Source of the DNA: Aquimarina sp. Aq78
Lineage (GTDB): Bacteria; Bacteroidota; Bacteroidia; Flavobacteriales; Flavobacteriaceae
Length of the DNA stretch: 64,000 bases
Reading direction: 5' to 3'
NCBI RefSeq assembly: GCF_900299525.1
Contig: NZ_OMKA01000026.1
Span: forward strand, 248,001-312,000
This document shows positions 1 to 64,000 of the stretch, one piece after another. A program made the position numbers and the translations under genes. Position 1 is the stretch's first letter; every line of letters begins with the position of its first letter. Below the pieces are notes generated by a model. That model searched no databases, was not told the origin of the DNA, and worked only from the letters and a program-made list of their open reading frames with translations.

Positions 1-189
1 AGAACTGTTGTTATCGTAACTATTTTATTTAGTATTCCTGATTTTTTAGGGTCTATAGGAATGCAGGATTATGTTGCTCCGGTTTTAAAAGTCCTTCCTT
101 TAGGAGTATATAGCTTAGCTTGGTTATTACCAGCATTGGTAGCACTAGTTGTTATGAATATCTTTTCAAAAACAAAGCGATTTTTCTAA
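1..189 (+). CDS. C-terminal end of a BrnQ-like branched-chain amino acid carrier (partial)
   Basis: The window opens inside a reading frame that runs from base 1 to a TAA at 187-189, giving the last 62 residues of a membrane protein. Two hydrophobic stretches are visible, and the tail is basic (SKTKRFF). The pattern of a Pro-Asp-Phe-Leu turn followed by a Leu-Pro-Leu turn and a final TM helix resembles the end of branched-chain amino acid:cation symporters (LIVCS/BrnQ family), which import Leu, Ile and Val across the inner membrane. The start and most of the protein lie outside the window, so the family call is tentative; another multi-helix permease is possible. Confidence 0.5.
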   Translation, partial: RTVVIVTILFSIPDFLGSIGMQDYVAPVLKVLPLGVYSLAWLLPALVALVVMNIFSKTKRFF

Positions 190-298
190 ACATAAAAATT
201 AAAGGTTTTTAGGGGTAAATTCCCCTTTTGTATTGTATTAGTTTTTGTTACATTCGCGCCAGAAAACAAATCTTAATATTTTATATAAAGGGAAATCT

Positions 299-1642
299 AT
301 GGGAAAAATAACTACTCTTATACTTATTACATTACTTTTATTTTCTTGCGCTAATGATGATGACTATGTACCTATAGCATCAGGTTTGGATAAAGACTTA
401 AAAACTCTTTTAACTAATATTTCTGAAGACAAAGGTCTTGCTTATTTTATTTTACCACAAAGTGATGATTATCTTAAAATACCTCAGGATCCTCTAAATC
501 CAATTACTAAGGAAAAAGTTGAATTAGGAAAGTTATTATTGCATGAAACGGCTCTTGGTGGAAATCCAAAAATAGATGAGATGAAAGCTACATATTCTTG
601 TGCCTCTTGTCATCAAGTTGCAGCAGGATTTAGCTCAGGATTAAGACAAGGTATTGGAGAATGTGGTGTAGGTTTTGGAACCAATGGTAATGGTAGATTA
701 ATAAATACTAATGTTCCTGTTGATTCTGTTGACATCCAACCACTTCGTTCACCTACTCTTTTAAACGTGGCGTACCAAGATGTAATGTTATGGAATGGAC
801 AATTTGGAGGTACAGGAACTAATGCGGGAACAGAAAGTAATTGGACAAATATTCAAGAGAATTTTTTAGGATTTCAAGGCATAGAAGTTCAAGCAATAAA
901 AGGTCAGGGAGTACATAGATTATTAATTGACGAGGATTTTGTAAATACACTCGGATATAAGGAAATGTTTGATAAGGCTTTTGGTGATATTATAGAGAGC
1001 CAACGATATACTACTAAGAATGCAGGACTTGCCATGGCTGCTTATGAAAGAACATTACTTGCTAATAAATCGCCTTGGCAAGAATGGTTAAAAGGAGACT
1101 ATGATGCTATGAGTGATGCAGAAAAGAAAGGAGCAATTTCGTTTTTTGGTAATGGAAAATGTTATCAATGTCATACTGGTCCAGCATTAAACGATAAGAG
1201 TTTTCATGCTTTTGGGATGGGGGATTTTGATAATTCTAATAAAGCATTGGTGCTAGATAGTGCAGGTTTTGAAAATGTAAAGAAAGGAAGAGGAGGTTTT
1301 ACTAAAAATCCAAATGATAACTATAAATTTAAAACACCAACTCTTTATAATATAACCGATAATGGTTTTTATGGTCACGGAGGAACATTTACATCGGTAA
1401 GAGATGTTGTGGTATATAAAAATAAAGGAATCCCGCAATCAATAGAAGTAACAGATGAAAATCTGGCAACTCAATTTGGTACTATTGATTTGACAGATCA
1501 GGAAATAGATAACCTCACAGCTTTTATTGAAATCAGCTTACGGGATACTGATCTTAATCGATATGTGCCTGAAACATTGAAATCAGGATTATGCTTTCCG
1601 GTTAATGATGTGCAATCTCAACAAGATTTAGGATGTAACTAG
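299..1642 (+). CDS. Di-haem cytochrome c peroxidase / MauG-family lipoprotein
   Basis: This 447-residue exported protein belongs to the bacterial di-haem cytochrome c peroxidase family. Family members reduce H2O2 or, in MauG relatives, oxidise other substrates with electrons from small cytochromes. Two c-type haem sites are visible: CASCH at residues 101-105 and CYQCH at 288-292, the usual two-domain arrangement. The N-terminus is a lipoprotein signal with Cys17 followed by Ala-Asn-Asp-Asp-Asp, an acidic run typical of surface or outer-membrane lipoproteins in Flavobacteria. I chose the ATG at 299, preceded by an A/G-rich stretch; the frame is open to a TTG at 245, but that would put 18 residues before the signal peptide. 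The substrate is not evident. Confidence 0.85.
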   Translation: MGKITTLILITLLLFSCANDDDYVPIASGLDKDLKTLLTNISEDKGLAYFILPQSDDYLKIPQDPLNPITKEKVELGKLLLHETALGGNPKIDEMKATYSCASCHQVAAGFSSGLRQGIGECGVGFGTNGNGRLINTNVPVDSVDIQPLRSPTLLNVAYQDVMLWNGQFGGTGTNAGTESNWTNIQENFLGFQGIEVQAIKGQGVHRLLIDEDFVNTLGYKEMFDKAFGDIIESQRYTTKNAGLAMAAYERTLLANKSPWQEWLKGDYDAMSDAEKKGAISFFGNGKCYQCHTGPALNDKSFHAFGMGDFDNSNKALVLDSAGFENVKKGRGGFTKNPNDNYKFKTPTLYNITDNGFYGHGGTFTSVRDVVVYKNKGIPQSIEVTDENLATQFGTIDLTDQEIDNLTAFIEISLRDTDLNRYVPETLKSGLCFPVNDVQSQQDLGCN

Positions 1643-1669
1643 ATATAACGTAATCGTTTTTGATCAAAC

Positions 1670-2053
1670 TTAATTTAATGTAGCAATCCACCAGGTGTTA
1701 CCAAATGGATCTTGAAAACCGGCTCCTCTGGCTCCATAATCTTCTTCCATAGGTTCCATCAAGGATTTGGCTCCGGCATCTATTGCTTCATAATATGTTT
1801 GATCAGTATCTTTTACATAAACATACATGCACCCGGGATGTGCAGGATTATGTTGTGAAGCTTCTGTAAGAAGAATAGTAGTATCGCCGATCCTAATTTC
1901 TGAATGTTGTATTCTGTTATCAACATCCAGGCTTCGTATCATTTCCTGTGCCTGAAAGATTTTTCGAATGAAATCAATAAAATCTTCAGCTTTTTCTACT
2001 ACTATATATGGCATAGCTTGCTGATGACCAGCAGTTATTTTCATTCGTTGCAT
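1670..2053 (-). CDS. VOC (glyoxalase/PhnB-like) family protein
   Basis: This 127-residue cytoplasmic protein has the vicinal-oxygen-chelate fold pattern seen in PhnB-like and glyoxalase/bleomycin-resistance proteins. It has an N-terminal beta-alpha unit (PYIVVEKAEDFIDF), a middle strand pair (IRIGDTTILLTEAS), and the C-terminal 'YGARGAGFQDPFGNTWWIAT' signature. VOC proteins bind a metal and act on small substrates, or sequester drugs; nothing here says which. An internal ATG three codons in could also be the start. It stands alone, convergent with the peroxidase gene, and the AraC remnant lies just upstream. Confidence 0.75.
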   Translation of the reverse strand: MQRMKITAGHQQAMPYIVVEKAEDFIDFIRKIFQAQEMIRSLDVDNRIQHSEIRIGDTTILLTEASQHNPAHPGCMYVYVKDTDQTYYEAIDAGAKSLMEPMEEDYGARGAGFQDPFGNTWWIATLN

Positions 2054-2123
2054 AGTATATAAAAGAGAGTTTTTGTATTCAACGAAGGAAGTATAGAAAA
2101 TATTCTACAGATGAGTAGAAATA

Positions 2124-2324
2124 TCAACGAGAAGATTGATTAGCCTTACCATTTTTTTGTTTTTCTAATTTTTTAATAAAATATGAAGGGTAAATCCCTG
2201 TCTTTTTATAGAATGCTTTAGAAAATGCTTCAGAATTATTAAAACCAATTTCTTGTGCAATGGCCTGCACTGTATATTTTCTATACAACAAGATGAGAGA
2301 TTTTTTACTAGTGATTATAAGATT
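2124..2324 (-). pseudogene. AraC-family regulator remnant (C-terminal HTH only)
   Basis: On the minus strand an open stretch of about 66 codons between a TAA (2325-2327) and a TGA (2124-2126) encodes the second helix-turn-helix of an AraC/XylS regulator: YTVQAIAQEIGFNNSEAF, then SKAFYKKTG and PSYFIKKLEK. There is no ATG, and no first HTH or sensor domain precedes it in frame. It resembles the C-terminus of the intact TPR-AraC regulator at 17238-18971 (GIAEEMGFNTAESFSSAFKK, TSYFIKKL). I interpret it as the relic of a deleted regulator gene. Confidence 0.7.
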
Positions 2325-2369
2325 TTATGCGATTTTAGATTTAGTTCGGTTGTTTAAAAAATAAGGTGA

Positions 2370-2762
2370 TTAATCAATTTTGGTATATTTTTCTTTGCAA
2401 GGTTCCATGCATTGAGTCGGATAATCGATGATCAACTTAGAATCGTTTATTTCAAAATTTATTTTAGATTCTGAAGATGTACAAGCCATAATAAGCTGAG
2501 TATGATTCATATCATACGTTCCAGACATTCCAATAATCTTATCATTGTCTAATGGGCAGTAAGATACGTTTGTTTTTAAGGTGCCATCATTAAAAAATTC
2601 GATAACCTTTTCTTGATTCGTTTTTTGAAAGGCGCCTTTTCCATTTCCTGGATCGACCAGTACATGTGTTAGCTTCCATTTACCAACTAATGGTGATTTG
2701 TTTTTTTTTGTACAGGCATTGCAAAGCGTAATGACGAAAAAACATAGAAGAAGCTTTTTCAT
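2370..2762 (-). CDS. Lipocalin-like lipoprotein
   Basis: This 130-residue lipoprotein has a short signal with lipobox (TLCNAC) and Cys at residue 17. The remainder begins 'LVGKWKLTHV', the typical first strand of the lipocalin-like proteins common in Bacteroidota. It continues as alternating hydrophobic and polar strands, consistent with a small beta-barrel. The ligand is unknown. Cysteines at about 69, 94, 118 and 122 could form disulphides in the periplasm. The gene is monocistronic, with pepP-like gene 2915-4207 upstream on the same strand behind a terminator. Confidence 0.6.
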   Translation of the reverse strand: MKKLLLCFFVITLCNACTKKNKSPLVGKWKLTHVLVDPGNGKGAFQKTNQEKVIEFFNDGTLKTNVSYCPLDNDKIIGMSGTYDMNHTQLIMACTSSESKINFEINDSKLIIDYPTQCMEPCKEKYTKID

Positions 2763-2822
2763 GGTAAAGCAGGTTTTAGAGTTGTGTTCGGCTAAACTAT
2801 AAAAAATAAGAGAAACTACCTT

Positions 2823-2846
2823 ACGGCTTTACCGCCGTTTTTTTTC
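2823..2846. repeat. Small hairpin followed by T-run
   Basis: ACGGC and GCCGT arms flank a six-base loop, followed by eight T residues on the plus strand. It resembles an intrinsic terminator for plus-strand transcription, yet no plus-strand gene ends here, so it may stop antisense transcription. Confidence 0.4.
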
Positions 2847-2863
2847 GTGTTTTGGAGAGTATT

Positions 2864-2892
2864 AAAAACCCCATACATAAAATGGATGGGGT
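2864..2892 (-). terminator. Terminator of the Xaa-Pro aminopeptidase gene
   Basis: ACCCCAT and ATGGGGT arms (2868-2874 and 2886-2892) flank an 11-base loop. On the minus strand the stem is followed by a run of T, just past the stop codon of the aminopeptidase. Confidence 0.7.
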
Positions 2893-2914
2893 CTATATTT
2901 GGTTTTAGTGGATT

Positions 2915-4207
2915 CTAATTATTCATTAATTCTTCAATTTCTTCAGCTTCGATAGGGATATTAGCCATTAGGTTAAAAGGTTCTCCTTTTTCCTGGATCA
3001 CTACATCATCTTCAATACGAATTCCAAAACCTTCATCAGGAATATAAATCCCTGGCTCAACGGTAAATACCATATTAGCTTTCATAGGGTCAGTAAGAAT
3101 ACCATAATCATGAGTATCTAATCCTATATGGTGAGAGGTGCCGTGCATAAAGTATTTTTTGTATGCAGGCCATTCTGAGTCTTCCTTTTGCACATCAGCC
3201 TTATCTATAAGACCTAAACCTAATAATTCAGACGTCATAATTTTACCAACTTCAACATGATAATCAGCCCAAATAGTTCCTGGAACCAGCATTTTGGTAG
3301 CTTCGTTTTTAACTCGAAGTACAGCATCATAAACATCTCGTTGACGTTTAGAATATTTTCCCGATACAGGAATTGTACGTGACAAATCACTAGAGTAATT
3401 AGCATATTCTGCAGCAACATCCATAAGGATTAAATCTCCTGCTTTACAGGATTGGTTATTTTCTATATAATGAAGTACATTAGCATTATTCCCGCTTGCG
3501 ATTATAGGAGTATAGGCAAAACCTTTGGATCTGTTATTGATAAATTCGTGCAATAATTCGGCTTCAATATTATATTCCCAAACGTCTGGTTTTACAAAGT
3601 TTAAAAGTCTTCGAAATCCTTTTTCGGTAATATTACAAGCTGTTTGCATAAGATCAATTTCTATAGGATCTTTTATTGCACGCAATCGTTGTAAAATAGG
3701 ATTGCTTTTTGCTACGGTATGTGCAGGATATTTTGCTTTCCACCATTTGGTAAAACGATCTTCACGGGTTTCTGTTTCTACACTCGACCTGTAGTGTTCA
3801 TTAGTGTTTACATACACGGTTTCAGATTGTGTCATCAGTTCAAAGAAAATTTTCTCTAAATCCTGAAGCCAATATACGGTTCTGATTCCCGAAACATCAA
3901 AAGCTCGTTCTTTGGTTAATTTTTCACCTTCCCAAATTGCAATATGTTCATTGGTTTCTTTTAGAAATAAAATCTCACGATGTTTTTCCTTAGGAGCATC
4001 CGGGAAAAGTAATAATACACTTTCTTCCTGATCAACACCACTTAGGTAAAAAATATCTCTATGCTGCTCAAAAGGCATAGTACTATCGGCACTAATTGGA
4101 TATATATCATTACTGTTAAATATAGCAATGCTATTGGGTTTCATTTGTGCTGTAAAGTTTTTACGATTTTTGATGAAGAGATTTCTATCGATCTGGTGAT
4201 ATTTCAT
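2915..4207 (-). CDS. pepP: Xaa-Pro aminopeptidase (aminopeptidase P, M24B)
   Basis: This 430-residue cytoplasmic metallopeptidase removes the N-terminal residue from peptides with proline in second position. An N-terminal aminopeptidase P domain (PFEQHRDIFYLSG, about residues 44-56) precedes the M24 'pita-bread' domain. The metal ligands are recognisable: the two Asp in LILMDVAAEYANYSSDLSR, the His in HGTSHHIGLDTHD, and Glu residues in FTVEPGIYIPDEG and IRIEDDVVI. Length and motifs match bacterial PepP. It starts at the ATG complementary to 4205-4207 and is followed by its own terminator, so it is probably transcribed alone. Confidence 0.92.
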   Translation of the reverse strand: MKYHQIDRNLFIKNRKNFTAQMKPNSIAIFNSNDIYPISADSTMPFEQHRDIFYLSGVDQEESVLLLFPDAPKEKHREILFLKETNEHIAIWEGEKLTKERAFDVSGIRTVYWLQDLEKIFFELMTQSETVYVNTNEHYRSSVETETREDRFTKWWKAKYPAHTVAKSNPILQRLRAIKDPIEIDLMQTACNITEKGFRRLLNFVKPDVWEYNIEAELLHEFINNRSKGFAYTPIIASGNNANVLHYIENNQSCKAGDLILMDVAAEYANYSSDLSRTIPVSGKYSKRQRDVYDAVLRVKNEATKMLVPGTIWADYHVEVGKIMTSELLGLGLIDKADVQKEDSEWPAYKKYFMHGTSHHIGLDTHDYGILTDPMKANMVFTVEPGIYIPDEGFGIRIEDDVVIQEKGEPFNLMANIPIEAEEIEELMNN

Positions 4208-4307
4208 TGTATGATATGTTGTTTAATTACAAACCTCATAAGCCTCTAGACCAAACGAGGATTAAGAATACTGATTTTCTTCAAAAATATGATTATTATT
4301 TACGTAA

Positions 4308-4345
4308 TAAAAAAAGGAACTCATAAGATTTTGAGTTCCTTTTTA
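4308..4345 (-). terminator. Terminator of the glycine-rich membrane protein gene
   Basis: AGGAACTCA and TGAGTTCCT form a 9-bp stem framed by A and T runs. It lies just downstream of the minus-strand gene at 4390 and could act in both directions. Confidence 0.75.
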
Positions 4346-4389
4346 AATATTGAATTTACCTTACCTTTTTTGTTAATATGAATGTATTT

Positions 4390-4671
4390 TTATTTGCTTA
4401 TTGCATTTTTGATTAAACCTATTATAGCCATTAACACACCACCACCAACACCACCACCAGCAATACTTCCTAATATTCCGGACAAATCCATTCCACCAGA
4501 AGTACCTATTCCCAGATAACTTAACAAATATCCACCTAAACCTCCTCCGAGTATTCCCAGAATTGAATTTCCTACTTTACCTAAAGATGCATTTTTTAAT
4601 AATGAGCCTGCGATGTTTCCTCCCACGGCCCCGCTGATTAATTGAATAATTAACGGTAAATACTCTTCCAT
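4390..4671 (-). CDS. Small glycine-zipper membrane protein, unknown function
   Basis: This 93-residue protein is made almost wholly of glycine-rich hydrophobic helices. The first spans about residues 5-27, the second 33-55, and the last 65-90, with GGGLGG and GGGVGGG small-residue zippers that favour tight helix packing in a membrane. Such proteins are common and unassigned in Flavobacteria. No signal peptide or catalytic motif is visible. It sits divergently from the BNR-repeat gene, with its own terminator downstream. Function not recognised; a stress-induced or pore-like role would be a guess. Confidence 0.6.
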   Translation of the reverse strand: MEEYLPLIIQLISGAVGGNIAGSLLKNASLGKVGNSILGILGGGLGGYLLSYLGIGTSGGMDLSGILGSIAGGGVGGGVLMAIIGLIKNAISK

Positions 4672-4856
4672 GATTGTGTGTTTTATTGATTAGTGTTTAA
4701 TAAATTAACTAAAAAATTACGAGAAACGCAAAAAAATAGATGCTTTCATTTGTGTTTTATAACTATTGTTTTGAAACAAATGATTGTTAAACAATATCTA
4801 AAAATTTTGAGTTGGTTATAACAATATCTACTTTCAGCGCACTAAACACCATCAAA

Positions 4857-7709
4857 ATGAAAAGATTTACATCATTATTATTTTTCTTCTTTCTTTCTTC
4901 TTTTATTTTTTCTCAACAACCCGCTACTAATGTAGAATTAGTACAGAAAGGATTGCTGAACAAAAAGCAAATGGAAAAGTCTTCTTTAGTGAAACATGTA
5001 CCTTTTAAAAATATTGGCCCAACTGTAATGAGTGGTCGTGTAGTTGATGTTGATGTAAACCCAGAAAATACTACAGAGTTTTATGTAGGATATGCTTCTG
5101 GAGGGTTGTGGCATACAGTAAATAATGGAACTACTTTTGAACCTATTCTGGATTCGGCAGAGACAATTAATGTAGGTGATATTGCAGTAGACTGGAAAAA
5201 TAATATCATTTGGGTAGGAACTGGTGAAAATAATTCATCTAGGTCGTCCTATGCAGGAATAGGAATTCTAAAATCTACAGATAATGGTAAAACATGGAAG
5301 AATGTAGGACTACTCGATTCACATCATATAGGTAGAATCGTTATTAATCCTAATAATCCAGATGAGGTAGTAGTGGGAGTAACCGGACACTTATATTCTT
5401 CTAATCAAGAACGTGGAGTCTATAAAACAACAGATGGAGGGGCTACCTGGAAAAAAACATTGTTTATTAATAATCGAACTGGTATCATTGATTTGGCATA
5501 TGCGCCTGGCAACTATGATATTATGTACGCAGCTGCATGGGATAAAGATCGTAAAGCCTGGAATTTTGAAGGTAATGGATTAGGATCAGGGATTTATAAA
5601 AGTATTGATGCAGGAGCTACCTGGAATAAAATATCTATAGAAGGAAGTGGTTTTCCTACGGGAGAAGGAGTAGGTAGAATTGGCCTTGCTGTTTTTGATG
5701 AAAACACAATATATGCTGTACATGATAACCAGTATAGAAGAAAGGAAAATGAAACCAAAAAAAGTGGTGTGGGATTAACCAAAGAGGATTTTAAAACGAT
5801 GTCATCAGAAGCTTTTTTAAAACTGGAAAACAAAAAACTGAATGCATTTTTAAAAACCACTGGGTTTCAAGAAAAATATAGAGCAGATAATGTAAAGCAA
5901 CTTGTGCGTAGTGGTACGGTAAAACCAATTGATCTTGCCAAATATCTCGAAAATGCTAATGCAATGTTATTTGATACTCCGGTTATAGGAGCAGAAGTAT
6001 ACAGAAGCAATGATGGTGGTAAATCCTGGGCAAAAACCCATAAAGATTATATCGATGATTTATTTTATAGTTATGGATATTATTTTGCTCAGATACAAGT
6101 AAGCCCTACTAATAAGGATCATATATACATTTCTGGAGTTCCTATTTTGAAATCTAAAGATGCAGGAAAAACATTTACCAATATTAATGGAAAAAATGTT
6201 CATGCTGACCATCATTCATTGTGGATTAATCCTAAAAATCCTATGCACTTGATAAATGGTAATGATGGGGGGGTAAATATCTCTTATGATGATGGAGGAA
6301 ACTGGATAAAAGCAAATCAACCTAGTGTGGGACAGTTTTATGCAATTAATATTGATCATGAGAAACCATATAATGTGTATGGTGGATTGCAAGATAATGG
6401 AGTTTGGGTAGGAGCACATAATGCTAAAGAAGATGATTCCTGGCATCAAAATGGTCATTACCCTTGGGAAAGCATCATGGGAGGTGACGGTATGCAGGTA
6501 CAGATTGATGATCGGAATGCAAATATTGTATATACTGGATTTCAGTTTGGTAATTATTTTAGAATAGATCGTGAAAAAAATAAACAAACCTATATTCAAC
6601 CTAAACATGAGTTAGGAGATTCTCCTTATCGATTTAATTGGCAAACACCAATTTTACTATCTCCTCATAATCAAGATATTTTATATTTAGGAGGTAATAA
6701 GTTAATGAGATCTATGAACCAGGGTGATGACTGGACTGCCATATCTAACGACTTAACGAATGGTGGTAAAAAAGGAAATGTAGCTTACGGAACATTAACT
6801 GCTATTACCGAGTCGATATTTCAATTTGGACTGATCTACACAGGTAGTGATGATGGATTAGTATATATAACTAAAAATTCTGGAGGAAGTTGGAGTAAGA
6901 TTTCGGAATCTTTTCCTAAAGATCTTTGGGTTTCAAGAGTGATTGCTTCTTCTCATAAAAAGGGAAGAGTATATGTAACATTAAATGGATATCGATGGGA
7001 TGATTTTAAACCTTATGTCTATGTAAGTGAAAACTATGGACAGAGTTGGAAGAATATAGGGAACGGTTTACCTGTATCTGCAATAAATGTAATTAAAGAA
7101 GATCCTAAAAATGAAAACGTAGTATATATAGGAACAGATAATGGAGCTTATGTTTCATTAGATAAAGGAGCAAGCTGGCAAGTTTTTTCTAATGGATTGC
7201 CTAATGTAGCGGTTCATGATATTGTAATCCAACCAGAGGCTAATGACTTGTTATTAGGAACACATGGTAGAAGTATATACAAAACAAATATAGAAGAAGT
7301 GCAGCTTCTTGATGATGAAGTAATAAATAAAGGACTTCATGTTTTTGACGTACCTGCAATGCAGTGGTCAGATCGATGGGGTGTTTCGTGGAGTAAATGG
7401 TCTACACCATATGAACCGACAACTACCATCAAATTTTATTCTGGAAAACCAGGAGATTTTTCTATTAAAATTACTACTGAAGAAGGAAAAGTACTTCAGG
7501 AGTTTTCTACAAAAGCTGATAAAGGGCTTAACTATGCAGAATATGATCTTACGATCACAGAAAAAGGGAAAAATATACTTGAAAAAGAATTTCCTGATGA
7601 AGAAGTTTCCAAAAGAAAAAACGGAAAATATTACCTTCCTACAGGAAGATATTCAGTAGAAGTTTCTGCTGGAAAGCAAACAGCAAAAACTGTATGGAAA
7701 ATTAAATAA
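4857..7709 (+). CDS. Secreted BNR/VPS10-type beta-propeller protein ('glycosyl hydrolase'-like)
   Basis: This 950-residue exported protein has a signal peptide (MKRFTSLLFFFFLSSF, cleavage near SQQ). It carries many BNR/Asp-box repeats of the S-x-D-x-G-x-x-W kind: STDNGKTW, TTDGGATW, SIDAGATW, SNDGGKSW, SYDDGGNW, SENYGQSW and SLDKGASW. The repeats build one or two beta-propellers like those of the VPS10/sortilin domain and GH74 xyloglucanases. In Flavobacteria such proteins are usually labelled glycosyl hydrolases without proof. The last 130 residues look like a separate beta-sandwich, with no T9SS sorting motif. The ATG at 4857 begins the signal peptide; the TTG at 4812 would add 15 unlikely residues. 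Role inferred: periplasmic or secreted binding or degradation of a polymer. Confidence 0.8.
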   Translation: MKRFTSLLFFFFLSSFIFSQQPATNVELVQKGLLNKKQMEKSSLVKHVPFKNIGPTVMSGRVVDVDVNPENTTEFYVGYASGGLWHTVNNGTTFEPILDSAETINVGDIAVDWKNNIIWVGTGENNSSRSSYAGIGILKSTDNGKTWKNVGLLDSHHIGRIVINPNNPDEVVVGVTGHLYSSNQERGVYKTTDGGATWKKTLFINNRTGIIDLAYAPGNYDIMYAAAWDKDRKAWNFEGNGLGSGIYKSIDAGATWNKISIEGSGFPTGEGVGRIGLAVFDENTIYAVHDNQYRRKENETKKSGVGLTKEDFKTMSSEAFLKLENKKLNAFLKTTGFQEKYRADNVKQLVRSGTVKPIDLAKYLENANAMLFDTPVIGAEVYRSNDGGKSWAKTHKDYIDDLFYSYGYYFAQIQVSPTNKDHIYISGVPILKSKDAGKTFTNINGKNVHADHHSLWINPKNPMHLINGNDGGVNISYDDGGNWIKANQPSVGQFYAINIDHEKPYNVYGGLQDNGVWVGAHNAKEDDSWHQNGHYPWESIMGGDGMQVQIDDRNANIVYTGFQFGNYFRIDREKNKQTYIQPKHELGDSPYRFNWQTPILLSPHNQDILYLGGNKLMRSMNQGDDWTAISNDLTNGGKKGNVAYGTLTAITESIFQFGLIYTGSDDGLVYITKNSGGSWSKISESFPKDLWVSRVIASSHKKGRVYVTLNGYRWDDFKPYVYVSENYGQSWKNIGNGLPVSAINVIKEDPKNENVVYIGTDNGAYVSLDKGASWQVFSNGLPNVAVHDIVIQPEANDLLLGTHGRSIYKTNIEEVQLLDDEVINKGLHVFDVPAMQWSDRWGVSWSKWSTPYEPTTTIKFYSGKPGDFSIKITTEEGKVLQEFSTKADKGLNYAEYDLTITEKGKNILEKEFPDEEVSKRKNGKYYLPTGRYSVEVSAGKQTAKTVWKIK

Positions 7710-7743
7710 AAAAGATTCTTAATAGCTTATATTTTTACTGTAT

Positions 7744-7773
7744 AAACCCCATCAAAATATTTTGATGGGGTTT
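7744..7773. terminator. Bidirectional terminator (perfect 30-bp palindrome)
   Basis: A perfect palindrome with AAACCCCATCAAAA as its left arm and matching right arm lies between two convergent genes, the BNR protein and SusD. A- and T-runs on both sides allow it to serve both transcripts. Confidence 0.85.
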
Positions 7774-7816
7774 AAGCAATTCAAACATTTATGATATAAA
7801 ACAAATCACATTTTCT

Positions 7817-9187
7817 TTAATATCCTTTATTGGGTATCATATTAGAGTTTGCATTTAATTCTGCTAAAGGAATAGGAAAGGCATAATTATAGCTACCGTA
7901 TACCGGCCCTTGAGAAACTACATTTAGTTTTGGGATATCCTGCTTTGTACGTGCCAAATCATCAAATCTAAACCCTTCAAAACATAATTCTTTTCTTCTC
8001 TCTAAAAGAATATTTTCTTTGGTAGCCTCTGTATATAAGTTAGCATCTCTATTATCAGGAATCATATTTAACCAGCTTAAAGCATCGCCCGTGGCTCCTG
8101 TTTCTAATAATGCTTCTGCATAAATTAAAATGATTTCCTCATATCTTATTAAACTAATATTATCATCAAAAGATTGGGAAGGATATTTACCAATATTTCT
8201 CAATTTATCTCCGTCAATATCAATCATACTGGTAGTTCTTCTAATATCTCCAGCATCAAAAATAGAAGTAAAATCATCATATGCTACAATATCACCATAC
8301 CCAAATCGGTAGATATTTGCCAAACCGTTTATGCCTTGATTGTCATCTTTGTCATAAGCTAGTTCAAAGATCGAGTTAGGCTCATTATCCTTAGACCAAC
8401 TCTCTACATATGAAGCAGAATCTAATATTGTAAATTGCCCTGAGTCAATTACAGCTTTAGCTGCGTCTTTGGCTATACCATATTCTTCAAAATACAAGGC
8501 TACTCTTGCCTTAACTGCATTAGCTGCATAAGTGGTTATGTAGGTAGATGTACCATTAAGAGTTTCAGACATTAAAGATGATGCTTTGTCAAGATCAGCA
8601 AGAATTAAATTTTTTACTTCCCCTACAGTTTTTCTACTTGGAAGAAGATCACCATCATCTTTAAACTTATCAATATAAGGAACTCCTAAGGCACTTAGCC
8701 CTCCGTTATCCACATGTTGTTGACCATATAAGCGTAATAAATCAAAATGACCTAAAGCCCTTATGACATAAGCCTGACCTTTAGTATGATTGATTTGGTC
8801 TTCATCTCCTTCAACCCCTTCGACATTAATAGCGATATTGGCTGTGGATATCGCAGTATAGATTACTGACCAGGTATTTAAAGCGTAACCGTCTGATTCT
8901 AACATGTTCATATCGCTAACACTAATAAAACGACCTGATTTACCAGTAGAATACGCATTATCTGATCTTGCTTCTCCATATACGATGATATCTCTTCCAT
9001 AATAGGTAGATTGAGTCATCCAACTATAAGTGCCATTTAGAAGATTAGATAAATCTTCTATGGTACTAATATTACCTTCTAAGTTTTGATTTTGAAGTAA
9101 AGTAGGCTCTAAATCATCATTGCTACAAGAAGATATTGATGCTATAAATAAAGCACTACATACGAGGTATACTATTTTTTTCTTCAT
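7817..9187 (-). CDS. SusD/RagB-like outer-membrane lipoprotein
   Basis: This 456-residue surface lipoprotein is the substrate-binding lid that pairs with the SusC-type channel encoded just upstream. Its lipobox (IASISSC, Cys21) is followed by Ser-Asn-Asp-Asp, an acidic surface-export signal. The SusD pattern is visible: an N-terminal TPR-like helical region (about 40-200) with the AYVIRALGHFDLLRLYG helix, and the C-terminal part with ENILLERRKELCFEGFRFDDL and a final 'NKGY'. The gene starts 3 bp after the susC stop, so the two are co-transcribed. No sugar-active enzyme is nearby, so the ligand cannot be named; it could be a glycan or a peptide. Confidence 0.92.
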   Translation of the reverse strand: MKKKIVYLVCSALFIASISSCSNDDLEPTLLQNQNLEGNISTIEDLSNLLNGTYSWMTQSTYYGRDIIVYGEARSDNAYSTGKSGRFISVSDMNMLESDGYALNTWSVIYTAISTANIAINVEGVEGDEDQINHTKGQAYVIRALGHFDLLRLYGQQHVDNGGLSALGVPYIDKFKDDGDLLPSRKTVGEVKNLILADLDKASSLMSETLNGTSTYITTYAANAVKARVALYFEEYGIAKDAAKAVIDSGQFTILDSASYVESWSKDNEPNSIFELAYDKDDNQGINGLANIYRFGYGDIVAYDDFTSIFDAGDIRRTTSMIDIDGDKLRNIGKYPSQSFDDNISLIRYEEIILIYAEALLETGATGDALSWLNMIPDNRDANLYTEATKENILLERRKELCFEGFRFDDLARTKQDIPKLNVVSQGPVYGSYNYAFPIPLAELNANSNMIPNKGY

Positions 9188-9190
9188 GAT

Positions 9191-12100
9191 TTAAAATTTT
9201 AGGTTAACACCAAATACAAATGATTTTACAGGAGGTGTAGTTAATCTGGTAAATCCATCAGTTCTTACTTCCGGATCGTGTTTTAATCGATCATCTTTTA
9301 CCCAGGTAAATAGGTTAGTTCCTCTTAGGGTAAATGTGATTCCGTCAATACCTATTGTATCTAGTGTATTGTTAGTAAGATTGTATCCTAGTACCAACTC
9401 TCTTAATCGTATAAAATCTCCATCATATAAAAATCTTGTTGATGTAGAAGAAGCTTGGTTTCCTGCTGCTGTATTAGATTGTAATGCAGGGTAATCTGTA
9501 ATATCACCTGGTTGTTTCCAGCTTTGTAAGAGTTCTTCGGTGCCATTAAAATATAGAGTACTGTTTAATCCGTTACTTTTGGTATAATATGACCAGCTTT
9601 CGTATACTTTGTTACCACCTGTGAAGTACAAGTTAGCATCCATAAAGAACCCTTTGTAATCAATATGTGTTCCAAAACCACCACTATAGGTTGGTATAGC
9701 ACTTGCTCCCTGATATGCTACTTCTGCATCACTATACGTATTGGTTGTTTCACCATCTACTCCATTAATAAACCATAAAGGATCACCATTTTCTGGATCT
9801 ACACCTGCCCATTTTCTCATATACCATTCACCAATCGGATGTCCTACTTCAGTTCTCTTGGTTCCAGAAGTAAGTAGAATATCTTCTCCATTAGCGTCTT
9901 TAGCCAATTTTGTTACTTCGTTATCTACTGTGGCAAAATTTCCGAAAATACTCCAGTTAAAATCATCAGTACTAATGATATCATAATTTAGTTCTATTTC
10001 AATCCCTTTATTTATTACTTCTCCTATGTTTCTGTTAATAGATGAGAACCCTGTAGTACGAGATAGCCCTACACTTTGTAAAATATCAAAGGTTTTTTTG
10101 TTGTAATAGGCAACAGATCCTGATATTTTATCATTAAAAAGGCCAAAGTCGATTCCTATATCCAGTGTATTATTTTTTTCCCAGGATAAAGCATCGTTAC
10201 CATATCCTATGGGATAAATTCCTGGATTAGCATTATAATCTGCATTATAGGCTAATAATGACTGATAGCTGTTAATTGCTACACCGGCACTACCACTAGT
10301 CCCGTAAGAAGCTCTTAATCTCAGGTTATTAAATATAGCATTATCATATAAGAATTCTTCTGAGGTGATATTCCACGCCGCACCTACAGACCAGAAGTCA
10401 CCAAATCGTTGCTCTGGTGAAAAACGAGAAGAAGCCTCTTTTCGATATGTAGCATCAAAAATATAAGTATCATCATAATTATAATTTAACATTCCTAAGT
10501 AAGAAAGGTTTTTCCAATCGGCAAAAGAAGTGCTTGCTGAAAAATTAGTACTAGCTTCTGCTATATAGGTCAATCCTTCTTTTGCAAATTTTTCTCCCTG
10601 AGCACTAATAAGATCATTTTTATTCTTTTGAAATTCTTGTAATACGGTGATATCAAAATTATGTTTGTCTATGCTGGTTTTATAATTTAAAGAATTTTGA
10701 GTGACCCAGTTAAAATTACGAGCGGTCGCAGCGGCAGAAACACCTCCTTCTTCAACACCTCCACCATGGACTCTATTGGCAAAACGTTTGTAATTAGCCA
10801 GAGTATAATCGATACTAAAATTGGTTTTAAATTTTAAACCATCAAGAATTTTCCATTCTAAAGACGAGCTATTCATTGCACGGGTAACATCATTATTAAT
10901 GATATCATTCTCAATTAAATAAAGATAATTAAAGTAGTTGGTAGTGCTCCCAAAATCAGTAAGATTTAGGGTTCCATCAGCATTATATGGCGGAAGTGTT
11001 GGTGGCACAAAAAACTGAACAGAAAGTCCACTGGCATAAAACGCTCCTTGCTCAAATAACCCATCTTGATTTAAATTAGAAACACTAATATTATTTGTAA
11101 ATTTTAATGTTTTAGTCATGTCCTTGGTAAAATTGAACTTAGCTGTGATTCTTTCGTATTCGGTTCCTTTAACAATACCTTCGGTTTTATTATATCCTAA
11201 AGATGTATAGAATGTGGATGTTTCACTTCCTCCTGTGGCAGAAAAATCATAAGTCATCAAAGTTGGGTTTGGAGTTTTGATTTCTTCCTGCCAATTTGCT
11301 TCAGGTCTTCCATTTGCGTTCCAATCGGTATATGAGGTACCCCAGAATCCAGGAAACCGTTCATAAATGTCTTTGGCTTCTGATCTGTCTATACTATACG
11401 TTTCTCCATATGTATTAAATACAGCATCATAAAAAAGTTCTTCCCGCTGTGCAGCAGTTAATACTTTAGATCCTTCTACAGCTTGCTTCTGATATCCATA
11501 AGTAGAGGTAAAATTAAATGTCGTCTTTCTATTTTTTTTACCATTCTTTGTAGTAATTACGATAACCCCATTGGACCCTCTTGCCCCGTAAGCTGCAGTT
11601 GCAGAAGCGTCCTTAAGAACAGTAATACTTTCTACATCTCTACTATTAATACTGGATAGAGAACTCAAAGAGCTTGCAGAACTGCTACCAGAAGTATTAT
11701 AATTAACCATAGGCACACCATCGATTACAAAAAGCGGAGCATTAGATGAAGTAATAGAACCTACTCCCCGAATTCTGATTTGTTGTGTCGATCCGGGTGT
11801 TCCCGAAGAAGAAGCTATATTTAGACCCGCTACTTTACCTTGCAATGCTTGATCTACAGTTACTACTGGTACATCATTAATTTCATTGGCAACGACTTGT
11901 ACAGTACTACCGGTAATTTCATTTTTACCTCTTGTAGTGTACCCAAGTACAACGATTTCTTCAAGTTCTTGAGTATCAGATATCATTTCAATATTGATAG
12001 TGTCTGATATGGTATCGATTATTCTCTCCTCTGTTTTCATTCCGATATAAGAAAACATTAATATCTCACCAGCCTTGGCATTAATGATATAGTTTCCATC

Positions 12101-12361
12101 AAAATTGGTTTGTGTTCCCTGGTTTGATCCTTTGATGATTACTGCTACTCCGGGTAGTGGTATACCACTATCATCTGTTACTTTTCCTGTTATTTCTCTT
12201 TCTTGCAGAACATCACCAATTTTATTTATTTTGTGAGTATTTCCATATGCACTAAACAGCCCCACAGATAAACATAACATAAAAACTGTTGTGGTTGTAA
12301 ATAATTGATTTTTAATAATTTCTGCTGAATTCAAAAAATATGTATTGATTTTTTTATTCAT
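9191..12361 (-). CDS. SusC/RagA-family TonB-linked outer-membrane transporter
   Basis: This 1056-residue outer-membrane channel is energised by TonB-ExbBD and takes up a large nutrient together with the SusD-like lipoprotein. After an exported N-terminus it has the carboxypeptidase-like domain of SusC proteins (EITGKVTDDSGIPLPGVAV, about residues 54-130), then a plug domain. The plug carries the QALQGKVAGLNI signature, the VLKDASATAAYGARGSNG motif and VIVITTKNGK, followed by a beta-barrel ending in Phe. No upstream sigma/anti-sigma pair is visible; a 578-bp intergenic region lies upstream. Confidence 0.94.
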   Translation of the reverse strand: MNKKINTYFLNSAEIIKNQLFTTTTVFMLCLSVGLFSAYGNTHKINKIGDVLQEREITGKVTDDSGIPLPGVAVIIKGSNQGTQTNFDGNYIINAKAGEILMFSYIGMKTEERIIDTISDTINIEMISDTQELEEIVVLGYTTRGKNEITGSTVQVVANEINDVPVVTVDQALQGKVAGLNIASSSGTPGSTQQIRIRGVGSITSSNAPLFVIDGVPMVNYNTSGSSSASSLSSLSSINSRDVESITVLKDASATAAYGARGSNGVIVITTKNGKKNRKTTFNFTSTYGYQKQAVEGSKVLTAAQREELFYDAVFNTYGETYSIDRSEAKDIYERFPGFWGTSYTDWNANGRPEANWQEEIKTPNPTLMTYDFSATGGSETSTFYTSLGYNKTEGIVKGTEYERITAKFNFTKDMTKTLKFTNNISVSNLNQDGLFEQGAFYASGLSVQFFVPPTLPPYNADGTLNLTDFGSTTNYFNYLYLIENDIINNDVTRAMNSSSLEWKILDGLKFKTNFSIDYTLANYKRFANRVHGGGVEEGGVSAAATARNFNWVTQNSLNYKTSIDKHNFDITVLQEFQKNKNDLISAQGEKFAKEGLTYIAEASTNFSASTSFADWKNLSYLGMLNYNYDDTYIFDATYRKEASSRFSPEQRFGDFWSVGAAWNITSEEFLYDNAIFNNLRLRASYGTSGSAGVAINSYQSLLAYNADYNANPGIYPIGYGNDALSWEKNNTLDIGIDFGLFNDKISGSVAYYNKKTFDILQSVGLSRTTGFSSINRNIGEVINKGIEIELNYDIISTDDFNWSIFGNFATVDNEVTKLAKDANGEDILLTSGTKRTEVGHPIGEWYMRKWAGVDPENGDPLWFINGVDGETTNTYSDAEVAYQGASAIPTYSGGFGTHIDYKGFFMDANLYFTGGNKVYESWSYYTKSNGLNSTLYFNGTEELLQSWKQPGDITDYPALQSNTAAGNQASSTSTRFLYDGDFIRLRELVLGYNLTNNTLDTIGIDGITFTLRGTNLFTWVKDDRLKHDPEVRTDGFTRLTTPPVKSFVFGVNLKF

Positions 12362-12939
12362 AATTCGTTTTTCTAAAAATTGATTTTTTTGTTCTTTTCC
12401 CCTTGTTTGAGAAGATTACTCTAATACTTCGTAGAGTCTGATTTTATTCCATAAAGTGTTGTTTTAAATTTGTATTAATATTAATTACATGCTCTGTTTT
12501 TTTGGTATAGGTTGAGCTTGACGCATCTATTGATATAGATGTATCTATCGTTATATTATATTTTTTAGTAATGGTGTTAAGTACTTGTTTTCCCTATATT
12601 CAGTCTAACATCATCAAAAAGAACTAAATGTTGATATTTCAAATTTTGTAGATAATTTTTGATAATTATTTAACAAGACTGTTTTATTTTTCATAAAATG
12701 AAAACAATTCGAATGGCATTATGTTTTTTCATCAAAAACAGAATATTATTCAGGAAGAAAAGAGCACTAAAAGTGGATAATTCTAAATTTAGTAGGGCTT
12801 TTTATGATAAATTAACAAGAAAACTTATCATATTAATATAATTTTATAATAAACAGCAAAAATAACCTGAAATAAAGGGTGGGGTCTGTACGTTATTAGA
12901 CGTTATAGATATTGTAGTAGGAATACATCTATGTAATCA
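12362..12939. other. 578-bp AT-rich divergent intergenic region
   Basis: This gene-free stretch separates the divergent susC and 7TM-GAF-AraC genes and must hold both promoters. I see two imperfect dyads, CATCTAT/ATAGATG at 12524-12541 and ATGATAA/TTATCAT at 12804-12831. I see no convincing TAnnTTTG box with a matching -33 element, no ORF and no tRNA. Confidence 0.5.
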
Positions 12940-14643
12940 ATGAAAATAAACCCATACAATATTATTTTGCTTATAGGGTGTCTGGGCATTGTAGTTTTTG
13001 CAGTCCTTAAATTATGCTGTTGCAGAAAAAAAGAAAAGACATTTAGGTTTTTTTATTATTTCTTGATTACTGCCAACTTGGTAATTATTCAAATACTACT
13101 AATAGATTTTAGAATTACAAAATTATATCCCTGGATTCTTATACTGTATACTCCATTCGAATTTTTATCTCCCGTTTTTTTTACAGCATTTACGTGCTAC
13201 TACCTTGAAAAAGAAGAAATATATAATAGATATCGATACTATCTTTTGATTCCGTTTACGGTATTTTTTGTTGTATATTCATTAATAAAGATTAATATTC
13301 TCATAGATTATTCTATTTTTTCAAAAAGTACAGTTTCCTTTCTTCTTAATGAAATAGATGAAAATTTTACTGTTATTTTTTGTTTTTTACTTTCGATATG
13401 GAATTATCGTATAATACAGAAATATGAGAATTCTTTGGGAAGATTATCTTTTGTTTATGTTAGGAAAAAAACAAAATGGATAAAGAATATTTTTGTTGTA
13501 CTAGTGATCCTATCGGTATTGTGGATGCTTACTATTACTTTGTTTTTTATTAAAGAAGAAATAACTGGTCATTCTGCATATTACCCGATTTGGATGTTAT
13601 ACATGATATTTTGTTATGTTTTTCTGTTTTTGGGGATGAAACATTTAAAGAAAGTATCTGGTAGCGTTAATAATTTAGAAGATCCAATACAGAAAAAGAT
13701 TACTAATTTTCAGCTATCGGGACTAGGTCATATTTTCTCAGAAAGAGAACTTCAATTAGTACACTCTAATCCCATATCTATTACGGGGATATTAAGTTAT
13801 TTTGCCACTTCTTTGTTTGATAAAAATAAGAGAGATGATGTTTTATCAGATATTGCAGAGAATTGTATTTCTCAATTACAACTACAGGAATGCAGTATCT
13901 ATATGATATGTAAAGAAAATAAAATATTAATTCCTAAAGCAACATACAGTAACAAGAACAGTTGTGAAATCAAAAAAAGAAAAAAACAAACACCTATCCC
14001 AATTGGAGAAGGAATCTTAGGTAAAGTAGTGCGGTTGGGGAAATATCAATGTATAGAAAATTTAAATGTAATTATTGGTGATAAGAAGAAGGATATAGCA
14101 AGAAAATCAAAGCTTTCTGTTCCTATATTTGTAAGAGAGAAAGTGGTAGGAGTTTTAGATGCCGAACATGACGGGAAAGCATATTTTAAATCACATCATA
14201 TCGCATTATTTTTATTGATAGCTAAATTAACAGAAATAAAACTTTCCCAAATCAATACCAGTACCAATACGGTAGTACTTAGCAATATTACAAATGATAA
14301 TGCCTATTTTAAAGAGCTGGATTTTTTAATGAAAGAAGAAAAAATTTATGTCGATCCTAATTTAGGTTTAGAAAATATTTCAAAAAGACTACAAATAAGC
14401 AGTAACTATCTATCTCAATTGATTAATAAACTAGGAGGCTGCAATTTTTCTGATTATATAAATAGCTATAGAGTCGAGGAAGTAAAATCCAAACTAAATG
14501 ATCCTGATTATGATAACTATACCGTACTTGGCATTGCTATGGAATGTGGATTTAATTCAAAGTCACCTTTTTATTCTGCTTTTAAAAAACACACAGGAGT
14601 CTCTCCCAAAGAATATAGACAGCAGCAACAAATTATGTCCTGA
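12940..14643 (+). CDS. Seven-TM, GAF, AraC-type membrane regulator
   Basis: This 567-residue protein joins three parts. About seven hydrophobic helices fill residues 5-240, with a Cys-rich patch (LKLCCCRKK) after the first. A GAF domain follows at about 275-430 (GILSYFATSLF, PIPIGEGILGKVVRLG, LSVPIFVREKVVGVLDAEH). A C-terminal AraC double HTH occupies about 455-560 (LENISKRLQISSNYLSQLIN; GIAMECGFNSKSPFYSAFKK; GVSPKEYR). It is probably an inner-membrane sensor whose cytosolic end binds DNA. The GAF and AraC parts are clearly paralogous to the protein at 19174-20454, but the membrane part differs. Directly downstream lies one of four copies of the 33-bp dyad promoter, so it may control the neighbouring lipoproteins (inference). 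Confidence 0.82.
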   Translation: MKINPYNIILLIGCLGIVVFAVLKLCCCRKKEKTFRFFYYFLITANLVIIQILLIDFRITKLYPWILILYTPFEFLSPVFFTAFTCYYLEKEEIYNRYRYYLLIPFTVFFVVYSLIKINILIDYSIFSKSTVSFLLNEIDENFTVIFCFLLSIWNYRIIQKYENSLGRLSFVYVRKKTKWIKNIFVVLVILSVLWMLTITLFFIKEEITGHSAYYPIWMLYMIFCYVFLFLGMKHLKKVSGSVNNLEDPIQKKITNFQLSGLGHIFSERELQLVHSNPISITGILSYFATSLFDKNKRDDVLSDIAENCISQLQLQECSIYMICKENKILIPKATYSNKNSCEIKKRKKQTPIPIGEGILGKVVRLGKYQCIENLNVIIGDKKKDIARKSKLSVPIFVREKVVGVLDAEHDGKAYFKSHHIALFLLIAKLTEIKLSQINTSTNTVVLSNITNDNAYFKELDFLMKEEKIYVDPNLGLENISKRLQISSNYLSQLINKLGGCNFSDYINSYRVEEVKSKLNDPDYDNYTVLGIAMECGFNSKSPFYSAFKKHTGVSPKEYRQQQQIMS

Positions 14644-14698
14644 TTTCTTGAAATTCAAACTTTAAGGACACTTATATTTTTTAATGTTATTAGAATTG
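14637..14698 (+). promoter_or_regulatory. 33-bp dyad plus -7 box, copy 1 (lipoprotein gene 14803)
   Basis: The dyad at 14637-14669 has GTCC/GGAC ends and the core TTGAAATTCAA. A 21-bp gap leads to TAGAATTG at 14691-14698, one mismatch from the Bacteroidota -7 consensus TAnnTTTG. The left end overlaps the stop of the upstream regulator gene. This copy is the most divergent of four. Confidence 0.75.
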
Positions 14699-14701
14699 CA
14701 T

Positions 14702-14779
14702 CTCACTTGTATTTTATACAGTTGAGTTTGTGTATGAGGTGAGTAGGTTTTAAACCCTTAAAATATACTCACCTTTTTC
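14702..14779 (+). ncRNA. Leader with alternative hairpins and terminator-like stem, or short sRNA
   Basis: Just after the predicted start site, CTCAC (14702-14706) can pair with GTGAG (14739-14743), enclosing a loop that contains GTTGAGTTTGTGT. A second stem, AGGTGAGTA (14737-14745) with TACTCACCT (14766-14774), ends in a T-run. The two stems are mutually exclusive, as in an attenuator. The loop sequence recurs in the two elements at 53301 and 53688, which also end in a terminator hairpin. Whether this is a 5' leader or a separate small RNA cannot be told from sequence. Confidence 0.45.
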
Positions 14780-14802
14780 AAATATTTAAAAAACTAACTA
14801 AC

Positions 14803-15606
14803 ATGAAAAATCTTATCCCTACAAGAATTGGATTAATCGAATACATTTCGCTTTTAGCATTTGCAACATTCTCTTGCGAGAGAGTTAATAATGAAACACT
14901 ACAGGAAAATAAAAATGAAGAATTAGCGGTCTTTACATTCTCTAATGGCAATACGCTACAATTAATTGAAAGTGACGAAGAAGGAGACCCGGTTATCCTG
15001 GCTATCGAATCTGGGTCAAATAAAAATATAGAATTCATAGACTTTGACTCTAATTCTATATTAGATATATACCTCAAATTAACCCCTGATCATTCTCCTC
15101 TACCTAAAATAATTGCGGATATCTCAAAAGACAAAGACCATTTACATCATAGAAGTGTTATTAAGGATTTTGATACCGCACTAAAATTTAGTGTTGAAAA
15201 AATACCAGCAACACTTAAAATGAAGAATAATAATAAAGGAGATTTTTGTGATGATATCCCTGAAAGTTATAATTATTGTTATAACCGAGAAAAAAGTAAA
15301 GTGTCTAATATTACATCGAGTAGCCGATGTAAAGTAATGGAAAATTATACCTCTGTGTTTAAAGAATCATACAATGAAGGGAAGTATATGGAAGTAAGAC
15401 ATAGATATAGAAAAGCATCTGGAGGATGGGTGACACACACCAAAGGGAAATACAAGGTATATCCTGGAAGGTGGAAACGATTAGCAATACCGGGAAAAAT
15501 GAAAAGATACAGAAGAGCAGCACGTAGTGGGGTTAATGAATCAACTGGTCTTGGAACAGAATATTTGTATTGGAAAGGGTATACTGATTTTCGAAATTCG
15601 AAATAA
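14803..15606 (+). CDS. Unknown lipoprotein, tandem paralogue A
   Basis: Predicted 267-residue lipoprotein whose lipobox Cys is in LLAFATFSCER (residue 25). I do not recognise the family. It shares with the gene at 15864 an N-terminal block (AVFTFSNGN, LQLIESDEEGDPVI, AIESGS, FIDFDSNS) and a basic C-terminal block (RYRKASGGW, KRYR, YWKGYTDFRN). A GFCDD/GDFCDD-type Cys motif lies between them. The C-terminal 90 residues are rich in Lys, Arg, Tyr and Trp, which would suit binding an anionic polymer or lectin-like contact (inference). Its promoter carries dyad copy 1 and its leader carries a terminator-like hairpin, so expression is probably regulated. It has a conventional ATG after an A-rich leader. 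Confidence 0.7.
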   Translation: MKNLIPTRIGLIEYISLLAFATFSCERVNNETLQENKNEELAVFTFSNGNTLQLIESDEEGDPVILAIESGSNKNIEFIDFDSNSILDIYLKLTPDHSPLPKIIADISKDKDHLHHRSVIKDFDTALKFSVEKIPATLKMKNNNKGDFCDDIPESYNYCYNREKSKVSNITSSSRCKVMENYTSVFKESYNEGKYMEVRHRYRKASGGWVTHTKGKYKVYPGRWKRLAIPGKMKRYRRAARSGVNESTGLGTEYLYWKGYTDFRNSK

Positions 15607-15687
15607 AATTAATAGTACAGAAATAATGATTTTATAATGGAATTTTATTAGCTAGTAATTCAGCAGTTTGAAATGATGGCTTGGTAG

Positions 15688-15727
15688 GCAGCAGGTAGAA
15701 ACTTTTGATTCTCTTGCTGCTTTTTTA
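15688..15727 (+). terminator. Terminator after paralogue A
   Basis: GCAGCA and TGCTGC arms flank a loop and are followed by six T residues, some 80 bp after the stop codon of the 14803 gene. Confidence 0.65.
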
Positions 15728-15800
15728 TCAAAATGGAGATGAATCCAAACCCTCAAAGCACATTTAATTTTCTAAAACATTCTTGCAAGAGTAGACATAA

Positions 15801-15834
15801 ACCCGGGTGTCTTAAAAAGGTTCGGGTAATTTTT
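15801..15834 (+). repeat. Inverted repeat upstream of paralogue B
   Basis: ACCCG and CGGGT flank a 17-base spacer and are followed by a short T-run, 30 bp upstream of the 15864 start codon. It could be an attenuator-like hairpin. Paralogue B lacks the 33-bp dyad found before paralogue A. Confidence 0.35.
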
Positions 15835-15863
15835 ATCACATAAATCTTTAGTATACAAATCTT

Positions 15864-16649
15864 ATGAAACGTATTAAATTCATACAAATTTTATGTATCC
15901 TCTGCGTCTTACTCTTTATTACCTCCTGCGAGAATGAAGCAGAACCTACACAGCCAACTCTAGAGGAAACTAATAGTGGAGAATTTGCTGTTTTTACCTT
16001 TGCCAATGGCAACAAACTACAACTTATCGAAAGTGACGAAGAGGGAGATCCTGTTATCATTGCGATAGAATCAGGATCTGAACATAATAAAATGTTTATT
16101 GATTTTGACACGCATTCTATGTTGGATGTATATCTGGCACTTACTTCAGAAAAAATTCCTGTACCTAAGGTATTGGTAGATATGTCCAAATCTTTTCAAA
16201 ATCAGAAATTATTAGAAAAAAGACAGATAGTACCTACTATGAATATTCCTGCCACTATAGAGATGGAAAAAATTCCTGAATCGTTGTTACAAAAATATCC
16301 GGCTAATCGTGGTTTTTGTGATGATGTAAGTGCAGATCATTGTGAGAAAGGTGAAAATATATTAGAAGATGTTTGGAAATCGGGAAGTAAAAAAAGAAAA
16401 ATCGACGGGTATACTATTCTTCTGTGGGATAGTGGAACCGCAGTACCCCATATGACAGTTAGATTTAAGTATAAAAAAGCAAATGGAAGTTGGAAAGAAA
16501 ATGATAAGGCAACTCATACCGTTAAACGAGGGTATGGAAAAAAGGTTACTTATATCGGAGGAAAAAAAAGATATAGAGGATCATGGAGATTAACAGGTAC
16601 TCCAGGTTGGTATGCTCATTGGCGTGGTTGGACAGATGTTAGAAACTAA
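15864..16649 (+). CDS. Unknown lipoprotein, tandem paralogue B
   Basis: This 261-residue lipoprotein has its lipobox Cys at residue 22 (LLFITSCEN). It is paralogous to the preceding gene: AVFTFANGN, LQLIESDEEGDPVI, AIESGS, FIDFDTHS, then GFCDD and a basic C-terminus (FKYKKANGSW, GGKKRYRG, HWRGWTDVRN). The middle regions (residues about 105-160) have diverged, which suggests an old duplication with conserved ends. The family is not recognised. It ends at a strong terminator shared with the convergent RiPP precursor gene. Unlike paralogue A it has no 33-bp dyad, so the two copies may be expressed under different conditions. Confidence 0.7.
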   Translation: MKRIKFIQILCILCVLLFITSCENEAEPTQPTLEETNSGEFAVFTFANGNKLQLIESDEEGDPVIIAIESGSEHNKMFIDFDTHSMLDVYLALTSEKIPVPKVLVDMSKSFQNQKLLEKRQIVPTMNIPATIEMEKIPESLLQKYPANRGFCDDVSADHCEKGENILEDVWKSGSKKRKIDGYTILLWDSGTAVPHMTVRFKYKKANGSWKENDKATHTVKRGYGKKVTYIGGKKRYRGSWRLTGTPGWYAHWRGWTDVRN

Positions 16650-16732
16650 AAAATGATAAATCGAATATGTACATCTCTGTAATTATGCTTAAAGCAAGTC
16701 ACTTAATATATCGTATTTGATTAAGTCCATAG

Positions 16733-16780
16733 AAAAACCCTCAAACTATGTTTTCCCATTTTTATAGTTTGAGGGTTTTT
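16733..16780. terminator. Bidirectional terminator
   Basis: AAAAACCCTCAAACTAT pairs over 17 bp with ATAGTTTGAGGGTTTTT across a 14-base loop. It lies between the convergent 15864 lipoprotein gene and 16820 precursor gene. Confidence 0.9.
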
Positions 16781-16819
16781 ATTCTTTATTAGTATTCTAC
16801 AATAATTATATAACCTTGT

Positions 16820-17005
16820 TTAACCCCATCCAAAATTAGTTGGGCAAGTAATAATGGTAAATATCGGTTTATAGAATATAGGACATCTTGTATGTACCTG
16901 ACTTTTTATTGGACCTTCATTTCCACCTTGGATAGATGACAAATTTTCCAATTTTGTAACATTCAATTTTTTGAGATGTAATTTTTTCCCCTTTGCTTTT
17001 TTCAT
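16820..17005 (-). CDS. RiPP precursor peptide with Gly-Gly leader (class I lanthipeptide-like)
   Basis: This 61-residue peptide has a basic, Leu-rich leader (KKLHLKKLNVTKLENLSSIQ) ending in Gly27-Gly28. That is the layout of the class I lanthipeptide-type precursors of Bacteroidota, whose leaders are cut after GG by C39 peptidase-ABC exporters. The predicted 33-residue core holds Cys41 and Cys54, several Thr (39, 50, 53, 56), one Ser (35), Tyr and Trp. Cys plus Thr/Ser would permit thioether rings. No LanB/LanC, C39 transporter or other maturation gene is in the window, so modification is unproven and the enzymes would have to act from elsewhere. The start is a single ATG, and the gene is monocistronic. 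Confidence 0.65.
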   Translation of the reverse strand: MKKAKGKKLHLKKLNVTKLENLSSIQGGNEGPIKSQVHTRCPIFYKPIFTIITCPTNFGWG

Positions 17006-17073
17006 AATTTTTAGTTATTAAAGATTATTATACATATATCTTTTCTACCAGCACCAGAAGATTACCGATACAA

Positions 17074-17110
17074 TTTTTTATCAAAAATCACTCAAAGTGA
17101 CGATAAAAAA
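17074..17110. repeat. Nested inverted repeat upstream of the RiPP precursor
   Basis: Outer arms TTTTTTATC and GATAAAAAA enclose inner arms TCACT and AGTGA around CAA. It lies 70 bp upstream of the precursor start and could be an operator for it, or an AT-rich terminator of the regulator gene at 17238. Confidence 0.45.
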
Positions 17111-17212
17111 TGCCTAACAGTATAAAAGGATATGTAAGTTACTTTTTTTGAATTCCAAGAATAAATATAGGATAAAAAATAGCATAAACCCTATAAATGA
17201 GGAAGTTATTAG

Positions 17213-17233
17213 TCGAAATTCACGGAATTTCGA
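17213..17233. repeat. 21-bp inverted repeat at the end of the TPR-AraC gene
   Basis: TCGAAATTC and GAATTTCGA, perfect 9-bp arms around ACG, sit 4 bp past the stop of the minus-strand regulator gene. It lacks a T-run, so it may be an RNA-stability hairpin and not a classic terminator. Confidence 0.45.
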
Positions 17234-17237
17234 TAAA

Positions 17238-18971
17238 TTACATAGTGTCTAAGTCATATAGCTTCTTAATAAAATAAGAAGTTTTGATACCGGTACTCTT
17301 TTTAAAGGCAGATGAAAAAGATTCAGCTGTATTAAACCCCATTTCTTCTGCAATACCCTGTATGGTATAGTGTTTAAGAGTTTTGTTTTCTTTTAACTGG
17401 ATTACTGCATGTGCAACCCTAAGATCATTGATGTAATTAGTGAAATTCTTTTGCTTATGATGATTAATCACTTTTGATAAATACTTTGTATTAGTTTTAA
17501 TGTCTTTAGCCAAAGAGGTAGTACTAATATTCTTTTTAAGGTAATGATGATTTTGTTCAAATAGGACCAGCTTATTAAGAATTTCTTCAACGATATCATC
17601 AGCCACTCCAATATCCCTATCACTTTGTTGTTTTTCTCGTGTAGTTTGGGTTAACTTGTCTTCAGAAATCAGTTGTTCAAATTTTTTCTGATAGGTTTTT
17701 CTCTTTTGGTATTGACGATATAAAAAAGCAATGGCAACAAGAGTAAGTAATGAGAGAAAAATCACTAAAAGATTTAGGTTTTTATTATTACCTTTTAATT
17801 CATTGATTAGGATTTCTTTTTCTTTTAATAATAAGGGAGTATCAAACTCTTTGAATAAGCGCGAGGATACAAAAGAAGCTTCCTGGTTAATGACACTATC
17901 AAATTTCAGCAATTTGTTAATATATTCGAGTTGTTTTTCCTTTTTATGATTCGTCTTATAAAAGTTTATCATAAACTCATAGCTTTCTCGAATCTCCAAG
18001 GGAGTAATTTTTTCTTTTTGCAGGATAGAATCTACAGTAAGAAAGTGTTTTTTAGCTCCAATGGCGTCTTGTTTTAGAAGCTGTAGTTTTCCTAGATAAA
18101 ACTCACCCAAAATATATGCTTTTCTGTTTTCAGATCGGGTTTTATCAAGGATAGGTATACCCTTGGCAATGCTATCATAAGCGTTCTTAAATTTTTCTTT
18201 ATAGAAGAGATTGATACCCTCATTAATGATAACCCTGCCATAAAACCTATTATAATTATGCTCCGATTTATAGGCTCGTTTAATTGCTTCATAATGATAC
18301 ACTGAAGCAGAATCCAGGAGATTATTATAGCGGTAAGATTCTGCTAGAGGGATTATAGAATTTAAATATCGAACCGTATCAGTAGCATGTTTTGTAATAA
18401 TATGAGCAAAGTTTTCTTTAAAAAGAGGTAAGGCTTCCTGATGTTTTCCTATTTCGGTTTTAATACAAGCAATATTATGTTCGGTAATAGAAATATATTC
18501 GGTACTATTTACTTTTTCGGCTAATGCCAATGCTTGTAAATAATTATCTAATGCTAAAGTATACTGACCATTATTTAAATAGTACCCTCCTTTAAAAGAA
18601 TATCCTTTAATTGTGATATTACCTTCTAAATTTTTACTTAAAGCTATAGAGCGATCAATTAATCTTATTTTTTCCGATTCTTCTTCAGCATAATAAAACA
18701 ACCAACTATAAGCTTTAGCCATTTCTAGAGTATTGTTTTCTGAAATGGCTTTCTTTAAATAAGTATATAAATAAGTTTTTGAAATTAGAGTATCTCTATA
18801 GGTTTTCATGTGGATTTTATAGATACTATCATAATCCAAGGTTTTTAAAGAATCGGGAATTACAAAATCTTCTTCCTGCCCCGTAGTAATTTGTATACAG
18901 CACAGTAAAAAAACAATAGCTATCCTTTTATAAAAGGAAGTGAAAAAGAGATATGTCTTTTTTGTGTTCAA
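17238..18971 (-). CDS. TPR-AraC membrane-anchored transcriptional regulator
   Basis: This 577-residue regulator is of a type common in Flavobacteria. An exported N-terminus (signal-like helix about 13-31) is followed by tetratricopeptide repeats (about 75-370; for example YLNNGQYTLALDNYLQALAL and IKTEIGKHQEALPLFKENF). A single TM helix (about 397-417, LLVIFLSLLTLVAIAFLYRQY) leads to a cytosolic AraC double HTH (about 470-570; TKYLSKVINHH, GIAEEMGFNTAESFSSAFKK, TSYFIKKL). The periplasmic TPRs presumably sense a ligand or protein partner and signal to the DNA-binding end (inference). It is divergent from the two-TM GAF-AraC gene; the RiPP precursor lies downstream. Confidence 0.85.
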   Translation of the reverse strand: MNTKKTYLFFTSFYKRIAIVFLLCCIQITTGQEEDFVIPDSLKTLDYDSIYKIHMKTYRDTLISKTYLYTYLKKAISENNTLEMAKAYSWLFYYAEEESEKIRLIDRSIALSKNLEGNITIKGYSFKGGYYLNNGQYTLALDNYLQALALAEKVNSTEYISITEHNIACIKTEIGKHQEALPLFKENFAHIITKHATDTVRYLNSIIPLAESYRYNNLLDSASVYHYEAIKRAYKSEHNYNRFYGRVIINEGINLFYKEKFKNAYDSIAKGIPILDKTRSENRKAYILGEFYLGKLQLLKQDAIGAKKHFLTVDSILQKEKITPLEIRESYEFMINFYKTNHKKEKQLEYINKLLKFDSVINQEASFVSSRLFKEFDTPLLLKEKEILINELKGNNKNLNLLVIFLSLLTLVAIAFLYRQYQKRKTYQKKFEQLISEDKLTQTTREKQQSDRDIGVADDIVEEILNKLVLFEQNHHYLKKNISTTSLAKDIKTNTKYLSKVINHHKQKNFTNYINDLRVAHAVIQLKENKTLKHYTIQGIAEEMGFNTAESFSSAFKKSTGIKTSYFIKKLYDLDTM

Positions 18972-19116
18972 GGGGTTTTATCGATTTATCTAGCTATAAA
19001 GATACTATTTTCTGGTTTCTATAAGATTTCAAAACAAACCCATTTTAAATACCTGAAAATAAGTATGTTGTTTGATAGAATCAATATCGAAATTCTCAGA
19101 ATATCGAGATATTTTG

Positions 19117-19149
19117 TTTGTTTTCAAAGGTATTGTCAGTATATATTTG
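19117..19149 (+). promoter_or_regulatory. Promoter of the two-TM GAF-AraC gene
   Basis: TATATTTG at 19142-19149 matches the -7 box TAnnTTTG exactly, and a TTTG at 19117-19120 could be the -33 element (21-bp spacer). The start codon is 24 bp downstream of the box, which supports ATG 19174. Confidence 0.65.
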
Positions 19150-19173
19150 AATTGGACAAAAAAATCAATCATC

Positions 19174-20454
19174 ATGAATATCAAGAAATACATAGGTGAT
19201 AAAATAGTAATAAAGGTTTCAGCAATTTTGGTATGTGGGATTGTATTTCTCTTTATGGTCATGTGCTATAAGATGCTAAGTACAGATGTTTTCTTATTTA
19301 ATACAAGACATATGTTTGCAATGCTGATTGTATTAAATATAGTATTACTTATCACCATATTTACTTTTTTCTTTTCGAGTATAGTTCTAAAGAACTTTTC
19401 TAATTTCTATTTTAGGATACCTCTTTTTTTTAATCAAGTATTTGCCGTAGCATATAATGGTGTGTTTACTACTACAAAACAGCTAACACCAGAGTTTGAT
19501 AAAGTGAAGAGTAAAAAAGATTTGATACGAAGTTCAATTTCAAATTTTAGCACACATGGGCTGGATCAGATTTTTTCTGAAAAAGAACATATAAAACATC
19601 AAAACACATCAAATGAAACAATAGGAATACTAAGTTATTTTGCATCATCACTATTTGAAAAAAATAAGCTTGAAGATGTTTTATGGGATATCGTAGAGAA
19701 TTGCATTTCGCAACTCGAACTAGAGGATTGTGTGATCTATATGCTGGATACCCAAAATAGGGTTTTGATACAAAAAGCAGCATTTGGTCATAAAAATAAC
19801 GGAGAAAGAAAAGTTGTAAGCCCTATCCAAATTCCATTAGGAGAAGGTATTGTTGGTAGAGTAGCACAATCAGGAACATTTGAATATGTTCCTGATGTGA
19901 CCAAAGATTCTGGATATATCATAGATGATGATCGTAGAATGTCTGAATTGTCTGTTCCTATTTTTATTGGTGATGAGGTAGTAGGTGTTCTGGATTCTGA
20001 GCATTCTCAAAAAGATTTTTTTAGCAATAATCATGTGTTTTTGTTTCAGTTAATTGCCAGGCTAACTGGAAAAAAACTAAAACAAATTCACATAAAAAAC
20101 GAATCCCACATTACAAATGATAATGTGTATTTTAAAGAACTTGATTTTTTGATGAAAGAAGCCAAAATATACCGAGATCCAAATCTGGGATTAGACAGTA
20201 TGGCCAAAAAACTAAATATAAGCGGTAATTACCTATCACAATTGGTTAATAAATTAAGTGGATATAATTTTACCGATTATGTAAATAGATATAGAATAAA
20301 GGATGCAAAATTTAAATTAAGAAACCCTAATTTTATAAACTACACTATTATAGCGATCGCTTTGGAGTCTGGGTTTAATTCGAAATCAACTTTTTACAGT
20401 GCTTTTAAAAAACTAACTGGTATTTCGCCAAAAGAATACAGAAAAATCTCCTAA
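19174..20454 (+). CDS. Two-TM, GAF, AraC-type membrane regulator
   Basis: This 426-residue paralogue of the 12940 regulator has only two TM helices (about 15-38 and 47-72). They are followed by a GAF domain (about 140-300; GILSYFASSLFEKNKLEDVL, PLGEGIVGRVAQSG, ELSVPIFIGDEVVGVLDSEH) and an AraC double HTH (about 315-425; SMAKKLNISGNYLSQLVN, ALESGFNSKSTFYSAFKK, GISPKEYR). The near-identical recognition regions of the two proteins suggest overlapping DNA targets. Dyad copy 2 begins 6 bp after the stop codon, mirroring the first regulator and dyad copy 1. I use the ATG at 19174, after a good promoter; the TTG at 19072 lies upstream of that promoter. Confidence 0.82.
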   Translation: MNIKKYIGDKIVIKVSAILVCGIVFLFMVMCYKMLSTDVFLFNTRHMFAMLIVLNIVLLITIFTFFFSSIVLKNFSNFYFRIPLFFNQVFAVAYNGVFTTTKQLTPEFDKVKSKKDLIRSSISNFSTHGLDQIFSEKEHIKHQNTSNETIGILSYFASSLFEKNKLEDVLWDIVENCISQLELEDCVIYMLDTQNRVLIQKAAFGHKNNGERKVVSPIQIPLGEGIVGRVAQSGTFEYVPDVTKDSGYIIDDDRRMSELSVPIFIGDEVVGVLDSEHSQKDFFSNNHVFLFQLIARLTGKKLKQIHIKNESHITNDNVYFKELDFLMKEAKIYRDPNLGLDSMAKKLNISGNYLSQLVNKLSGYNFTDYVNRYRIKDAKFKLRNPNFINYTIIAIALESGFNSKSTFYSAFKKLTGISPKEYRKIS

Positions 20455-20460
20455 AAAAAA

Positions 20461-20522
20461 GTCCGGATTCTTTGAAATTCAAACTTTCTGGACATTCGTA
20501 CGCTTCTCCCTAATTAATTTTA
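20461..20522 (+). promoter_or_regulatory. 33-bp dyad plus -7 box, copy 2 (propeller lipoprotein)
   Basis: The dyad at 20461-20493 has GTCCGGA and TCTGGAC ends with the core TTTGAAATTCAAA. After 21 bp comes TAATTTTA (20515-20522), one mismatch from TAnnTTTG. Confidence 0.8.
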
Positions 20523-20647
20523 TCATCCTAAGTACTACACAAGTACAAACTAAGTATTTGTTGTTTTTAGCTTAAGCAGTTTGTTGCTCTATAGTAGGCT
20601 AAGAATAAGGATAGATTTTTATAAACAAATCATAAAAACATAAACAA

Positions 20648-22270
20648 ATGAAAAAGAAACAGTTTTTATATCGTTTGATCATCTTTTGCGTGTTGATTGT
20701 AGGATGCAAAAATGATGATGACATAGTTGTACCACCTGTATCAGCCGAGAATCAGGCACCAGGAGATTTTACAATACAAGTTAACCAAATTACCGATAAT
20801 AGTGCACTGCTAGAATGGACTCTGGTAGTTGACCCAGATGATGATGAGGTAACATATGCCGTTTTTTTAGGAGATAATACAATGCAGTCGGATTTACAAA
20901 CCACAGAGTTTTTGTTAGAAGGGCTTAATGCCCAAACCAGCTACATTGGAAAAGTAGTAGCTTCTGATGGAAAAGGAGGAACATCAGAAAGCACATTTAC
21001 CTTTGATACAGAAGGAGGAGCTGTCATTAACGAAGAAGTATCAATAGCATGGGAAAAATCTTATGGAGGTTCTCATATTGACATCGCTAATGCGCTGCAA
21101 TTAACAATAGATGGGGGGTATATTGTGGTTGGTACTGCTAATTCTGATGATGGAGACGTAGGTGGTAATAACGATGCAGATGGGTATATAGGAGGAGACT
21201 ATTGGGTTATTAAATTAAGTAATTCGGGTGAACTAATGTGGGAAACTAACCTGGGAGGCTTTAGTGATGAAGCCGCAAATAGTATACAACAAACATCAGA
21301 TGGCGGATATATAGTTGCAGGAATGACTGATTCTAATGATCAGGACATTAGTGGTGATACTTCTTTTGCCGATTTTTGGATTGTAAAATTAGATGGCTCA
21401 GGAAATTTGGTTTGGGAGACCAATTATGGTGGAAGTGGAAATGAAGAAGCAACAGATATCGAACAAACATCAGATGACGGTTTTATTGTCGCAGGTTTTA
21501 CTAGTTCTTCAAACGGTGATGTAGGAGACAATTATGGAGGTCTGGATTACTGGGTAATAAAGTTAGACTCTTTTGGAGGCTTAGTATGGGAAACAAATCT
21601 TGGAGGTACCGGATTTGATATTGCACAATCGGTTGAACAAACGTTAGATGGAGGTTATATCGTTGGAGGATATTCAGAATCCTCAGACGGTGTTGTAGGA
21701 AGTAACTATGGAGAAAAAGATTTTTGGATTGTAAAATTAGATGTTTTAGGAAATTTGGTTTGGGAAACAAACCTTGGAGGAACACTTGATGATCTGGCAT
21801 ATGATGTTCATCAAACTACTGATCAAGGATATATCGTAGCTGGATATTCTGAATCCTCAGATTTTGATGTAAGTGGTAATAATGGAAAAAAAGATAGTTG
21901 GATCTTAAAATTAGATACTTCGGGAGAACTGGTATGGCAGGTTAACCTTGGTAGTTCAGAGAGTGATGCCGCTCGCTCTGTTCAACAAACGACAGATGGA
22001 GGATATATCTTTGCTGGGAACTCGGGAGCAAGCGACTTTGATGCAAGTACAAATAATGGAGGCTATGCAGATTTCTGGGTGGTAAAACTAAATCCTTTTG
22101 GTGAATTGTTATGGGAAATTAGCTTTGGTGGTCCAGAACCTGATTATGCAAATACGATTCAACAAACCAATAACGGTTACATCGTAGCTGGTTATGTTTA
22201 TGCTCCTGGAGGAGATATTAGTGGTGCCGGTAAAGGTATGTGGGATTACTGGGTCGTAAAACTAGAATAA
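20648..22270 (+). CDS. FN3 plus seven-bladed propeller lipoprotein
   Basis: This 540-residue lipoprotein has its Cys at residue 19-20 in LIVGCKNDDD; the acidic run is a surface-export type signal. A fibronectin type III domain (about 35-125) is followed by seven repeats of about 58 residues. Each runs 'W-E-T-N-x-G-G', then 'I-Q-Q-T-x-D-G-G-Y-I-V-A-G', then an acidic loop (S-x-D-G-D-V), then 'D-x-W-V-V-K-L-D'. Seven such units would close a seven-bladed beta-propeller. This repeat is frequent in secreted proteins of Flavobacteria and its ligand is unknown; the Asp-rich loops may bind Ca2+ (inference). There is no T9SS tag, as expected for a lipoprotein. Dyad copy 2 drives it. Confidence 0.8.
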   Translation: MKKKQFLYRLIIFCVLIVGCKNDDDIVVPPVSAENQAPGDFTIQVNQITDNSALLEWTLVVDPDDDEVTYAVFLGDNTMQSDLQTTEFLLEGLNAQTSYIGKVVASDGKGGTSESTFTFDTEGGAVINEEVSIAWEKSYGGSHIDIANALQLTIDGGYIVVGTANSDDGDVGGNNDADGYIGGDYWVIKLSNSGELMWETNLGGFSDEAANSIQQTSDGGYIVAGMTDSNDQDISGDTSFADFWIVKLDGSGNLVWETNYGGSGNEEATDIEQTSDDGFIVAGFTSSSNGDVGDNYGGLDYWVIKLDSFGGLVWETNLGGTGFDIAQSVEQTLDGGYIVGGYSESSDGVVGSNYGEKDFWIVKLDVLGNLVWETNLGGTLDDLAYDVHQTTDQGYIVAGYSESSDFDVSGNNGKKDSWILKLDTSGELVWQVNLGSSESDAARSVQQTTDGGYIFAGNSGASDFDASTNNGGYADFWVVKLNPFGELLWEISFGGPEPDYANTIQQTNNGYIVAGYVYAPGGDISGAGKGMWDYWVVKLE

Positions 22271-22335
22271 TTCCTGCGATACTATAAAAACAATTTGTAA
22301 TGATTAGGTTTTTTTGTCCATGCTTTTCATTACCT

Positions 22336-22382
22336 CGGATCCTCATTACCTAACCTAACAAAGATAATGGGGATCCGTTTTT
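22336..22382 (+). terminator. Terminator after the propeller lipoprotein gene
   Basis: CGGATCC and GGATCCG arms, extended by a TCATTA/TAATG pairing, are followed by five T residues, some 65 bp after the stop codon. Confidence 0.85.
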
Positions 22383-22411
22383 CTAACCTACAGGTAAACC
22401 CCTTAAAAAAC

Positions 22412-22473
22412 GTCCGAATTCTTTGAAATTCAAACTTTTCGGATATTCTAAATCTCGACCATAATTAGGTTTG
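22412..22473 (+). promoter_or_regulatory. 33-bp dyad plus -7 box, copy 3 (Kelch lipoprotein)
   Basis: GTCCGAA and TTCGGAT arms at 22412-22444 surround TTTGAAATTCAAA. After 21 bp comes a perfect TAGGTTTG at 22466-22473. The 33 bases are identical to copy 4. Confidence 0.88.
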
Positions 22474-22512
22474 TATCCATAACTTTTAGAATAACTATAA
22501 ACACTTAAACGT

Positions 22513-23523
22513 ATGAAAAAAAATTGCTACATAATTTCAGCACTATTGTTTTTGGTCCTGTTATCATGTGATATTGAAGAAACCCAGACAGAAAACTTTG
22601 AAAAGAGTAATGTCAATTCTTTTACGACCAAAGCAATTAGTTTACATCCCAAGAAGGTTCTTAAAGAAACCCCTTTTGGAGGGAGAGCCAATCATACCTC
22701 ACTTGTATTTGACAATAAAATGTGGGTAATAGCGGGTAATGGTCCAGGAATATACTATAACGATGCATGGTATAGTAAAGATGGTACTACCTGGATGGCA
22801 GCTACAAAAAAAGCTTCTTTTTCACTGAGAACAAATCATGCTGCAACTGTTTCTCAAGGTAAAATGTGGATAACAGGTGGTAGGCTTGTTAATGAAATGA
22901 ATGATGTTTGGTTTAGTACAGACGGGAAGACCTGGAAAGAAGCTACAAGCAATGCTTCTTTTTCACCAAGATCAGGACATACGATGGTCGATTTACAAGG
23001 AAGAATGTTTGTAATTGGTGGTCATGAAAATGGAATTGAAAAAGGTGATATTTGGGTAAGTAGTGATGGGTCTAAATGGAATTTAGTATCCAATCTGGCA
23101 CCTTTTGGAGCAAGAAGAGATCATGCCTCTGTAGTGTATGATAATAAGATATGGGTTATTGGAGGCTATGATGCCAATAATAACTTTTTAAACGATGTAT
23201 GGTATTCGCCAAATGGCTTTCAATGGTTTCTCGCTACCCCAGACGCAGATTTTTTACCTAGAAGAGATCATGCAGTAACAGTAGATAAAAAAGGAATGTG
23301 GTTAACTGCCGGAACAAGAAATAACGACTTCGAGTATTTTAATGATATCTGGTATAGTACCAATGGTATAGACTGGAAAAAAACGTTTCTAACTAAAAAG
23401 TTTCAAGAAAGAACGCAGCATACATCTGTGTATTTTAACAAGAAATTATGGATCATTAGTGGATATGCTTTGAACAATGGAAGCCCTGATGACTTTTATC
23501 ACGATATCTGGTCTTTTGAATAA
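22513..23523 (+). CDS. Kelch-repeat (six-bladed propeller) lipoprotein
   Basis: This 336-residue lipoprotein has its lipobox Cys at residue 19 (LLSCDIEE), followed by acidic residues. After a 30-residue linker come six Kelch-like repeats. Each begins with 'F-x-x-R-x-x-H', continues with a strand such as MWVIAGN or IWVIGGY, and ends with 'N-D-V-W-Y-S-x-D-G-x-x-W'. Six blades would close a propeller. Kelch propellers bind proteins or glycans; some are sialate mutarotases or galactose oxidases, but no metal or catalytic residues of those enzymes are evident. The promoter has dyad copy 3, the start codon is 39 bp past the -7 box, and the gene is probably co-regulated with 20648 and 25310. Confidence 0.8.
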   Translation: MKKNCYIISALLFLVLLSCDIEETQTENFEKSNVNSFTTKAISLHPKKVLKETPFGGRANHTSLVFDNKMWVIAGNGPGIYYNDAWYSKDGTTWMAATKKASFSLRTNHAATVSQGKMWITGGRLVNEMNDVWFSTDGKTWKEATSNASFSPRSGHTMVDLQGRMFVIGGHENGIEKGDIWVSSDGSKWNLVSNLAPFGARRDHASVVYDNKIWVIGGYDANNNFLNDVWYSPNGFQWFLATPDADFLPRRDHAVTVDKKGMWLTAGTRNNDFEYFNDIWYSTNGIDWKKTFLTKKFQERTQHTSVYFNKKLWIISGYALNNGSPDDFYHDIWSFE

Positions 23524-23624
23524 TAACAATGATATTTCTGATGCAGGTCACTATTCTAATATCCAATTTTTAAAGCATGGCATGTGTTTACGTTTGTGAT
23601 TACTTAAATAAAAACAATAAATAA

Positions 23625-24230
23625 ATGAAAAAATTAATTCTAATTCTGCTAATAGGTACTGTTCCTATGTTTGGGCAGCAACAAAATAATACGATAAGTG
23701 TAATAGGAGAATGTGATAAAAAAGTTGATATCGAAAAATATATTATTAATGTCGAATTCAAAGAAGTTATGGCAGATGGATATCAAAATATTGAATCCAA
23801 AAGCATATCACAACTCAAAGAGGATTATAAGAACAAATTGAATACTATAGGTGTAGATTTTGAAAAGTTTAAAGAAAATGTTTTGTATAAAATTACCTCT
23901 ACGGGTTATGGAGCGCAGGCTTATTATTTTTATGTTACAAAATCCCTTGATGAAGTAAAAAAAATACATGCTCAAAAAATGAAAGGAGTAACAATCACGT
24001 GGGTAGATGTTATTGCTAAAGAAAAGACCAATGAAGAAATGATAGTATTGAATAAAAAAGCCATCCAGGATGCTAGAGGTAAAGCTACTAGAATTGCAGG
24101 TAGTGTCAATAAAAAAATAGGGGATATACAAAACATAGAAGACACTAATTATAAGCGACAATATTATAATGTGAACAAATCACAAGAACTACAAAAACAT
24201 TACATAACAGTAACATTTGTTTTGGAATAG
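23625..24230 (+). CDS. SIMPL-domain (DUF541) exported protein
   Basis: This 201-residue exported protein has a signal peptide ending near MFGQQ. It carries the SIMPL/DUF541 pattern: an initial strand 'NTISVIGECDKKVD', a long helix with KSISQLKEDYKNKLNTIG, and the C-terminal helix 'KKAIQDARGKATRIAGSVN' followed by 'IGDIQNIED'. SIMPL proteins (E. coli YggE, for example) are periplasmic or surface proteins linked to oxidative stress; their exact biochemical role is not settled. There is no dyad upstream, and the gene ends at a strong terminator. Confidence 0.78.
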   Translation: MKKLILILLIGTVPMFGQQQNNTISVIGECDKKVDIEKYIINVEFKEVMADGYQNIESKSISQLKEDYKNKLNTIGVDFEKFKENVLYKITSTGYGAQAYYFYVTKSLDEVKKIHAQKMKGVTITWVDVIAKEKTNEEMIVLNKKAIQDARGKATRIAGSVNKKIGDIQNIEDTNYKRQYYNVNKSQELQKHYITVTFVLE

Positions 24231-24308
24231 ACTTTTGAGAATCAATTAAAATGATACAGACATCTCTAAAAACTAGATGAAAAATGATTAGCTTTAAGCT
24301 GAAATTAA

Positions 24309-24348
24309 ATAAAAGTGTCAATAATATTAATATTATTGACACTTTTAT
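24309..24348. terminator. Terminator, perfect 40-bp palindrome
   Basis: ATAAAAGTGTCAATAATATT and its exact complement form a 20-bp stem flanked by A- and T-rich ends, about 80 bp after the SIMPL gene. Confidence 0.85.
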
Positions 24349-24460
24349 TTAGTTGTAAATCAAAAAATACAATGAATAATACCGATAGTATATCAAAAAG
24401 AAGGGCGCTATTTAAACGTATAAATAGAAAAGTAAATACGAATTAAATTTAAAAATAGAA

Positions 24461-25081
24461 ATGTATCATATATTGACAAAATCGATAGTAATTTTTGGTT
24501 TTCTTTTTTGTAGTACAGGTTATACACAAAAAAAAGAAACAGATACAAAAATGAATCAACCAATATCTACAGTGGATGATACCCTTAGGGTTGGATACAC
24601 ATATTGGTGGCCACAATCAGGGCCTTTTATTGGTAATTGTGGAGATAAATATGCATTAGTTTTTTTAGGCACTATTCAGCATATTGATAATCCGGTTAAG
24701 AATGATGATCTGCTCTATACGCCTCAAAAAGGAAGTATCAAGATCGATAAGGTGTTAACTTCAAGAGTACTTAAGAAGAATAAGTATGACAAACAAAAAT
24801 TCTTTGTTTCAGATTATTTCTATAAGCAAGATGTAAAACAAGGAGATCGGGTACTGGTTTTTTGCTATGAATACGAAGATAATTATAGTATTCCGGGAGG
24901 AAAGTCGATGTTAAAAATAAAAGGAGATAATGATCCTATTTTACTATCCATTAAAAGATATATTCAGTCTGGTCAAAATGCATTAGAGCTAAAAAAGGAT
25001 GTGACTTTATGGAAAAACTATGGTTTAGAGGCAGAGGTAAAACAGGTTATTGAATGTAGAGAAATGAGAAGTAAGGATTGA
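24461..25081 (+). CDS. Exported protein of unknown function
   Basis: This 206-residue protein has a plausible signal peptide (about residues 1-22, cleavage after GYTQ). I do not recognise the family. The N-terminal third contains YTYWWPQSGPFIGNCGDKYAL. The middle alternates strands and charged turns (VFLGTIQHI, SIKIDKVLTSRVLKK, DYFYKQDVKQGDRVLVFCYEY), which suggests a small beta-barrel of the OB/NTR type. The C-terminus is helical. Three cysteines (two early, one near the end) might pair in the periplasm. It lies between two dyad-controlled genes but has no dyad of its own; a short repeat, CTATTTA/TAAATAG (24408-24427), lies upstream. Confidence 0.6.
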   Translation: MYHILTKSIVIFGFLFCSTGYTQKKETDTKMNQPISTVDDTLRVGYTYWWPQSGPFIGNCGDKYALVFLGTIQHIDNPVKNDDLLYTPQKGSIKIDKVLTSRVLKKNKYDKQKFFVSDYFYKQDVKQGDRVLVFCYEYEDNYSIPGGKSMLKIKGDNDPILLSIKRYIQSGQNALELKKDVTLWKNYGLEAEVKQVIECREMRSKD

Positions 25082-25220
25082 AGAACCTAAAAGTTTTTAC
25101 TACATCAATTGTCATAACAGTATACTTCAGCATAAATATCTAAATTATATAGAAAAAGTATAGTATTTAAAGCACTCAGGTGTTTTCACTCCAAAAACAC
25201 AGTCAAACCCCTTAAAAAAT

Positions 25221-25282
25221 GTCCGAATTCTTTGAAATTCAAACTTTTCGGATAGTACATATTCTTACCCATACTAGGTTTG
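25221..25282 (+). promoter_or_regulatory. 33-bp dyad plus -7 box, copy 4 (collagen-like lipoprotein)
   Basis: GTCCGAA and TTCGGAT arms at 25221-25253 surround TTTGAAATTCAAA. A 21-bp gap leads to TAGGTTTG at 25275-25282. The similarity to copy 3 continues upstream (CCCCTTAAAAAA) and into the leader. Confidence 0.88.
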
Positions 25283-25309
25283 TGCCATTAACTTTTAAAA
25301 ATTATAAAA

Positions 25310-25966
25310 ATGAAAGCAATAACAAATTTAGTAAAGGGGATGATGATAGTGATGGTATCGCTATTGATCTTTTCATGCTCTGATGGGGAAGATGGAGCAA
25401 TTGGGCCTGCGGGTCAAGATGGAGTTAACGGAGCTGATGGTGCAAATGGAGCAGACGGTAATGATGGTGCCAATGGTACTGATGGCGAAAACGGTGATGA
25501 TGGTTCCCCAGGAACAGCCAATGTAATGTATTCTGATTGGATTGCAAGGGATTTTGAAACCAATGTACCGGCCGAAACTAACGAGCAACTTCTCACTTCT
25601 TTTAATCTTGCCGAATTCAATCTGAATGAAGATGTAATACTGGTCTATGGGCGACATGAAGTAAACATCCTAGTCTCTGAAATCAAACAACTTCCATATA
25701 TACTTGCTTCACAAAATGAATTCTACACCTTTGAGGTTTCAAGTTTTAGTGGTGGCAGTTCGTTACGAATCGAAGTATCTACATTGGATGGAGGAACTAA
25801 CTTGTTTACATTTTTTGATGATTTCAGATATGTGATTATACCTGGTGGGGTTTCGACTTCTAGTAGTGCCGCTTCAGGTGGACTTGAATCTGGATCCAAA
25901 TCTGCAGAAGATTATAAAAACATGTCTTATGAAGAGATTAAAACTTTATTTAATATCCCAGAATAA
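25310..25966 (+). CDS. Collagen-like repeat lipoprotein
   Basis: This 218-residue lipoprotein has its lipobox Cys at residue 23 (LLIFSCSDGED). From about residue 29 there are some thirteen Gly-X-Y triplets (GPAGQDGVNGADGANG and on to GSPG) that can form a collagen triple helix, making the protein a trimer. The C-terminal part (about 70-195) looks like a beta-rich globular domain followed by a Ser/Ala/Gly-rich linker and a short helix (YEEIKTLFNIPE). Such proteins are surface-exposed stalk or adhesin-like molecules in bacteria; the role here is inferred. Dyad copy 4 drives it and the start codon is 27 bp past the -7 box. Confidence 0.8.
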   Translation: MKAITNLVKGMMIVMVSLLIFSCSDGEDGAIGPAGQDGVNGADGANGADGNDGANGTDGENGDDGSPGTANVMYSDWIARDFETNVPAETNEQLLTSFNLAEFNLNEDVILVYGRHEVNILVSEIKQLPYILASQNEFYTFEVSSFSGGSSLRIEVSTLDGGTNLFTFFDDFRYVIIPGGVSTSSSAASGGLESGSKSAEDYKNMSYEEIKTLFNIPE

Positions 25967-26000
25967 TCTTTATAGCCAATCATTAATTTGAATTATGTAT

Positions 26001-26034
26001 AGTGAGCAATGCCCTTGTATTGCTCACTTTTTTA
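26001..26034 (+). terminator. Terminator after the collagen-like gene
   Basis: AGTGAGCAAT pairs with ATTGCTCACT, followed by a T-run; it marks the end of the accessory region. Confidence 0.85.
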
Positions 26035-26140
26035 TATGAATAAATTCTGAAATTTGAATGTTATAAATGGTGCTGAGATATAATTTATCATTTGCTGCTC
26101 TATTTTTTTAGCCTAAATTAGTAGTCCTAAATTCTTTTTT

Positions 26141-26536
26141 ATGACGCTTACTATGAGTATTCCGGCCTTGTTATTTCCTGCAATATCATTAACTATGCTG
26201 GCCTATAATGCAAGGTATTTAGCTATTGCAGCATTGATACGGCAATTACATGAGGAATATTTGACTTCACGATCAAAAAACACCGTATTACAGATCAAAA
26301 ATTTAAGAAAACGATTATGGTTGATTAGAAATATGCAAGCCATAGCTATCGCTAGCTTTCTCACCAGTGTAATTACCATGTTTTTATTGTATATAGAAAA
26401 GATGTCCTGGGCTAATATAGTATTTGGCATTAGTCTTTTTTTACTTATGATTTCACTTTTTTTATCATTTATAGAAGTTCAGATTTCTACCAAAGCACTT
26501 GCTATTAGGCTTAATAGAATCGAAGAGGATACGTAA
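26141..26536 (+). CDS. DUF2721 family membrane protein
   Basis: This 131-residue integral membrane protein has three helices: about 5-25, where 'IPALLFPAISLTMLAYNARY' is the DUF2721 start, then about 65-86, then about 90-112. A basic cytosolic loop (LRKRLWLIRN) lies between the first two. DUF2721 proteins are widespread and have no assigned role. It precedes the PAS kinase gene by 34 bp on the same strand, so the two could be co-transcribed, but no functional link is shown. Confidence 0.75.
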   Translation: MTLTMSIPALLFPAISLTMLAYNARYLAIAALIRQLHEEYLTSRSKNTVLQIKNLRKRLWLIRNMQAIAIASFLTSVITMFLLYIEKMSWANIVFGISLFLLMISLFLSFIEVQISTKALAIRLNRIEEDT

Positions 26537-26570
26537 GAAATCCTTATCTTGTTATGATAAATAGTGCCGA

Positions 26571-28022
26571 ATGCTTCAAAATGAACTTTTTAATAATGTA
26601 ATTCAAGATTTCAATGCTGGATATTGGGAACTATATGATGATCCAGAAAAAGAAGTTTGGTCAAAAAAGTTTTATGATAGTTTAGGATATACAAAAGATG
26701 AATTAGAGTCAAAAATAGATTATTTTTTAGAACACTTGATACACCAGGATGATATTGAGTTATTTAGAGATAATTTTTTTAGCTATCGACGTAATGCTGT
26801 AAATTTTAAGCAACATATAAAAATTCTCGATAAAAAAGGAAATTATAAACTATATAGATGCGCAACTAATGATGAATTACCTGTAAATATAAAATCTAAG
26901 ATTAACCTTATCTTTTTTATTGAAATCAAACTAGAACCTGAGCAGGATATTACAAAAGATAATTTCTACTATAAAGAAACTGCCCAAATGACAGCTACGG
27001 GGAGTTGGTATGTAGATTTTGAGGAAAGGAAAAGTTTCTGGGATTTTGAAACCAGAAGAATTTTAGAATATGCCGATGATTATATTCCTTCTCTTAAGGA
27101 TTCTGCCAACTACTACGCAGAGGATTCGAGGCAACAAGCAGCAGATTTGTTTTTTAATTGTGCGATGGTAGGTACACCTTTTAATACCGAAATAAAGATG
27201 GTAACCGCTAACAATAGAGTGTTTTGGGTACGAGCCATAGGAAAACCGGTATATAATGAAAATAAAGAAATAATTGGGATTAGAGGTGTTTTTCAGGACA
27301 TAGATGAAATCAAAAGAAAAGAATTAAATCTGCAAATGTCAATCGATATTATCGCATCTCAGAACTCTAGACTATTCAATTTTGCTCATATCGTATCCCA
27401 CAATCTTAGGTCGCATACCAGTAATCTGTCTTTATTAGTACAATTGATTGAAGATATAGATAACCCCGAGGAAAAGATTGGATTGATCAAAGAAATTAAA
27501 CAGATATCATATAGTCTAAATACAACCATTGAACACCTAAATGAGATTGTAGCGATACACACAAATAAGGATCAGGAAAAAAAACCTGTCAAATTTCAGG
27601 ATGCTTTTAATTTGGTTACAAGCGGAATCGGACAAATGATTTCTATGAGTAAGACTAAAATTAAGACAGATTTTAGTGAATTAAATACGATTAATTATAT
27701 TTCTGCGTATTTAGAGAGTATCCTGTTAAATTTAATAACAAATGCTATAAAATATAAACATAAGGATAGAGACCCGGTAGTAGAAATCAAAAGCTATTCT
27801 ATAGGTAGTAAAGAGTGTTTAAAAGTCACAGATAATGGTAGCGGAATTGATATGAAACTGTTCAAGGATAAAATATTTGGGATGTATAAAACATTTCATT
27901 ACAATAAGGATGCAGTAGGAATCGGATTGTTTTTAACAAAAAATCAGGTAGAATCATTAGGTGGAAAAATTACTGTAGAGAGCGAAGTGGATAAAGGAAC
28001 AACTTTTATAATTGAATTTTAA
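26571..28022 (+). CDS. Soluble PAS-PAS sensor histidine kinase
   Basis: This 483-residue cytoplasmic kinase lacks TM segments. Two PAS domains (about 10-115, with WELYDDPEKEVWSKKFYDSLGY; about 135-250, with GSWYVDFEERKSFWDFETRR and a PAC-like IIGIRGVFQDIDE) precede the dimerisation helix. His277 in HIVSHNLRSH is the expected phosphorylation site. The ATPase domain has the N box NLITNAIKYKH, the G1 box VTDNGSGID and the G2 box GIGLFLTKNQVESLGG. It should sense an intracellular signal or redox state, and probably passes phosphate to the receiver protein encoded 21 bp downstream. Confidence 0.88.
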   Translation: MLQNELFNNVIQDFNAGYWELYDDPEKEVWSKKFYDSLGYTKDELESKIDYFLEHLIHQDDIELFRDNFFSYRRNAVNFKQHIKILDKKGNYKLYRCATNDELPVNIKSKINLIFFIEIKLEPEQDITKDNFYYKETAQMTATGSWYVDFEERKSFWDFETRRILEYADDYIPSLKDSANYYAEDSRQQAADLFFNCAMVGTPFNTEIKMVTANNRVFWVRAIGKPVYNENKEIIGIRGVFQDIDEIKRKELNLQMSIDIIASQNSRLFNFAHIVSHNLRSHTSNLSLLVQLIEDIDNPEEKIGLIKEIKQISYSLNTTIEHLNEIVAIHTNKDQEKKPVKFQDAFNLVTSGIGQMISMSKTKIKTDFSELNTINYISAYLESILLNLITNAIKYKHKDRDPVVEIKSYSIGSKECLKVTDNGSGIDMKLFKDKIFGMYKTFHYNKDAVGIGLFLTKNQVESLGGKITVESEVDKGTTFIIEF

Positions 28023-28043
28023 AAACAAATAACCCCACAGATC

Positions 28044-28457
28044 ATGAGTCATAAAATAGGATTAGCTTGTATTATTGATGACGACAATATGTATGTAAAT
28101 CTTGTAAAAAGGATTGTAGAAGCAAAAAACCTTTGTAAAAACTTAATGGTATTTCAAAATGGTAAGGATGCTCTTAATTATTTTGAAGCTATTTTGACTA
28201 ATTTAAATAAAAAGACAATTCCCGAAATAATATTTCTTGATTTAAATATGCCAGTAATGGATGGATGGGAATTTTTGGATAACTTCACTAAAATCAAAAA
28301 CAAACTCGGAAAAACAATTACACTATACATTGTAAGCTCCTCAATTAACCCAGTAGATATAGAAAGGGCAAAAAGCATTAATACGGTAAAAGATTATCTT
28401 ATAAAACCAGTTACAATAGAAGATTTAGAGACTATCTTTTTAAAGCAAACTTTATAA
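28044..28457 (+). CDS. Stand-alone response regulator receiver protein
   Basis: This 137-residue CheY-like protein has an acidic pocket in IIDDDNMY (about 11-18), the phosphoacceptor Asp66 in IFLDLNMPVMDGWEF, a Ser/Thr switch in YIVSSS, and the conserved Lys in YLIKPV. It has no output domain, so it must act through protein contacts, as in the Rcp1/CheY style of receivers paired with PAS kinases. It is likely co-transcribed with the kinase gene. The transcript ends at a hairpin that begins at the stop codon. Confidence 0.88.
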   Translation: MSHKIGLACIIDDDNMYVNLVKRIVEAKNLCKNLMVFQNGKDALNYFEAILTNLNKKTIPEIIFLDLNMPVMDGWEFLDNFTKIKNKLGKTITLYIVSSSINPVDIERAKSINTVKDYLIKPVTIEDLETIFLKQTL

Positions 28458-28488
28458 AAAAAGCTTCACGTATAGAGAAGCTTTTTTT
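28456..28488. terminator. Bidirectional terminator between receiver and pyk genes
   Basis: GCTTC and GAAGC arms, extended by A7/T7 runs, lie between convergent genes. Confidence 0.8.
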
Positions 28489-28512
28489 AAAATATTCTAT
28501 TGAAGGAATTTC

Positions 28513-29940
28513 TTAGATTTGCGATACCCTAAGCGTATTTACCATTCCTTTTGCGGTGATAGGCATTGCTGCAAGATTAATCAACATATCTCCCTGCTCT
28601 ACAAACCCACGTTCCAGTGCAATTTTATTAATATCTTCTACAGTTTCATCGGTACTTACGAACTTATCATAATAAAAAGCTTTTACTCCCCATAAGAGGC
28701 TAAGCTGAGATAAGATTCTATGATTACTGGTAAAGACCAGAATATGAGCATCAGGCCTCCATGCAGAAATTTGAAATGCTGTATAACCACTATTGGTAAG
28801 AGTACAGATTGCTTTGGCATCAATATCATTTGCCATGTGCGCAGCATGATAACAAATAGATTTTGTAATAAATCTATTTGTTCTGATGTGAGGAGGGTTT
28901 TGAGGAACCGTTATTAAATCAGAATTTTCTACACTTTTAATAATATTAGACATAGTTTCGATCACCTGTACAGGATATTTCCCTACAGAAGTTTCTCCTG
29001 ATAGCATAACGGCATCAGCTCCATCCATTACAGAGTTGGCTACATCATTTACCTCGGCACGTGTTGGCGTAAGGCTATCGATCATTGTCTCCATCATCTG
29101 TGTGGCAATAATGACAGGTATTCTGGCAGTTTTAGCTTTGAGCACTAAATTTTTCTGAATTAAAGGTACTTCCTGAGCAGGAATTTCTACACCAAGATCT
29201 CCTCTTGCCACCATCAATCCATCGCAATAAGCTACAATCTTATCAATATTTTCTACTCCTTCAGGCTTCTCTATTTTAGCAATAATTGGAATTTTATGAT
29301 CACTATGTTCTTTTATGAGATCTTGTAATTGTATTAAATCCTGGGCATGACGCACAAAAGATAATGCCATCCAATCAACTCCTTGTTCGCATGCAAAAAT
29401 TGCATCTTTTATATCTTTTTCTGTTAGTGCCGGTAAAGAAATACTAGTATTAGGAAGGTTCACTCCTTTTTTAGATTTTAGAGGGCCTCCTTGTATCACT
29501 TTGGTCTTAACCGTATCTTTTTTGTTAGAAGAAATAACTTCAAAAATTAACTTACCATCGTCTAATAATATTCTTTCGCCTGCTTTTACATCTTTTGGGA
29601 AACTTTCATAATTCATATAGACCTCTTTAGAAGTGCCTTCAAAAGGTTTACCGGTTACAAAATTGATTACATCACCATCATTAGCAATAATATCTCTTTT
29701 CATAACACCTACACGCAATTTAGGGCCTTGTAAGTCTCCTAGTATAGACGCATTGTAGCCATGTTCTTTACTTAGTTTTCGTATAATCTTTATGCGCTCT
29801 TTGACATCACTATAATCAGCATGAGAAAAATTTATTCTGAAAACATTTACACCTGCTTCCAACATTTTTTTTAATATCTCTTCACTACTTGTCGCGGGTC
29901 CAAGAGTAGCGACTATTTTAGTTCTTTTACGTTTTGGCAT
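28513..29940 (-). CDS. pyk: Pyruvate kinase
   Basis: This 475-residue cytoplasmic enzyme makes ATP and pyruvate from phosphoenolpyruvate and ADP in the last step of glycolysis. The start TKIVATLGPATSS and NVFRINFSHA, the active-site signature IPIIAKIEKPEGVENID, the MVARGDLGVEIP loop, and VMLSGETSVGKYPV are all present. Length matches the bacterial type I enzyme. Its ATG overlaps the stop of the IPExxxVDY gene by one base (TAATG), so translation is coupled and the genes are co-transcribed. Confidence 0.97.
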   Translation of the reverse strand: MPKRKRTKIVATLGPATSSEEILKKMLEAGVNVFRINFSHADYSDVKERIKIIRKLSKEHGYNASILGDLQGPKLRVGVMKRDIIANDGDVINFVTGKPFEGTSKEVYMNYESFPKDVKAGERILLDDGKLIFEVISSNKKDTVKTKVIQGGPLKSKKGVNLPNTSISLPALTEKDIKDAIFACEQGVDWMALSFVRHAQDLIQLQDLIKEHSDHKIPIIAKIEKPEGVENIDKIVAYCDGLMVARGDLGVEIPAQEVPLIQKNLVLKAKTARIPVIIATQMMETMIDSLTPTRAEVNDVANSVMDGADAVMLSGETSVGKYPVQVIETMSNIIKSVENSDLITVPQNPPHIRTNRFITKSICYHAAHMANDIDAKAICTLTNSGYTAFQISAWRPDAHILVFTSNHRILSQLSLLWGVKAFYYDKFVSTDETVEDINKIALERGFVEQGDMLINLAAMPITAKGMVNTLRVSQI

Positions 29941-30431
29941 TATTCGAATATTAGGTTGTTCTTTGATTTAAGTGTAGCATATTCTAAAGAATATGCTGTT
30001 ATAATTTGTGAAATGGTAAGCATGTCTATAAGTAAAGATTTACTTGAAAAATTTGATGCTTCAGTTTCAATTTTTAGAAAATAATCTACATTTTTTAATT
30101 CTGGAATTAAATATTTTGTGGTATGTGTATTCTCTATAGTGGTAAACAGCCCTTCAGAAATCTTATTTTCTGATTTTATTTGGGATTGAAATTTATTTCC
30201 CATAAGACTATATGTGCTATATTGAAAATGATCATCATACTGGTACAATGGAAAATTTGCCGTGAGATCATTATACTCAAAATTAATATCTTCTTTTTTT
30301 CTATAGAGCTTTAAATTCAGGTTTTTATTCAATAAAAAAGCCAACCGATATGAAGCTAATGAACAATGAATGGCAATGAGTTCATAATCATCATCGGCAA
30401 AGGCATCTAATACTAACCGTTGAACAGCCAC
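29940..30431 (-). CDS. IPExxxVDY family protein
   Basis: This is a small cytoplasmic protein (163 residues from GTG 30431) carrying the motif IPELKNVDY that names a Bacteroidota-specific family of unknown function. It also has the typical N-terminal block 'FADDDYELIAIHCSLASYRLAFLLN'. The frame is open to a TTG at 30488 (182 residues), but family members usually begin near 'xAVQRLVLD', which favours the GTG; this start is uncertain. It sits between rnc and pyk and is joined to pyk by a one-base overlap. The context suggests a core-genome role, possibly regulatory, but none is known. Confidence 0.8.
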   Translation of the reverse strand: MAVQRLVLDAFADDDYELIAIHCSLASYRLAFLLNKNLNLKLYRKKEDINFEYNDLTANFPLYQYDDHFQYSTYSLMGNKFQSQIKSENKISEGLFTTIENTHTTKYLIPELKNVDYFLKIETEASNFSSKSLLIDMLTISQIITAYSLEYATLKSKNNLIFE

Positions 30432-30612
30432 TTTGATTTTTTTTGTTTCCGATTTAACGCGAAATATACAAATAAATTCACCTAACAAGTTTAATTAGAG
30501 ATAAAGTTATTTTACGAAAACGATTGAGTTAGTATCTTTTAACTATAAAAAAAATAGTTTTTCGAGTATGTGTATATTTTGCTTAATTTGATAAGAAAAA
30601 TTCTAATGTTAT

Positions 30613-31347
30613 TTAGATGTTTATTTTAGATTGAAATGCAAAATAAGCTCTTTTTGAAGCTTTTTCTTCTGCTTTCTTTTTTGAAGTAGCTCTTGCTTTT
30701 GCAACTACTTTATCATCTATCCATAATTTTACGGCAAAATGTTTCATTTCATCCTTACCGGTATCTTCATATACTTCGTAACTAAATACTTTTTTCTCTT
30801 TTTGACACCATTCTATCAATAAGCTTTTGTAACTAATGATTTGTCCTTCGAGGCTTTCGATATCAACATATGGATTGATTACAGCTTCTTTAATAAATCG
30901 TTCGCAATATGCAAAGCCACGATCCAGGTAAATGGCACCTATTAGTGCTTCAAAAAGGTTTCCATGTATATTTATTCCAAATTGAGATTTAGGAATATTG
31001 GTTCGCACCAGTTCAATTAGTTTAAGATCTTTACCCAATTCATTAAGATGTTTTCTACTTACTACTTTGGCTCTCATTTTAGTCAAATACCCTTCATTGC
31101 CTTCAGGTACTTCTTTAAATAAATGGGCTGCGATAACACTACTTAACATGGCATCACCAAGAAATTCTAACCTTTCAAAATTAACAGCATTTCCTTTTTT
31201 GTCTTTTAAATTTAATGACCTATGAGTAAATGCTTTTTCGTAAGGTTTAATGTTTTTGGGCTTAAAATTTACTATTTTCTGAATTTTAGAAAAAAAATTC
31301 CCGTTCTTTTCAGAGCGGGAATTTAGTATGTTTCGAATAACATTCAT
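30613..31347 (-). CDS. rnc: Ribonuclease III
   Basis: This 244-residue endonuclease cuts double-stranded RNA, including rRNA precursors. The catalytic signature ERLEFLGDAML (about residues 59-69) and the later Glu in NLFEALIGAIYLDRG give the acidic active site. A C-terminal dsRNA-binding domain (about 168-240; YKSLLIEWCQK, KKKAEEKASKRAYFAF) follows. The start codon is directly adjacent to the fabF stop, so the two are translationally linked in the acpP-fabF-rnc operon common to Bacteroidota. Confidence 0.96.
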   Translation of the reverse strand: MNVIRNILNSRSEKNGNFFSKIQKIVNFKPKNIKPYEKAFTHRSLNLKDKKGNAVNFERLEFLGDAMLSSVIAAHLFKEVPEGNEGYLTKMRAKVVSRKHLNELGKDLKLIELVRTNIPKSQFGINIHGNLFEALIGAIYLDRGFAYCERFIKEAVINPYVDIESLEGQIISYKSLLIEWCQKEKKVFSYEVYEDTGKDEMKHFAVKLWIDDKVVAKARATSKKKAEEKASKRAYFAFQSKINI

Positions 31348-32601
31348 TTATTCGTTCAGTTTTTTAAATAACACACAAGCATTATGACCTCCGAAACCAA
31401 AAGTATTACTCATTGCGTATGTGATTTCACGTTTTTGAGCTTTGTTTAATGTCAAATTCAATGAAGAATCTATGTTTTCATCCACAGTAGTGTGATTGAT
31501 AGTAGGAGGTACTATACTTTTTTGCATAGCCAAAATAGAAGAAATAGCTTCTATAGCTCCAGCTGCACCAAGTAAGTGTCCTGTCATAGATTTCGTTGAA
31601 TTGATATTGATGTTAGGTGCATGATCTCCAAAAACCTTGGTAATAGCTTTCAATTCTGCAACATCTCCTAATGGAGTGGATGTTCCATGAGTGTTTATAG
31701 CGTCTACCTGTTCTGGTGATATACCTGCATCTTTTAAACAATTAAGCATCACGCGTTCTACACCTATTCCATCTGGATGCGGAGCTGTCATGTGATATGC
31801 ATCACTAGACATTCCACCACCAACGACTTCGGCATAGATTTTAGCACCTCGTGCTTTTGCGTGTTCATATTCTTCAAGAATGAGAGCTCCACTACCTTCT
31901 CCAAGAACGAAACCATCTCTGGTTGCGTCAAATGGTCTGGAGGCAGTTTCCGGACTTTCATTTCTTGTAGACAAAGCGTGCATCGCATTAAATCCTCCCA
32001 TACCAGCTATAGTAACAGCAGCTTCACTTCCTCCTGTAATGATAATATCACAATGGCCCAAACGAATATAGTTTAGAGCATCGATCATTGCATTTGCAGA
32101 AGAAGCACAAGCAGAAACTGTGGTATAGTTAGGTCCCATAAAACCATTTCGGATAGAAATATGACCAGGAGCAATATCGGCGATCATTTTCGGGATAAAG
32201 AAAGGATTGAAACGAGGTGTTCCATTTCCATTGGCATAGCCAATTACTTCTTCCTGAAAAGTTTCTATTCCGCCAATTCCTGCACCCCAGATCACACCAA
32301 CTCTAAATTTATCAACCTTTTCTAGGTCAATAGCAGCATCTTTTATAGCTTCTTCAGAAGATACAATAGCATACTGCGCGAATTTATCAAGTTTTCGTGC
32401 TTCTTTTCTATCAAAATAGTCTGTGGGAGAATAATTTTTGACTTCGCAAGCAAATTTAGTCTTGAAATTTTCGGTATCGAAATAAGTAATGGGGGCACAA
32501 CCGCTTTTTCCATTTACTAATCCATCCCAATATTCATCAATATTGTTACCTATAGGTGTTAATGCACCTAGTCCTGTGACTACAACTCGCTTAAGATTCA
32601 T
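31348..32601 (-). CDS. fabF: Beta-ketoacyl-ACP synthase II
   Basis: This 417-residue cytoplasmic condensing enzyme elongates acyl-ACP with malonyl-ACP in fatty acid synthesis. The Cys-His-His triad is visible: Cys in TVSACASSANAM, His in NTHGTSTPLGD, and His in KSMTGHLLGAAG. GFGGHNA near the C-terminus is the usual oxyanion-side loop. It lies 17 bp after acpP, its substrate carrier, and is fused in transcription with rnc. Confidence 0.97.
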   Translation of the reverse strand: MNLKRVVVTGLGALTPIGNNIDEYWDGLVNGKSGCAPITYFDTENFKTKFACEVKNYSPTDYFDRKEARKLDKFAQYAIVSSEEAIKDAAIDLEKVDKFRVGVIWGAGIGGIETFQEEVIGYANGNGTPRFNPFFIPKMIADIAPGHISIRNGFMGPNYTTVSACASSANAMIDALNYIRLGHCDIIITGGSEAAVTIAGMGGFNAMHALSTRNESPETASRPFDATRDGFVLGEGSGALILEEYEHAKARGAKIYAEVVGGGMSSDAYHMTAPHPDGIGVERVMLNCLKDAGISPEQVDAINTHGTSTPLGDVAELKAITKVFGDHAPNININSTKSMTGHLLGAAGAIEAISSILAMQKSIVPPTINHTTVDENIDSSLNLTLNKAQKREITYAMSNTFGFGGHNACVLFKKLNE

Positions 32602-32618
32602 ATTTTGTCGTGAAGTTA

Positions 32619-32852
32619 TTACTTTGCGTCTTCAATATAAGATATTGCTTGACCTACTGTTGCGATGTTTTCAGCTTGATCGTCTGGAATCTGAATATCG
32701 AATTCTTTTTCGAATTCCATAATCAATTCTACAGTGTCTAATGAATCAGCGCCTAAATCGTTTGTGAAACTAGCTTCATTTACAACTTCGTTTTCGTCTA
32801 CTCCTAATTTGTCAACGATTATCGCTTTTACTCTTGATGCAATGTCTGACAT
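32619..32852 (-). CDS. acpP: Acyl carrier protein
   Basis: This 77-residue acidic four-helix protein carries the growing acyl chain on a phosphopantetheine arm. The attachment Ser is in [16 protein letters not shown]. It is the first gene of the fatty-acid and RNase III operon. A TATTTTTG -7 box lies 31-39 bp upstream on the minus strand. Confidence 0.97.
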
Positions 32853-32883
32853 AATGTTTAATTTTAATTTTTTAATTAGGTGG

Positions 32884-32891
32884 CAAAAATA
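32884..32891 (-). promoter_or_regulatory. -7 box of the acpP operon
   Basis: Reading the minus strand, TATTTTTG matches TAnnTTTG and lies 31 bp before the acpP start. A clear -33 element at the usual distance was not found. Confidence 0.5.
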
Positions 32892-33033
32892 AAAAACTTT
32901 ATTTTAAAACCCCACAATCCCATAAAAATGTATTTGTATTTTATCAAATATAGCGAAGTATTGCCTTTTTGCTGCCTAAAATTGAATAATAATTATTTTT
33001 TTTGTGCTCTCTAATTAACAACTTTATCATACT

Positions 33034-33618
33034 ATGAAGCGTATTATAATTTTTGCTTCCGGCTCAGGTACCAATGCCGAAAATATAATTAAGTACTTCC
33101 ACGAGCGAAAAATTGCCGAGGTTACACATGTGTTCTCTAACAACCTGCGTGCCAAAGTATTAAAAAGAGCTCACGCCCTGAAAGTAAAGGCGTTACACTT
33201 TGACAAAGAGTCATTTTATGACACAAATGAGGTGCTTAATATCTTAAAAGATGCCAAACCTGACATTATTGTACTAGCTGGGTTCTTATGGATTTTTCCT
33301 AAAAAAATCATCGAGACCTTCCCTGATAAGGTGATAAATGTTCATCCTGCATTATTACCAAAATATGGTGGAAAAGGAATGTATGGGCACCATGTACATG
33401 AAGCTGTAGTTAGAAATAAAGAAAAAGAAAGTGGCATTACAATCCATTATGTAAACGAACATTATGACGAGGGAGCGATAGTTTTTCAGGCTAAAACATC
33501 AATTTCTGAAGGAGATTCTGCCGATGATGTAGCACAGGCAATCCATAAATTAGAATATAAATATTTTCCAATCGTTATAGAAGAACTGCTTTTTGCTAAT
33601 AAAAAAAGTAATGAGTAG
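33034..33618 (+). CDS. purN: Phosphoribosylglycinamide formyltransferase
   Basis: This 194-residue enzyme transfers a formyl group from 10-formyl-tetrahydrofolate to GAR in purine synthesis. The N-terminal FASGSGTNAENII phosphate loop, the catalytic Asn-His pair in INVHPALLPKYGGKGMYG, and Asp in HYDEGAIVFQ are present. It starts at an ATG after an AT-rich leader, divergent from acpP. Length and motifs match PurN. Confidence 0.95.
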   Translation: MKRIIIFASGSGTNAENIIKYFHERKIAEVTHVFSNNLRAKVLKRAHALKVKALHFDKESFYDTNEVLNILKDAKPDIIVLAGFLWIFPKKIIETFPDKVINVHPALLPKYGGKGMYGHHVHEAVVRNKEKESGITIHYVNEHYDEGAIVFQAKTSISEGDSADDVAQAIHKLEYKYFPIVIEELLFANKKSNE

Positions 33619-33682
33619 TGTGCTTACTAGTTAGAAACGGAAGGAATATTGTAGAATACTATTAATATAGTTGTTTATTATA

Positions 33683-33759
33683 GCGTTCGAGCGGGCTATA
33701 CGTTACAATTCCTCTCCCGAATACTCGGGATGCGGTATTTTCACTACTATCCCTAACGC
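33683..33759. repeat. REP/MITE-like intergenic element
   Basis: A 77-bp stretch is more GC-rich than its surroundings. It is bounded by GCGTT and AACGC, and inside it TCCCGA pairs with TCGGGA. It resembles the dispersed palindromic elements seen between genes in Flavobacteria. Only one copy is visible in the window, so its repeat status is an inference. Confidence 0.4.
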
Positions 33760-33815
33760 AAAAAACCGTTTAAAAAGAAAAATTTCTATCAACCAACAAT
33801 GATCAACTAATAAGA

Positions 33816-34451
33816 ATGGCTAAGAAAGAAAAATTTTATGTGGTTTGGGAAGGACATACGCCTGGGATTTACACCAAGTGGAATGATTGTAAAGCGGCTG
33901 TTAAGGGATATGCCAATGCAAAGTATAAATCTTTTGATTCTTTTGATATTGCAAAAAAAGCATATAATGGAGATTATGAGGACTATAAAGGGAAGAGTAA
34001 ACCTAAAAAAATACTTACTGCAGCACAATTATCAAAAATAGGAGAACCTAATTTGTATTCTATAGCAGTAGATGCTGCTTCTAGTGGTAATCCTGGTAAG
34101 ATGGAATACAGGGGAGTAGATACCCAAACCGAAAAACAGCTTTTTCACCAGGGGCCTTTTAGACAGGGTACAAATAATATAGGAGAGTTTTTGGCACTTG
34201 TGCATGGTCTTGCATATCTTAAAAAGAAAAATAGTGATCGTATTATTTATTCTGATTCTAAAATAGCAATAGGATGGGTAAAACAAAAGACATGTAGAAC
34301 AAAGCTGAAACGAACTGCAAAAAACAAAGAAGTCTTTGATTTGGTAGATAGAGCAACACAATGGCTCAAAGAAAATACATATATGACTACAATTGTAAAA
34401 TGGGAAACCAAAGCATGGGGAGAAATACCTGCAGATTTTGGTAGAAAATAG
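33816..34451 (+). CDS. Viroplasmin-domain ribonuclease H
   Basis: This 211-residue cytoplasmic enzyme cuts RNA in RNA-DNA hybrids. The N-terminal viroplasmin-like domain (about 6-55; FYVVWEGHTPGIYTKWNDC) binds hybrid duplex. The RNase H domain follows (about 80-205) with Asp in YSIAVDAASSGNPG, Glu in NNIGEFLALVHGL, and Asp in IIYSDSKIAIGW as metal ligands; a fourth Asp lies near the C-terminus. The arrangement is that of eukaryotic-type RNase H1 as found in Bacteroidota. A terminator lies downstream. Confidence 0.88.
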   Translation: MAKKEKFYVVWEGHTPGIYTKWNDCKAAVKGYANAKYKSFDSFDIAKKAYNGDYEDYKGKSKPKKILTAAQLSKIGEPNLYSIAVDAASSGNPGKMEYRGVDTQTEKQLFHQGPFRQGTNNIGEFLALVHGLAYLKKKNSDRIIYSDSKIAIGWVKQKTCRTKLKRTAKNKEVFDLVDRATQWLKENTYMTTIVKWETKAWGEIPADFGRK

Positions 34452-34487
34452 CTTTAAAAAGATTTTTTAGGATAATAATGTATATGC

Positions 34488-34519
34488 AAAATGCTCCGGA
34501 AGAATACCGGAGCATTTTT
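34488..34519. terminator. Terminator between RNase H and metalloprotease genes
   Basis: AAAATGCTCCGG pairs with CCGGAGCATTTT over a seven-base loop, between convergent genes. Confidence 0.9.
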
Positions 34520-34579
34520 ATATAAATAAGATTTTTTAATCTAATGTATTGAACAAACTAGGTTTGTGATTACTTTATT

Positions 34580-35656
34580 TTAGTTACCACATGCTCCAAG
34601 ATTATTCCATGATGTTGCAGTTTTTTGGTATAAAGTACCGTTATATGTTACTTTATCTCCAGTAGAATAAGAAGTGCTACTGTTATATGCAGATACACCA
34701 GCACAAATATCAGTACTAGGAGCGCTATCACAAGCTCCAAGGTTATTCCATGAAGTAGCAGTTTTTTGGTATAAATCTCCATTATATGTTACTTTATCTC
34801 CAGTAGAATAAGAAGTGTTACTATTATATGCAGCTACACCATCACAGTTACCACCACCAGTATTAGAACCAGGATATATAGTAGCTATAAAAGATTTATC
34901 TGTTGCAGATAATTGAGTATTACTTCCTACGGCAACACCATCTGTAGTATGTGCTGCAGGAATAGGGTAATGCATTATTGATAATGGATCATATGCACTG
35001 TAGTTAGAAATATTTGCGTCATAACGTCTAAACAGGTTGTTATCTACCTGTGCTCTACTCCAGTTGTTTGGTGGTCCGGCATAGTATGCATAAACTGCCT
35101 CTTTATCCCAGTTAATTCCAGCTACAGGATTTTGATGTTCGTGAATCAAACCAAGAGCATGTCCAAATTCGTGAATTGTAGTTCTTCTAAACTCTGTATC
35201 AGAAGTGTTGTTGTTAAACCATCCAAAATGCATACTATGTGCATGGTCATTAGAATCAGTTCCTAAATAAGACCAAGATCCACCGTCGTTTGCAAATTGA
35301 CCTTCTTTAAAACCAATTTTGATGTTAGCACTGCTGTTTGAAGAAACCCATTCAAATTTAATATTTGCATGACTTTCCCACGCTACAGCATATTGCTTAA
35401 CTTTGGATTGTACAAAATTATTACCATTTAAGAATTTCACTCGAATAGTTTGACCAGCTTGCCATTCCTTTGCTTTAACACTAGCAGCTTTTGAATCATT
35501 CTCGTTAGTATTCCATTTTTCGATACATACATGAGCAGCTTTTGCATCTGCATGTTGATTTGTTTCGATAATGTCTTCAGAATCTTTTTCACAGTTGAAT
35601 AATAAAACCGAAAGCGATGTAACTAAAACGAGTTTAGCTAAATTTAATTTTTTCAT
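34580..35656 (-). CDS. Astacin-like (M12A) zinc metalloprotease lipoprotein with two carbohydrate-binding repeats
   Basis: This 358-residue lipoprotein protease has Cys22 in LLFNC, followed by acidic residues. The catalytic domain (about 60-265) has the zinc site HEFGHALGLIHE (His162, Glu163, His166, His172) and the Met-turn SIMHY, as in astacins and related metzincins. Two C-terminal repeats (about 272-313 and 317-357) each read 'YNSxTSYSTGDKVTYNG...YQKTATSWNNLGAC', the pattern of CBM5/12 chitin-binding modules with their aromatic residues. The enzyme probably degrades host or prey protein attached to chitin-like polymer (inference). Monocistronic. Confidence 0.88.
   Translation of the reverse strand: MKKLNLAKLVLVTSLSVLLFNCEKDSEDIIETNQHADAKAAHVCIEKWNTNENDSKAASVKAKEWQAGQTIRVKFLNGNNFVQSKVKQYAVAWESHANIKFEWVSSNSSANIKIGFKEGQFANDGGSWSYLGTDSNDHAHSMHFGWFNNNTSDTEFRRTTIHEFGHALGLIHEHQNPVAGINWDKEAVYAYYAGPPNNWSRAQVDNNLFRRYDANISNYSAYDPLSIMHYPIPAAHTTDGVAVGSNTQLSATDKSFIATIYPGSNTGGGNCDGVAAYNSNTSYSTGDKVTYNGDLYQKTATSWNNLGACDSAPSTDICAGVSAYNSSTSYSTGDKVTYNGTLYQKTATSWNNLGACGN
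34582..34846 (-). repeat. Direct repeat of a ~115-bp coding module
   Basis: The two carbohydrate-binding repeats of the metalloprotease are almost identical at DNA level (for example both contain TATATGTTACTTTATCTCCA), indicating recent duplication or gene conversion within the gene. Confidence 0.8.
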
Positions 35657-36099
35657 AATTAATTATAAGTTTGAGTTTGTATTGGGTAAATAACGGTAAT
35701 TTTTTAAGATTATTTTAGCATTTTTTAAATTTTTTTTTCGGAAATTATAGTTTTTTTTAAATTTTCGCACCAAAAAATTGCGATTTTCATAAATTATCTG
35801 GCATAATTCAACATTATTTTCAATACATAAAATAAAGAGTTAAAATTTTGATTTATAGGGTGTTGTTGTTAAATCAGCAAAACCTAAAATCATATACCAA
35901 CCTGTAAAAGGAGTATTGTGTGCTTACCATTTCTGTAATAATTACTAAAATTTAGATTTCTTGATTTAAATTTATCAAATAGCAAGTAAAATCATAAAGA
36001 AAAATACTTGTAGATTCTAACAGGAAATAACCTTTGTATTAATCTTCTTGGTACTTAAAAGTAAAACGTATATTTGCAAAAAATTATAACGCTAGTTGT
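35657..36099. other. 443-bp divergent intergenic region
   Basis: This very AT-rich stretch separates the divergent metalloprotease and PfkB genes. The only clear site is the PfkB promoter at its right end. I see no ORF, tRNA or strong hairpin; the protease promoter is not recognisable. Confidence 0.5.
36048..36076 (+). promoter_or_regulatory. Promoter of the PfkB kinase gene
   Basis: TATATTTG (36069-36076) matches the -7 box, with TTGG at 36048-36051 at the right distance for -33. The start codon is 23 bp downstream. Confidence 0.7.
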
Positions 36100-37029
36100 A
36101 TGAGTAAATTACTTATTGTAGGTTCTATCGCCTTTGATGCTATTGAAACCCCTTTTGGTAAAACAGATAAGATATTAGGAGGAGCAGCGCCTTATATTGC
36201 GCTTTCTGCCTCAAATTTCAATGTTTCTTCAGCAGTTGTCTCTGTAGTTGGAGAAGATTTCCCTTTGGATTATCTTTCTCTCCTTCAGAAAAAAAATATT
36301 GACACTTCTGCTGTAGAAATCGTAAAAGGAGGAAAGACTTTTTTCTGGAGTGGTCGATATCATAATGATTTAAATTCAAGAGATACATTAGATACGCAAC
36401 TTAATGTACTTGCTGATTTTAATCCTGTGGTTCCTGATAATTACAAAGATGCAGACATTGTGATGCTAGGAAATCTAAACCCGTTAGTACAACTTGGTGT
36501 TTTAGAACAACTCACGACTACCCCAAAACTTACGATATTAGATACTATGAATTTTTGGATGGAAGATGCTTTTTTAGGAGATCTTCTAAAAGTAATTTCA
36601 AAAGTAGATGTAATTACTATCAATGATGAAGAGGCTAGACAATTAAGCGGAGAATATTCTTTGGTAAAAGCAGCCAGAGCAATCGAAAAGATGGGCCCAA
36701 AATATATTGTGATTAAAAAAGGAGAACATGGTGCTTTATTATTTCATAAAGAACAGATTTTCTTTGCTCCTGCACTACCATTAGAAGAAGTTTTTGATCC
36801 TACCGGCGCTGGAGATACATTTGCAGGAGGTTTTTCGGGATATCTAACCAAGACAGATGATATTTCATTTGAGAATATGAAAAAAGCAATTATCCATGCT
36901 TCAAACCTCGCTTCTTTTTGTGTAGAGAAATTTGGTACAGAGCGAATGGAGAATTTAAATCGTGAGGAGGTCCAGAAGCGACTTCAGCAGTTTAGAGAGT
37001 TAACACAATTCGAGATAGAATTGTCTTGA
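36100..37029 (+). CDS. PfkB-family sugar or nucleoside kinase
   Basis: This 309-residue cytoplasmic kinase has the ribokinase fold. 'KILGGAAPYIALSASN' is the first signature region, and 'DPTGAGDTFAGGFSGYL' (about 245-261) is the second, with the catalytic Asp and the anion-hole GAGD. PfkB enzymes phosphorylate sugars, nucleosides or related hydroxyls with ATP; the substrate is not readable here. The neighbouring PurF-type gene, transcribed the same way, hints at a link to ribose or nucleoside metabolism. A terminator lies between the two. Confidence 0.85.
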   Translation: MSKLLIVGSIAFDAIETPFGKTDKILGGAAPYIALSASNFNVSSAVVSVVGEDFPLDYLSLLQKKNIDTSAVEIVKGGKTFFWSGRYHNDLNSRDTLDTQLNVLADFNPVVPDNYKDADIVMLGNLNPLVQLGVLEQLTTTPKLTILDTMNFWMEDAFLGDLLKVISKVDVITINDEEARQLSGEYSLVKAARAIEKMGPKYIVIKKGEHGALLFHKEQIFFAPALPLEEVFDPTGAGDTFAGGFSGYLTKTDDISFENMKKAIIHASNLASFCVEKFGTERMENLNREEVQKRLQQFRELTQFEIELS

Positions 37030-37039
37030 TATAAAGTAT

Positions 37040-37070
37040 AGCCCTAAAGTAATTGTTTGGGGCTTTTTTA
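37040..37070 (+). terminator. Terminator after the PfkB gene
   Basis: AGCCC and GGGCT arms with a following T-run lie 10 bp past the stop codon. Confidence 0.7.
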
Positions 37071-37110
37071 ATTATGATTAACACAACAACATTTAGAATT
37101 TTGGAATACA

Positions 37111-39009
37111 ATGAGTGATGCGTTAAAACACGAATGCGGTATAGCATTTATCAGATTACTAAAACCATTAGAGTATTATAAGGAAAAATACGGTAGTGCA
37201 TTTTATGGAGTAAATAAAATGTATCTAATGATGGAAAAACAACATAATCGCGGTCAGGATGGTGCTGGATTTGCAAGCATTAAATTAGATACGGCTCCTG
37301 GTGAACGATATATAAGTAGGGTTCGATCTAGTGAGTCACAGCCAATACAAGATATTTTTTCTCAGATTAATGATAGAATTAATAAAGAATTGGTGGATCA
37401 TCCAGAATACACTGATGATGTCGAACTACAGAAAAAAAATATTCCTTATATAGGAGAAGTGCTTTTGGGACATGTACGTTACGGGACATTTGGCAAGAAT
37501 AGTGTAGAGAGTGTTCATCCTTTTTTAAGACAGAACAATTGGATGCATCGTAATCTTATCGTAGCAGGTAACTTCAACATGACTAACAATGATGTGTTGT
37601 TCAATAATCTTGTAAGATTAGGACAGCACCCAAAAGATAAGGTAGATACCGTTACTGTAATGGAGAAAATCGGCCACTTTTTGGATTCTGAAGTAGCTAA
37701 GTTATATAAGAAATTAAAGAAAGAAGGGTTTAATAAAAATGAAGCCTCTCCACAAATTGCAGAACGATTAAATGTCGCTAAAATCCTTAAAAAATCATCT
37801 AGAGATTGGGATGGAGGTTATGCGATGGCAGGAATGCTTGGGCATGGTGATGCTTTTGTTTTAAGAGATCCTGCAGGAATCAGACCGACATACTATTATA
37901 AAGATGATGAAGTGGTAGTTGTAGCATCAGAAAGGCCTGTTATTCAAACAGTATTTAATGTTGCTTTTGATGATGTATTAGAACTTGATCCGGGAAAAGC
38001 AATTATCGTCAAAAAGAATGGAGATACTTCTATAGATAGAATTATTGATCCACTAGAACGGAAAGCATGTTCTTTTGAGCGTATTTATTTTTCACGTGGA
38101 AGTGATGCTGAGATTTATGAGGAAAGAAAGAGTTTAGGAAGGTTGATTATGCCTCAGGTCTTAAAAGAAATTAGTCATGATACAGTAAATACTGTTTTTT
38201 CTTTTATTCCGAATACAGCCGAAACTTCTTTCTACGGTATGGTTGAAGCTGCTCAGGATGAATTAAATAAGCAGAAGAATGAAACTATACTTTCTGAAAA
38301 AGAAACATTAACAGATGAACGTCTATCAGAAATTCTCTCCTACAGATTAAGAACAGAGAAAATTGCAATCAAAGATGCTAAGCTTCGTACTTTTATTACA
38401 GAAGATAGTAGTAGAGATGATTTGGTAGCTCATGTCTATGATGTAACTTATGGTGTAGTAAAACAAGAGGATAATTTAGTCATAATTGATGATAGTATCG
38501 TTAGAGGAACAACACTGAAGAAGAGTATTATCAAGATGATGGATAGATTGAAGCCAAAGAAAATCGTTATTGTTTCTTCGGCACCGCAAATTCGTTATCC
38601 TGATTGTTACGGAATTGATATGGCAAGATTAGAAGGTTTAATTGCATTTCAGGCAGCATTAGAACTTTTAAAAGAAAATGGGAATTATGATTTGGTAGAG
38701 CAGGTTTATGAAAAATGTAAAGCTCAAGAAAATCTGGTAGACTCAGAGGTGCAAAATTTTGTAAAAGAAATCTATAGTGGATTTTCTGATCAGGAAGTAA
38801 GTGATAAAATATCAGAATTGTTAAGTGATAAATCGGTAAAAGCTGATGTAAAGATTATTTATCAGACCGTTGATAACCTTCATAAGGCCTGTCCTAAGAA
38901 CCTTGGAGATTGGTATTTTACAGGAGATTATCCAACTATAGGAGGAAACAGAGTTGTAAATAAGGCTTTTATAAATTTCTTTGAAGGTAAAAATGAAAGA
39001 GCTTATTAA
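37111..39009 (+). CDS. PurF-type amidophosphoribosyltransferase (long Bacteroidota form)
   Basis: This 632-residue enzyme joins a class II glutamine amidotransferase domain to a PRPP-binding phosphoribosyltransferase domain. The catalytic Cys is residue 9 (KHECGIAFIRL), so eight residues would be removed in maturation. GHVRYGTFGKNS and EKQHNRGQDGAG are glutaminase motifs. VIIDDSIVRGTTLKKSI is the PRPP loop. At 632 residues it is longer than the usual 470-510 of PurF, with an insertion around 180-240 and a C-terminal extension after about 545. It may be the purine enzyme or a paralogue with another role; I cannot tell whether a second purF exists outside the window. Confidence 0.85.
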   Translation: MSDALKHECGIAFIRLLKPLEYYKEKYGSAFYGVNKMYLMMEKQHNRGQDGAGFASIKLDTAPGERYISRVRSSESQPIQDIFSQINDRINKELVDHPEYTDDVELQKKNIPYIGEVLLGHVRYGTFGKNSVESVHPFLRQNNWMHRNLIVAGNFNMTNNDVLFNNLVRLGQHPKDKVDTVTVMEKIGHFLDSEVAKLYKKLKKEGFNKNEASPQIAERLNVAKILKKSSRDWDGGYAMAGMLGHGDAFVLRDPAGIRPTYYYKDDEVVVVASERPVIQTVFNVAFDDVLELDPGKAIIVKKNGDTSIDRIIDPLERKACSFERIYFSRGSDAEIYEERKSLGRLIMPQVLKEISHDTVNTVFSFIPNTAETSFYGMVEAAQDELNKQKNETILSEKETLTDERLSEILSYRLRTEKIAIKDAKLRTFITEDSSRDDLVAHVYDVTYGVVKQEDNLVIIDDSIVRGTTLKKSIIKMMDRLKPKKIVIVSSAPQIRYPDCYGIDMARLEGLIAFQAALELLKENGNYDLVEQVYEKCKAQENLVDSEVQNFVKEIYSGFSDQEVSDKISELLSDKSVKADVKIIYQTVDNLHKACPKNLGDWYFTGDYPTIGGNRVVNKAFINFFEGKNERAY

Positions 39010-39162
39010 AAAAACAAAAATGTTTGTTGTTAAAAAGGGTTAATTTGTGTATTTCAACAATTATTTTGACCTTTCGTCTAAAACATTTTTTCACTATGAA
39101 ATAACGTTCTATATTAGCAAAGCCATAGCATAAGTAGGTTAAGTTCATGGTAGATTTGGGGC

Positions 39163-39191
39163 AAAAAAAGGTGGTTCTTCCACCTTTTTTT
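39163..39191. terminator. Bidirectional terminator after the PurF-type gene
   Basis: AAAAAGGTGG and CCACCTTTTT flank TTCTT, between convergent genes. Confidence 0.85.
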
Positions 39192-39265
39192 ATTTTCTAA
39201 TAATTTTGATTAAAAAGATATAAAAATATTACCTCACAATTGAAGTGATATACTACCCTAAAATA

Positions 39266-40273
39266 TTATTCAATTAGTATCTTTTTACTTCCTATTTTTT
39301 TATCACCATTATAAATATTTACAAAATAAATACCTTTTGGATGATTAAAAGCATCTAAATAAACATTGTTTTTTGGTAACATAGTAGTTCTTTTATCAAT
39401 AACTTTTCCAAATGCATTAAGTATTTCATATGATGTTATTATGGTTTCTTTACTTTTTATAATGATAGTATCTTCAGAATTAGAAGGATTTGGAAAGACA
39501 ATTATATTGGAAGAAGTGTCGTAAGAGTAATTCGATTTTTTTGATGTAGCATTATAAGCATTTTGAAGAGCATCAATAGGTTCAAAAATAGATGTTGTAA
39601 TCCATACATTTAAATCCAACGATAGGTTTCCATAAGAGCTATCTGTGTCACTGGGGTCTGCTACTCGTATAAATGCCGAAGCCGAACTTATACCATCATT
39701 TAAACAACGAGAATCAGCTCCAGGTCTTTTTGCTCCTTGTAAGGCGGCCATGAGTTTATCTGCCAATGAACCATAGCAATTGAGAAAAGCAGTTTCCATA
39801 TCTTTAACAACATCTTCAGAAATCAAAATATTTCCGGCAATTGCATAGTTTGGTCCTGTAATGTGTATAAATTCTTTGAAGCAGTTAGGTCCTGTATAAG
39901 CAGCACTTCTTGGGCAACCATTATTAAGGTCCACAATATTGTATTGTCTTGCAGATGGGCTGTTGTTCACATCGTTAGCTACAAGCCAATTAATGATTTG
40001 TGCAGGAGAATCCCCCGCCTTCATACGTTTTGTAGCATTAGCTTGATTTCTTGGATCCCAAGCGGATTGAGTATGAATAGCACCAATACCCAAAACAATA
40101 GCACTAATATCCTGAGCACCATCTTCTGATGCGATACAGGTTGCACCGGCACTACCAATCTCTCCGGTAATAGGATCAACTGCTACAATTGAAAAAGTGT
40201 GTTGCGCAAAAGAAGAAAACACAAAGAAGAAAACACACGGAATAATAACGAAAGGTTTTAAAAAAGTTTTCAT
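39266..40273 (-). CDS. DUF1028 protein with type IX secretion sorting domain
   Basis: This 335-residue secreted protein has a signal peptide (cleavage near SFAQ). A DUF1028 domain (about 25-240; HTFSIVAVDPITGEIGSAGA, DNGC-type PRSAAYTG motifs) shows similarity to N-terminal-nucleophile hydrolases. A C-terminal type A sorting domain of about 75 residues follows (VFPNPSN at about 261, then 'GKVIDKRT', 'KGIYFVNI' and final KKILIE). That domain targets the protein through the type IX secretion system and is then removed. DUF1028 activity is not established; the N-terminal nucleophile would be exposed after signal cleavage (inference). Confidence 0.85.
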   Translation of the reverse strand: MKTFLKPFVIIPCVFFFVFSSFAQHTFSIVAVDPITGEIGSAGATCIASEDGAQDISAIVLGIGAIHTQSAWDPRNQANATKRMKAGDSPAQIINWLVANDVNNSPSARQYNIVDLNNGCPRSAAYTGPNCFKEFIHITGPNYAIAGNILISEDVVKDMETAFLNCYGSLADKLMAALQGAKRPGADSRCLNDGISSASAFIRVADPSDTDSSYGNLSLDLNVWITTSIFEPIDALQNAYNATSKKSNYSYDTSSNIIVFPNPSNSEDTIIIKSKETIITSYEILNAFGKVIDKRTTMLPKNNVYLDAFNHPKGIYFVNIYNGDKKIGSKKILIE

Positions 40274-40397
40274 GTTAATATGGTTTAAGAGTTAAGTATT
40301 ATCTTAAACGTATTAAATGAAGGAAGAATTGCATTTGTTCAGCAGGAAGCTAAATCTAAACATATTTCAAACATAGAAATACTAATATGAAAATAGA

Positions 40398-40430
40398 AAA
40401 CCATCAAATAATCAGATTACTTGATGGTTT
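40398..40430 (-). terminator. Terminator after the superoxide dismutase gene
   Basis: AAACCATCAA and TTGATGGTTT arms flank a 13-base loop; a T-rich tract follows on the minus strand. Confidence 0.8.
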
Positions 40431-40444
40431 ATAGAGGTAAATTA

Positions 40445-41053
40445 TTATTTTCCTTGAGCATATCGGCTTGCCACTTCGTTCCAGTCAATTACATTAAAAA
40501 ATGCTGAAACATAATCCGGACGACGGTTTTGATAGTTTAAATAATATGCATGTTCCCAAACATCTAGTGCAAGGATAGGAGTTCCTCCGCATCCAATACC
40601 GGGCATTAAAGGATTATCTTGATTAGGTGTAGAGCAGATTTCTACTTTCCCTCCTTGATGTACACATAGCCAAGCCCATCCAGATCCAAATCTAGTCCCA
40701 GCTGCTTTTGAGAATGCTTCTTTAAAAGCATCAAAAGATCCATATGCAGCATTAATTGCATCTGCAATCTCACCAGAAGGTCTTTCTCCACCATTAGGTG
40801 ACATTATCTCCCAAAATAAATTATGATTATAATATCCACCACCGTTATTTCTAACAGCACCGTTTGACATATCTAGATTAATAAGAATATTTTCAATGGT
40901 TTTACCCTCAAGATCAGTTCCTTCAATTGCGGCATTTAATTTACTAGTATATCCAGCATGATGTTTATCATGATGAATTTCCATGGTACGAGCATCTATA
41001 TGAGGTTCTAACGCATCAAAAGCGTAGTTTAATTTTGGTAATTCGAATGACAT
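40445..41053 (-). CDS. Superoxide dismutase (Mn/Fe family)
   Basis: This 202-residue cytoplasmic enzyme turns superoxide into H2O2 and O2. The metal ligands fall in [14 protein letters not shown] (His), NHNLFWEIM (His), and [19 protein letters not shown] (Asp and His). There is no signal peptide. The '[12 protein letters not shown]' and '[18 protein letters not shown]' contexts lean towards the manganese or cambialistic type, but metal choice cannot be read reliably. Monocistronic, with its own terminator. Confidence 0.95.
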
Positions 41054-41246
41054 ATGTTATTATTTTAATTAATAAAAAATAAAAGCGACATCAAATTTAA
41101 CAATTCAAATGATGAATAAAAATTTATAATTGTTATAAATTAATTAAAACACATAGGATAGTAAAAACAATCTTTTTGTTATTATAATTTTATAGAAATC
41201 GATGGTATAAGATTTTCGGGTTTTAGTATTTTAGTAAAAAAAAGAA

Positions 41247-44200
41247 TTGAATTCGACTACTGCTTTTATTGTTTATAATGCTGCTGCTGGTGCCGGTAAA
41301 ACCTATACTTTGGTAAAGGCATATTTAATTGCTCTTTTAAAAGGAGAGTTTAGGGATAGTTATAAGAATATCTTGGCAATTACTTTTACAAATAAAGCAG
41401 TTGCCGAGATGAAATCCAGAATATTAGAAAACCTTGTTGCTATTAGTGCTCTTGATACTTCATCAAAACATCAGGGTTTACTAAATGAATTAAGTGCAGA
41501 GACCAAAATTCCTGAGCTCGAACTTAAACAAAAAGCAAAACGAATTCTTAGAAGTATTCTTCATAATTATGCGGCATTTGATGTTGTTACTATTGATACG
41601 TTTACACATAGAGTAATCAGGACATTTGCACATGATTTAGGAATTCCTATGAATTTTGAGATCGAAATGGATACAGATTCTTTAATTGAAGAAGCTGTAG
41701 ATGCAGTAGTTGCCAAAATAGGACTAAATGAAGAGTTAACCAGGTTAATTGTTGATTTTGCAATCAGCAAGCTTGAGGATGATAAAAGTTGGGATATCAC
41801 TATAGAACTTAATAAGATAGCCAGATTGTTGTTTAGTGAAAATGATAGAGAACATCTCAATAAACTTTCGCATAAAACAATTACTGATTTTGAGATTCTA
41901 AAAAAACAGTTGAGTCACAGAGTTGCCGAATGTAAGAAAGATATTATTTCTGAGTCGAATACAATTTTACAATTAATAAAGGCTCAGGGAGTAGAATATA
42001 CAGATTTTACTCGAAGCTCAATTCCTAACCATTTTTTAAAACTTGCAGAAGGTGATGTGAAAGCAGATTTTAAAGCAGCCTGGAAACAGAACATACAAGA
42101 AGCTTCTTTCTATAATGCTAAATTAGATCCTCATAAAAAAGAAATAATCGATAGCATTAGACCCTCTATAGAAGAAACCTTTCTAAAAACAAAGCAATTA
42201 TTAATACGAATTGGTTTTTTCCAGAACATTATCAAAAACCTTACCCCTCTTTCGGTATTAAATGCGATTAATAAGGAGTTAATCGGAATCAAAAAGGAAA
42301 GAAAAATTCTATTGATATCAGAATTTAATACGATTATAAGTAATGCAATTAAAGATCAGCCAGCTCCGTTTATATACGAACGTTTAGGAGAGCGGTATAG
42401 AGATTATTTTATTGATGAATTTCAGGATACCTCAGAATTACAGTGGAGTAATTTGATCCCTCTTATTGATAATGCGGTTTCAACAGAAACGTTAACAGGT
42501 AAAAGAGGGCAAGTTACCATAGTAGGAGATGCAAAACAAGCAATTTATCGATGGAGAGGAGGGAAAGCAGAACAATTTATCAATTTATCTTCTGATGAAA
42601 ACCCTTTTTCGATACAAGAAAAACAAGTTCTTAACCTCCCTAGAAATTATCGTAGTCACGAAGAAATTATTAAATTCAATAATAGCCTATTCACCTTTTT
42701 ATCTGGTGATTTTAAAAATGAAAAACATCGGGAATTATACGTATTGGGTAATAAACAAGAAGTTAACTCCAAAAAAGATGGATATATTAATATCTCGTTT
42801 GTTGAAGCTAAAAATGTAGCTCAGGAGAATAACTTATATCCCGAGAAAGTATATGAAACTATACTTGAACTAAGTAAAAAGGGATACTCTCTCAATGAAA
42901 TATGTGTTATCGTAAGAAAGCAAAAAGAAGGAGCTGTCATAGCAGATCTTCTCACCCAGAAAGGGCTATCTATAATTTCTTCAGAAACATTGTTAATTAA
43001 TAATGCTCCTCAAGTTATATTTATTATTGATCTCCTTACCTGGTGTATACAACCCGACCATCTACAATCAAAAATCAACGTATTACATTTTTTGACCGAG
43101 AAGTTTTCAATCCGAGAAAAGCATTTATTTCTGGAAAAAATGATAAACAGTAATAAGAATACATTTTCTTCTGAGCTTAAAACTCTAGGTCTTGATTTTG
43201 ATCTTGCCAAAGTAGCTGTAAAACCTCTTTATGATGCCGTAGAATATATTATAGCCAGTTTTTCTCTTGCCGATAAAACTACAGCATATATACAATTTTT
43301 CCTGGATGTTGTGTTTGCATTTACTCAAAAACATACAGAAGGTATTGTAGGTTTTTTAGCGTATTGGCATGTCAAAAAAGATAAATTAAGCATTGTTGCC
43401 CCAGAAACAGAGCAGGCAATTCAGATCATGACAATACACAAAGCAAAAGGACTGGAGTTTCCCTGTGTTATTTATCCATATGCTAATATTGATATCTATG
43501 AAGAAATAGAACCCAAAACATGGTTAGCAGTGGATAGTAAAAAATATGACAATTTTGAAGAAGTGTTTATTAACTATAATAAAGGCATATCTGAGTATGG
43601 TAAAGCTGCAGAAGAAATTGTTTTAAACAGACAAGCTCAATTAGAATTAGATGCGTTTAATCTATTATATGTAGTGCTTACTCGTGCAAAAGAACAGCTG
43701 TATATTGTTTCTAATTTGAAATTAAATTCTAAAGGGGAAAGTAACCCAAATACTTTTTCCGGAAAATTAATTGCTTATCTAAAACATTTGAATCAATGGA
43801 ATCCTCAAAAAACAGAGTATACTTTTGGTCATTCTTTAAAACCAGAGGTTATAAACCCAGATATAGAAGACAAGCCAAAAGTGGTTAAACTTTCTAGATT
43901 CGAAGATTCCTCGAGAAAATATAAGGTAAATATTGTAACTAATTCTGGTAAACTATGGGATACATCTCAACAGAGTGCAATAGAAAAAGGAAATTTGATA
44001 CATGATCTTATGGCTTCTATAGATACATATATGGATGTGAAAAGAGTTGTCGAAGAAGCATACAAAACAGGAGAAATTACTATTTCTGAAAAAGAAATAC
44101 TTCATGATGAAATAAAGGATATTGTAGACCACCCAGAGCTTTCTCAATACTTCTCTTTAGATAATACAGTGCATAATGAAAGAGATATAATTTCTAACGG

Positions 44201-44399
44201 AAGATTATTTCGACCTGACCGAATAATAATTGATAAAAATAATCTAACGACCATAATAGATTATAAAACAGGTGTTCATAATGCTTCTCATGCTATGCAA
44301 ATACAGGGTTATGCATCACTTCTTGAAAAAATAGGGCACACTGTAAAAGATAAAATTCTAATTTATTTTAATGATAATATCACCTTAAAACATGTATAA
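41247..44399 (+). CDS. AddA-like UvrD helicase/nuclease
   Basis: This 1050-residue protein is the helicase-nuclease subunit of an AddAB (RecBCD-type) double-strand-break repair complex. The Walker A box is near the start (AAAGAGKTYTLVKAY, about 11-25). DEFQDTSELQW is motif II, and GDAKQAIYRWRGG and IMTIHKAKGLEFPCV are motifs III and V. A RecB-type nuclease site (IIDYKTGVHN, about 1012-1021) ends the protein. The first codon is TTG at 41247; no ATG lies between it and the Walker box, so TTG is used or the start is further away. Its partner AddB is encoded at 46247, separated by the OmpA gene. Confidence 0.9.
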   Translation: MNSTTAFIVYNAAAGAGKTYTLVKAYLIALLKGEFRDSYKNILAITFTNKAVAEMKSRILENLVAISALDTSSKHQGLLNELSAETKIPELELKQKAKRILRSILHNYAAFDVVTIDTFTHRVIRTFAHDLGIPMNFEIEMDTDSLIEEAVDAVVAKIGLNEELTRLIVDFAISKLEDDKSWDITIELNKIARLLFSENDREHLNKLSHKTITDFEILKKQLSHRVAECKKDIISESNTILQLIKAQGVEYTDFTRSSIPNHFLKLAEGDVKADFKAAWKQNIQEASFYNAKLDPHKKEIIDSIRPSIEETFLKTKQLLIRIGFFQNIIKNLTPLSVLNAINKELIGIKKERKILLISEFNTIISNAIKDQPAPFIYERLGERYRDYFIDEFQDTSELQWSNLIPLIDNAVSTETLTGKRGQVTIVGDAKQAIYRWRGGKAEQFINLSSDENPFSIQEKQVLNLPRNYRSHEEIIKFNNSLFTFLSGDFKNEKHRELYVLGNKQEVNSKKDGYINISFVEAKNVAQENNLYPEKVYETILELSKKGYSLNEICVIVRKQKEGAVIADLLTQKGLSIISSETLLINNAPQVIFIIDLLTWCIQPDHLQSKINVLHFLTEKFSIREKHLFLEKMINSNKNTFSSELKTLGLDFDLAKVAVKPLYDAVEYIIASFSLADKTTAYIQFFLDVVFAFTQKHTEGIVGFLAYWHVKKDKLSIVAPETEQAIQIMTIHKAKGLEFPCVIYPYANIDIYEEIEPKTWLAVDSKKYDNFEEVFINYNKGISEYGKAAEEIVLNRQAQLELDAFNLLYVVLTRAKEQLYIVSNLKLNSKGESNPNTFSGKLIAYLKHLNQWNPQKTEYTFGHSLKPEVINPDIEDKPKVVKLSRFEDSSRKYKVNIVTNSGKLWDTSQQSAIEKGNLIHDLMASIDTYMDVKRVVEEAYKTGEITISEKEILHDEIKDIVDHPELSQYFSLDNTVHNERDIISNGRLFRPDRIIIDKNNLTTIIDYKTGVHNASHAMQIQGYASLLEKIGHTVKDKILIYFNDNITLKHV

Positions 44400-44615
44400 A
44401 TAAACTATCATTTTTATAATTACTAAAAGAAATTTAAGGATAAAAGGTATTTTTATCTTATAATTGTAACGTAATTGCTGAGATAGATACTTTAATTTTT
44501 CTCTAATAAGGTTAAAATTATTGCTTTTTTTGGGGCTAGAAAACTGTAAGAAAAAACGACTACACTCTCCAAAGCTGCGATATATGCTGGCCTGTTAAGA
44601 AAAATTTATTAGATT

Positions 44616-44623
44616 TATCTTTG
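44616..44623 (+). promoter_or_regulatory. -7 box of the OmpA-family gene
   Basis: TATCTTTG matches TAnnTTTG exactly, with TGTTAA at the -33 position (44593). The leader is about 50 nt, fitting a strongly expressed outer-membrane protein. Confidence 0.65.
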
Positions 44624-44678
44624 ACAGTTATTTTTAACATATTACATTTGCTCTAATTAACACTTAAAAATTAAATTA

Positions 44679-46082
44679 TTGAATATGAAACATCTTAGCA
44701 GATTTTTAGTGGCTTCGTTACTTGTACTTGGATTTAGTACGGCGAATGCACAAGATGAAAACAATCCTTGGGCGGTTTCTATAGGCATTAATGCCGTTGA
44801 CATCTTTCCTACTGGGGGAGACCTTACCAGTCAGGGAGAAATTTTCGATGAATATTTTAATGCTAGTGACCACTGGAACATCCTTCCATCTGTTTCCAAA
44901 TTATCTGTTGGTAGATATATAGGAGATGGTTTTAGTTTTACAGCGGCAGGATCGGTTAACAAAATAGAAAACTGGGGAGAAAATCCTACCACAGGAGAAG
45001 ATTTAAAAGTTGATGACCTATCTTATTATGCCTTAGATGGTAGAATTAGCTACAGCTTTAAGAAAGCATTTGGTTCAAGTTGGATCGATCCTTACTTAGG
45101 TGTAGGTGGAGGTTATACTTGGCTTGATGAAAAAGGAGCTGGAACATTAAACGGTTCTCTTGGATTCAACTTTTGGTTAACTGAAAACTTAGCGTTTAAC
45201 CTTCAAACAACTTACAAGCACGTATTTGAAGATTATGAGACTGGTAGTTACCCACCAACTCATTTCCAACATTCTGCAGGACTTACTTTCGCATTTGGAG
45301 GTAAAGATACTGACGGTGACGGAATATATGACAAAGATGACGAATGTCCAGACGTTCCTGGTTTAGAAGAATTCAACGGATGTCCTGATACTGATGGTGA
45401 TGGAATCACTGATGCTAAAGATGAGTGTCCTGATACTGCAGGTACTGCTGAATTTAATGGATGTCCTGATACTGACGGTGACGGAGTTCCAGATCCTAAA
45501 GATGAGTGTCCTACTGAAGCTGGATTACCTGCTCTTAATGGATGTCCTGATGCTGACGGTGATGGAATCGCTGATGGTAAAGATGGTTGTCCTAATGAAG
45601 CTGGACCAGCTGCTAATAATGGATGTCCTTACCAAGATAAAGATGGTGATGGTGTATTAGATAAAGATGATAACTGTCCTGACGTTGCTGGTACTGTTGC
45701 TAACAATGGTTGTCCAGAAGTAACTGAAGAAGTACAGAAGACTCTTAATAACTATGCAAAAACTATCTTGTTTGATTCTGGTAAATCTACCATTAAATCA
45801 GAGTCTAATCAAGCACTTGCTGATATCATAGCGATATTAAAAGAGTACCCTAATGCTAAATTTACTGTAGAAGGACATACTGATAGTGTAGGAAGTGCTA
45901 AACTTAATCAAAGATTATCTGATTCTAGAGCAAATTCTGTTAAGAACTACTTGACAGAAAATGGTATCGACCAGTTCAGATTATCAGCTGTTGGTTATGG
46001 TGAAGACAGACCTATCTCTTCTAATAAGACTAGAAAAGGTAGAAAAGAAAACAGACGTGTAGAGATCAACTTAGTAAAATAA
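44679..46082 (+). CDS. OmpA-family outer-membrane protein with thrombospondin type 3 repeats
   Basis: This 467-residue protein has a signal peptide (cleavage after NAQ, residue 24-25) and an N-terminal eight-stranded-barrel-like region (about 25-205). About five Ca2+-binding thrombospondin type 3 repeats follow (about 208-345; each DTDGDGxxDxxDECP...NGCP). The peptidoglycan-binding OmpA domain ends the protein (about 350-467; [45 protein letters not shown]). It should tether the outer membrane to the cell wall. The strong promoter and terminator fit an abundant envelope protein. Confidence 0.92.
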
Positions 46083-46108
46083 GAATAAACTCTCTCAATC
46101 ATAATAAT

Positions 46109-46140
46109 AAAAACGTCCCGAAATTTTCGGGACGTTTTTT
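46109..46140 (+). terminator. Terminator after the OmpA-family gene
   Basis: ACGTCCCGAAA pairs with TTTCGGGACGT, preceded by an A-run and followed by a T-run. Confidence 0.9.
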
Positions 46141-46246
46141 ATTTTTAGAAAATTAAATAAAGATCTTGACTTAACACGATCGATTCTTCTTAAGAGGTTC
46201 AGGTTTGCCTTCAGATTTAATATCTTACACATAAAATCATAAATAC

Positions 46247-48982
46247 TTGAAAAGTTTTCTAAAAGATGTTATACTAGAAGTGCAAGGCACTACAGAAAAA
46301 ATAAGTGATCTAATTTTTCTGGTACCTAGCAAAAGAGCAGGGCTTTTTCTTAAAAAAGAACTTTTAGAAACATATCCTGATCAAACTCTTTTTGCTCCCG
46401 TGATCCTTAGTATTGAAGAATTTATTGTTCGACTATCAGGATTGCAACAAATTGATAATGTTCAGACATTATTTGAGTTTTATGAAACATACCTAAACAC
46501 TCATACTCACCTAGAAAAAGAAGATTTTGAAACCTTTAGTAATTGGGCCCAGACCTTGATCTATGATTTTAATGAAATCGACAGGTATTGTATAGATCAT
46601 CAGAGCTTTTTTTCTTATTTATCAGGAATACAAGACTTAAACCATTGGTATTTACAAAAAGAAAAAACCGAATTGGTTAAAAATTATATTAGGTTTTGGG
46701 AAAACCTAATGGATTACTATGACAATTTTAAAAATAAATTGCTTTCCAAAAAAATAGGATATCAAGGATTGTTGTACAGAAAAGCATCAGAAGATATCCA
46801 AGCGTATATTAATACCGAAAATAGAACACATATTCTGGTAGGATTTAATGCACTTAATAATGCAGAACAGATCATTTTTCAATCACTCTTAGAGGCTGAT
46901 ATTGCTCAGGTATACTGGGATGCGGACAAGTTTTTTGTGGAGAACACCTACCACGAAGCGTCTTTATTCTTACGAACATATAAAAATCAATGGGGGTATT
47001 ATAAAAAGAATCCATTTCAATGGGTACAAAACAATTTTTCTGAAGAAAAAGACATCACTCTAATAGGAGTGCCTAAAAATATTGGGCAAGCAAAATCTAT
47101 CGGCCAAATATTGACTTCGATACCCAAGTCCGAGATCGAAAAAACAGCTTTGGTACTTGCAGACGAAACGCTACTACAGCCCTTACTCAATTCATTACCT
47201 AATACAATAGAAGCCCTAAATATTACAATGGGACTACCTCTTAAAGAAGTTCCCATAGCTGCATTTTTTGAACTGTTATTTGGGATTCATAAGAATTCTA
47301 ACTCCAAAGGGTTCTATTATAAATTAGTATTAGAAATTTTAAATAGCCTACCAGCATATAGAATATTAGGGTTTGAAGCAACACGATTGATTAATACCAT
47401 TTCTAAAGAAAATATCGTTTACATAACATTAGATAAGCTACAGGAGGAAGCTTCGGATAAAGAAAAACAAACTCTTGCATTACTATTTGAACCTTGGAAA
47501 GATGTTACCACAGCCTTAGAAAATTGTAGAAAAATAATACTATTACTCAAGAATAATCTCGATAAGAAAAATGATGAGTTAGAATTAGAATATGTATACC
47601 ATTTCCATTTAGTTTTTAATAAAGTTTTTACACTACATAATAGCTATCAATATCTAGAAACGATTGGATCTTTATATACATTGTATAAAGATATTATGAT
47701 GTCTGAGACACTCGATTTTTCTGGTGAACCATTTAGTGGATTACAACTCATGGGAATGTTAGAATCCCGATGTCTTGATTTTGAAACTGTTATTATCACT
47801 TCAGTTAATGAAGGAGTTTTACCTGCTGGGAAAAGCATGAATTCTTTTATTCCTTATGATCTGAAAAGAGCATACAATCTCCCTACATATAAAGAAAAAG
47901 ACGCTATCTATACGTATCACTTTTATAGATTGATCCAAAGGGCTAAAAAAGTATATCTGCTGTACAATACAGAAGACGAAGGAGTAGGTGGTGGAGAAAA
48001 GAGCAGATTTCTACTTCAGTTGGATATTGACAAAAGACCAAAACATAAACTCACAAAATATGTGGTGTCGGCAGAAGTGCCTATGTTAACTAACGAGCCA
48101 TTACAGATAAAGAAAAATGAAACTGTTTTACTAAAGTTAAAAGAGTTAAGTGCTTATGGATTATCCCCTTCTGCACTAACTGCTTATATAAGGAACCCAA
48201 TGGATTTCTATTATAAATATGTTTTAGGCGTTACAGAAACCGAACAAGTAGAAGAAACTATTGCTGCAAATACTTTGGGAACAGTTATTCATAACACACT
48301 CGAAACTTTTTATAAGCCATTAGAAGGTAAATTTCTTACTATAGAAGATATCAATAAGATGAGAAGTCAAATTGATATCGAACTTCGGGATCAGTTTAAA
48401 CAAGAATATACAAAACTCAATATCACACAAGGTAAAAATCTTTTGATTTTTGAAGTAGCTAAGCAGTATGTGTATAATTTCCTGAAAGCCGAAGAGAAAC
48501 TAATAAAGAGTGGAGCTCGATTAAAGATTCTGTCTATAGAAAGTAATCTAAAAACAAAATTAAAAATCCCCGAATTGGATTTTCCTATTTATATTAAAGG
48601 AAAAGTAGATCGTATTGATGAGCTAGATGGGCAAGTAAGGATAATAGATTATAAGACAGGAAGAGTAGGTCGAAATGATGTCGTTATTATGGATTGGGAT
48701 ATAATTACCGATGAATATAAATACAGCAAAGTAATCCAGGTTTTGGCGTATGCATATATGCAGCATAATGAAAATCCAATTTCAGAAGCTTTTCAAGCAG
48801 GTATAATTTCATTTAAGAATCTTCAGGAAGGGTTTCTTAAGTTTGGAACAAAAGAAAGCATAAGAGGGAAGGCAAATTACGAAATTACCAATGCGGTGTT
48901 TGATGATTACCTGCTACAGTTAAAAAAACTGATCCTGGAAATTTTTGATATTGAAACCCCATTTATTGAAAAAGAAGTATAG
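46247..48982 (+). CDS. AddB-like PD-(D/E)XK nuclease
   Basis: This 911-residue partner of AddA is a helicase-like, nuclease-ended subunit of the repair complex. 'LVPSKRAGLFLKKELL' near the start is the degenerate Walker region seen in Bacteroidota AddB. The C-terminal nuclease has KGKVDRIDEL and IIDYKTGRVG (about 788-815), the PD-(D/E)XK core. LSPSALTAYIRNPMDFYYKYVLG introduces the nuclease domain. As with AddA, the frame begins at a TTG (46247) and not an ATG. The strong terminator after ompA means it must have its own promoter. Confidence 0.85.
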   Translation: MKSFLKDVILEVQGTTEKISDLIFLVPSKRAGLFLKKELLETYPDQTLFAPVILSIEEFIVRLSGLQQIDNVQTLFEFYETYLNTHTHLEKEDFETFSNWAQTLIYDFNEIDRYCIDHQSFFSYLSGIQDLNHWYLQKEKTELVKNYIRFWENLMDYYDNFKNKLLSKKIGYQGLLYRKASEDIQAYINTENRTHILVGFNALNNAEQIIFQSLLEADIAQVYWDADKFFVENTYHEASLFLRTYKNQWGYYKKNPFQWVQNNFSEEKDITLIGVPKNIGQAKSIGQILTSIPKSEIEKTALVLADETLLQPLLNSLPNTIEALNITMGLPLKEVPIAAFFELLFGIHKNSNSKGFYYKLVLEILNSLPAYRILGFEATRLINTISKENIVYITLDKLQEEASDKEKQTLALLFEPWKDVTTALENCRKIILLLKNNLDKKNDELELEYVYHFHLVFNKVFTLHNSYQYLETIGSLYTLYKDIMMSETLDFSGEPFSGLQLMGMLESRCLDFETVIITSVNEGVLPAGKSMNSFIPYDLKRAYNLPTYKEKDAIYTYHFYRLIQRAKKVYLLYNTEDEGVGGGEKSRFLLQLDIDKRPKHKLTKYVVSAEVPMLTNEPLQIKKNETVLLKLKELSAYGLSPSALTAYIRNPMDFYYKYVLGVTETEQVEETIAANTLGTVIHNTLETFYKPLEGKFLTIEDINKMRSQIDIELRDQFKQEYTKLNITQGKNLLIFEVAKQYVYNFLKAEEKLIKSGARLKILSIESNLKTKLKIPELDFPIYIKGKVDRIDELDGQVRIIDYKTGRVGRNDVVIMDWDIITDEYKYSKVIQVLAYAYMQHNENPISEAFQAGIISFKNLQEGFLKFGTKESIRGKANYEITNAVFDDYLLQLKKLILEIFDIETPFIEKEV

Positions 48983-49025
48983 CTGAGAGACAATAGAGTA
49001 GGTACTAAACTTTACACTTAAAATT

Positions 49026-49874
49026 ATGATGGCCAAAAGCAAAAATATAATAGTAACAGGAAGACATCAAAAATCAATTTTGGCAGATGTTTTTTATACT
49101 AATAATGAATTACAAAAACCTATTGTTATTTTTTGTCATGGGTATAAAGGTTTTAAAGATTGGGGAGCTTGGGATTTGGTGGCAGAAACTTTTGCCAATG
49201 CTGGGTTTTTCTTTATAAAATTTAATTTCTCGCATAACGGAGGTACTACAAAACAACCTATTGATTTTCCTGATCTGGAAGCTTTTGGTAATAATAATTA
49301 TATCAAAGAATTAGATGACCTAGAGACAATTATAGATTGGGCTACCTCTCCGGATTTTAAATTTAAAAATGAAATTAACACCTCAAACATTTCTTTGATA
49401 GGGCATTCTCGTGGTGGTGGAATTGTAACTATTAAAGCTGTAGAAGATAAGAGAGTCACAAAGTTAATAACATGGGCGAGTGTTTCTGATTATAAAAATC
49501 GATTTCCAAAAGGAGAAACCTTTGAATATTGGAAGAAGAATGGGATAATGTATATCGAAAACGGAAGAACCAAACAACAAATGCCACATTATTTTCAGTT
49601 TTATACATCTTTTATCGAGAATGAAGATAGATTAACCATCGCTAATGCAGCTAAAAAAATTAAAATACCACATTTAATTGTTCATGGTACAAGTGATCCG
49701 ACAGTTGATGTGCAGGAAAGTGAAAATATACACGCCTGGAGCGTCAATAGCCAACTATTCATAGTAGAAGGAGCAGATCATATCTTTGGTGTAAAACATC
49801 CCTGGCAAAACAACAATTTATCAAAACACCTTGAGAAAATAGTGCAAAAAAGTATAGATTTTATAGGTCTTTAA
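49026..49874 (+). CDS. Alpha/beta hydrolase
   Basis: This 282-residue cytoplasmic hydrolase has the nucleophile elbow LIGHSRGGGI (Ser about 131), an Asp in HGTSDPTVDV, and a His in GADHIFGVKHPW as the likely triad. The oxyanion-side motif is FCHGYKGFKDWG. This subgroup resembles dienelactone hydrolase or feruloyl-esterase-like peptidases; the substrate is unknown. It follows addB by 43 bp and could be co-transcribed. Confidence 0.82.
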   Translation: MMAKSKNIIVTGRHQKSILADVFYTNNELQKPIVIFCHGYKGFKDWGAWDLVAETFANAGFFFIKFNFSHNGGTTKQPIDFPDLEAFGNNNYIKELDDLETIIDWATSPDFKFKNEINTSNISLIGHSRGGGIVTIKAVEDKRVTKLITWASVSDYKNRFPKGETFEYWKKNGIMYIENGRTKQQMPHYFQFYTSFIENEDRLTIANAAKKIKIPHLIVHGTSDPTVDVQESENIHAWSVNSQLFIVEGADHIFGVKHPWQNNNLSKHLEKIVQKSIDFIGL

Positions 49875-49931
49875 CACTTTCTTAGCCAAAAAATATAATA
49901 AGCAATCATTTTTTTTCGTTTATTTGTCGTA

Positions 49932-50216
49932 ATGAAGTTTAATAGACAAATACTAGCTTCCGTATTTTTGGTACTCTTTGGTATCATTCAATTAGCAGAC
50001 TTGCATATTGTAGGTCATGATGCTAATGATACAGACTGCTCTCTTTGTAAGTTTACTTCTGATCATCATAATGACAATTTTACTTCTGTAGATACGGTTA
50101 CTGTTCCTGAAGCAGTACATGTTCCTGCCGATATTGTTCGAGCAACTTATGTGAATCGATATTTTGATTCATCTGCTGCTTACAATTTTCTAAACAAAGC
50201 TCCCCCTGCAGCTTAG
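49932..50216 (+). CDS. Small exported His/Cys-rich protein before a TonB receptor
   Basis: This 94-residue protein has an N-terminal signal helix (about 6-24). A short stretch rich in potential metal ligands follows: HIVGHD, CSLC (a CxxC pair) and SDHHND. The C-terminus ends 'NKAPPAA'. The family is not recognised. Its position immediately before a TonB-dependent receptor (76 bp) parallels the similar small protein at 53951 that precedes the CzcA operon, so a role as a metal-binding or sensing accessory is likely but unproven. Confidence 0.6.
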   Translation: MKFNRQILASVFLVLFGIIQLADLHIVGHDANDTDCSLCKFTSDHHNDNFTSVDTVTVPEAVHVPADIVRATYVNRYFDSSAAYNFLNKAPPAA

Positions 50217-50292
50217 TTTTACCTAAACTTTATTACTGAAACTTAACTGTGGTATATTCATACCAACAGTTTATCCATTATTTATTTTACAA

Positions 50293-52686
50293 ATGAAAAG
50301 ACACACTTGGTTACTTGTGTTTCTTCTCGGGATTAATCTCCTTTCAGCACAAGAATGTGATAAAACACTTTCTGGCAGAGTCATAGATTTTCATGACGGA
50401 GCTCCCCTTGAAGGCGCTACAATAACATTTAATAATCGTACAATCGTGACAGACGCTTCTGGTAAATATTCTATTACAGGTTTATGTGCGACGGCATATG
50501 CTTTTACTGTTTCTCATGAAAAGTGTAATTCGCAGGTAGTAACTCTTGATGTAGGCAAAACGTCTTCAAAAGATTTCTCCTTAGAACACCACCTTAATGA
50601 ATTAGAAGAAGTAAAAGTTTCGGGAGTCAATGATGATAAAACAACTTCCGCTCAAGAAGAAACTATAGGTTCTGATATCATAGAGAAATATAGTAGTGCT
50701 TCTTTAGGTGATGCTCTTAGAGAAATTACAGGTGTTTCATCGTTAAATACTGGATCTACGATAGTAAAACCTATTATTCAGGGCCTTAGCGGAAGTCGTG
50801 TATTGATCATGAATAATGGCGTTCGCATGCAAGACATGGAATGGGGTGACGAACATGCACCTAATGTAGATATTAACACAGCAGGAAATGTTACTGTTGT
50901 CAAAGGGGCTTCTGCACTACAATATGGTGGAGATGCAATTGGTGGTGTTATTATTATGGAGCCTCGTAAAGTACCTTCAAAAGACACCTTATTTGGCAAG
51001 ACCCTGGTGGCAGGAGCCGTAAATGGTAGAGGAGGATCGATTTCTTCAGAATTGATAAAAGGATATAAAAATGGATGGTTTTTTAAAGCACAAGGAACAT
51101 TAAAACGCTTTGGTGATGTAGAAACACCAGACTATGTTCTTTCTAATACAGGAATATTCGAAAAAGGAGCATCTTTATCTGTTGGAGTAAATAAATTTAC
51201 CCACGGCTGGGATGCGTATTATTCTTTTTTTGATAACGAAATAGGTGTATTGGCAACATCTCATATTGGTAATGTAGATGATCTTATAAATGCTATTAAT
51301 GATCAGCAACCTGCAATCATTAGAGATTTTACTTATGAAATTGATAATCCTAAACAAGAAGTTACCCATCATTTAGGACGTCTTCGATATTTTAAACGTT
51401 TTGAAGAACTTGGAAAATGGAATACGCAGTATGATTTTCAATATAATAAACGACTTGAATTTGATATTCGCAGAACAGAAGAACTTACCAAATTGCCTAG
51501 TATAGATCTTGAGTTAAAAACACATACGTTGACTTCGGATTTTAGTTTTGATTCGAACCCTGATTTTCTATGGAATGTAGGAGTATTGTTTAGATATCAG
51601 AATAATTTTGCAGATCCCAGTACAGGAGTAAAAAGATTAATTCCAGACTATGATAAGTATGATGCTGGAGCATTTATTACAGGCGAATACAGTTTAACAA
51701 ATGATATCATTATAGATGGAGGTATTCGATACGATTATAATCGTATGGATGCAAAGAAGTTTTACTTGAAATCCAGATGGGAAGAAAGAGGATATAATGT
51801 GGATTTTTCTAATCTCATCATTGAGGATTTTAATACACAGTGGCTTACTAATCCAGTTTTTGATTACCATAGTGTTTCTGGTACTACAGGAATACAATAT
51901 ACTTTTAAAGAAGATTACGAATTTAGATTCAATTATGCATTGGCACAACGTGCGCCTAACCCTTCAGAACTATTTAGTGATGGCTTACACCATTCAGCTG
52001 CCAGAATTGAGTTGGGGGATTTAAGGATAGATCAGGAAACATCACATAAAATATCTCTAACTGCACAAAAGAATACAGAAAAATGGGGATGGGAAATAGC
52101 GCCATATGCCAATTTTATAAATGATTATGTTTTACTAGAACCTGTAGGTGTTGAACTATCCATACGAGGTGCATTTCCTGTTTGGGAATATCGACAAACT
52201 AATGTTAGATTATTAGGGGTGGACGCTAAACTTTATGCCAATTGGCATCAGAACTGGAGAACAGATCATAGTTTTTCTATGGTAAAAGGAAAAGAAAATG
52301 AAAAAGATGTTGCGCTGATTAATATCCCTGCGCCAACTTTTAATAACGGTATTACTTATAGTAACAAAAATTGGTTAGGGCTTAATGTTTCTTTACAAAG
52401 TCAATACTTTTTTAGACAAAATGAGTACCCACCAAATATATCTGTGTTTTCTCCGCAACAAGGAGAAAATGTAATACTGGAAATCAATACACCTCCAGAT
52501 GCATATCATTTATTAAATGCAGATACCAGTATGGAGTTTTCTTTAGGAGAACGAAATAAACTAAAAGTTGGATTAACAATAAACAACATATTAAACACAA
52601 GCTATAGAAATTACTTAAATCGTCAGCGATATTTTGCAGATGATCTAGGTAGAAATTTTTTATTAAGATTATCAGTTAACTATTAA
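50293..52686 (+). CDS. TonB-dependent receptor, probably for a metal or metal complex
   Basis: This 797-residue outer-membrane receptor has a signal peptide (cleavage near LLSAQ) and a carboxypeptidase-like N-terminal domain (about 23-105; SGRVIDFHDGAPLEGATI). The plug contains 'LGDALREITGVSSLN' and 'VTVVKGASALQYGGDAIGGVI', and the beta-barrel ends 'LLRLSVNY'. The C-terminal aromatic residue is typical for barrels. At about 800 residues it is smaller than SusC proteins and resembles siderophore or metal receptors. The neighbours (a His/Cys-rich small protein and a lipoprotein) and the nearby metal-efflux operon suggest zinc or copper as substrate (inference). Confidence 0.85.
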   Translation: MKRHTWLLVFLLGINLLSAQECDKTLSGRVIDFHDGAPLEGATITFNNRTIVTDASGKYSITGLCATAYAFTVSHEKCNSQVVTLDVGKTSSKDFSLEHHLNELEEVKVSGVNDDKTTSAQEETIGSDIIEKYSSASLGDALREITGVSSLNTGSTIVKPIIQGLSGSRVLIMNNGVRMQDMEWGDEHAPNVDINTAGNVTVVKGASALQYGGDAIGGVIIMEPRKVPSKDTLFGKTLVAGAVNGRGGSISSELIKGYKNGWFFKAQGTLKRFGDVETPDYVLSNTGIFEKGASLSVGVNKFTHGWDAYYSFFDNEIGVLATSHIGNVDDLINAINDQQPAIIRDFTYEIDNPKQEVTHHLGRLRYFKRFEELGKWNTQYDFQYNKRLEFDIRRTEELTKLPSIDLELKTHTLTSDFSFDSNPDFLWNVGVLFRYQNNFADPSTGVKRLIPDYDKYDAGAFITGEYSLTNDIIIDGGIRYDYNRMDAKKFYLKSRWEERGYNVDFSNLIIEDFNTQWLTNPVFDYHSVSGTTGIQYTFKEDYEFRFNYALAQRAPNPSELFSDGLHHSAARIELGDLRIDQETSHKISLTAQKNTEKWGWEIAPYANFINDYVLLEPVGVELSIRGAFPVWEYRQTNVRLLGVDAKLYANWHQNWRTDHSFSMVKGKENEKDVALINIPAPTFNNGITYSNKNWLGLNVSLQSQYFFRQNEYPPNISVFSPQQGENVILEINTPPDAYHLLNADTSMEFSLGERNKLKVGLTINNILNTSYRNYLNRQRYFADDLGRNFLLRLSVNY

Positions 52687-52702
52687 ATTAAATTTAGAAA
52701 TA

Positions 52703-53302
52703 ATGAACACACGCAAACTTTTATCAATGCTTATCGTTGGAGGTATTTTATTCGCATCATGCTCTAGTGATGATGATAATCCTGTACCAGTTAATGAAGA
52801 GGAATTAATAACCAAAATGACAGTATCTCTAGTTGGAGGAGGCGGAACCGTAACTTTAATTGTTACCGATGAAGATGGAGCAGATGGACCAGTAGCACCG
52901 GTAGTATCGGTTTCTGGTAATTTAACTGCCAATACAACATATAATGGATCTGTAGAATTACTTAATGAATCTGAGAGTCCTGCCGAATTAATTAACGAAG
53001 AAATAGAGGCTGAAGCAGATGAACATCAGTTTTTTTATGAAACAAGTTCTGCATTAAATATCACGACAGCTTATACAGATAAAGAATCAGATTACAAGAA
53101 AGAAGATGGAACCTCTTTTACTACAACTAATCCTGTTGGACTAACATTTACAGTAACAACAACAGATGCAGGAACCGGAACCTTAACAGTAACATTAAGA
53201 CACCAACCTAATAAAGCTGCAGATGGAGTAGTTGGAGGTAATATTGCTAATGCAGGTGGTGATACAGACATTACTCAAATTTTTGATATTACAGTACAAT
53301 AA
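52703..53302 (+). CDS. Lipoprotein linked to the TonB receptor
   Basis: This 199-residue lipoprotein has its lipobox Cys at residue 20 (LFASCSSDDD), followed by an acidic surface-export run. The rest is beta-rich (TKMTVSLVGGGGTVTLIVTDEDG, LTFTVTTTDAG, TLTVTLRHQPNKA), ending with 'GGDTDITQIFDITVQ'. It resembles the proteins often annotated in Flavobacteria as type 1 periplasmic-binding-fold lipoproteins next to TonB receptors; the fold is not certain. It begins 16 bp after the receptor and is surely co-transcribed; it probably helps capture the same ligand. Confidence 0.72.
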   Translation: MNTRKLLSMLIVGGILFASCSSDDDNPVPVNEEELITKMTVSLVGGGGTVTLIVTDEDGADGPVAPVVSVSGNLTANTTYNGSVELLNESESPAELINEEIEAEADEHQFFYETSSALNITTAYTDKESDYKKEDGTSFTTTNPVGLTFTVTTTDAGTGTLTVTLRHQPNKAADGVVGGNIANAGGDTDITQIFDITVQ

Positions 53303-53395
53303 TTGAAACTCGATTAATTATGTAAGTTGAATTTGTGTAAAATTTCATAATTAGTTTCAATTCTTACCCTCGGGAGTAGTTACCCGAGGGTTTTT
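53301..53395 (+). ncRNA. Structured intergenic element, copy 1 (possible sRNA or 3' UTR)
   Basis: AATTGAAACT (53301-53310) pairs perfectly with AGTTTCAATT (53353-53362). An inner stem, TAATTATG with CATAATTA, encloses a loop holding AAGTTGAATTTGTGT. A second hairpin (CCCTCGGG and CCCGAGGG around AGTAGTTA) ends in a T-run and acts as the terminator of the TonB operon. Copy 2 at 53688 shares both stems and both loops, which indicates a conserved RNA structure. Confidence 0.55.
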
Positions 53396-53651
53396 AAACC
53401 ATATTTATTTTAAAATAAAACAGATCAATATGATGTTGGCACGAATTTTGCTATAATAAGGGTCTTCGGTGTTAGGGAAAAAATTAAAAAAACACTGGGA
53501 ATACGACAATCAAAATATCATAATTGTTACATAAAATAGTTTAAAAATTGACTTTTAATAAGTTAGTATTATTGGTTTTATCAATGTATTAACATACCAT
53601 TAAATGTTAATTATCATCAAAAAAATGTTAAAACATTTATAGGATAGGGCT

Positions 53652-53659
53652 TATCTTTG
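53652..53659 (+). promoter_or_regulatory. -7 box ahead of structured element copy 2
   Basis: TATCTTTG matches TAnnTTTG exactly, and TGTTAAAA lies near the expected -33 distance upstream. Transcription would begin about 53666 and pass straight into element copy 2, which has no ORF. Confidence 0.6.
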
Positions 53660-53665
53660 TATCAT

Positions 53666-53788
53666 AAACCTAGACTAACAAACAATAAAATTGAAACTAT
53701 CATAATTAGTATAAGTTGAGTTTGTGTTAAATACAATTAAGTTTCAATTTAGACCCCTGGGAGTAGTTAACCCGGGGGTCGCTTTTTT
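53666..53788 (+). ncRNA. Predicted small RNA, structured element copy 2
   Basis: A promoter-to-terminator unit of about 120 nt without an ORF. AAATTGAAACT (53688-53698) pairs with AGTTTCAATTT (53740-53750) around a loop with AAGTTGAGTTTGTGT. A second hairpin (GACCCCTGGG with CCCGGGGGTC, loop containing AGTAGTTA) ends in a T-run. The two stems and the loop words match copy 1, and base pairs in the second stem have changed on both sides, which supports an RNA and not only a DNA repeat. Confidence 0.6.
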
Positions 53789-53911
53789 TGGTCTGGTTTT
53801 GAATATTAAGCCTTAAAAACCGTACCTCAATTCCTGATGTTTTTTGTTTTTATGAATAATATCCTTATTCCCAAAGGACATAATTAGTAATATTTAGAAT
53901 CTAGGTAATTT

Positions 53912-53951
53912 TGCAATACCATTGCATTACAATATTACTATCTTTGTAATG
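53912..53951 (+). promoter_or_regulatory. Fur-family operator and promoter of the CzcA operon
   Basis: TGCAATACCATTGCA (53912-53926) is a perfect 6-3-6 palindrome of the Fur/Zur kind. CATTACAA (53925-53932) and TTGTAATG (53944-53951) form a second dyad that spans the -7 box TATCTTTG (53939-53946). A repressor bound here would block the promoter. A similar palindrome precedes the DUF3703 gene. Confidence 0.65.
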
Positions 53952-54265
53952 TGAAAATTTTAGTATTCATATTATCAATATATTTTCTGGCACTCAATTT
54001 TATGCCTTGTAATGATAGTATATCTATTACAGATGATTCTCAAATTGAGAATTTTGCAGATTCTTGTGAAAATCATGATCATAGTATAGAGAATGATTTA
54101 TGTTCTCCTTTTTGCCAATGCCATTGTTGTCACGTTCATGTAATTGATCTCAATATCAATACATATCAATTAGTTTCTCCAGAAATTTCCACAGAATTAT
54201 TTGCCCATTTTGATAGTGTTGGTAAAGAAATCTCTAGTACGCCATTCCAACCACCCCAGGTTTAA
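53951..54265 (+). CDS. Small exported Cys/His-rich protein (DUF6660-like)
   Basis: This 104-residue protein has a signal helix and the ligand-dense stretch CENHDHS and CSPFCQCHCCHVHV (about 37-62), a probable heavy-metal-binding patch. It resembles DUF6660-type proteins found before CusA/CzcA operons in Flavobacteria. The annotated start is GTG at 53951, only 4 bp after the -7 box, so the mRNA would be leaderless or nearly so, or translation may begin at the later ATG codon (54002, MPCND), which would lose the signal helix. The GTG is therefore the better choice. It is the first gene of the efflux operon. Confidence 0.65.
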   Translation: MKILVFILSIYFLALNFMPCNDSISITDDSQIENFADSCENHDHSIENDLCSPFCQCHCCHVHVIDLNINTYQLVSPEISTELFAHFDSVGKEISSTPFQPPQV

Positions 54266-54389
54266 TTTAGTTACATAGGATAAGTATGTCTTGTTATTTC
54301 TTTTCAAAAGAAAGTAGCATCTATTTAACATCGATAAATTCTGTTTAATCGAATTTAATCGAGATGTCTAACTGAATTAAAAATATTAT

Positions 54390-57300
54390 ATGCTTAATAA
54401 AATAATTAGGTATTCCATAACTCATAAATTGATTATTGGATTACTAACATTAGCACTGATTATTTTGGGAATATATTCATTAAAACAGCTGCCAGTGGAT
54501 GCTGTTCCCGATATTACAAATAATCAAGTACAGGTGATTACCTCTTCTCCAACATTGGCATCACCAGAAATCGAGCGGCTAATCACTTTTCCCGTAGAAA
54601 TTACAATGGCTACCATTCCCGAAATTGAGGAAATACGCTCGTTTTCACGTTTTGGATTATCAGTAGTAACCATTGTTTTTGAAGAAAACGTAGATGTGTA
54701 TTGGGCAAGACAACAAGTTAGCGAACGCCTTGTCGAAGCACAATCCCAAATTCCTGAAAATATAGGAAAACCTGGTATAGCTCCTTTGACCACTGGTCTG
54801 GGAGAAATTTACCAATATGTTATTACTACAAAATCAGGTTATGAAGACCAATATGATGCAACAGAGTTAAGAACTATTCAGGATTGGATTATAAAACGTC
54901 AACTACTAGGTACACCAGGAGTAGCAGGTGTAAGTAGTTTTGGAGGATATCTGAAACAATACGAAATTGCCATACGACCCGAACGATTAAATGCTATGAA
55001 TATATCAATTTCAGAAATATTTAATGCATTAGAAACTAATAATCAAAATACAGGGGGTGCTTATATAGAGAAGAATGATAAAGCCTTATTTATACGAAGT
55101 GAAGGATTAATCGGAACTATAGAGGATATAAAAAATATTCTCATTAAACAGACATCTGATGGGATACCAGTTCTAATTAGTGATGTAGCTAAGGTGCAAA
55201 CCGGGAAAGCCATTCGTTATGGGGCTACTACTCGTAATGGAGAGGGAGAAGTAGTAAGTGCTATTGTAATGATGCTTAAAGGAGCAAATTCTGCAGAGGT
55301 AATTAAAAATGTAAAAGATAAAATAGCATCTATTACCAAAACACTTCCAGAAGGAGTAATGATCGAACCTTTTTTAGATCGGACTAAGTTAGTAAATAAT
55401 GCAATTGGTACAGTGACCACTAATCTCATAGAAGGTGCATTGATTGTCATTTTTATACTATTAATATTACTAGGAAATTGGCGAGCAGGGCTTATTACAG
55501 CATCGGTAATACCCTTATCACTTTTGTTCGCTTTTAGTATGATGCATCTTTTTGATGTTTCTGCAAATCTAATGAGTCTTGGAGCTATTGATTTCGGCTT
55601 GATAGTAGATGGAGCAGTAATTATTGTAGAAGCCACCTTGTTTCATCTTGGAGCCTTGAAACTTAACAAGAGGTTGACACAGAAAGAGATGGATGAAGAA
55701 GTTTATAAATCAGCTAGTAAAATCAGAAATTCTGCTGCTTTCGGTGAAATCATTATTCTTATTGTGTACTTACCCATTTTGGCCCTGGTAGGAACAGAAG
55801 GAAAAATGTTCAGCCCAATGGCACAGACAGTAGGTTTTGCCATCCTGGGAGCTTTCATATTATCGCTCACTTATGTTCCTATGATGTCTGCATTGGTATT
55901 GAGCAAAAAAGGAACCCATAAAGAAAATATTTCCGATAAAATCATGAATTTCTTCTATAAGCTATATGAGCCTATAATCAAATGGTCAATGCGTAGTAGA
56001 ATATTTATTCTGGCAATCACATCAGGACTTTTTATAATAGCATATCTGGTGTTTAACAACCTTGGAGGAGAATTTATTCCAACACTAGAAGAAGGAGATT
56101 TTGCAGTAGAAACCAGGGTACTTACAGGAAGTTCTCTTTCTAATACAATAAAAGCTACAACCAAAGCAGAGAAAATAGTACTCGATCAATTTCCAGAGGT
56201 ATTACAAGTAGTTTCAAAAATAGGTTCGGGAGAAATACCTACCGATCCTATGCCCGTAGAAGCTGCAGATATGATGATTATTCTTAAAGATAAATCAAAA
56301 TGGGTATCTGCTTCCAATCGTTCAGAATTGGCTAATAAAATGGCAGAAGCTTTAGAAGTGATACCAGGAGTGGCTTTTGGTTTTCAACAACCGATACAGA
56401 TGCGATTTAATGAATTAATGACAGGGGTACGCCAGGATGTGGCCATAAAAATTTATGGAGAGGATTTAGCTCGACTTTCTTCTTATGCCAATCAAATTGG
56501 TAAAATTGCCGGAAAAGTCAAGGGAGCAGTCGATGTTTATGTTGAAGAAGTAACGGGAGTACCACAAATTGTAATAGATTACAATAGAGCTCAATTAGCA
56601 AAGTATGGTTTGGATATTAAAACAGTTAACAATACAATTCAGGCAGCTTTTGCAGGGGCATCTACAGGATTGGTTTATGAAGGAGAAAAACGTTTTGATT
56701 TAGTAGTGCGTTTGGATAATAGTAACAGAACCAATCTTACAGATGTGCAGAATCTTTATATTAATGGACACAATGGAGAACAAATTCCATTACAACAACT
56801 GGCAACAGTATCTATCAAGGATGGTCCTTATCAAATACAACGAGATAATACAAGACGACGTATTATCATTGCTTTTAATGTTAGGGATCGCGATGTCCAG
56901 AGTGTTGTAGAAGAAATTAGTACTAAAATTGACAATCAGGTAAATTTTGCATCGGGATACACTGTTGCTTATGGAGGTCAATTTGAAAACCTGGTCAAAG
57001 CTAAACAACGCCTTGGAATAGCAGTTCCTTTAGCATTATTGCTTATTTTCATTCTATTGTATTTTACTTTTGGTTCTTTAAAACAAGGAGTCTTAATATT
57101 TACAGCGATTCCCCTTTCTGCTATAGGAGGTGTCTTTGCTCTTTGGCTTCGGGATTTGCCATTTAGTATTTCTGCAGGTGTTGGTTTTATAGCCTTATTT
57201 GGTGTAGCGGTATTAAACGGAATTGTACTTATTGCAGAATTTAATAGATTAAAAAAAGAAGGTATTACCGATATTTTTGAACGAATTTATAAAGGTACCA

Positions 57301-58778
57301 AGACTCGATTACGACCTGTAATTATGACTGCAACTGTTGCTTCATTAGGGTTTTTACCAATGGCAATTTCTCAAACCTCGGGAGCAGAGGTACAACGACC
57401 TCTTGCAACCGTAGTTATAGGAGGATTGATTACCGCTACTTTTTTAACCCTGGTGGTATTGCCTATTCTCTATTATTATTTTGAAAAAAGAGTACAAATG
57501 AAACCAAAAAAAGCATTGCTTTTACTAGTAGTACTTATTGGAGTAGCAGGAAATATGACTAGCATAAATGCTCAGACTAGTGAAGCAAAAACCATTTATC
57601 AAAGTTTAGAAGAAGTTATGGACGCAGCTTTAAGAAATAATCCAAACCTAAAAGTTGCTGCGTTTCAAACCGAGAAGGAACATGCCTTAAAAGGAACTAG
57701 TTTTAACTTACCCAAAACTGATTTTTACCTAGAATATGGGCAAATGAATAGCGATTTTGATAATGATACTCGGTTTAGTATCAGCCAGAAATTTGCCTTC
57801 CCTACGGTTTATACCAACCAGAATAAATTGGCTAAAGCGACGATAAAATCTAGTGAATTGAATCAGGAAGTGGTTCAAAATGAAGTGATAACACGATTAA
57901 AAGCAACGTATTATCAATTGTGGTTTCTAAAGAGTAAACAACAATTGCTTCAAAAACAAGATAGTATTTATCAGCGATTTGTATATGCTGCAAACCTGCG
58001 ATTTAAAACAGGAGAAAGTAATGCGTTAGAACAAGCAACAGCCAATGCAGAAGTTGCAGATTTGCAAATTAAAATACAGGAGAATAATGCCACTATACAA
58101 CGATATAGATTGCTTATGCAAAAATTGGTAAATTCTGAAAACAAGGTTGATATTGATGTAGGGGATTTAAAAGTAAAATCAAATTTGCTGCCAGTAGATC
58201 AAAATACTACAGCTGTAGAGAAAAATCCAGTACTATCTTTTTACAAAGAACAAATAACTATTGCCGATATTAAGAAATCGGTAGAGGTATCAAAAATGCT
58301 TCCCGATATCACATTAGGGTATTTTAATCAATCTTTTAATGGCCCAGGACAAACCGTAAATGGATCCGATGTGATTTTTGATTCTGGAAACAGATTTACC
58401 GGGGTAAAGTTAGGTTTGGCTATTCCGATTTGGGGCAAACCACATGCAGCAAAAATAAAAGCGGCCAAAATTCGTCAAAAAGAAAGTCAGGCACAGTTAG
58501 ATGTGGTAGAAAATGAAGTTAATACCCAATTAAATATGCTTTTGGAACGACTAGAAAAAAACCAAAAGAACTTGTTATATTATGAGAAAAATGCGCTTTC
58601 ACAATCTGAACTGTTATTAAAACAATCTCAGCGAGGTTTTACAGAAGGAGCTATTGGATATATAGAATATGTACAAGGAATCAATCGGGCACTAGAAATT
58701 CAGACCAAATACTTAGAATTCATAAACGCTTACAATCAAACTCTTATCGAAATTGAAAGTATAAACGCAATTCAATAA
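54390..58778 (+). CDS. CzcA/CusA heavy-metal RND pump fused to its outer-membrane factor
   Basis: This 1462-residue protein combines two subunits that are separate in Proteobacteria. Residues 1 to about 1035 are an RND pump with twelve TM helices. The charge-relay motif DFGLIVDGAVIIVEA (401-415) is that of the CzcA-type divalent cation pumps (Zn, Co, Cd). A new signal-like segment at about 1037-1062 (KKALLLLVVLIGVAG, then NAQ) leads to a TolC/CzcC-like outer-membrane channel of about 400 residues (AALRNNPNLKVAAFQ, ALEQATANAEVADLQIKIQ). Signal peptidase could separate the two. Fusions of this type are known in Bacteroidota. The frame is unbroken, so it is not a sequencing join. Confidence 0.92.
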   Translation: MLNKIIRYSITHKLIIGLLTLALIILGIYSLKQLPVDAVPDITNNQVQVITSSPTLASPEIERLITFPVEITMATIPEIEEIRSFSRFGLSVVTIVFEENVDVYWARQQVSERLVEAQSQIPENIGKPGIAPLTTGLGEIYQYVITTKSGYEDQYDATELRTIQDWIIKRQLLGTPGVAGVSSFGGYLKQYEIAIRPERLNAMNISISEIFNALETNNQNTGGAYIEKNDKALFIRSEGLIGTIEDIKNILIKQTSDGIPVLISDVAKVQTGKAIRYGATTRNGEGEVVSAIVMMLKGANSAEVIKNVKDKIASITKTLPEGVMIEPFLDRTKLVNNAIGTVTTNLIEGALIVIFILLILLGNWRAGLITASVIPLSLLFAFSMMHLFDVSANLMSLGAIDFGLIVDGAVIIVEATLFHLGALKLNKRLTQKEMDEEVYKSASKIRNSAAFGEIIILIVYLPILALVGTEGKMFSPMAQTVGFAILGAFILSLTYVPMMSALVLSKKGTHKENISDKIMNFFYKLYEPIIKWSMRSRIFILAITSGLFIIAYLVFNNLGGEFIPTLEEGDFAVETRVLTGSSLSNTIKATTKAEKIVLDQFPEVLQVVSKIGSGEIPTDPMPVEAADMMIILKDKSKWVSASNRSELANKMAEALEVIPGVAFGFQQPIQMRFNELMTGVRQDVAIKIYGEDLARLSSYANQIGKIAGKVKGAVDVYVEEVTGVPQIVIDYNRAQLAKYGLDIKTVNNTIQAAFAGASTGLVYEGEKRFDLVVRLDNSNRTNLTDVQNLYINGHNGEQIPLQQLATVSIKDGPYQIQRDNTRRRIIIAFNVRDRDVQSVVEEISTKIDNQVNFASGYTVAYGGQFENLVKAKQRLGIAVPLALLLIFILLYFTFGSLKQGVLIFTAIPLSAIGGVFALWLRDLPFSISAGVGFIALFGVAVLNGIVLIAEFNRLKKEGITDIFERIYKGTKTRLRPVIMTATVASLGFLPMAISQTSGAEVQRPLATVVIGGLITATFLTLVVLPILYYYFEKRVQMKPKKALLLLVVLIGVAGNMTSINAQTSEAKTIYQSLEEVMDAALRNNPNLKVAAFQTEKEHALKGTSFNLPKTDFYLEYGQMNSDFDNDTRFSISQKFAFPTVYTNQNKLAKATIKSSELNQEVVQNEVITRLKATYYQLWFLKSKQQLLQKQDSIYQRFVYAANLRFKTGESNALEQATANAEVADLQIKIQENNATIQRYRLLMQKLVNSENKVDIDVGDLKVKSNLLPVDQNTTAVEKNPVLSFYKEQITIADIKKSVEVSKMLPDITLGYFNQSFNGPGQTVNGSDVIFDSGNRFTGVKLGLAIPIWGKPHAAKIKAAKIRQKESQAQLDVVENEVNTQLNMLLERLEKNQKNLLYYEKNALSQSELLLKQSQRGFTEGAIGYIEYVQGINRALEIQTKYLEFINAYNQTLIEIESINAIQ

Positions 58779-58780
58779 AA

Positions 58781-59974
58781 ATGAAAACAAACATATATAA
58801 ATTAATAGCCATATTCATACTTCTGCTTACCTTAGGGTGTAATAATAAACCAGCTACAACTTCTGAGGAAAAACATGAAGAAGCTAACGAAAATCTTGTC
58901 GAGTTGACAGATGAACAAATGAAACAAACTCAAATAGAAATAGGTAAAGCTCAGAAACGTAAAATAGGAAATGAGTTAAGTGTAAACGGAATGATCGATG
59001 TTCCTCCTCAAAGTAATCTTTCTGTTACGGTTCCTTATGGAGGGTTTTTGAAATTTACCGATATGCTACCAGGTACACGATTAAGAAAAGGACAACTTGT
59101 AGCAAGAGTAGAGAATCCTGATTTTATAGAGTTTCAAAGAGATTATCTCGAAGCAGTTGCAAAAAATGAATATTTGAAAGCAGATTATGAACGTCAGGAA
59201 ACATTAAATAAAGAAAGTGTCTCTTCGACAAAAGTATTTCAAAAAGCAAAAAGCGATTACTTGATTAATAAAGCAAATATTCAAGCTTTAGAAAGTAAAT
59301 TAAAAATGGTAGGAATCAACCCTTCTAATGTAACCAATGGAAGAGTATCTTCTATGGTAAATGTGTATTCTCCTATCAATGGGGTAGTGAGAGAAGTATA
59401 TGTGAACACTGGGAAATATTTTGGTTCGGAAGATGTATTGATGGATATCACCAATGCCGAAGATTTGCATGTCGAGCTCAAAGTATATGAAGATGATATC
59501 CCATTAATAAAAAATGAGCAACGTATTCGTTTTCGTTTAGCAAATGAACCAGATAAATGGATGGAAGCAGAGATTTTCTTAATAGGTAATAATGTTAGTG
59601 ATGATAGATCTATAACTATTCATGGGCACTTAAAAGAGGAAAACCAGGAGTTGCTTCCAGGAATGTTTGTAAACGCAAAAATTGAAGTTGGTGCTCGCGA
59701 AGCATATGCTGTTCCAGAAGAAGCCATAGTTCGTTTTGATGGAAACCATTATGTTTTTGCAGCAGGAGAGAAAAGAAGTGAGGGAGAAGCAATAGTTACG
59801 GATTTTGAAATGATCCCCATCACCAAAGGAACCGAAGAAGATGGGTTTGTAGCGATTACATTAGAGGATAAAAATAAAGACATTAGTACTACTCGATTAG
59901 TAATAAAAGATGCTTTTACCATATTAGGGAAGGCAAAAAACAGTGAAGAAGGAGGTCACGGTCACGGGCATTAG
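58781..59974 (+). CDS. CzcB-type periplasmic adaptor lipoprotein
   Basis: This 397-residue adaptor links the RND pump to the outer-membrane channel. Its lipobox Cys is at residue 20 (LLLTLGCNNK). The barrel-sandwich hybrid halves (LSVTVPYGGFLKF, VNVYSPINGVVREVYVNTG) flank a helical hairpin (about 120-180), with a beta-barrel domain after it (IRFRLANEPDKWMEA, LPGMFVNAKIEVG). The C-terminus ends GGHGHGH, a possible metal-binding tail. It begins 2 bp after the pump gene, so the operon is tightly coupled. Confidence 0.93.
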   Translation: MKTNIYKLIAIFILLLTLGCNNKPATTSEEKHEEANENLVELTDEQMKQTQIEIGKAQKRKIGNELSVNGMIDVPPQSNLSVTVPYGGFLKFTDMLPGTRLRKGQLVARVENPDFIEFQRDYLEAVAKNEYLKADYERQETLNKESVSSTKVFQKAKSDYLINKANIQALESKLKMVGINPSNVTNGRVSSMVNVYSPINGVVREVYVNTGKYFGSEDVLMDITNAEDLHVELKVYEDDIPLIKNEQRIRFRLANEPDKWMEAEIFLIGNNVSDDRSITIHGHLKEENQELLPGMFVNAKIEVGAREAYAVPEEAIVRFDGNHYVFAAGEKRSEGEAIVTDFEMIPITKGTEEDGFVAITLEDKNKDISTTRLVIKDAFTILGKAKNSEEGGHGHGH

Positions 59975-59976
59975 CA

Positions 59977-60393
59977 ATGAACACCATTGAAGTTTTTTTA
60001 GAATCAAAGAAAGTGCGTCCAACAGCGATGCGAATGCTGGTCTATAAATATATGACTCAGAGTAATGTAGCTAAAACACTTGGAGATATTGAAAATGCTT
60101 TTACAAAAGCAGATAGAACAACACTGTATAGAACCTTAAAGACATTTGAAGAAAAAGGGATTGTACACCAGGTAGATGATGGAACGGGCACTATAAAATA
60201 CGCACTTTGCGAAGCTGGTTGTAATTGTGATATTGACAGAGATTTGCATTTACATTTTCATTGTAGTAATTGTAGAGAAACGATATGTCTTACAGAACAT
60301 AAAATTCCTCAAATCAATTTACCAGATGGATATGTAGCCGAAGACATGAATTTGGTAGTAAAAGGTATATGTGAGCATTGTAGTGGTCAATAA
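59977..60393 (+). CDS. Fur-family metal-responsive repressor (Zur-like?)
   Basis: This 138-residue regulator has an N-terminal winged helix (about 10-80; TLGDIENAFTKADRTTLYRTLKTFEEKGIV) and a C-terminal dimerisation domain. Two CxxC pairs (CSNC and CEHC) hold a structural zinc. His residues in RDLHLHFHC give the sensing site. It has features of Fur/Zur proteins; which metal it reads cannot be told. It starts 2 bp after czcB, inside the operon it presumably controls. Two candidate operators lie at 53912 and 60395, so autoregulation is likely. Confidence 0.88.
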   Translation: MNTIEVFLESKKVRPTAMRMLVYKYMTQSNVAKTLGDIENAFTKADRTTLYRTLKTFEEKGIVHQVDDGTGTIKYALCEAGCNCDIDRDLHLHFHCSNCRETICLTEHKIPQINLPDGYVAEDMNLVVKGICEHCSGQ

Positions 60394-60394
60394 A

Positions 60395-60430
60395 TGCACT
60401 TCTATTGCATGGCTACTATGCATATTTTTG
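60395..60430 (+). promoter_or_regulatory. Second Fur-type palindrome and internal promoter
   Basis: TGCACTTCTATTGCA (60395-60409) matches the operator at 53912 in 11 of 15 positions, keeping TGCA, the T at position 6 and ATTGCA. The -7 box TATTTTTG follows at 60423-60430, at nearly the same distance (13 versus 12 bp) as in the first site. Confidence 0.6.
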
Positions 60431-60448
60431 TACAAAAGAAATAACCGT

Positions 60449-60817
60449 ATGAAGTTTAATATAACAATGCCGCCAAAGCTTAAAATTGAATATGATAAAG
60501 AATTGTCACTTTATAAAACGGCATTATCTAATAACGATTTATCAAAGGCCTGGGATCATTTAGAGCGTAGCCATATTTTGGGACAATCATACCCCATAGA
60601 GCATTCTTATACGCATTATTTGATGCTTAAATATGGCATGCTTACCAGAGATACCAGAGAGATTTTTGGACAAGTTATTCGTTTGATTGTGGGTGGTTGG
60701 AAATCATTTATTAATAGGGTTCCTATTGGTAATACAGGAGGTGCTAATATACCTCCTTTAAAAACAATGCCTATACCTCATGATTTAAAAATAAAATTAG
60801 AATCATACCAAAAGTAA
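60449..60817 (+). CDS. DUF3703 family protein
   Basis: This cytoplasmic protein of 122 residues (from ATG 60449) has the DUF3703 pattern: YDKELSLYKTALSNNDLSKAWDHLERSHILGQ, with the LERSHILGQ core, then HTYLML-type HSYTHYLMLKYGML and GGWKSFINRVPIGNTGGANI. DUF3703 genes accompany metal-efflux operons in many bacteria but have no known activity. The open frame extends to an ATG at 60371 inside fur; the later ATG follows a promoter and is preferred. Confidence 0.8.
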   Translation: MKFNITMPPKLKIEYDKELSLYKTALSNNDLSKAWDHLERSHILGQSYPIEHSYTHYLMLKYGMLTRDTREIFGQVIRLIVGGWKSFINRVPIGNTGGANIPPLKTMPIPHDLKIKLESYQK

Positions 60818-60819
60818 TT

Positions 60820-61698
60820 ATGGGACACAACCATTCACACGACCACGCAGGAAAGAATTTAAAAATTGCATTTTTTCTAAATCTAGGTTTTACGATTTTA
60901 GAAATCATCGGAGGTTTTTATGTAAATAGTATTGCTATTATTTCTGATGCTATTCATGATTTAGGAGATTCACTTTCTTTGGGTACTGCTTGGTATCTCG
61001 AAGGGAAATCGAAAAAAGAAGCCGATGCTAAATTCTCATTTGGTTACAGGCGTTTCTCTCTTTTGGGAGCGTTGATTAATAGCATTGTTTTGATTTTAGG
61101 ATCTATTTATGTGATTTATGAAGCCATAGGTAGATTATTAGAACCCGAACATTCTGATGCCGGAGGAATGATTGTTTTTGCACTCATAGGAATAGCAGTC
61201 AATGGTTATGCTGCATGGAAAGTAAGTAGTGGGAAATCATTGAATGAGAAAGTGGTTTCCTGGCACTTGATGGAAGATGTATTGGGTTGGGCTGCTGTGC
61301 TCTTTGCAGCAATTGCTATATATTTTACAGATGTTCAGTACCTCGACCCTGCCCTTTCTCTTTTAATAACACTCTATATTCTATATAATGTTATTAAGCG
61401 ACTAAAAGAAACACTATTTGTATTTCTACAAGGGATCCCAAAAGATATTAATATAGAAGAAATAAAATCAAAAATATTACAAGTACCACATATTGATTCT
61501 ATACATCACTTACATGTTTGGTCATTAGAAGGAGAACATCATGTTTTTACGGCACATGTTAAGCTAAAAGACATTACAGAAACCGATCAGATTATTGATA
61601 TAAAATCAGAAGTTAAAATGATCTTAATGATATATCATTTTAGCCATTGTACTATTGAAACAGAATTGGATGGTGAGGTGTGTATGTTAACAGAGTAA
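60820..61698 (+). CDS. CDF-family zinc/cation exporter (CzcD-like)
   Basis: This 292-residue inner-membrane antiporter has six TM helices and expels divalent cations to the periplasm, where the RND pump can take them on. The N-terminal MGHNHSHDHAG is His-rich. The transport site residues fall in IISDAIHDLGDSLSLG (TM2) and SWHLMEDVLGW (TM5). The cytosolic C-terminal domain has HHLHVWSLEGEHH. It starts 2 bp after the DUF3703 gene, forming the end of the metal operon. It is convergent with the cupin gene, only 7 bp apart. Confidence 0.95.
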   Translation: MGHNHSHDHAGKNLKIAFFLNLGFTILEIIGGFYVNSIAIISDAIHDLGDSLSLGTAWYLEGKSKKEADAKFSFGYRRFSLLGALINSIVLILGSIYVIYEAIGRLLEPEHSDAGGMIVFALIGIAVNGYAAWKVSSGKSLNEKVVSWHLMEDVLGWAAVLFAAIAIYFTDVQYLDPALSLLITLYILYNVIKRLKETLFVFLQGIPKDINIEEIKSKILQVPHIDSIHHLHVWSLEGEHHVFTAHVKLKDITETDQIIDIKSEVKMILMIYHFSHCTIETELDGEVCMLTE

Positions 61699-61705
61699 TA
61701 GGAGG

Positions 61706-62083
61706 TTATTTATATTCTACCGTGTTAAACTTTAATAATACATCACCGATATTTTCTAAATTATGTACAAAATCACCTTTAGCATCGTGATCGTAATATG
61801 ATACATCTCCTTTTTGATACTGTATTTCGACAATTCTACCATTTTTATAATGTGATATGGCGGCTCCTTGGGTTAAACAAACCCAAGTATAGTTTTTTGT
61901 ATGCTTATGAAAAGGTAACCTATCTCCAGGTTTTAAAATAATAGACCAAACTTTAATACTATCATCTTCAAATAAAAGAATATCTCCTACACGATCACTT
62001 TCATTGCTGTTTTGTAGTTCTAGTATTTTGGTACTATCCCAATCTTTAAAACTACCAACAGGATTAATTTCTTTTGTCATCAT
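61706..62083 (-). CDS. Cupin-domain protein
   Basis: This 125-residue single-domain cupin has PFHKHTKNYTWVCL (motif 1, with metal-ligand His residues) and GDVSYYDHDAKGDFVHNLENIG (motif 2). Cupins range from sugar isomerases to sensors and dioxygenases; the activity is not evident. It is the last gene of a four-gene minus-strand operon, beginning 4 bp after the Old Yellow Enzyme stop. Confidence 0.72.
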   Translation of the reverse strand: MMTKEINPVGSFKDWDSTKILELQNSNESDRVGDILLFEDDSIKVWSIILKPGDRLPFHKHTKNYTWVCLTQGAAISHYKNGRIVEIQYQKGDVSYYDHDAKGDFVHNLENIGDVLLKFNTVEYK

Positions 62084-62087
62084 AGTT

Positions 62088-63194
62088 TTATACTTCTAGA
62101 AATGGATAATCGGTATACCCTCTTGCGTCACCACCGCCAAAAAGAGTATGGGGATCAGAAATGTCGTTCATTATAGCATTTAGTTGTACTCGTTTAGGAT
62201 AATCAGGATTGGTTAGAAATTTTCTTCCAAACCCCACAAGATCAACTAAGTTTTTGTTTAATAGATCGTTAGCTTCTTTAGGAGTTTTATTTCCTGTAGC
62301 TATAATTGTATGTGTAAAATTAGCTCTCAATTTAATTCTGAAATCTTCTGGAATTGTGGGAGCATCATCCCAATCGGCTTCGCATAAATGAATATAGGTT
62401 ACTCCTATTTCGTTTAATGTTTTGGCAGCGATCATAATGGTTTCTAAAATTTCGGGATCATTCATGTCCTTAAAGCTTATAAAAGGAGATAATCTCACTC
62501 CTGTTTTATCAACACCTATTTCATCTGCCACAGCTTGAGTAATTTCTTTAAGAATACGAATTCTGTTTTCTTTGGTTCCGCCATATTCATCTGTTCTATG
62601 ATTGCTATTACTTCGCAAAAACTGATCAATTAGATACCCATTTGCCCCATGAATTTCTACCCCATCAAAGCCAGCTTCAATAGCATTTTTAGCCCCTGTC
62701 CTAAATTCTTCGATAACCTGAGTAATATCACCTTTGGTCATTTCCCGAGGTTTTTCGACAGGAACAAATGTAGCATCACCATTAGGCGCACCATCAAAAA
62801 TATATACTTGTGTATCTTTTGCTATTTCTGCAGAAGGAGCAATAGGTTGCAAGCCATTTACTTTCGAAGAGCTTACACGTCCTACATGCCATAGTTGTAA
62901 AAAGATTTTACTTCCGTTTTTATGCACTGCGTCTGTAACGAGTTTCCAACCTTCGATTTGTTTCTGAGAATAGATTCCAGGGGTTTTTGCATAGCCCATT
63001 CCTTGTACAGAAATTTGAGTAGCCTCACTAATAATAATCCCGGCAGAAGCTCTTTGTTGGTAATATTTTGCCATTAAAACATTAGGTACATTTCCTGGTT
63101 CTTCTGCCCTGGAGCGTGTCATGGGGGCCATTAAAAAACGATTTTTTAATGAAAGCTCATTCATTTTGTATTTTGTATATAGTGTAGTTTTCAT
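62088..63194 (-). CDS. Old Yellow Enzyme family alkene reductase
   Basis: This 368-residue FMN enzyme has the TIM-barrel pattern of NemA/OYE: NRFLMAPMTRSRA at the N-terminus, FLQLWHVGRVSS, FDGVEIHGANGYLIDQFLR, and GFGRKFLTNPDYPKR. The His/Asn pair in VEIHGANGYL is the substrate-binding pair. It reduces activated C=C bonds of enones or nitro compounds with NAD(P)H. It lies between DoxX-like and cupin genes in one operon, with 3-bp and 4-bp gaps. Confidence 0.93.
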   Translation of the reverse strand: MKTTLYTKYKMNELSLKNRFLMAPMTRSRAEEPGNVPNVLMAKYYQQRASAGIIISEATQISVQGMGYAKTPGIYSQKQIEGWKLVTDAVHKNGSKIFLQLWHVGRVSSSKVNGLQPIAPSAEIAKDTQVYIFDGAPNGDATFVPVEKPREMTKGDITQVIEEFRTGAKNAIEAGFDGVEIHGANGYLIDQFLRSNSNHRTDEYGGTKENRIRILKEITQAVADEIGVDKTGVRLSPFISFKDMNDPEILETIMIAAKTLNEIGVTYIHLCEADWDDAPTIPEDFRIKLRANFTHTIIATGNKTPKEANDLLNKNLVDLVGFGRKFLTNPDYPKRVQLNAIMNDISDPHTLFGGGDARGYTDYPFLEV

Positions 63195-63197
63195 AAC

Positions 63198-63605
63198 TTA
63201 TTTTTGTAAGAGATTATCAATTGAAAAATGGTTGTTTTGCGTTGTATCAATCAAAAGGTAAAAGAACAGTACATAGATCATTTGAAACCCAACCCATTCC
63301 CATTGTTCGGCTAAACAAGAACCAAAAATCAGAACGATCATTAGCATTCCTCCTGTGAGGCAGGTACGATAAGTATACAATCCAAAAACAAGGAATACAC
63401 CAATAGTAAGTTCTACAAAGGGTAATATTTTTGCAAAAGGAGAAATAAATATTTCAGGTAGTATTGTTTCTTTATAAAGGTTTGCCATCCAGTTACTAAA
63501 GGTTTTTATTTTTGGAATCCTTACTAATCCATGTGCTAAAAGATTGATGCCCATTGCTAATCGTAGTAGAAAATAGGCATGATTTTTTGAAGTTGTACTT
63601 TTCAT
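63198..63605 (-). CDS. DoxX-like membrane protein
   Basis: This 135-residue membrane protein has four hydrophobic helices (about 10-28, 50-70, 75-95 and 103-122). The 'MGINLLAHGLVRI' and 'LPFVELTIGVFLVFGLYT' segments are typical of the DoxX/SURF4-like family. Its role is unknown. Its start overlaps the stop of the deacetylase gene by four bases (ATGA), so translation is coupled. Confidence 0.75.
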   Translation of the reverse strand: MKSTTSKNHAYFLLRLAMGINLLAHGLVRIPKIKTFSNWMANLYKETILPEIFISPFAKILPFVELTIGVFLVFGLYTYRTCLTGGMLMIVLIFGSCLAEQWEWVGFQMIYVLFFYLLIDTTQNNHFSIDNLLQK

Positions 63606-64000
63606 TTGTTATACATTAATTCAGAATTATCTCTTGGCGTTTTCGGGTCATCTTTTATCATTTTTGCAATATCATCTTTACGCATAAATACAACGCCTTT
63701 ATGCTTTTTAGCATACTGTATGAATAGATCTACTACACGAACAATTGACGGTGCTCCACCGATTCTATCGTGTAAACTCACAGACATCATTCTTCTTTTA
63801 CTTCCCGCTTCATCATATAATTGATCAAACTCCATTTTTAATTGATTTAAAAACTGATCAGGAGACCAATTTTTGCCTTCAATATTTACGATATCATTAT
63901 TACGAAGCGTATACGGCATGACTACAAAATCCTCTCCCCTAACCTCTGTGATAAATGGTTGGTCATGACTTAAGTCATCTATATGATATAAGAAATCAAG
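63602..64000 (-). CDS. Polysaccharide deacetylase family protein, 3' part (partial)
   Basis: The frame is open from the window edge to a TGA at 63602-63604, giving the C-terminal 132 residues. 'FLYHIDDLSHDQPFI', 'DFVVMPYTLRNND' and 'RRMMSVSLHDRIGGAP' match the late strands of the NodB-like/PuuE-type deacetylases, in which the last His lies in the 'SLHxRxxG' motif. The catalytic Asp-His metal site would be upstream, outside the window. The substrate (an amide such as allantoin, or an acetylated sugar) cannot be told. Confidence 0.75.
   Translation of the reverse strand, partial: LDFLYHIDDLSHDQPFITEVRGEDFVVMPYTLRNNDIVNIEGKNWSPDQFLNQLKMEFDQLYDEAGSKRRMMSVSLHDRIGGAPSIVRVVDLFIQYAKKHKGVVFMRKDDIAKMIKDDPKTPRDNSELMYNK

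Follow-up and report, generated by a model that had tools for sequence, protein, structure and literature searches.

A 33-bp inverted repeat at fixed distance before lipoprotein genes of Aquimarina and some relatives, a candidate operator of GAF-AraC regulators

Activators of the AraC/XylS class II type carry a C-terminal HTH_18 domain, read half-sites composed of two blocks, and occupy a site that abuts the -33/-35 region of the promoter. In flavobacterial sigma-A promoters the -33 consensus is TTTG. To our knowledge, few Flavobacteriaceae transcription factors have known sites. The excerpted part of PMC9723704 places the -7 box of these promoters, TAnnTTTG, at -12 to -5, and that of PMC5080379 describes an export signal on the surface lipoproteins of Bacteroidota.

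The system described here appears analogous to the class II-type activators in its HTH_18 domain, two-block half-sites and a site abutting the -33/-35 region, and it has the -7 box in common with the sigma-A promoter as excerpted from PMC9723704. In contrast to the class II-type systems, the regulators add a GAF domain, and most Aquimarina copies also have hydrophobic segments at the N-terminus; the site is an inverted repeat with a 1-bp centre that serves mostly lipoprotein targets, and it lies beside or overlaps the regulator's own stop codon. By its NCBIfam name, TIGR04094 (YSIRK-targeted surface antigen regulator) is likewise an AraC regulator beside surface protein genes, but the two regulators studied here fall outside that family, with bit scores of 44.8 and 41.1 (cut-off 200) and matches in the HTH part only. 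The regulon was absent from the literature searched and is apparently undescribed; the kind of regulator is already known, and it is the operator position and the target set that are unusual.

The features found in the window, the 64-kb stretch of Aquimarina sp. Aq78 DNA that was analysed, are collected in Table 1. Both regulators contain a C-terminal two-HTH AraC domain above the curated Pfam cut-off. The kinase and receiver domains of an HTCS were not found in either by Pfam, which returned GAF and HTH only. A crude hydropathy rule gave five N-terminal hydrophobic segments in regulator 1; the open reading frame of regulator 2 is listed from a TTG at 19072, and its length is counted from the ATG. 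A TPR-AraC regulator gene (17238-18971, minus strand) sits between the two GAF-AraC genes.

Table 1. Regulator genes, dyads, -7 boxes and lipoprotein genes in the window
Feature	Position	Strand	Remarks
Regulator 1, 567 aa	12940..14643	+	N-terminal hydrophobic segments, GAF, C-terminal AraC/HTH_18; Pfam HTH_18 4.4e-19, GAF 1.8e-08
Dyad 1	14637..14669	+	Overlaps the regulator 1 stop codon
-7 box TAGAATTG	14691..14698	+	21 bp past dyad 1
Lipoprotein, 267 aa	14803..15606	+	First gene past dyad 1; without Pfam family
Second lipoprotein, 261 aa	15864..16649	+	Resembles the 267-aa lipoprotein (71% DNA identity over 235 nt); without a dyad of its own
Regulator 2, 426 aa from ATG	19174..20454	+	Two hydrophobic segments (crude rule), GAF, AraC/HTH_18; Pfam HTH_18 1.2e-19, GAF_2 7.4e-12
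Dyad 2	20461..20493	+	Begins 8 bp past the regulator 2 stop (20454)
-7 box TAATTTTA	20515..20522	+	21 bp past dyad 2
Lipoprotein, 540 aa	20648..22270	+	Past dyad 2; FN3 and propeller-like repeats
Dyad 3	22412..22444	+	Consensus match
-7 box TAGGTTTG	22466..22473	+	21 bp past dyad 3
Kelch-repeat lipoprotein, 336 aa	22513..23523	+	Past dyad 3; Pfam 4.8e-44
Dyad 4	25221..25253	+	Consensus match
-7 box TAGGTTTG	25275..25282	+	21 bp past dyad 4
Collagen-like lipoprotein, 218 aa	25310..25966	+	Past dyad 4; conserved C-terminal domain; Pfam Collagen 3.8e-08

The initial annotation had reported four dyads with a common core, each followed at an exact distance by a -7 box, two of them directly after genes for GAF-AraC regulators and all four before lipoproteins of unrelated families. 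Indeed, every one of these observations was reproduced. The core TTTGAAATTCAAA was exact in dyads 2-4 and present as the variant CTTGAAATTCAAA in dyad 1, the box lay exactly 21 bp past the dyad in 4/4 cases, and a lipoprotein-type signal was found in 4/4 downstream open reading frames. A search of the window with a 31-mer consensus, allowing as many as 3 mismatches, returned four matches, the four dyads only, and none in 100 dinucleotide shuffles. The 13-bp core alone, searched with 2 mismatches, was not above chance in the window (21 found, 15.9 expected); the significance of the dyad therefore lies in its outer arms and spacing.

The spacing was then counted over 68 regions (896 kb), most of them picked for holding a site or a regulator, with a site defined as a sequence within 2 mismatches of 17 fixed positions; regions L103 (which contains L201) and L203 (which contains L161) were excluded from the counts. 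This gave 126 sites, and three shuffled sets built from the initial 20 kb of every region (852 of the 896 kb) gave 0, 1 and 0. Fixed spacing, which had been noted for the window, holds elsewhere: with orientation set by sequence alone, TAnnTT stood exactly at +22 of the 31-mer in 107/126 sites, and the next commonest offset was 36, with 24. Eight of the 19 sites lacking TAnnTT at +22 were dyad 1 orthologues, which carry TAGAATTG or a close form there; three others had a box at +21, some had been read in the wrong orientation, and about five were without any box. When the TAGAATTG-like form was allowed and orientation was set by the box, the count became 117/126 sites, or 61/70 clusters of similar spacers. 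Among the 61 representatives, which were picked for TA and TT, the third T of the box had a frequency of 0.79 and the G of 0.66, in agreement with the sigma-A form TAnnTTTG. The letters of the spacer between dyad and box were weakly conserved and its length was kept. Each half-site is about 15 bp long with two conserved blocks, an arrangement that fits an AraC domain with its two HTH motifs.

The fear that the dyad would occur mainly inside genes or at their 3' ends proved unfounded, as an open reading frame of at least 100 aa starts within 480 bp downstream in 110/117 box-bearing sites; the other 7/117 had none within 480 bp in the sequence examined. With the -7 box taken as -12 to -5, following the excerpt of PMC9723704, the dyad spans about -66 to -34 and is centred near -50, so that it lies close to the promoter at a fixed distance and overlaps the upstream promoter element. 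Judged by sequence, the dyads are promoter elements. That the dyad is instead an RNA hairpin or intrinsic terminator closing the regulator gene, as the many dyads that start within 10 bp of a regulator stop might suggest, is hardly credible: positions 7-25, 8-24 and 9-23 were complementary in 16, 26 and 11% of the 61 representatives, a TTTTT run followed within 14 nt of the dyad in 15/117, and many sites do not follow a regulator at all, with the distance to the promoter box fixed. It is the poor pairing at the three middle positions and the rarity of the T run that disfavor a hairpin.

Unlike the flavobacterial sigma-A promoter, none of the 117 box-bearing sites has TTTG at the -33 distance, where an arm of the dyad lies instead. 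This is largely because the dyad's own GGA occupies those positions, and the missing TTTG is therefore not independent proof of activation. Since the site covers the -33 region as placed by the excerpt of PMC9723704, a protein bound there could block polymerase, and the regulators might be repressors or signal-dependent dual regulators whose repression is lifted by the signal. We consider this unlikely: repression would not call for one exact distance to the -7 box, whereas 107/126 sites keep it, and promoters lacking TTTG at -33 (0/117, largely fixed by the letters of the site) would have little strength unaided. Both the strict spacing and the position of the site favor activation over repression.

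The targets were taken as the nearest open reading frame of at least 100 aa within 480 bp of a site, whatever its signal. A lipobox was found in 91/101 distinct targets, compared with 119/604 other open reading frames of the same regions. The ten targets without one were four 430-447-aa proteins of one family and those at L148:2019, L160:5833, L160:9028, L185, L187 and L189; the protein at L160:5833 is by eye a lipoprotein that the lipobox rule missed. Two or more acidic residues at +2 to +6, similar to the export signals in the excerpt of PMC5080379, occurred in 74/91 target lipoproteins and also in 69/119 other lipobox proteins; the surface location of the targets is predicted. Their families include collagen-like, FN3/propeller and Kelch proteins and several without a Pfam match, and past dyads 1-4 of the window they are, in order, a protein without Pfam family, FN3 with propeller-like repeats, Kelch and collagen-like. 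An alignment of 24 collagen-like lipoproteins (that of the window and 23 relatives) showed an invariant TANV and an SxW past the repeats and a C-terminal tail resembling DYxxMSYEEIxxLFNI. The intervening domain was modelled as a beta-sandwich, for which no clear structural relative was found. In regions L157, L161, L172, L173 and L182 the site is symmetric or nearly so, with inner triplets TAG/CTA (TTG/CTA in L182) and boxes TATATTCA, TATATTCG or TACATTAG, and precedes a conserved 159-160-aa lipoprotein; one of these sites belongs to genome G015, which is without the regulator.

The initial annotation had called the regulon local, and this did not stand. Three more palindromic sites with a box at 21 or 22 were found elsewhere in the 5.97-Mb genome of Aquimarina sp. 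Aq78: C16:217542 precedes a 159-aa lipoprotein and C18:324233 a 256-aa lipoprotein 33% identical to the window's first target (BLASTP 4e-31). The third, C35:79509, lies on the minus strand with 2 mismatches; the 482-aa protein that follows it has a start resembling that of secreted proteins, and no lipobox was visible in it. Two further single-strand matches with 2 mismatches in this genome (C9:114777 and C29:750167) were at control level only. The main claim of a regulon is well supported, with a larger extent than had been stated.

A search of related genomes, which the initial annotation had proposed as a check, agreed with a link between site and regulator. Among 66 Aquimarina genomes, 58 of them at least 90% complete, the full site (up to 3 mismatches) occurred in 33 and the reversed-pattern control in none, and the regulator was found at E<=1e-38 in 36, the match in G067 spanning the AraC part only. 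With this strict pattern 32 genomes had both, one had the site only (G015), four the regulator only (G061, G011, G078, G080) and 29 neither. A relaxed pattern allowing 1 mismatch placed the site in 35/66 genomes, with 2 reversed-control matches in all, and gave 33 with both, two with the site only (G015, G085), three with the regulator only (G061, G011, G067) and 28 with neither. For both tables the Fisher p was ~5e-13 uncorrected for kinship, a value that overstates independence because the genomes are related. A pattern scan of named genomes returned 38 stretches, all from Aquimarina except one from Flavivirga algicola (L121) and one from a Bacteroidia bacterium MAG (L123).

The two are also neighbors. 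A box-bearing site lay within 40 bp of the stop of 36/48 regulator open reading frames in a recount that covers the genus only and leaves out two GAF-only frames; a wider listing of 71 regulator rows, 42 near a site, includes duplicate frames and one doubtful site. Where listed, the site mostly starts at -5 to +10 bp relative to the stop. For regulator 1 of the window, and for the regulators of L186, L190, L193 and L195 from other genera, the stop codon is itself the TGA within the TCCTGA arm, so that the candidate operator and the regulator are physically tied. Many genomes have a single GAF-AraC regulator, unlike the window with two. Exceptions to the adjacency were found as well. The regulators of G010, G061, G011, G078 and G080 have no site, or a degenerate one only, beside them, the site of G060 is 179 bp away, and the upstream of two regulator genes is without an adjacent site in eight genomes (G018, G014, G026, G032, G009, G064, G070 and G086); the upstream gene of G065 has a 2-mismatch sequence only, with no box.

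Beyond Aquimarina, the regulator was detected at E<=1e-60 in 17/397 genomes of the family, 15 of them outside the genus and spread over 14 genera. All 15 carried a diverged, box-linked site of the same spacing within ~1.4 kb downstream of the regulator, 10 no more than 39 nt from where the regulator match ends and five at 220-861 nt. The best such site in each genome scored 16-25 of 27 (n=15), whereas none of 141 control windows exceeded 15, on a consensus drawn from most of the sequences it scores; the sites of L188, L192, L193 and L198, outside the set from which it was built, scored 16, 21, 23 and 19. The first open reading frame past the site or regulator encoded a collagen-like lipoprotein in 11/15, a 190-aa lipoprotein in 1/15 and a larger secreted protein in 3/15, of which the one run through Pfam has repeats and a beta-lactamase-fold domain and the other two are alike at the start by eye. 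The regulator, an FN3-type target and a collagen-like target occur together in the Flavivirga algicola record. Hydrophobic segments (at least one by the crude rule) were found in 44/48 regulator frames of the genus regions and 7/15 of those in other genera.

It is quite improbable that a different DNA-binding protein reads the dyad and that the GAF-AraC gene is a linked neighbor only. Such a protein would account for G015, which has a perfect palindrome before a lipoprotein and no regulator at E<=1e-30 or 1e-38, and for G061 and G011, where the regulator is present and the site was not found; G085 combines a single relaxed match with no regulator found, and the window itself also holds the TPR-AraC regulator at 17238-18971. 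Yet the strict site is present in 32/36 genomes with the regulator and missing from 29/30 without it, and the order of regulator then site recurs in 14 other genera. The exceptions make the pairing of proteins with sites less certain; the status of the site as a promoter element is not affected.

Near-identical short repeats before unrelated surface genes could also be recombination or cassette-exchange sites that shuffle lipoprotein genes, and close relatives do differ in their targets, as in G001, where a 265-aa lipoprotein follows the dyad-3 promoter. We hold this to be very improbable because G001 and G002 stay homologous to the window across dyad 3 and its box, with the break past them, at 22487; the spacer, moreover, has weakly conserved letters and a constant length.

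Taken together, the site, its spacing, its co-occurrence with and adjacency to the regulator, and its lipoprotein targets point to a dyad that is probably the operator of a one-component GAF-AraC activator switching on surface lipoproteins. A conserved 33-base site stands at a fixed distance before many unrelated genes for predicted surface proteins in Aquimarina and some relatives, often adjoining the gene of its likely reader. In this model the regulator, usually with membrane segments in Aquimarina, would bind the inverted repeat at about -66 to -34 (numbering from the excerpt of PMC9723704), with two AraC domains, presumably held together as a dimer, each reading one half-site (TCCnnAnnnTTTGA and its mirror image). 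Because the right arm lies at the position of the -33 element, the bound regulator would take the place of the -33 contact and bring sigma-A RNA polymerase to the TAnnTTTG box. The membrane part, the GAF part or both may sense a signal, upon which the set of lipoproteins, with a presumed function at the cell surface, would be switched on together.

More tentatively, the system may be a widespread surface-coat switch of the Flavobacteriaceae, in which one regulator with interchangeable sensor parts bears the operator at the 3' end of its gene, and in several genera one arm contains the stop codon. The operator would have been copied as a fixed promoter socket before unrelated, quickly changing lipoproteins, with the collagen-like proteins as its oldest partner, and the outer face of the cell would change as one unit. 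For predicted surface lipoproteins in this family, the analysis supplies a defined candidate operator, a likely regulator and a list of targets, and for dozens of genomes it predicts promoters and surface proteins that would be co-expressed. It may also offer a simple system for a regulon that recruits unrelated genes through the same promoter module placed before each.

Three other features were seen. By eye, genes for a PAS-type sensor kinase and a response regulator lie 3' of the lipoprotein cluster at 26571-28457 of the window, and a similar kinase frame is the first listed past the GAF-AraC regulator in G078 and G080. Regions L173 and L175 encode a 400-aa protein ~46% identical to the GAF domain of regulator 2, with a match that stops short of the AraC part. 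Most of the dyad-less upstream regulator genes (L093, L095, L097, L098, L099, L151, L155 and L160) share GATATTGTAAAAAAAGTTGTTCTTTTACA or a close form within about 75 nt past the stop, and this stretch is itself an inverted repeat.
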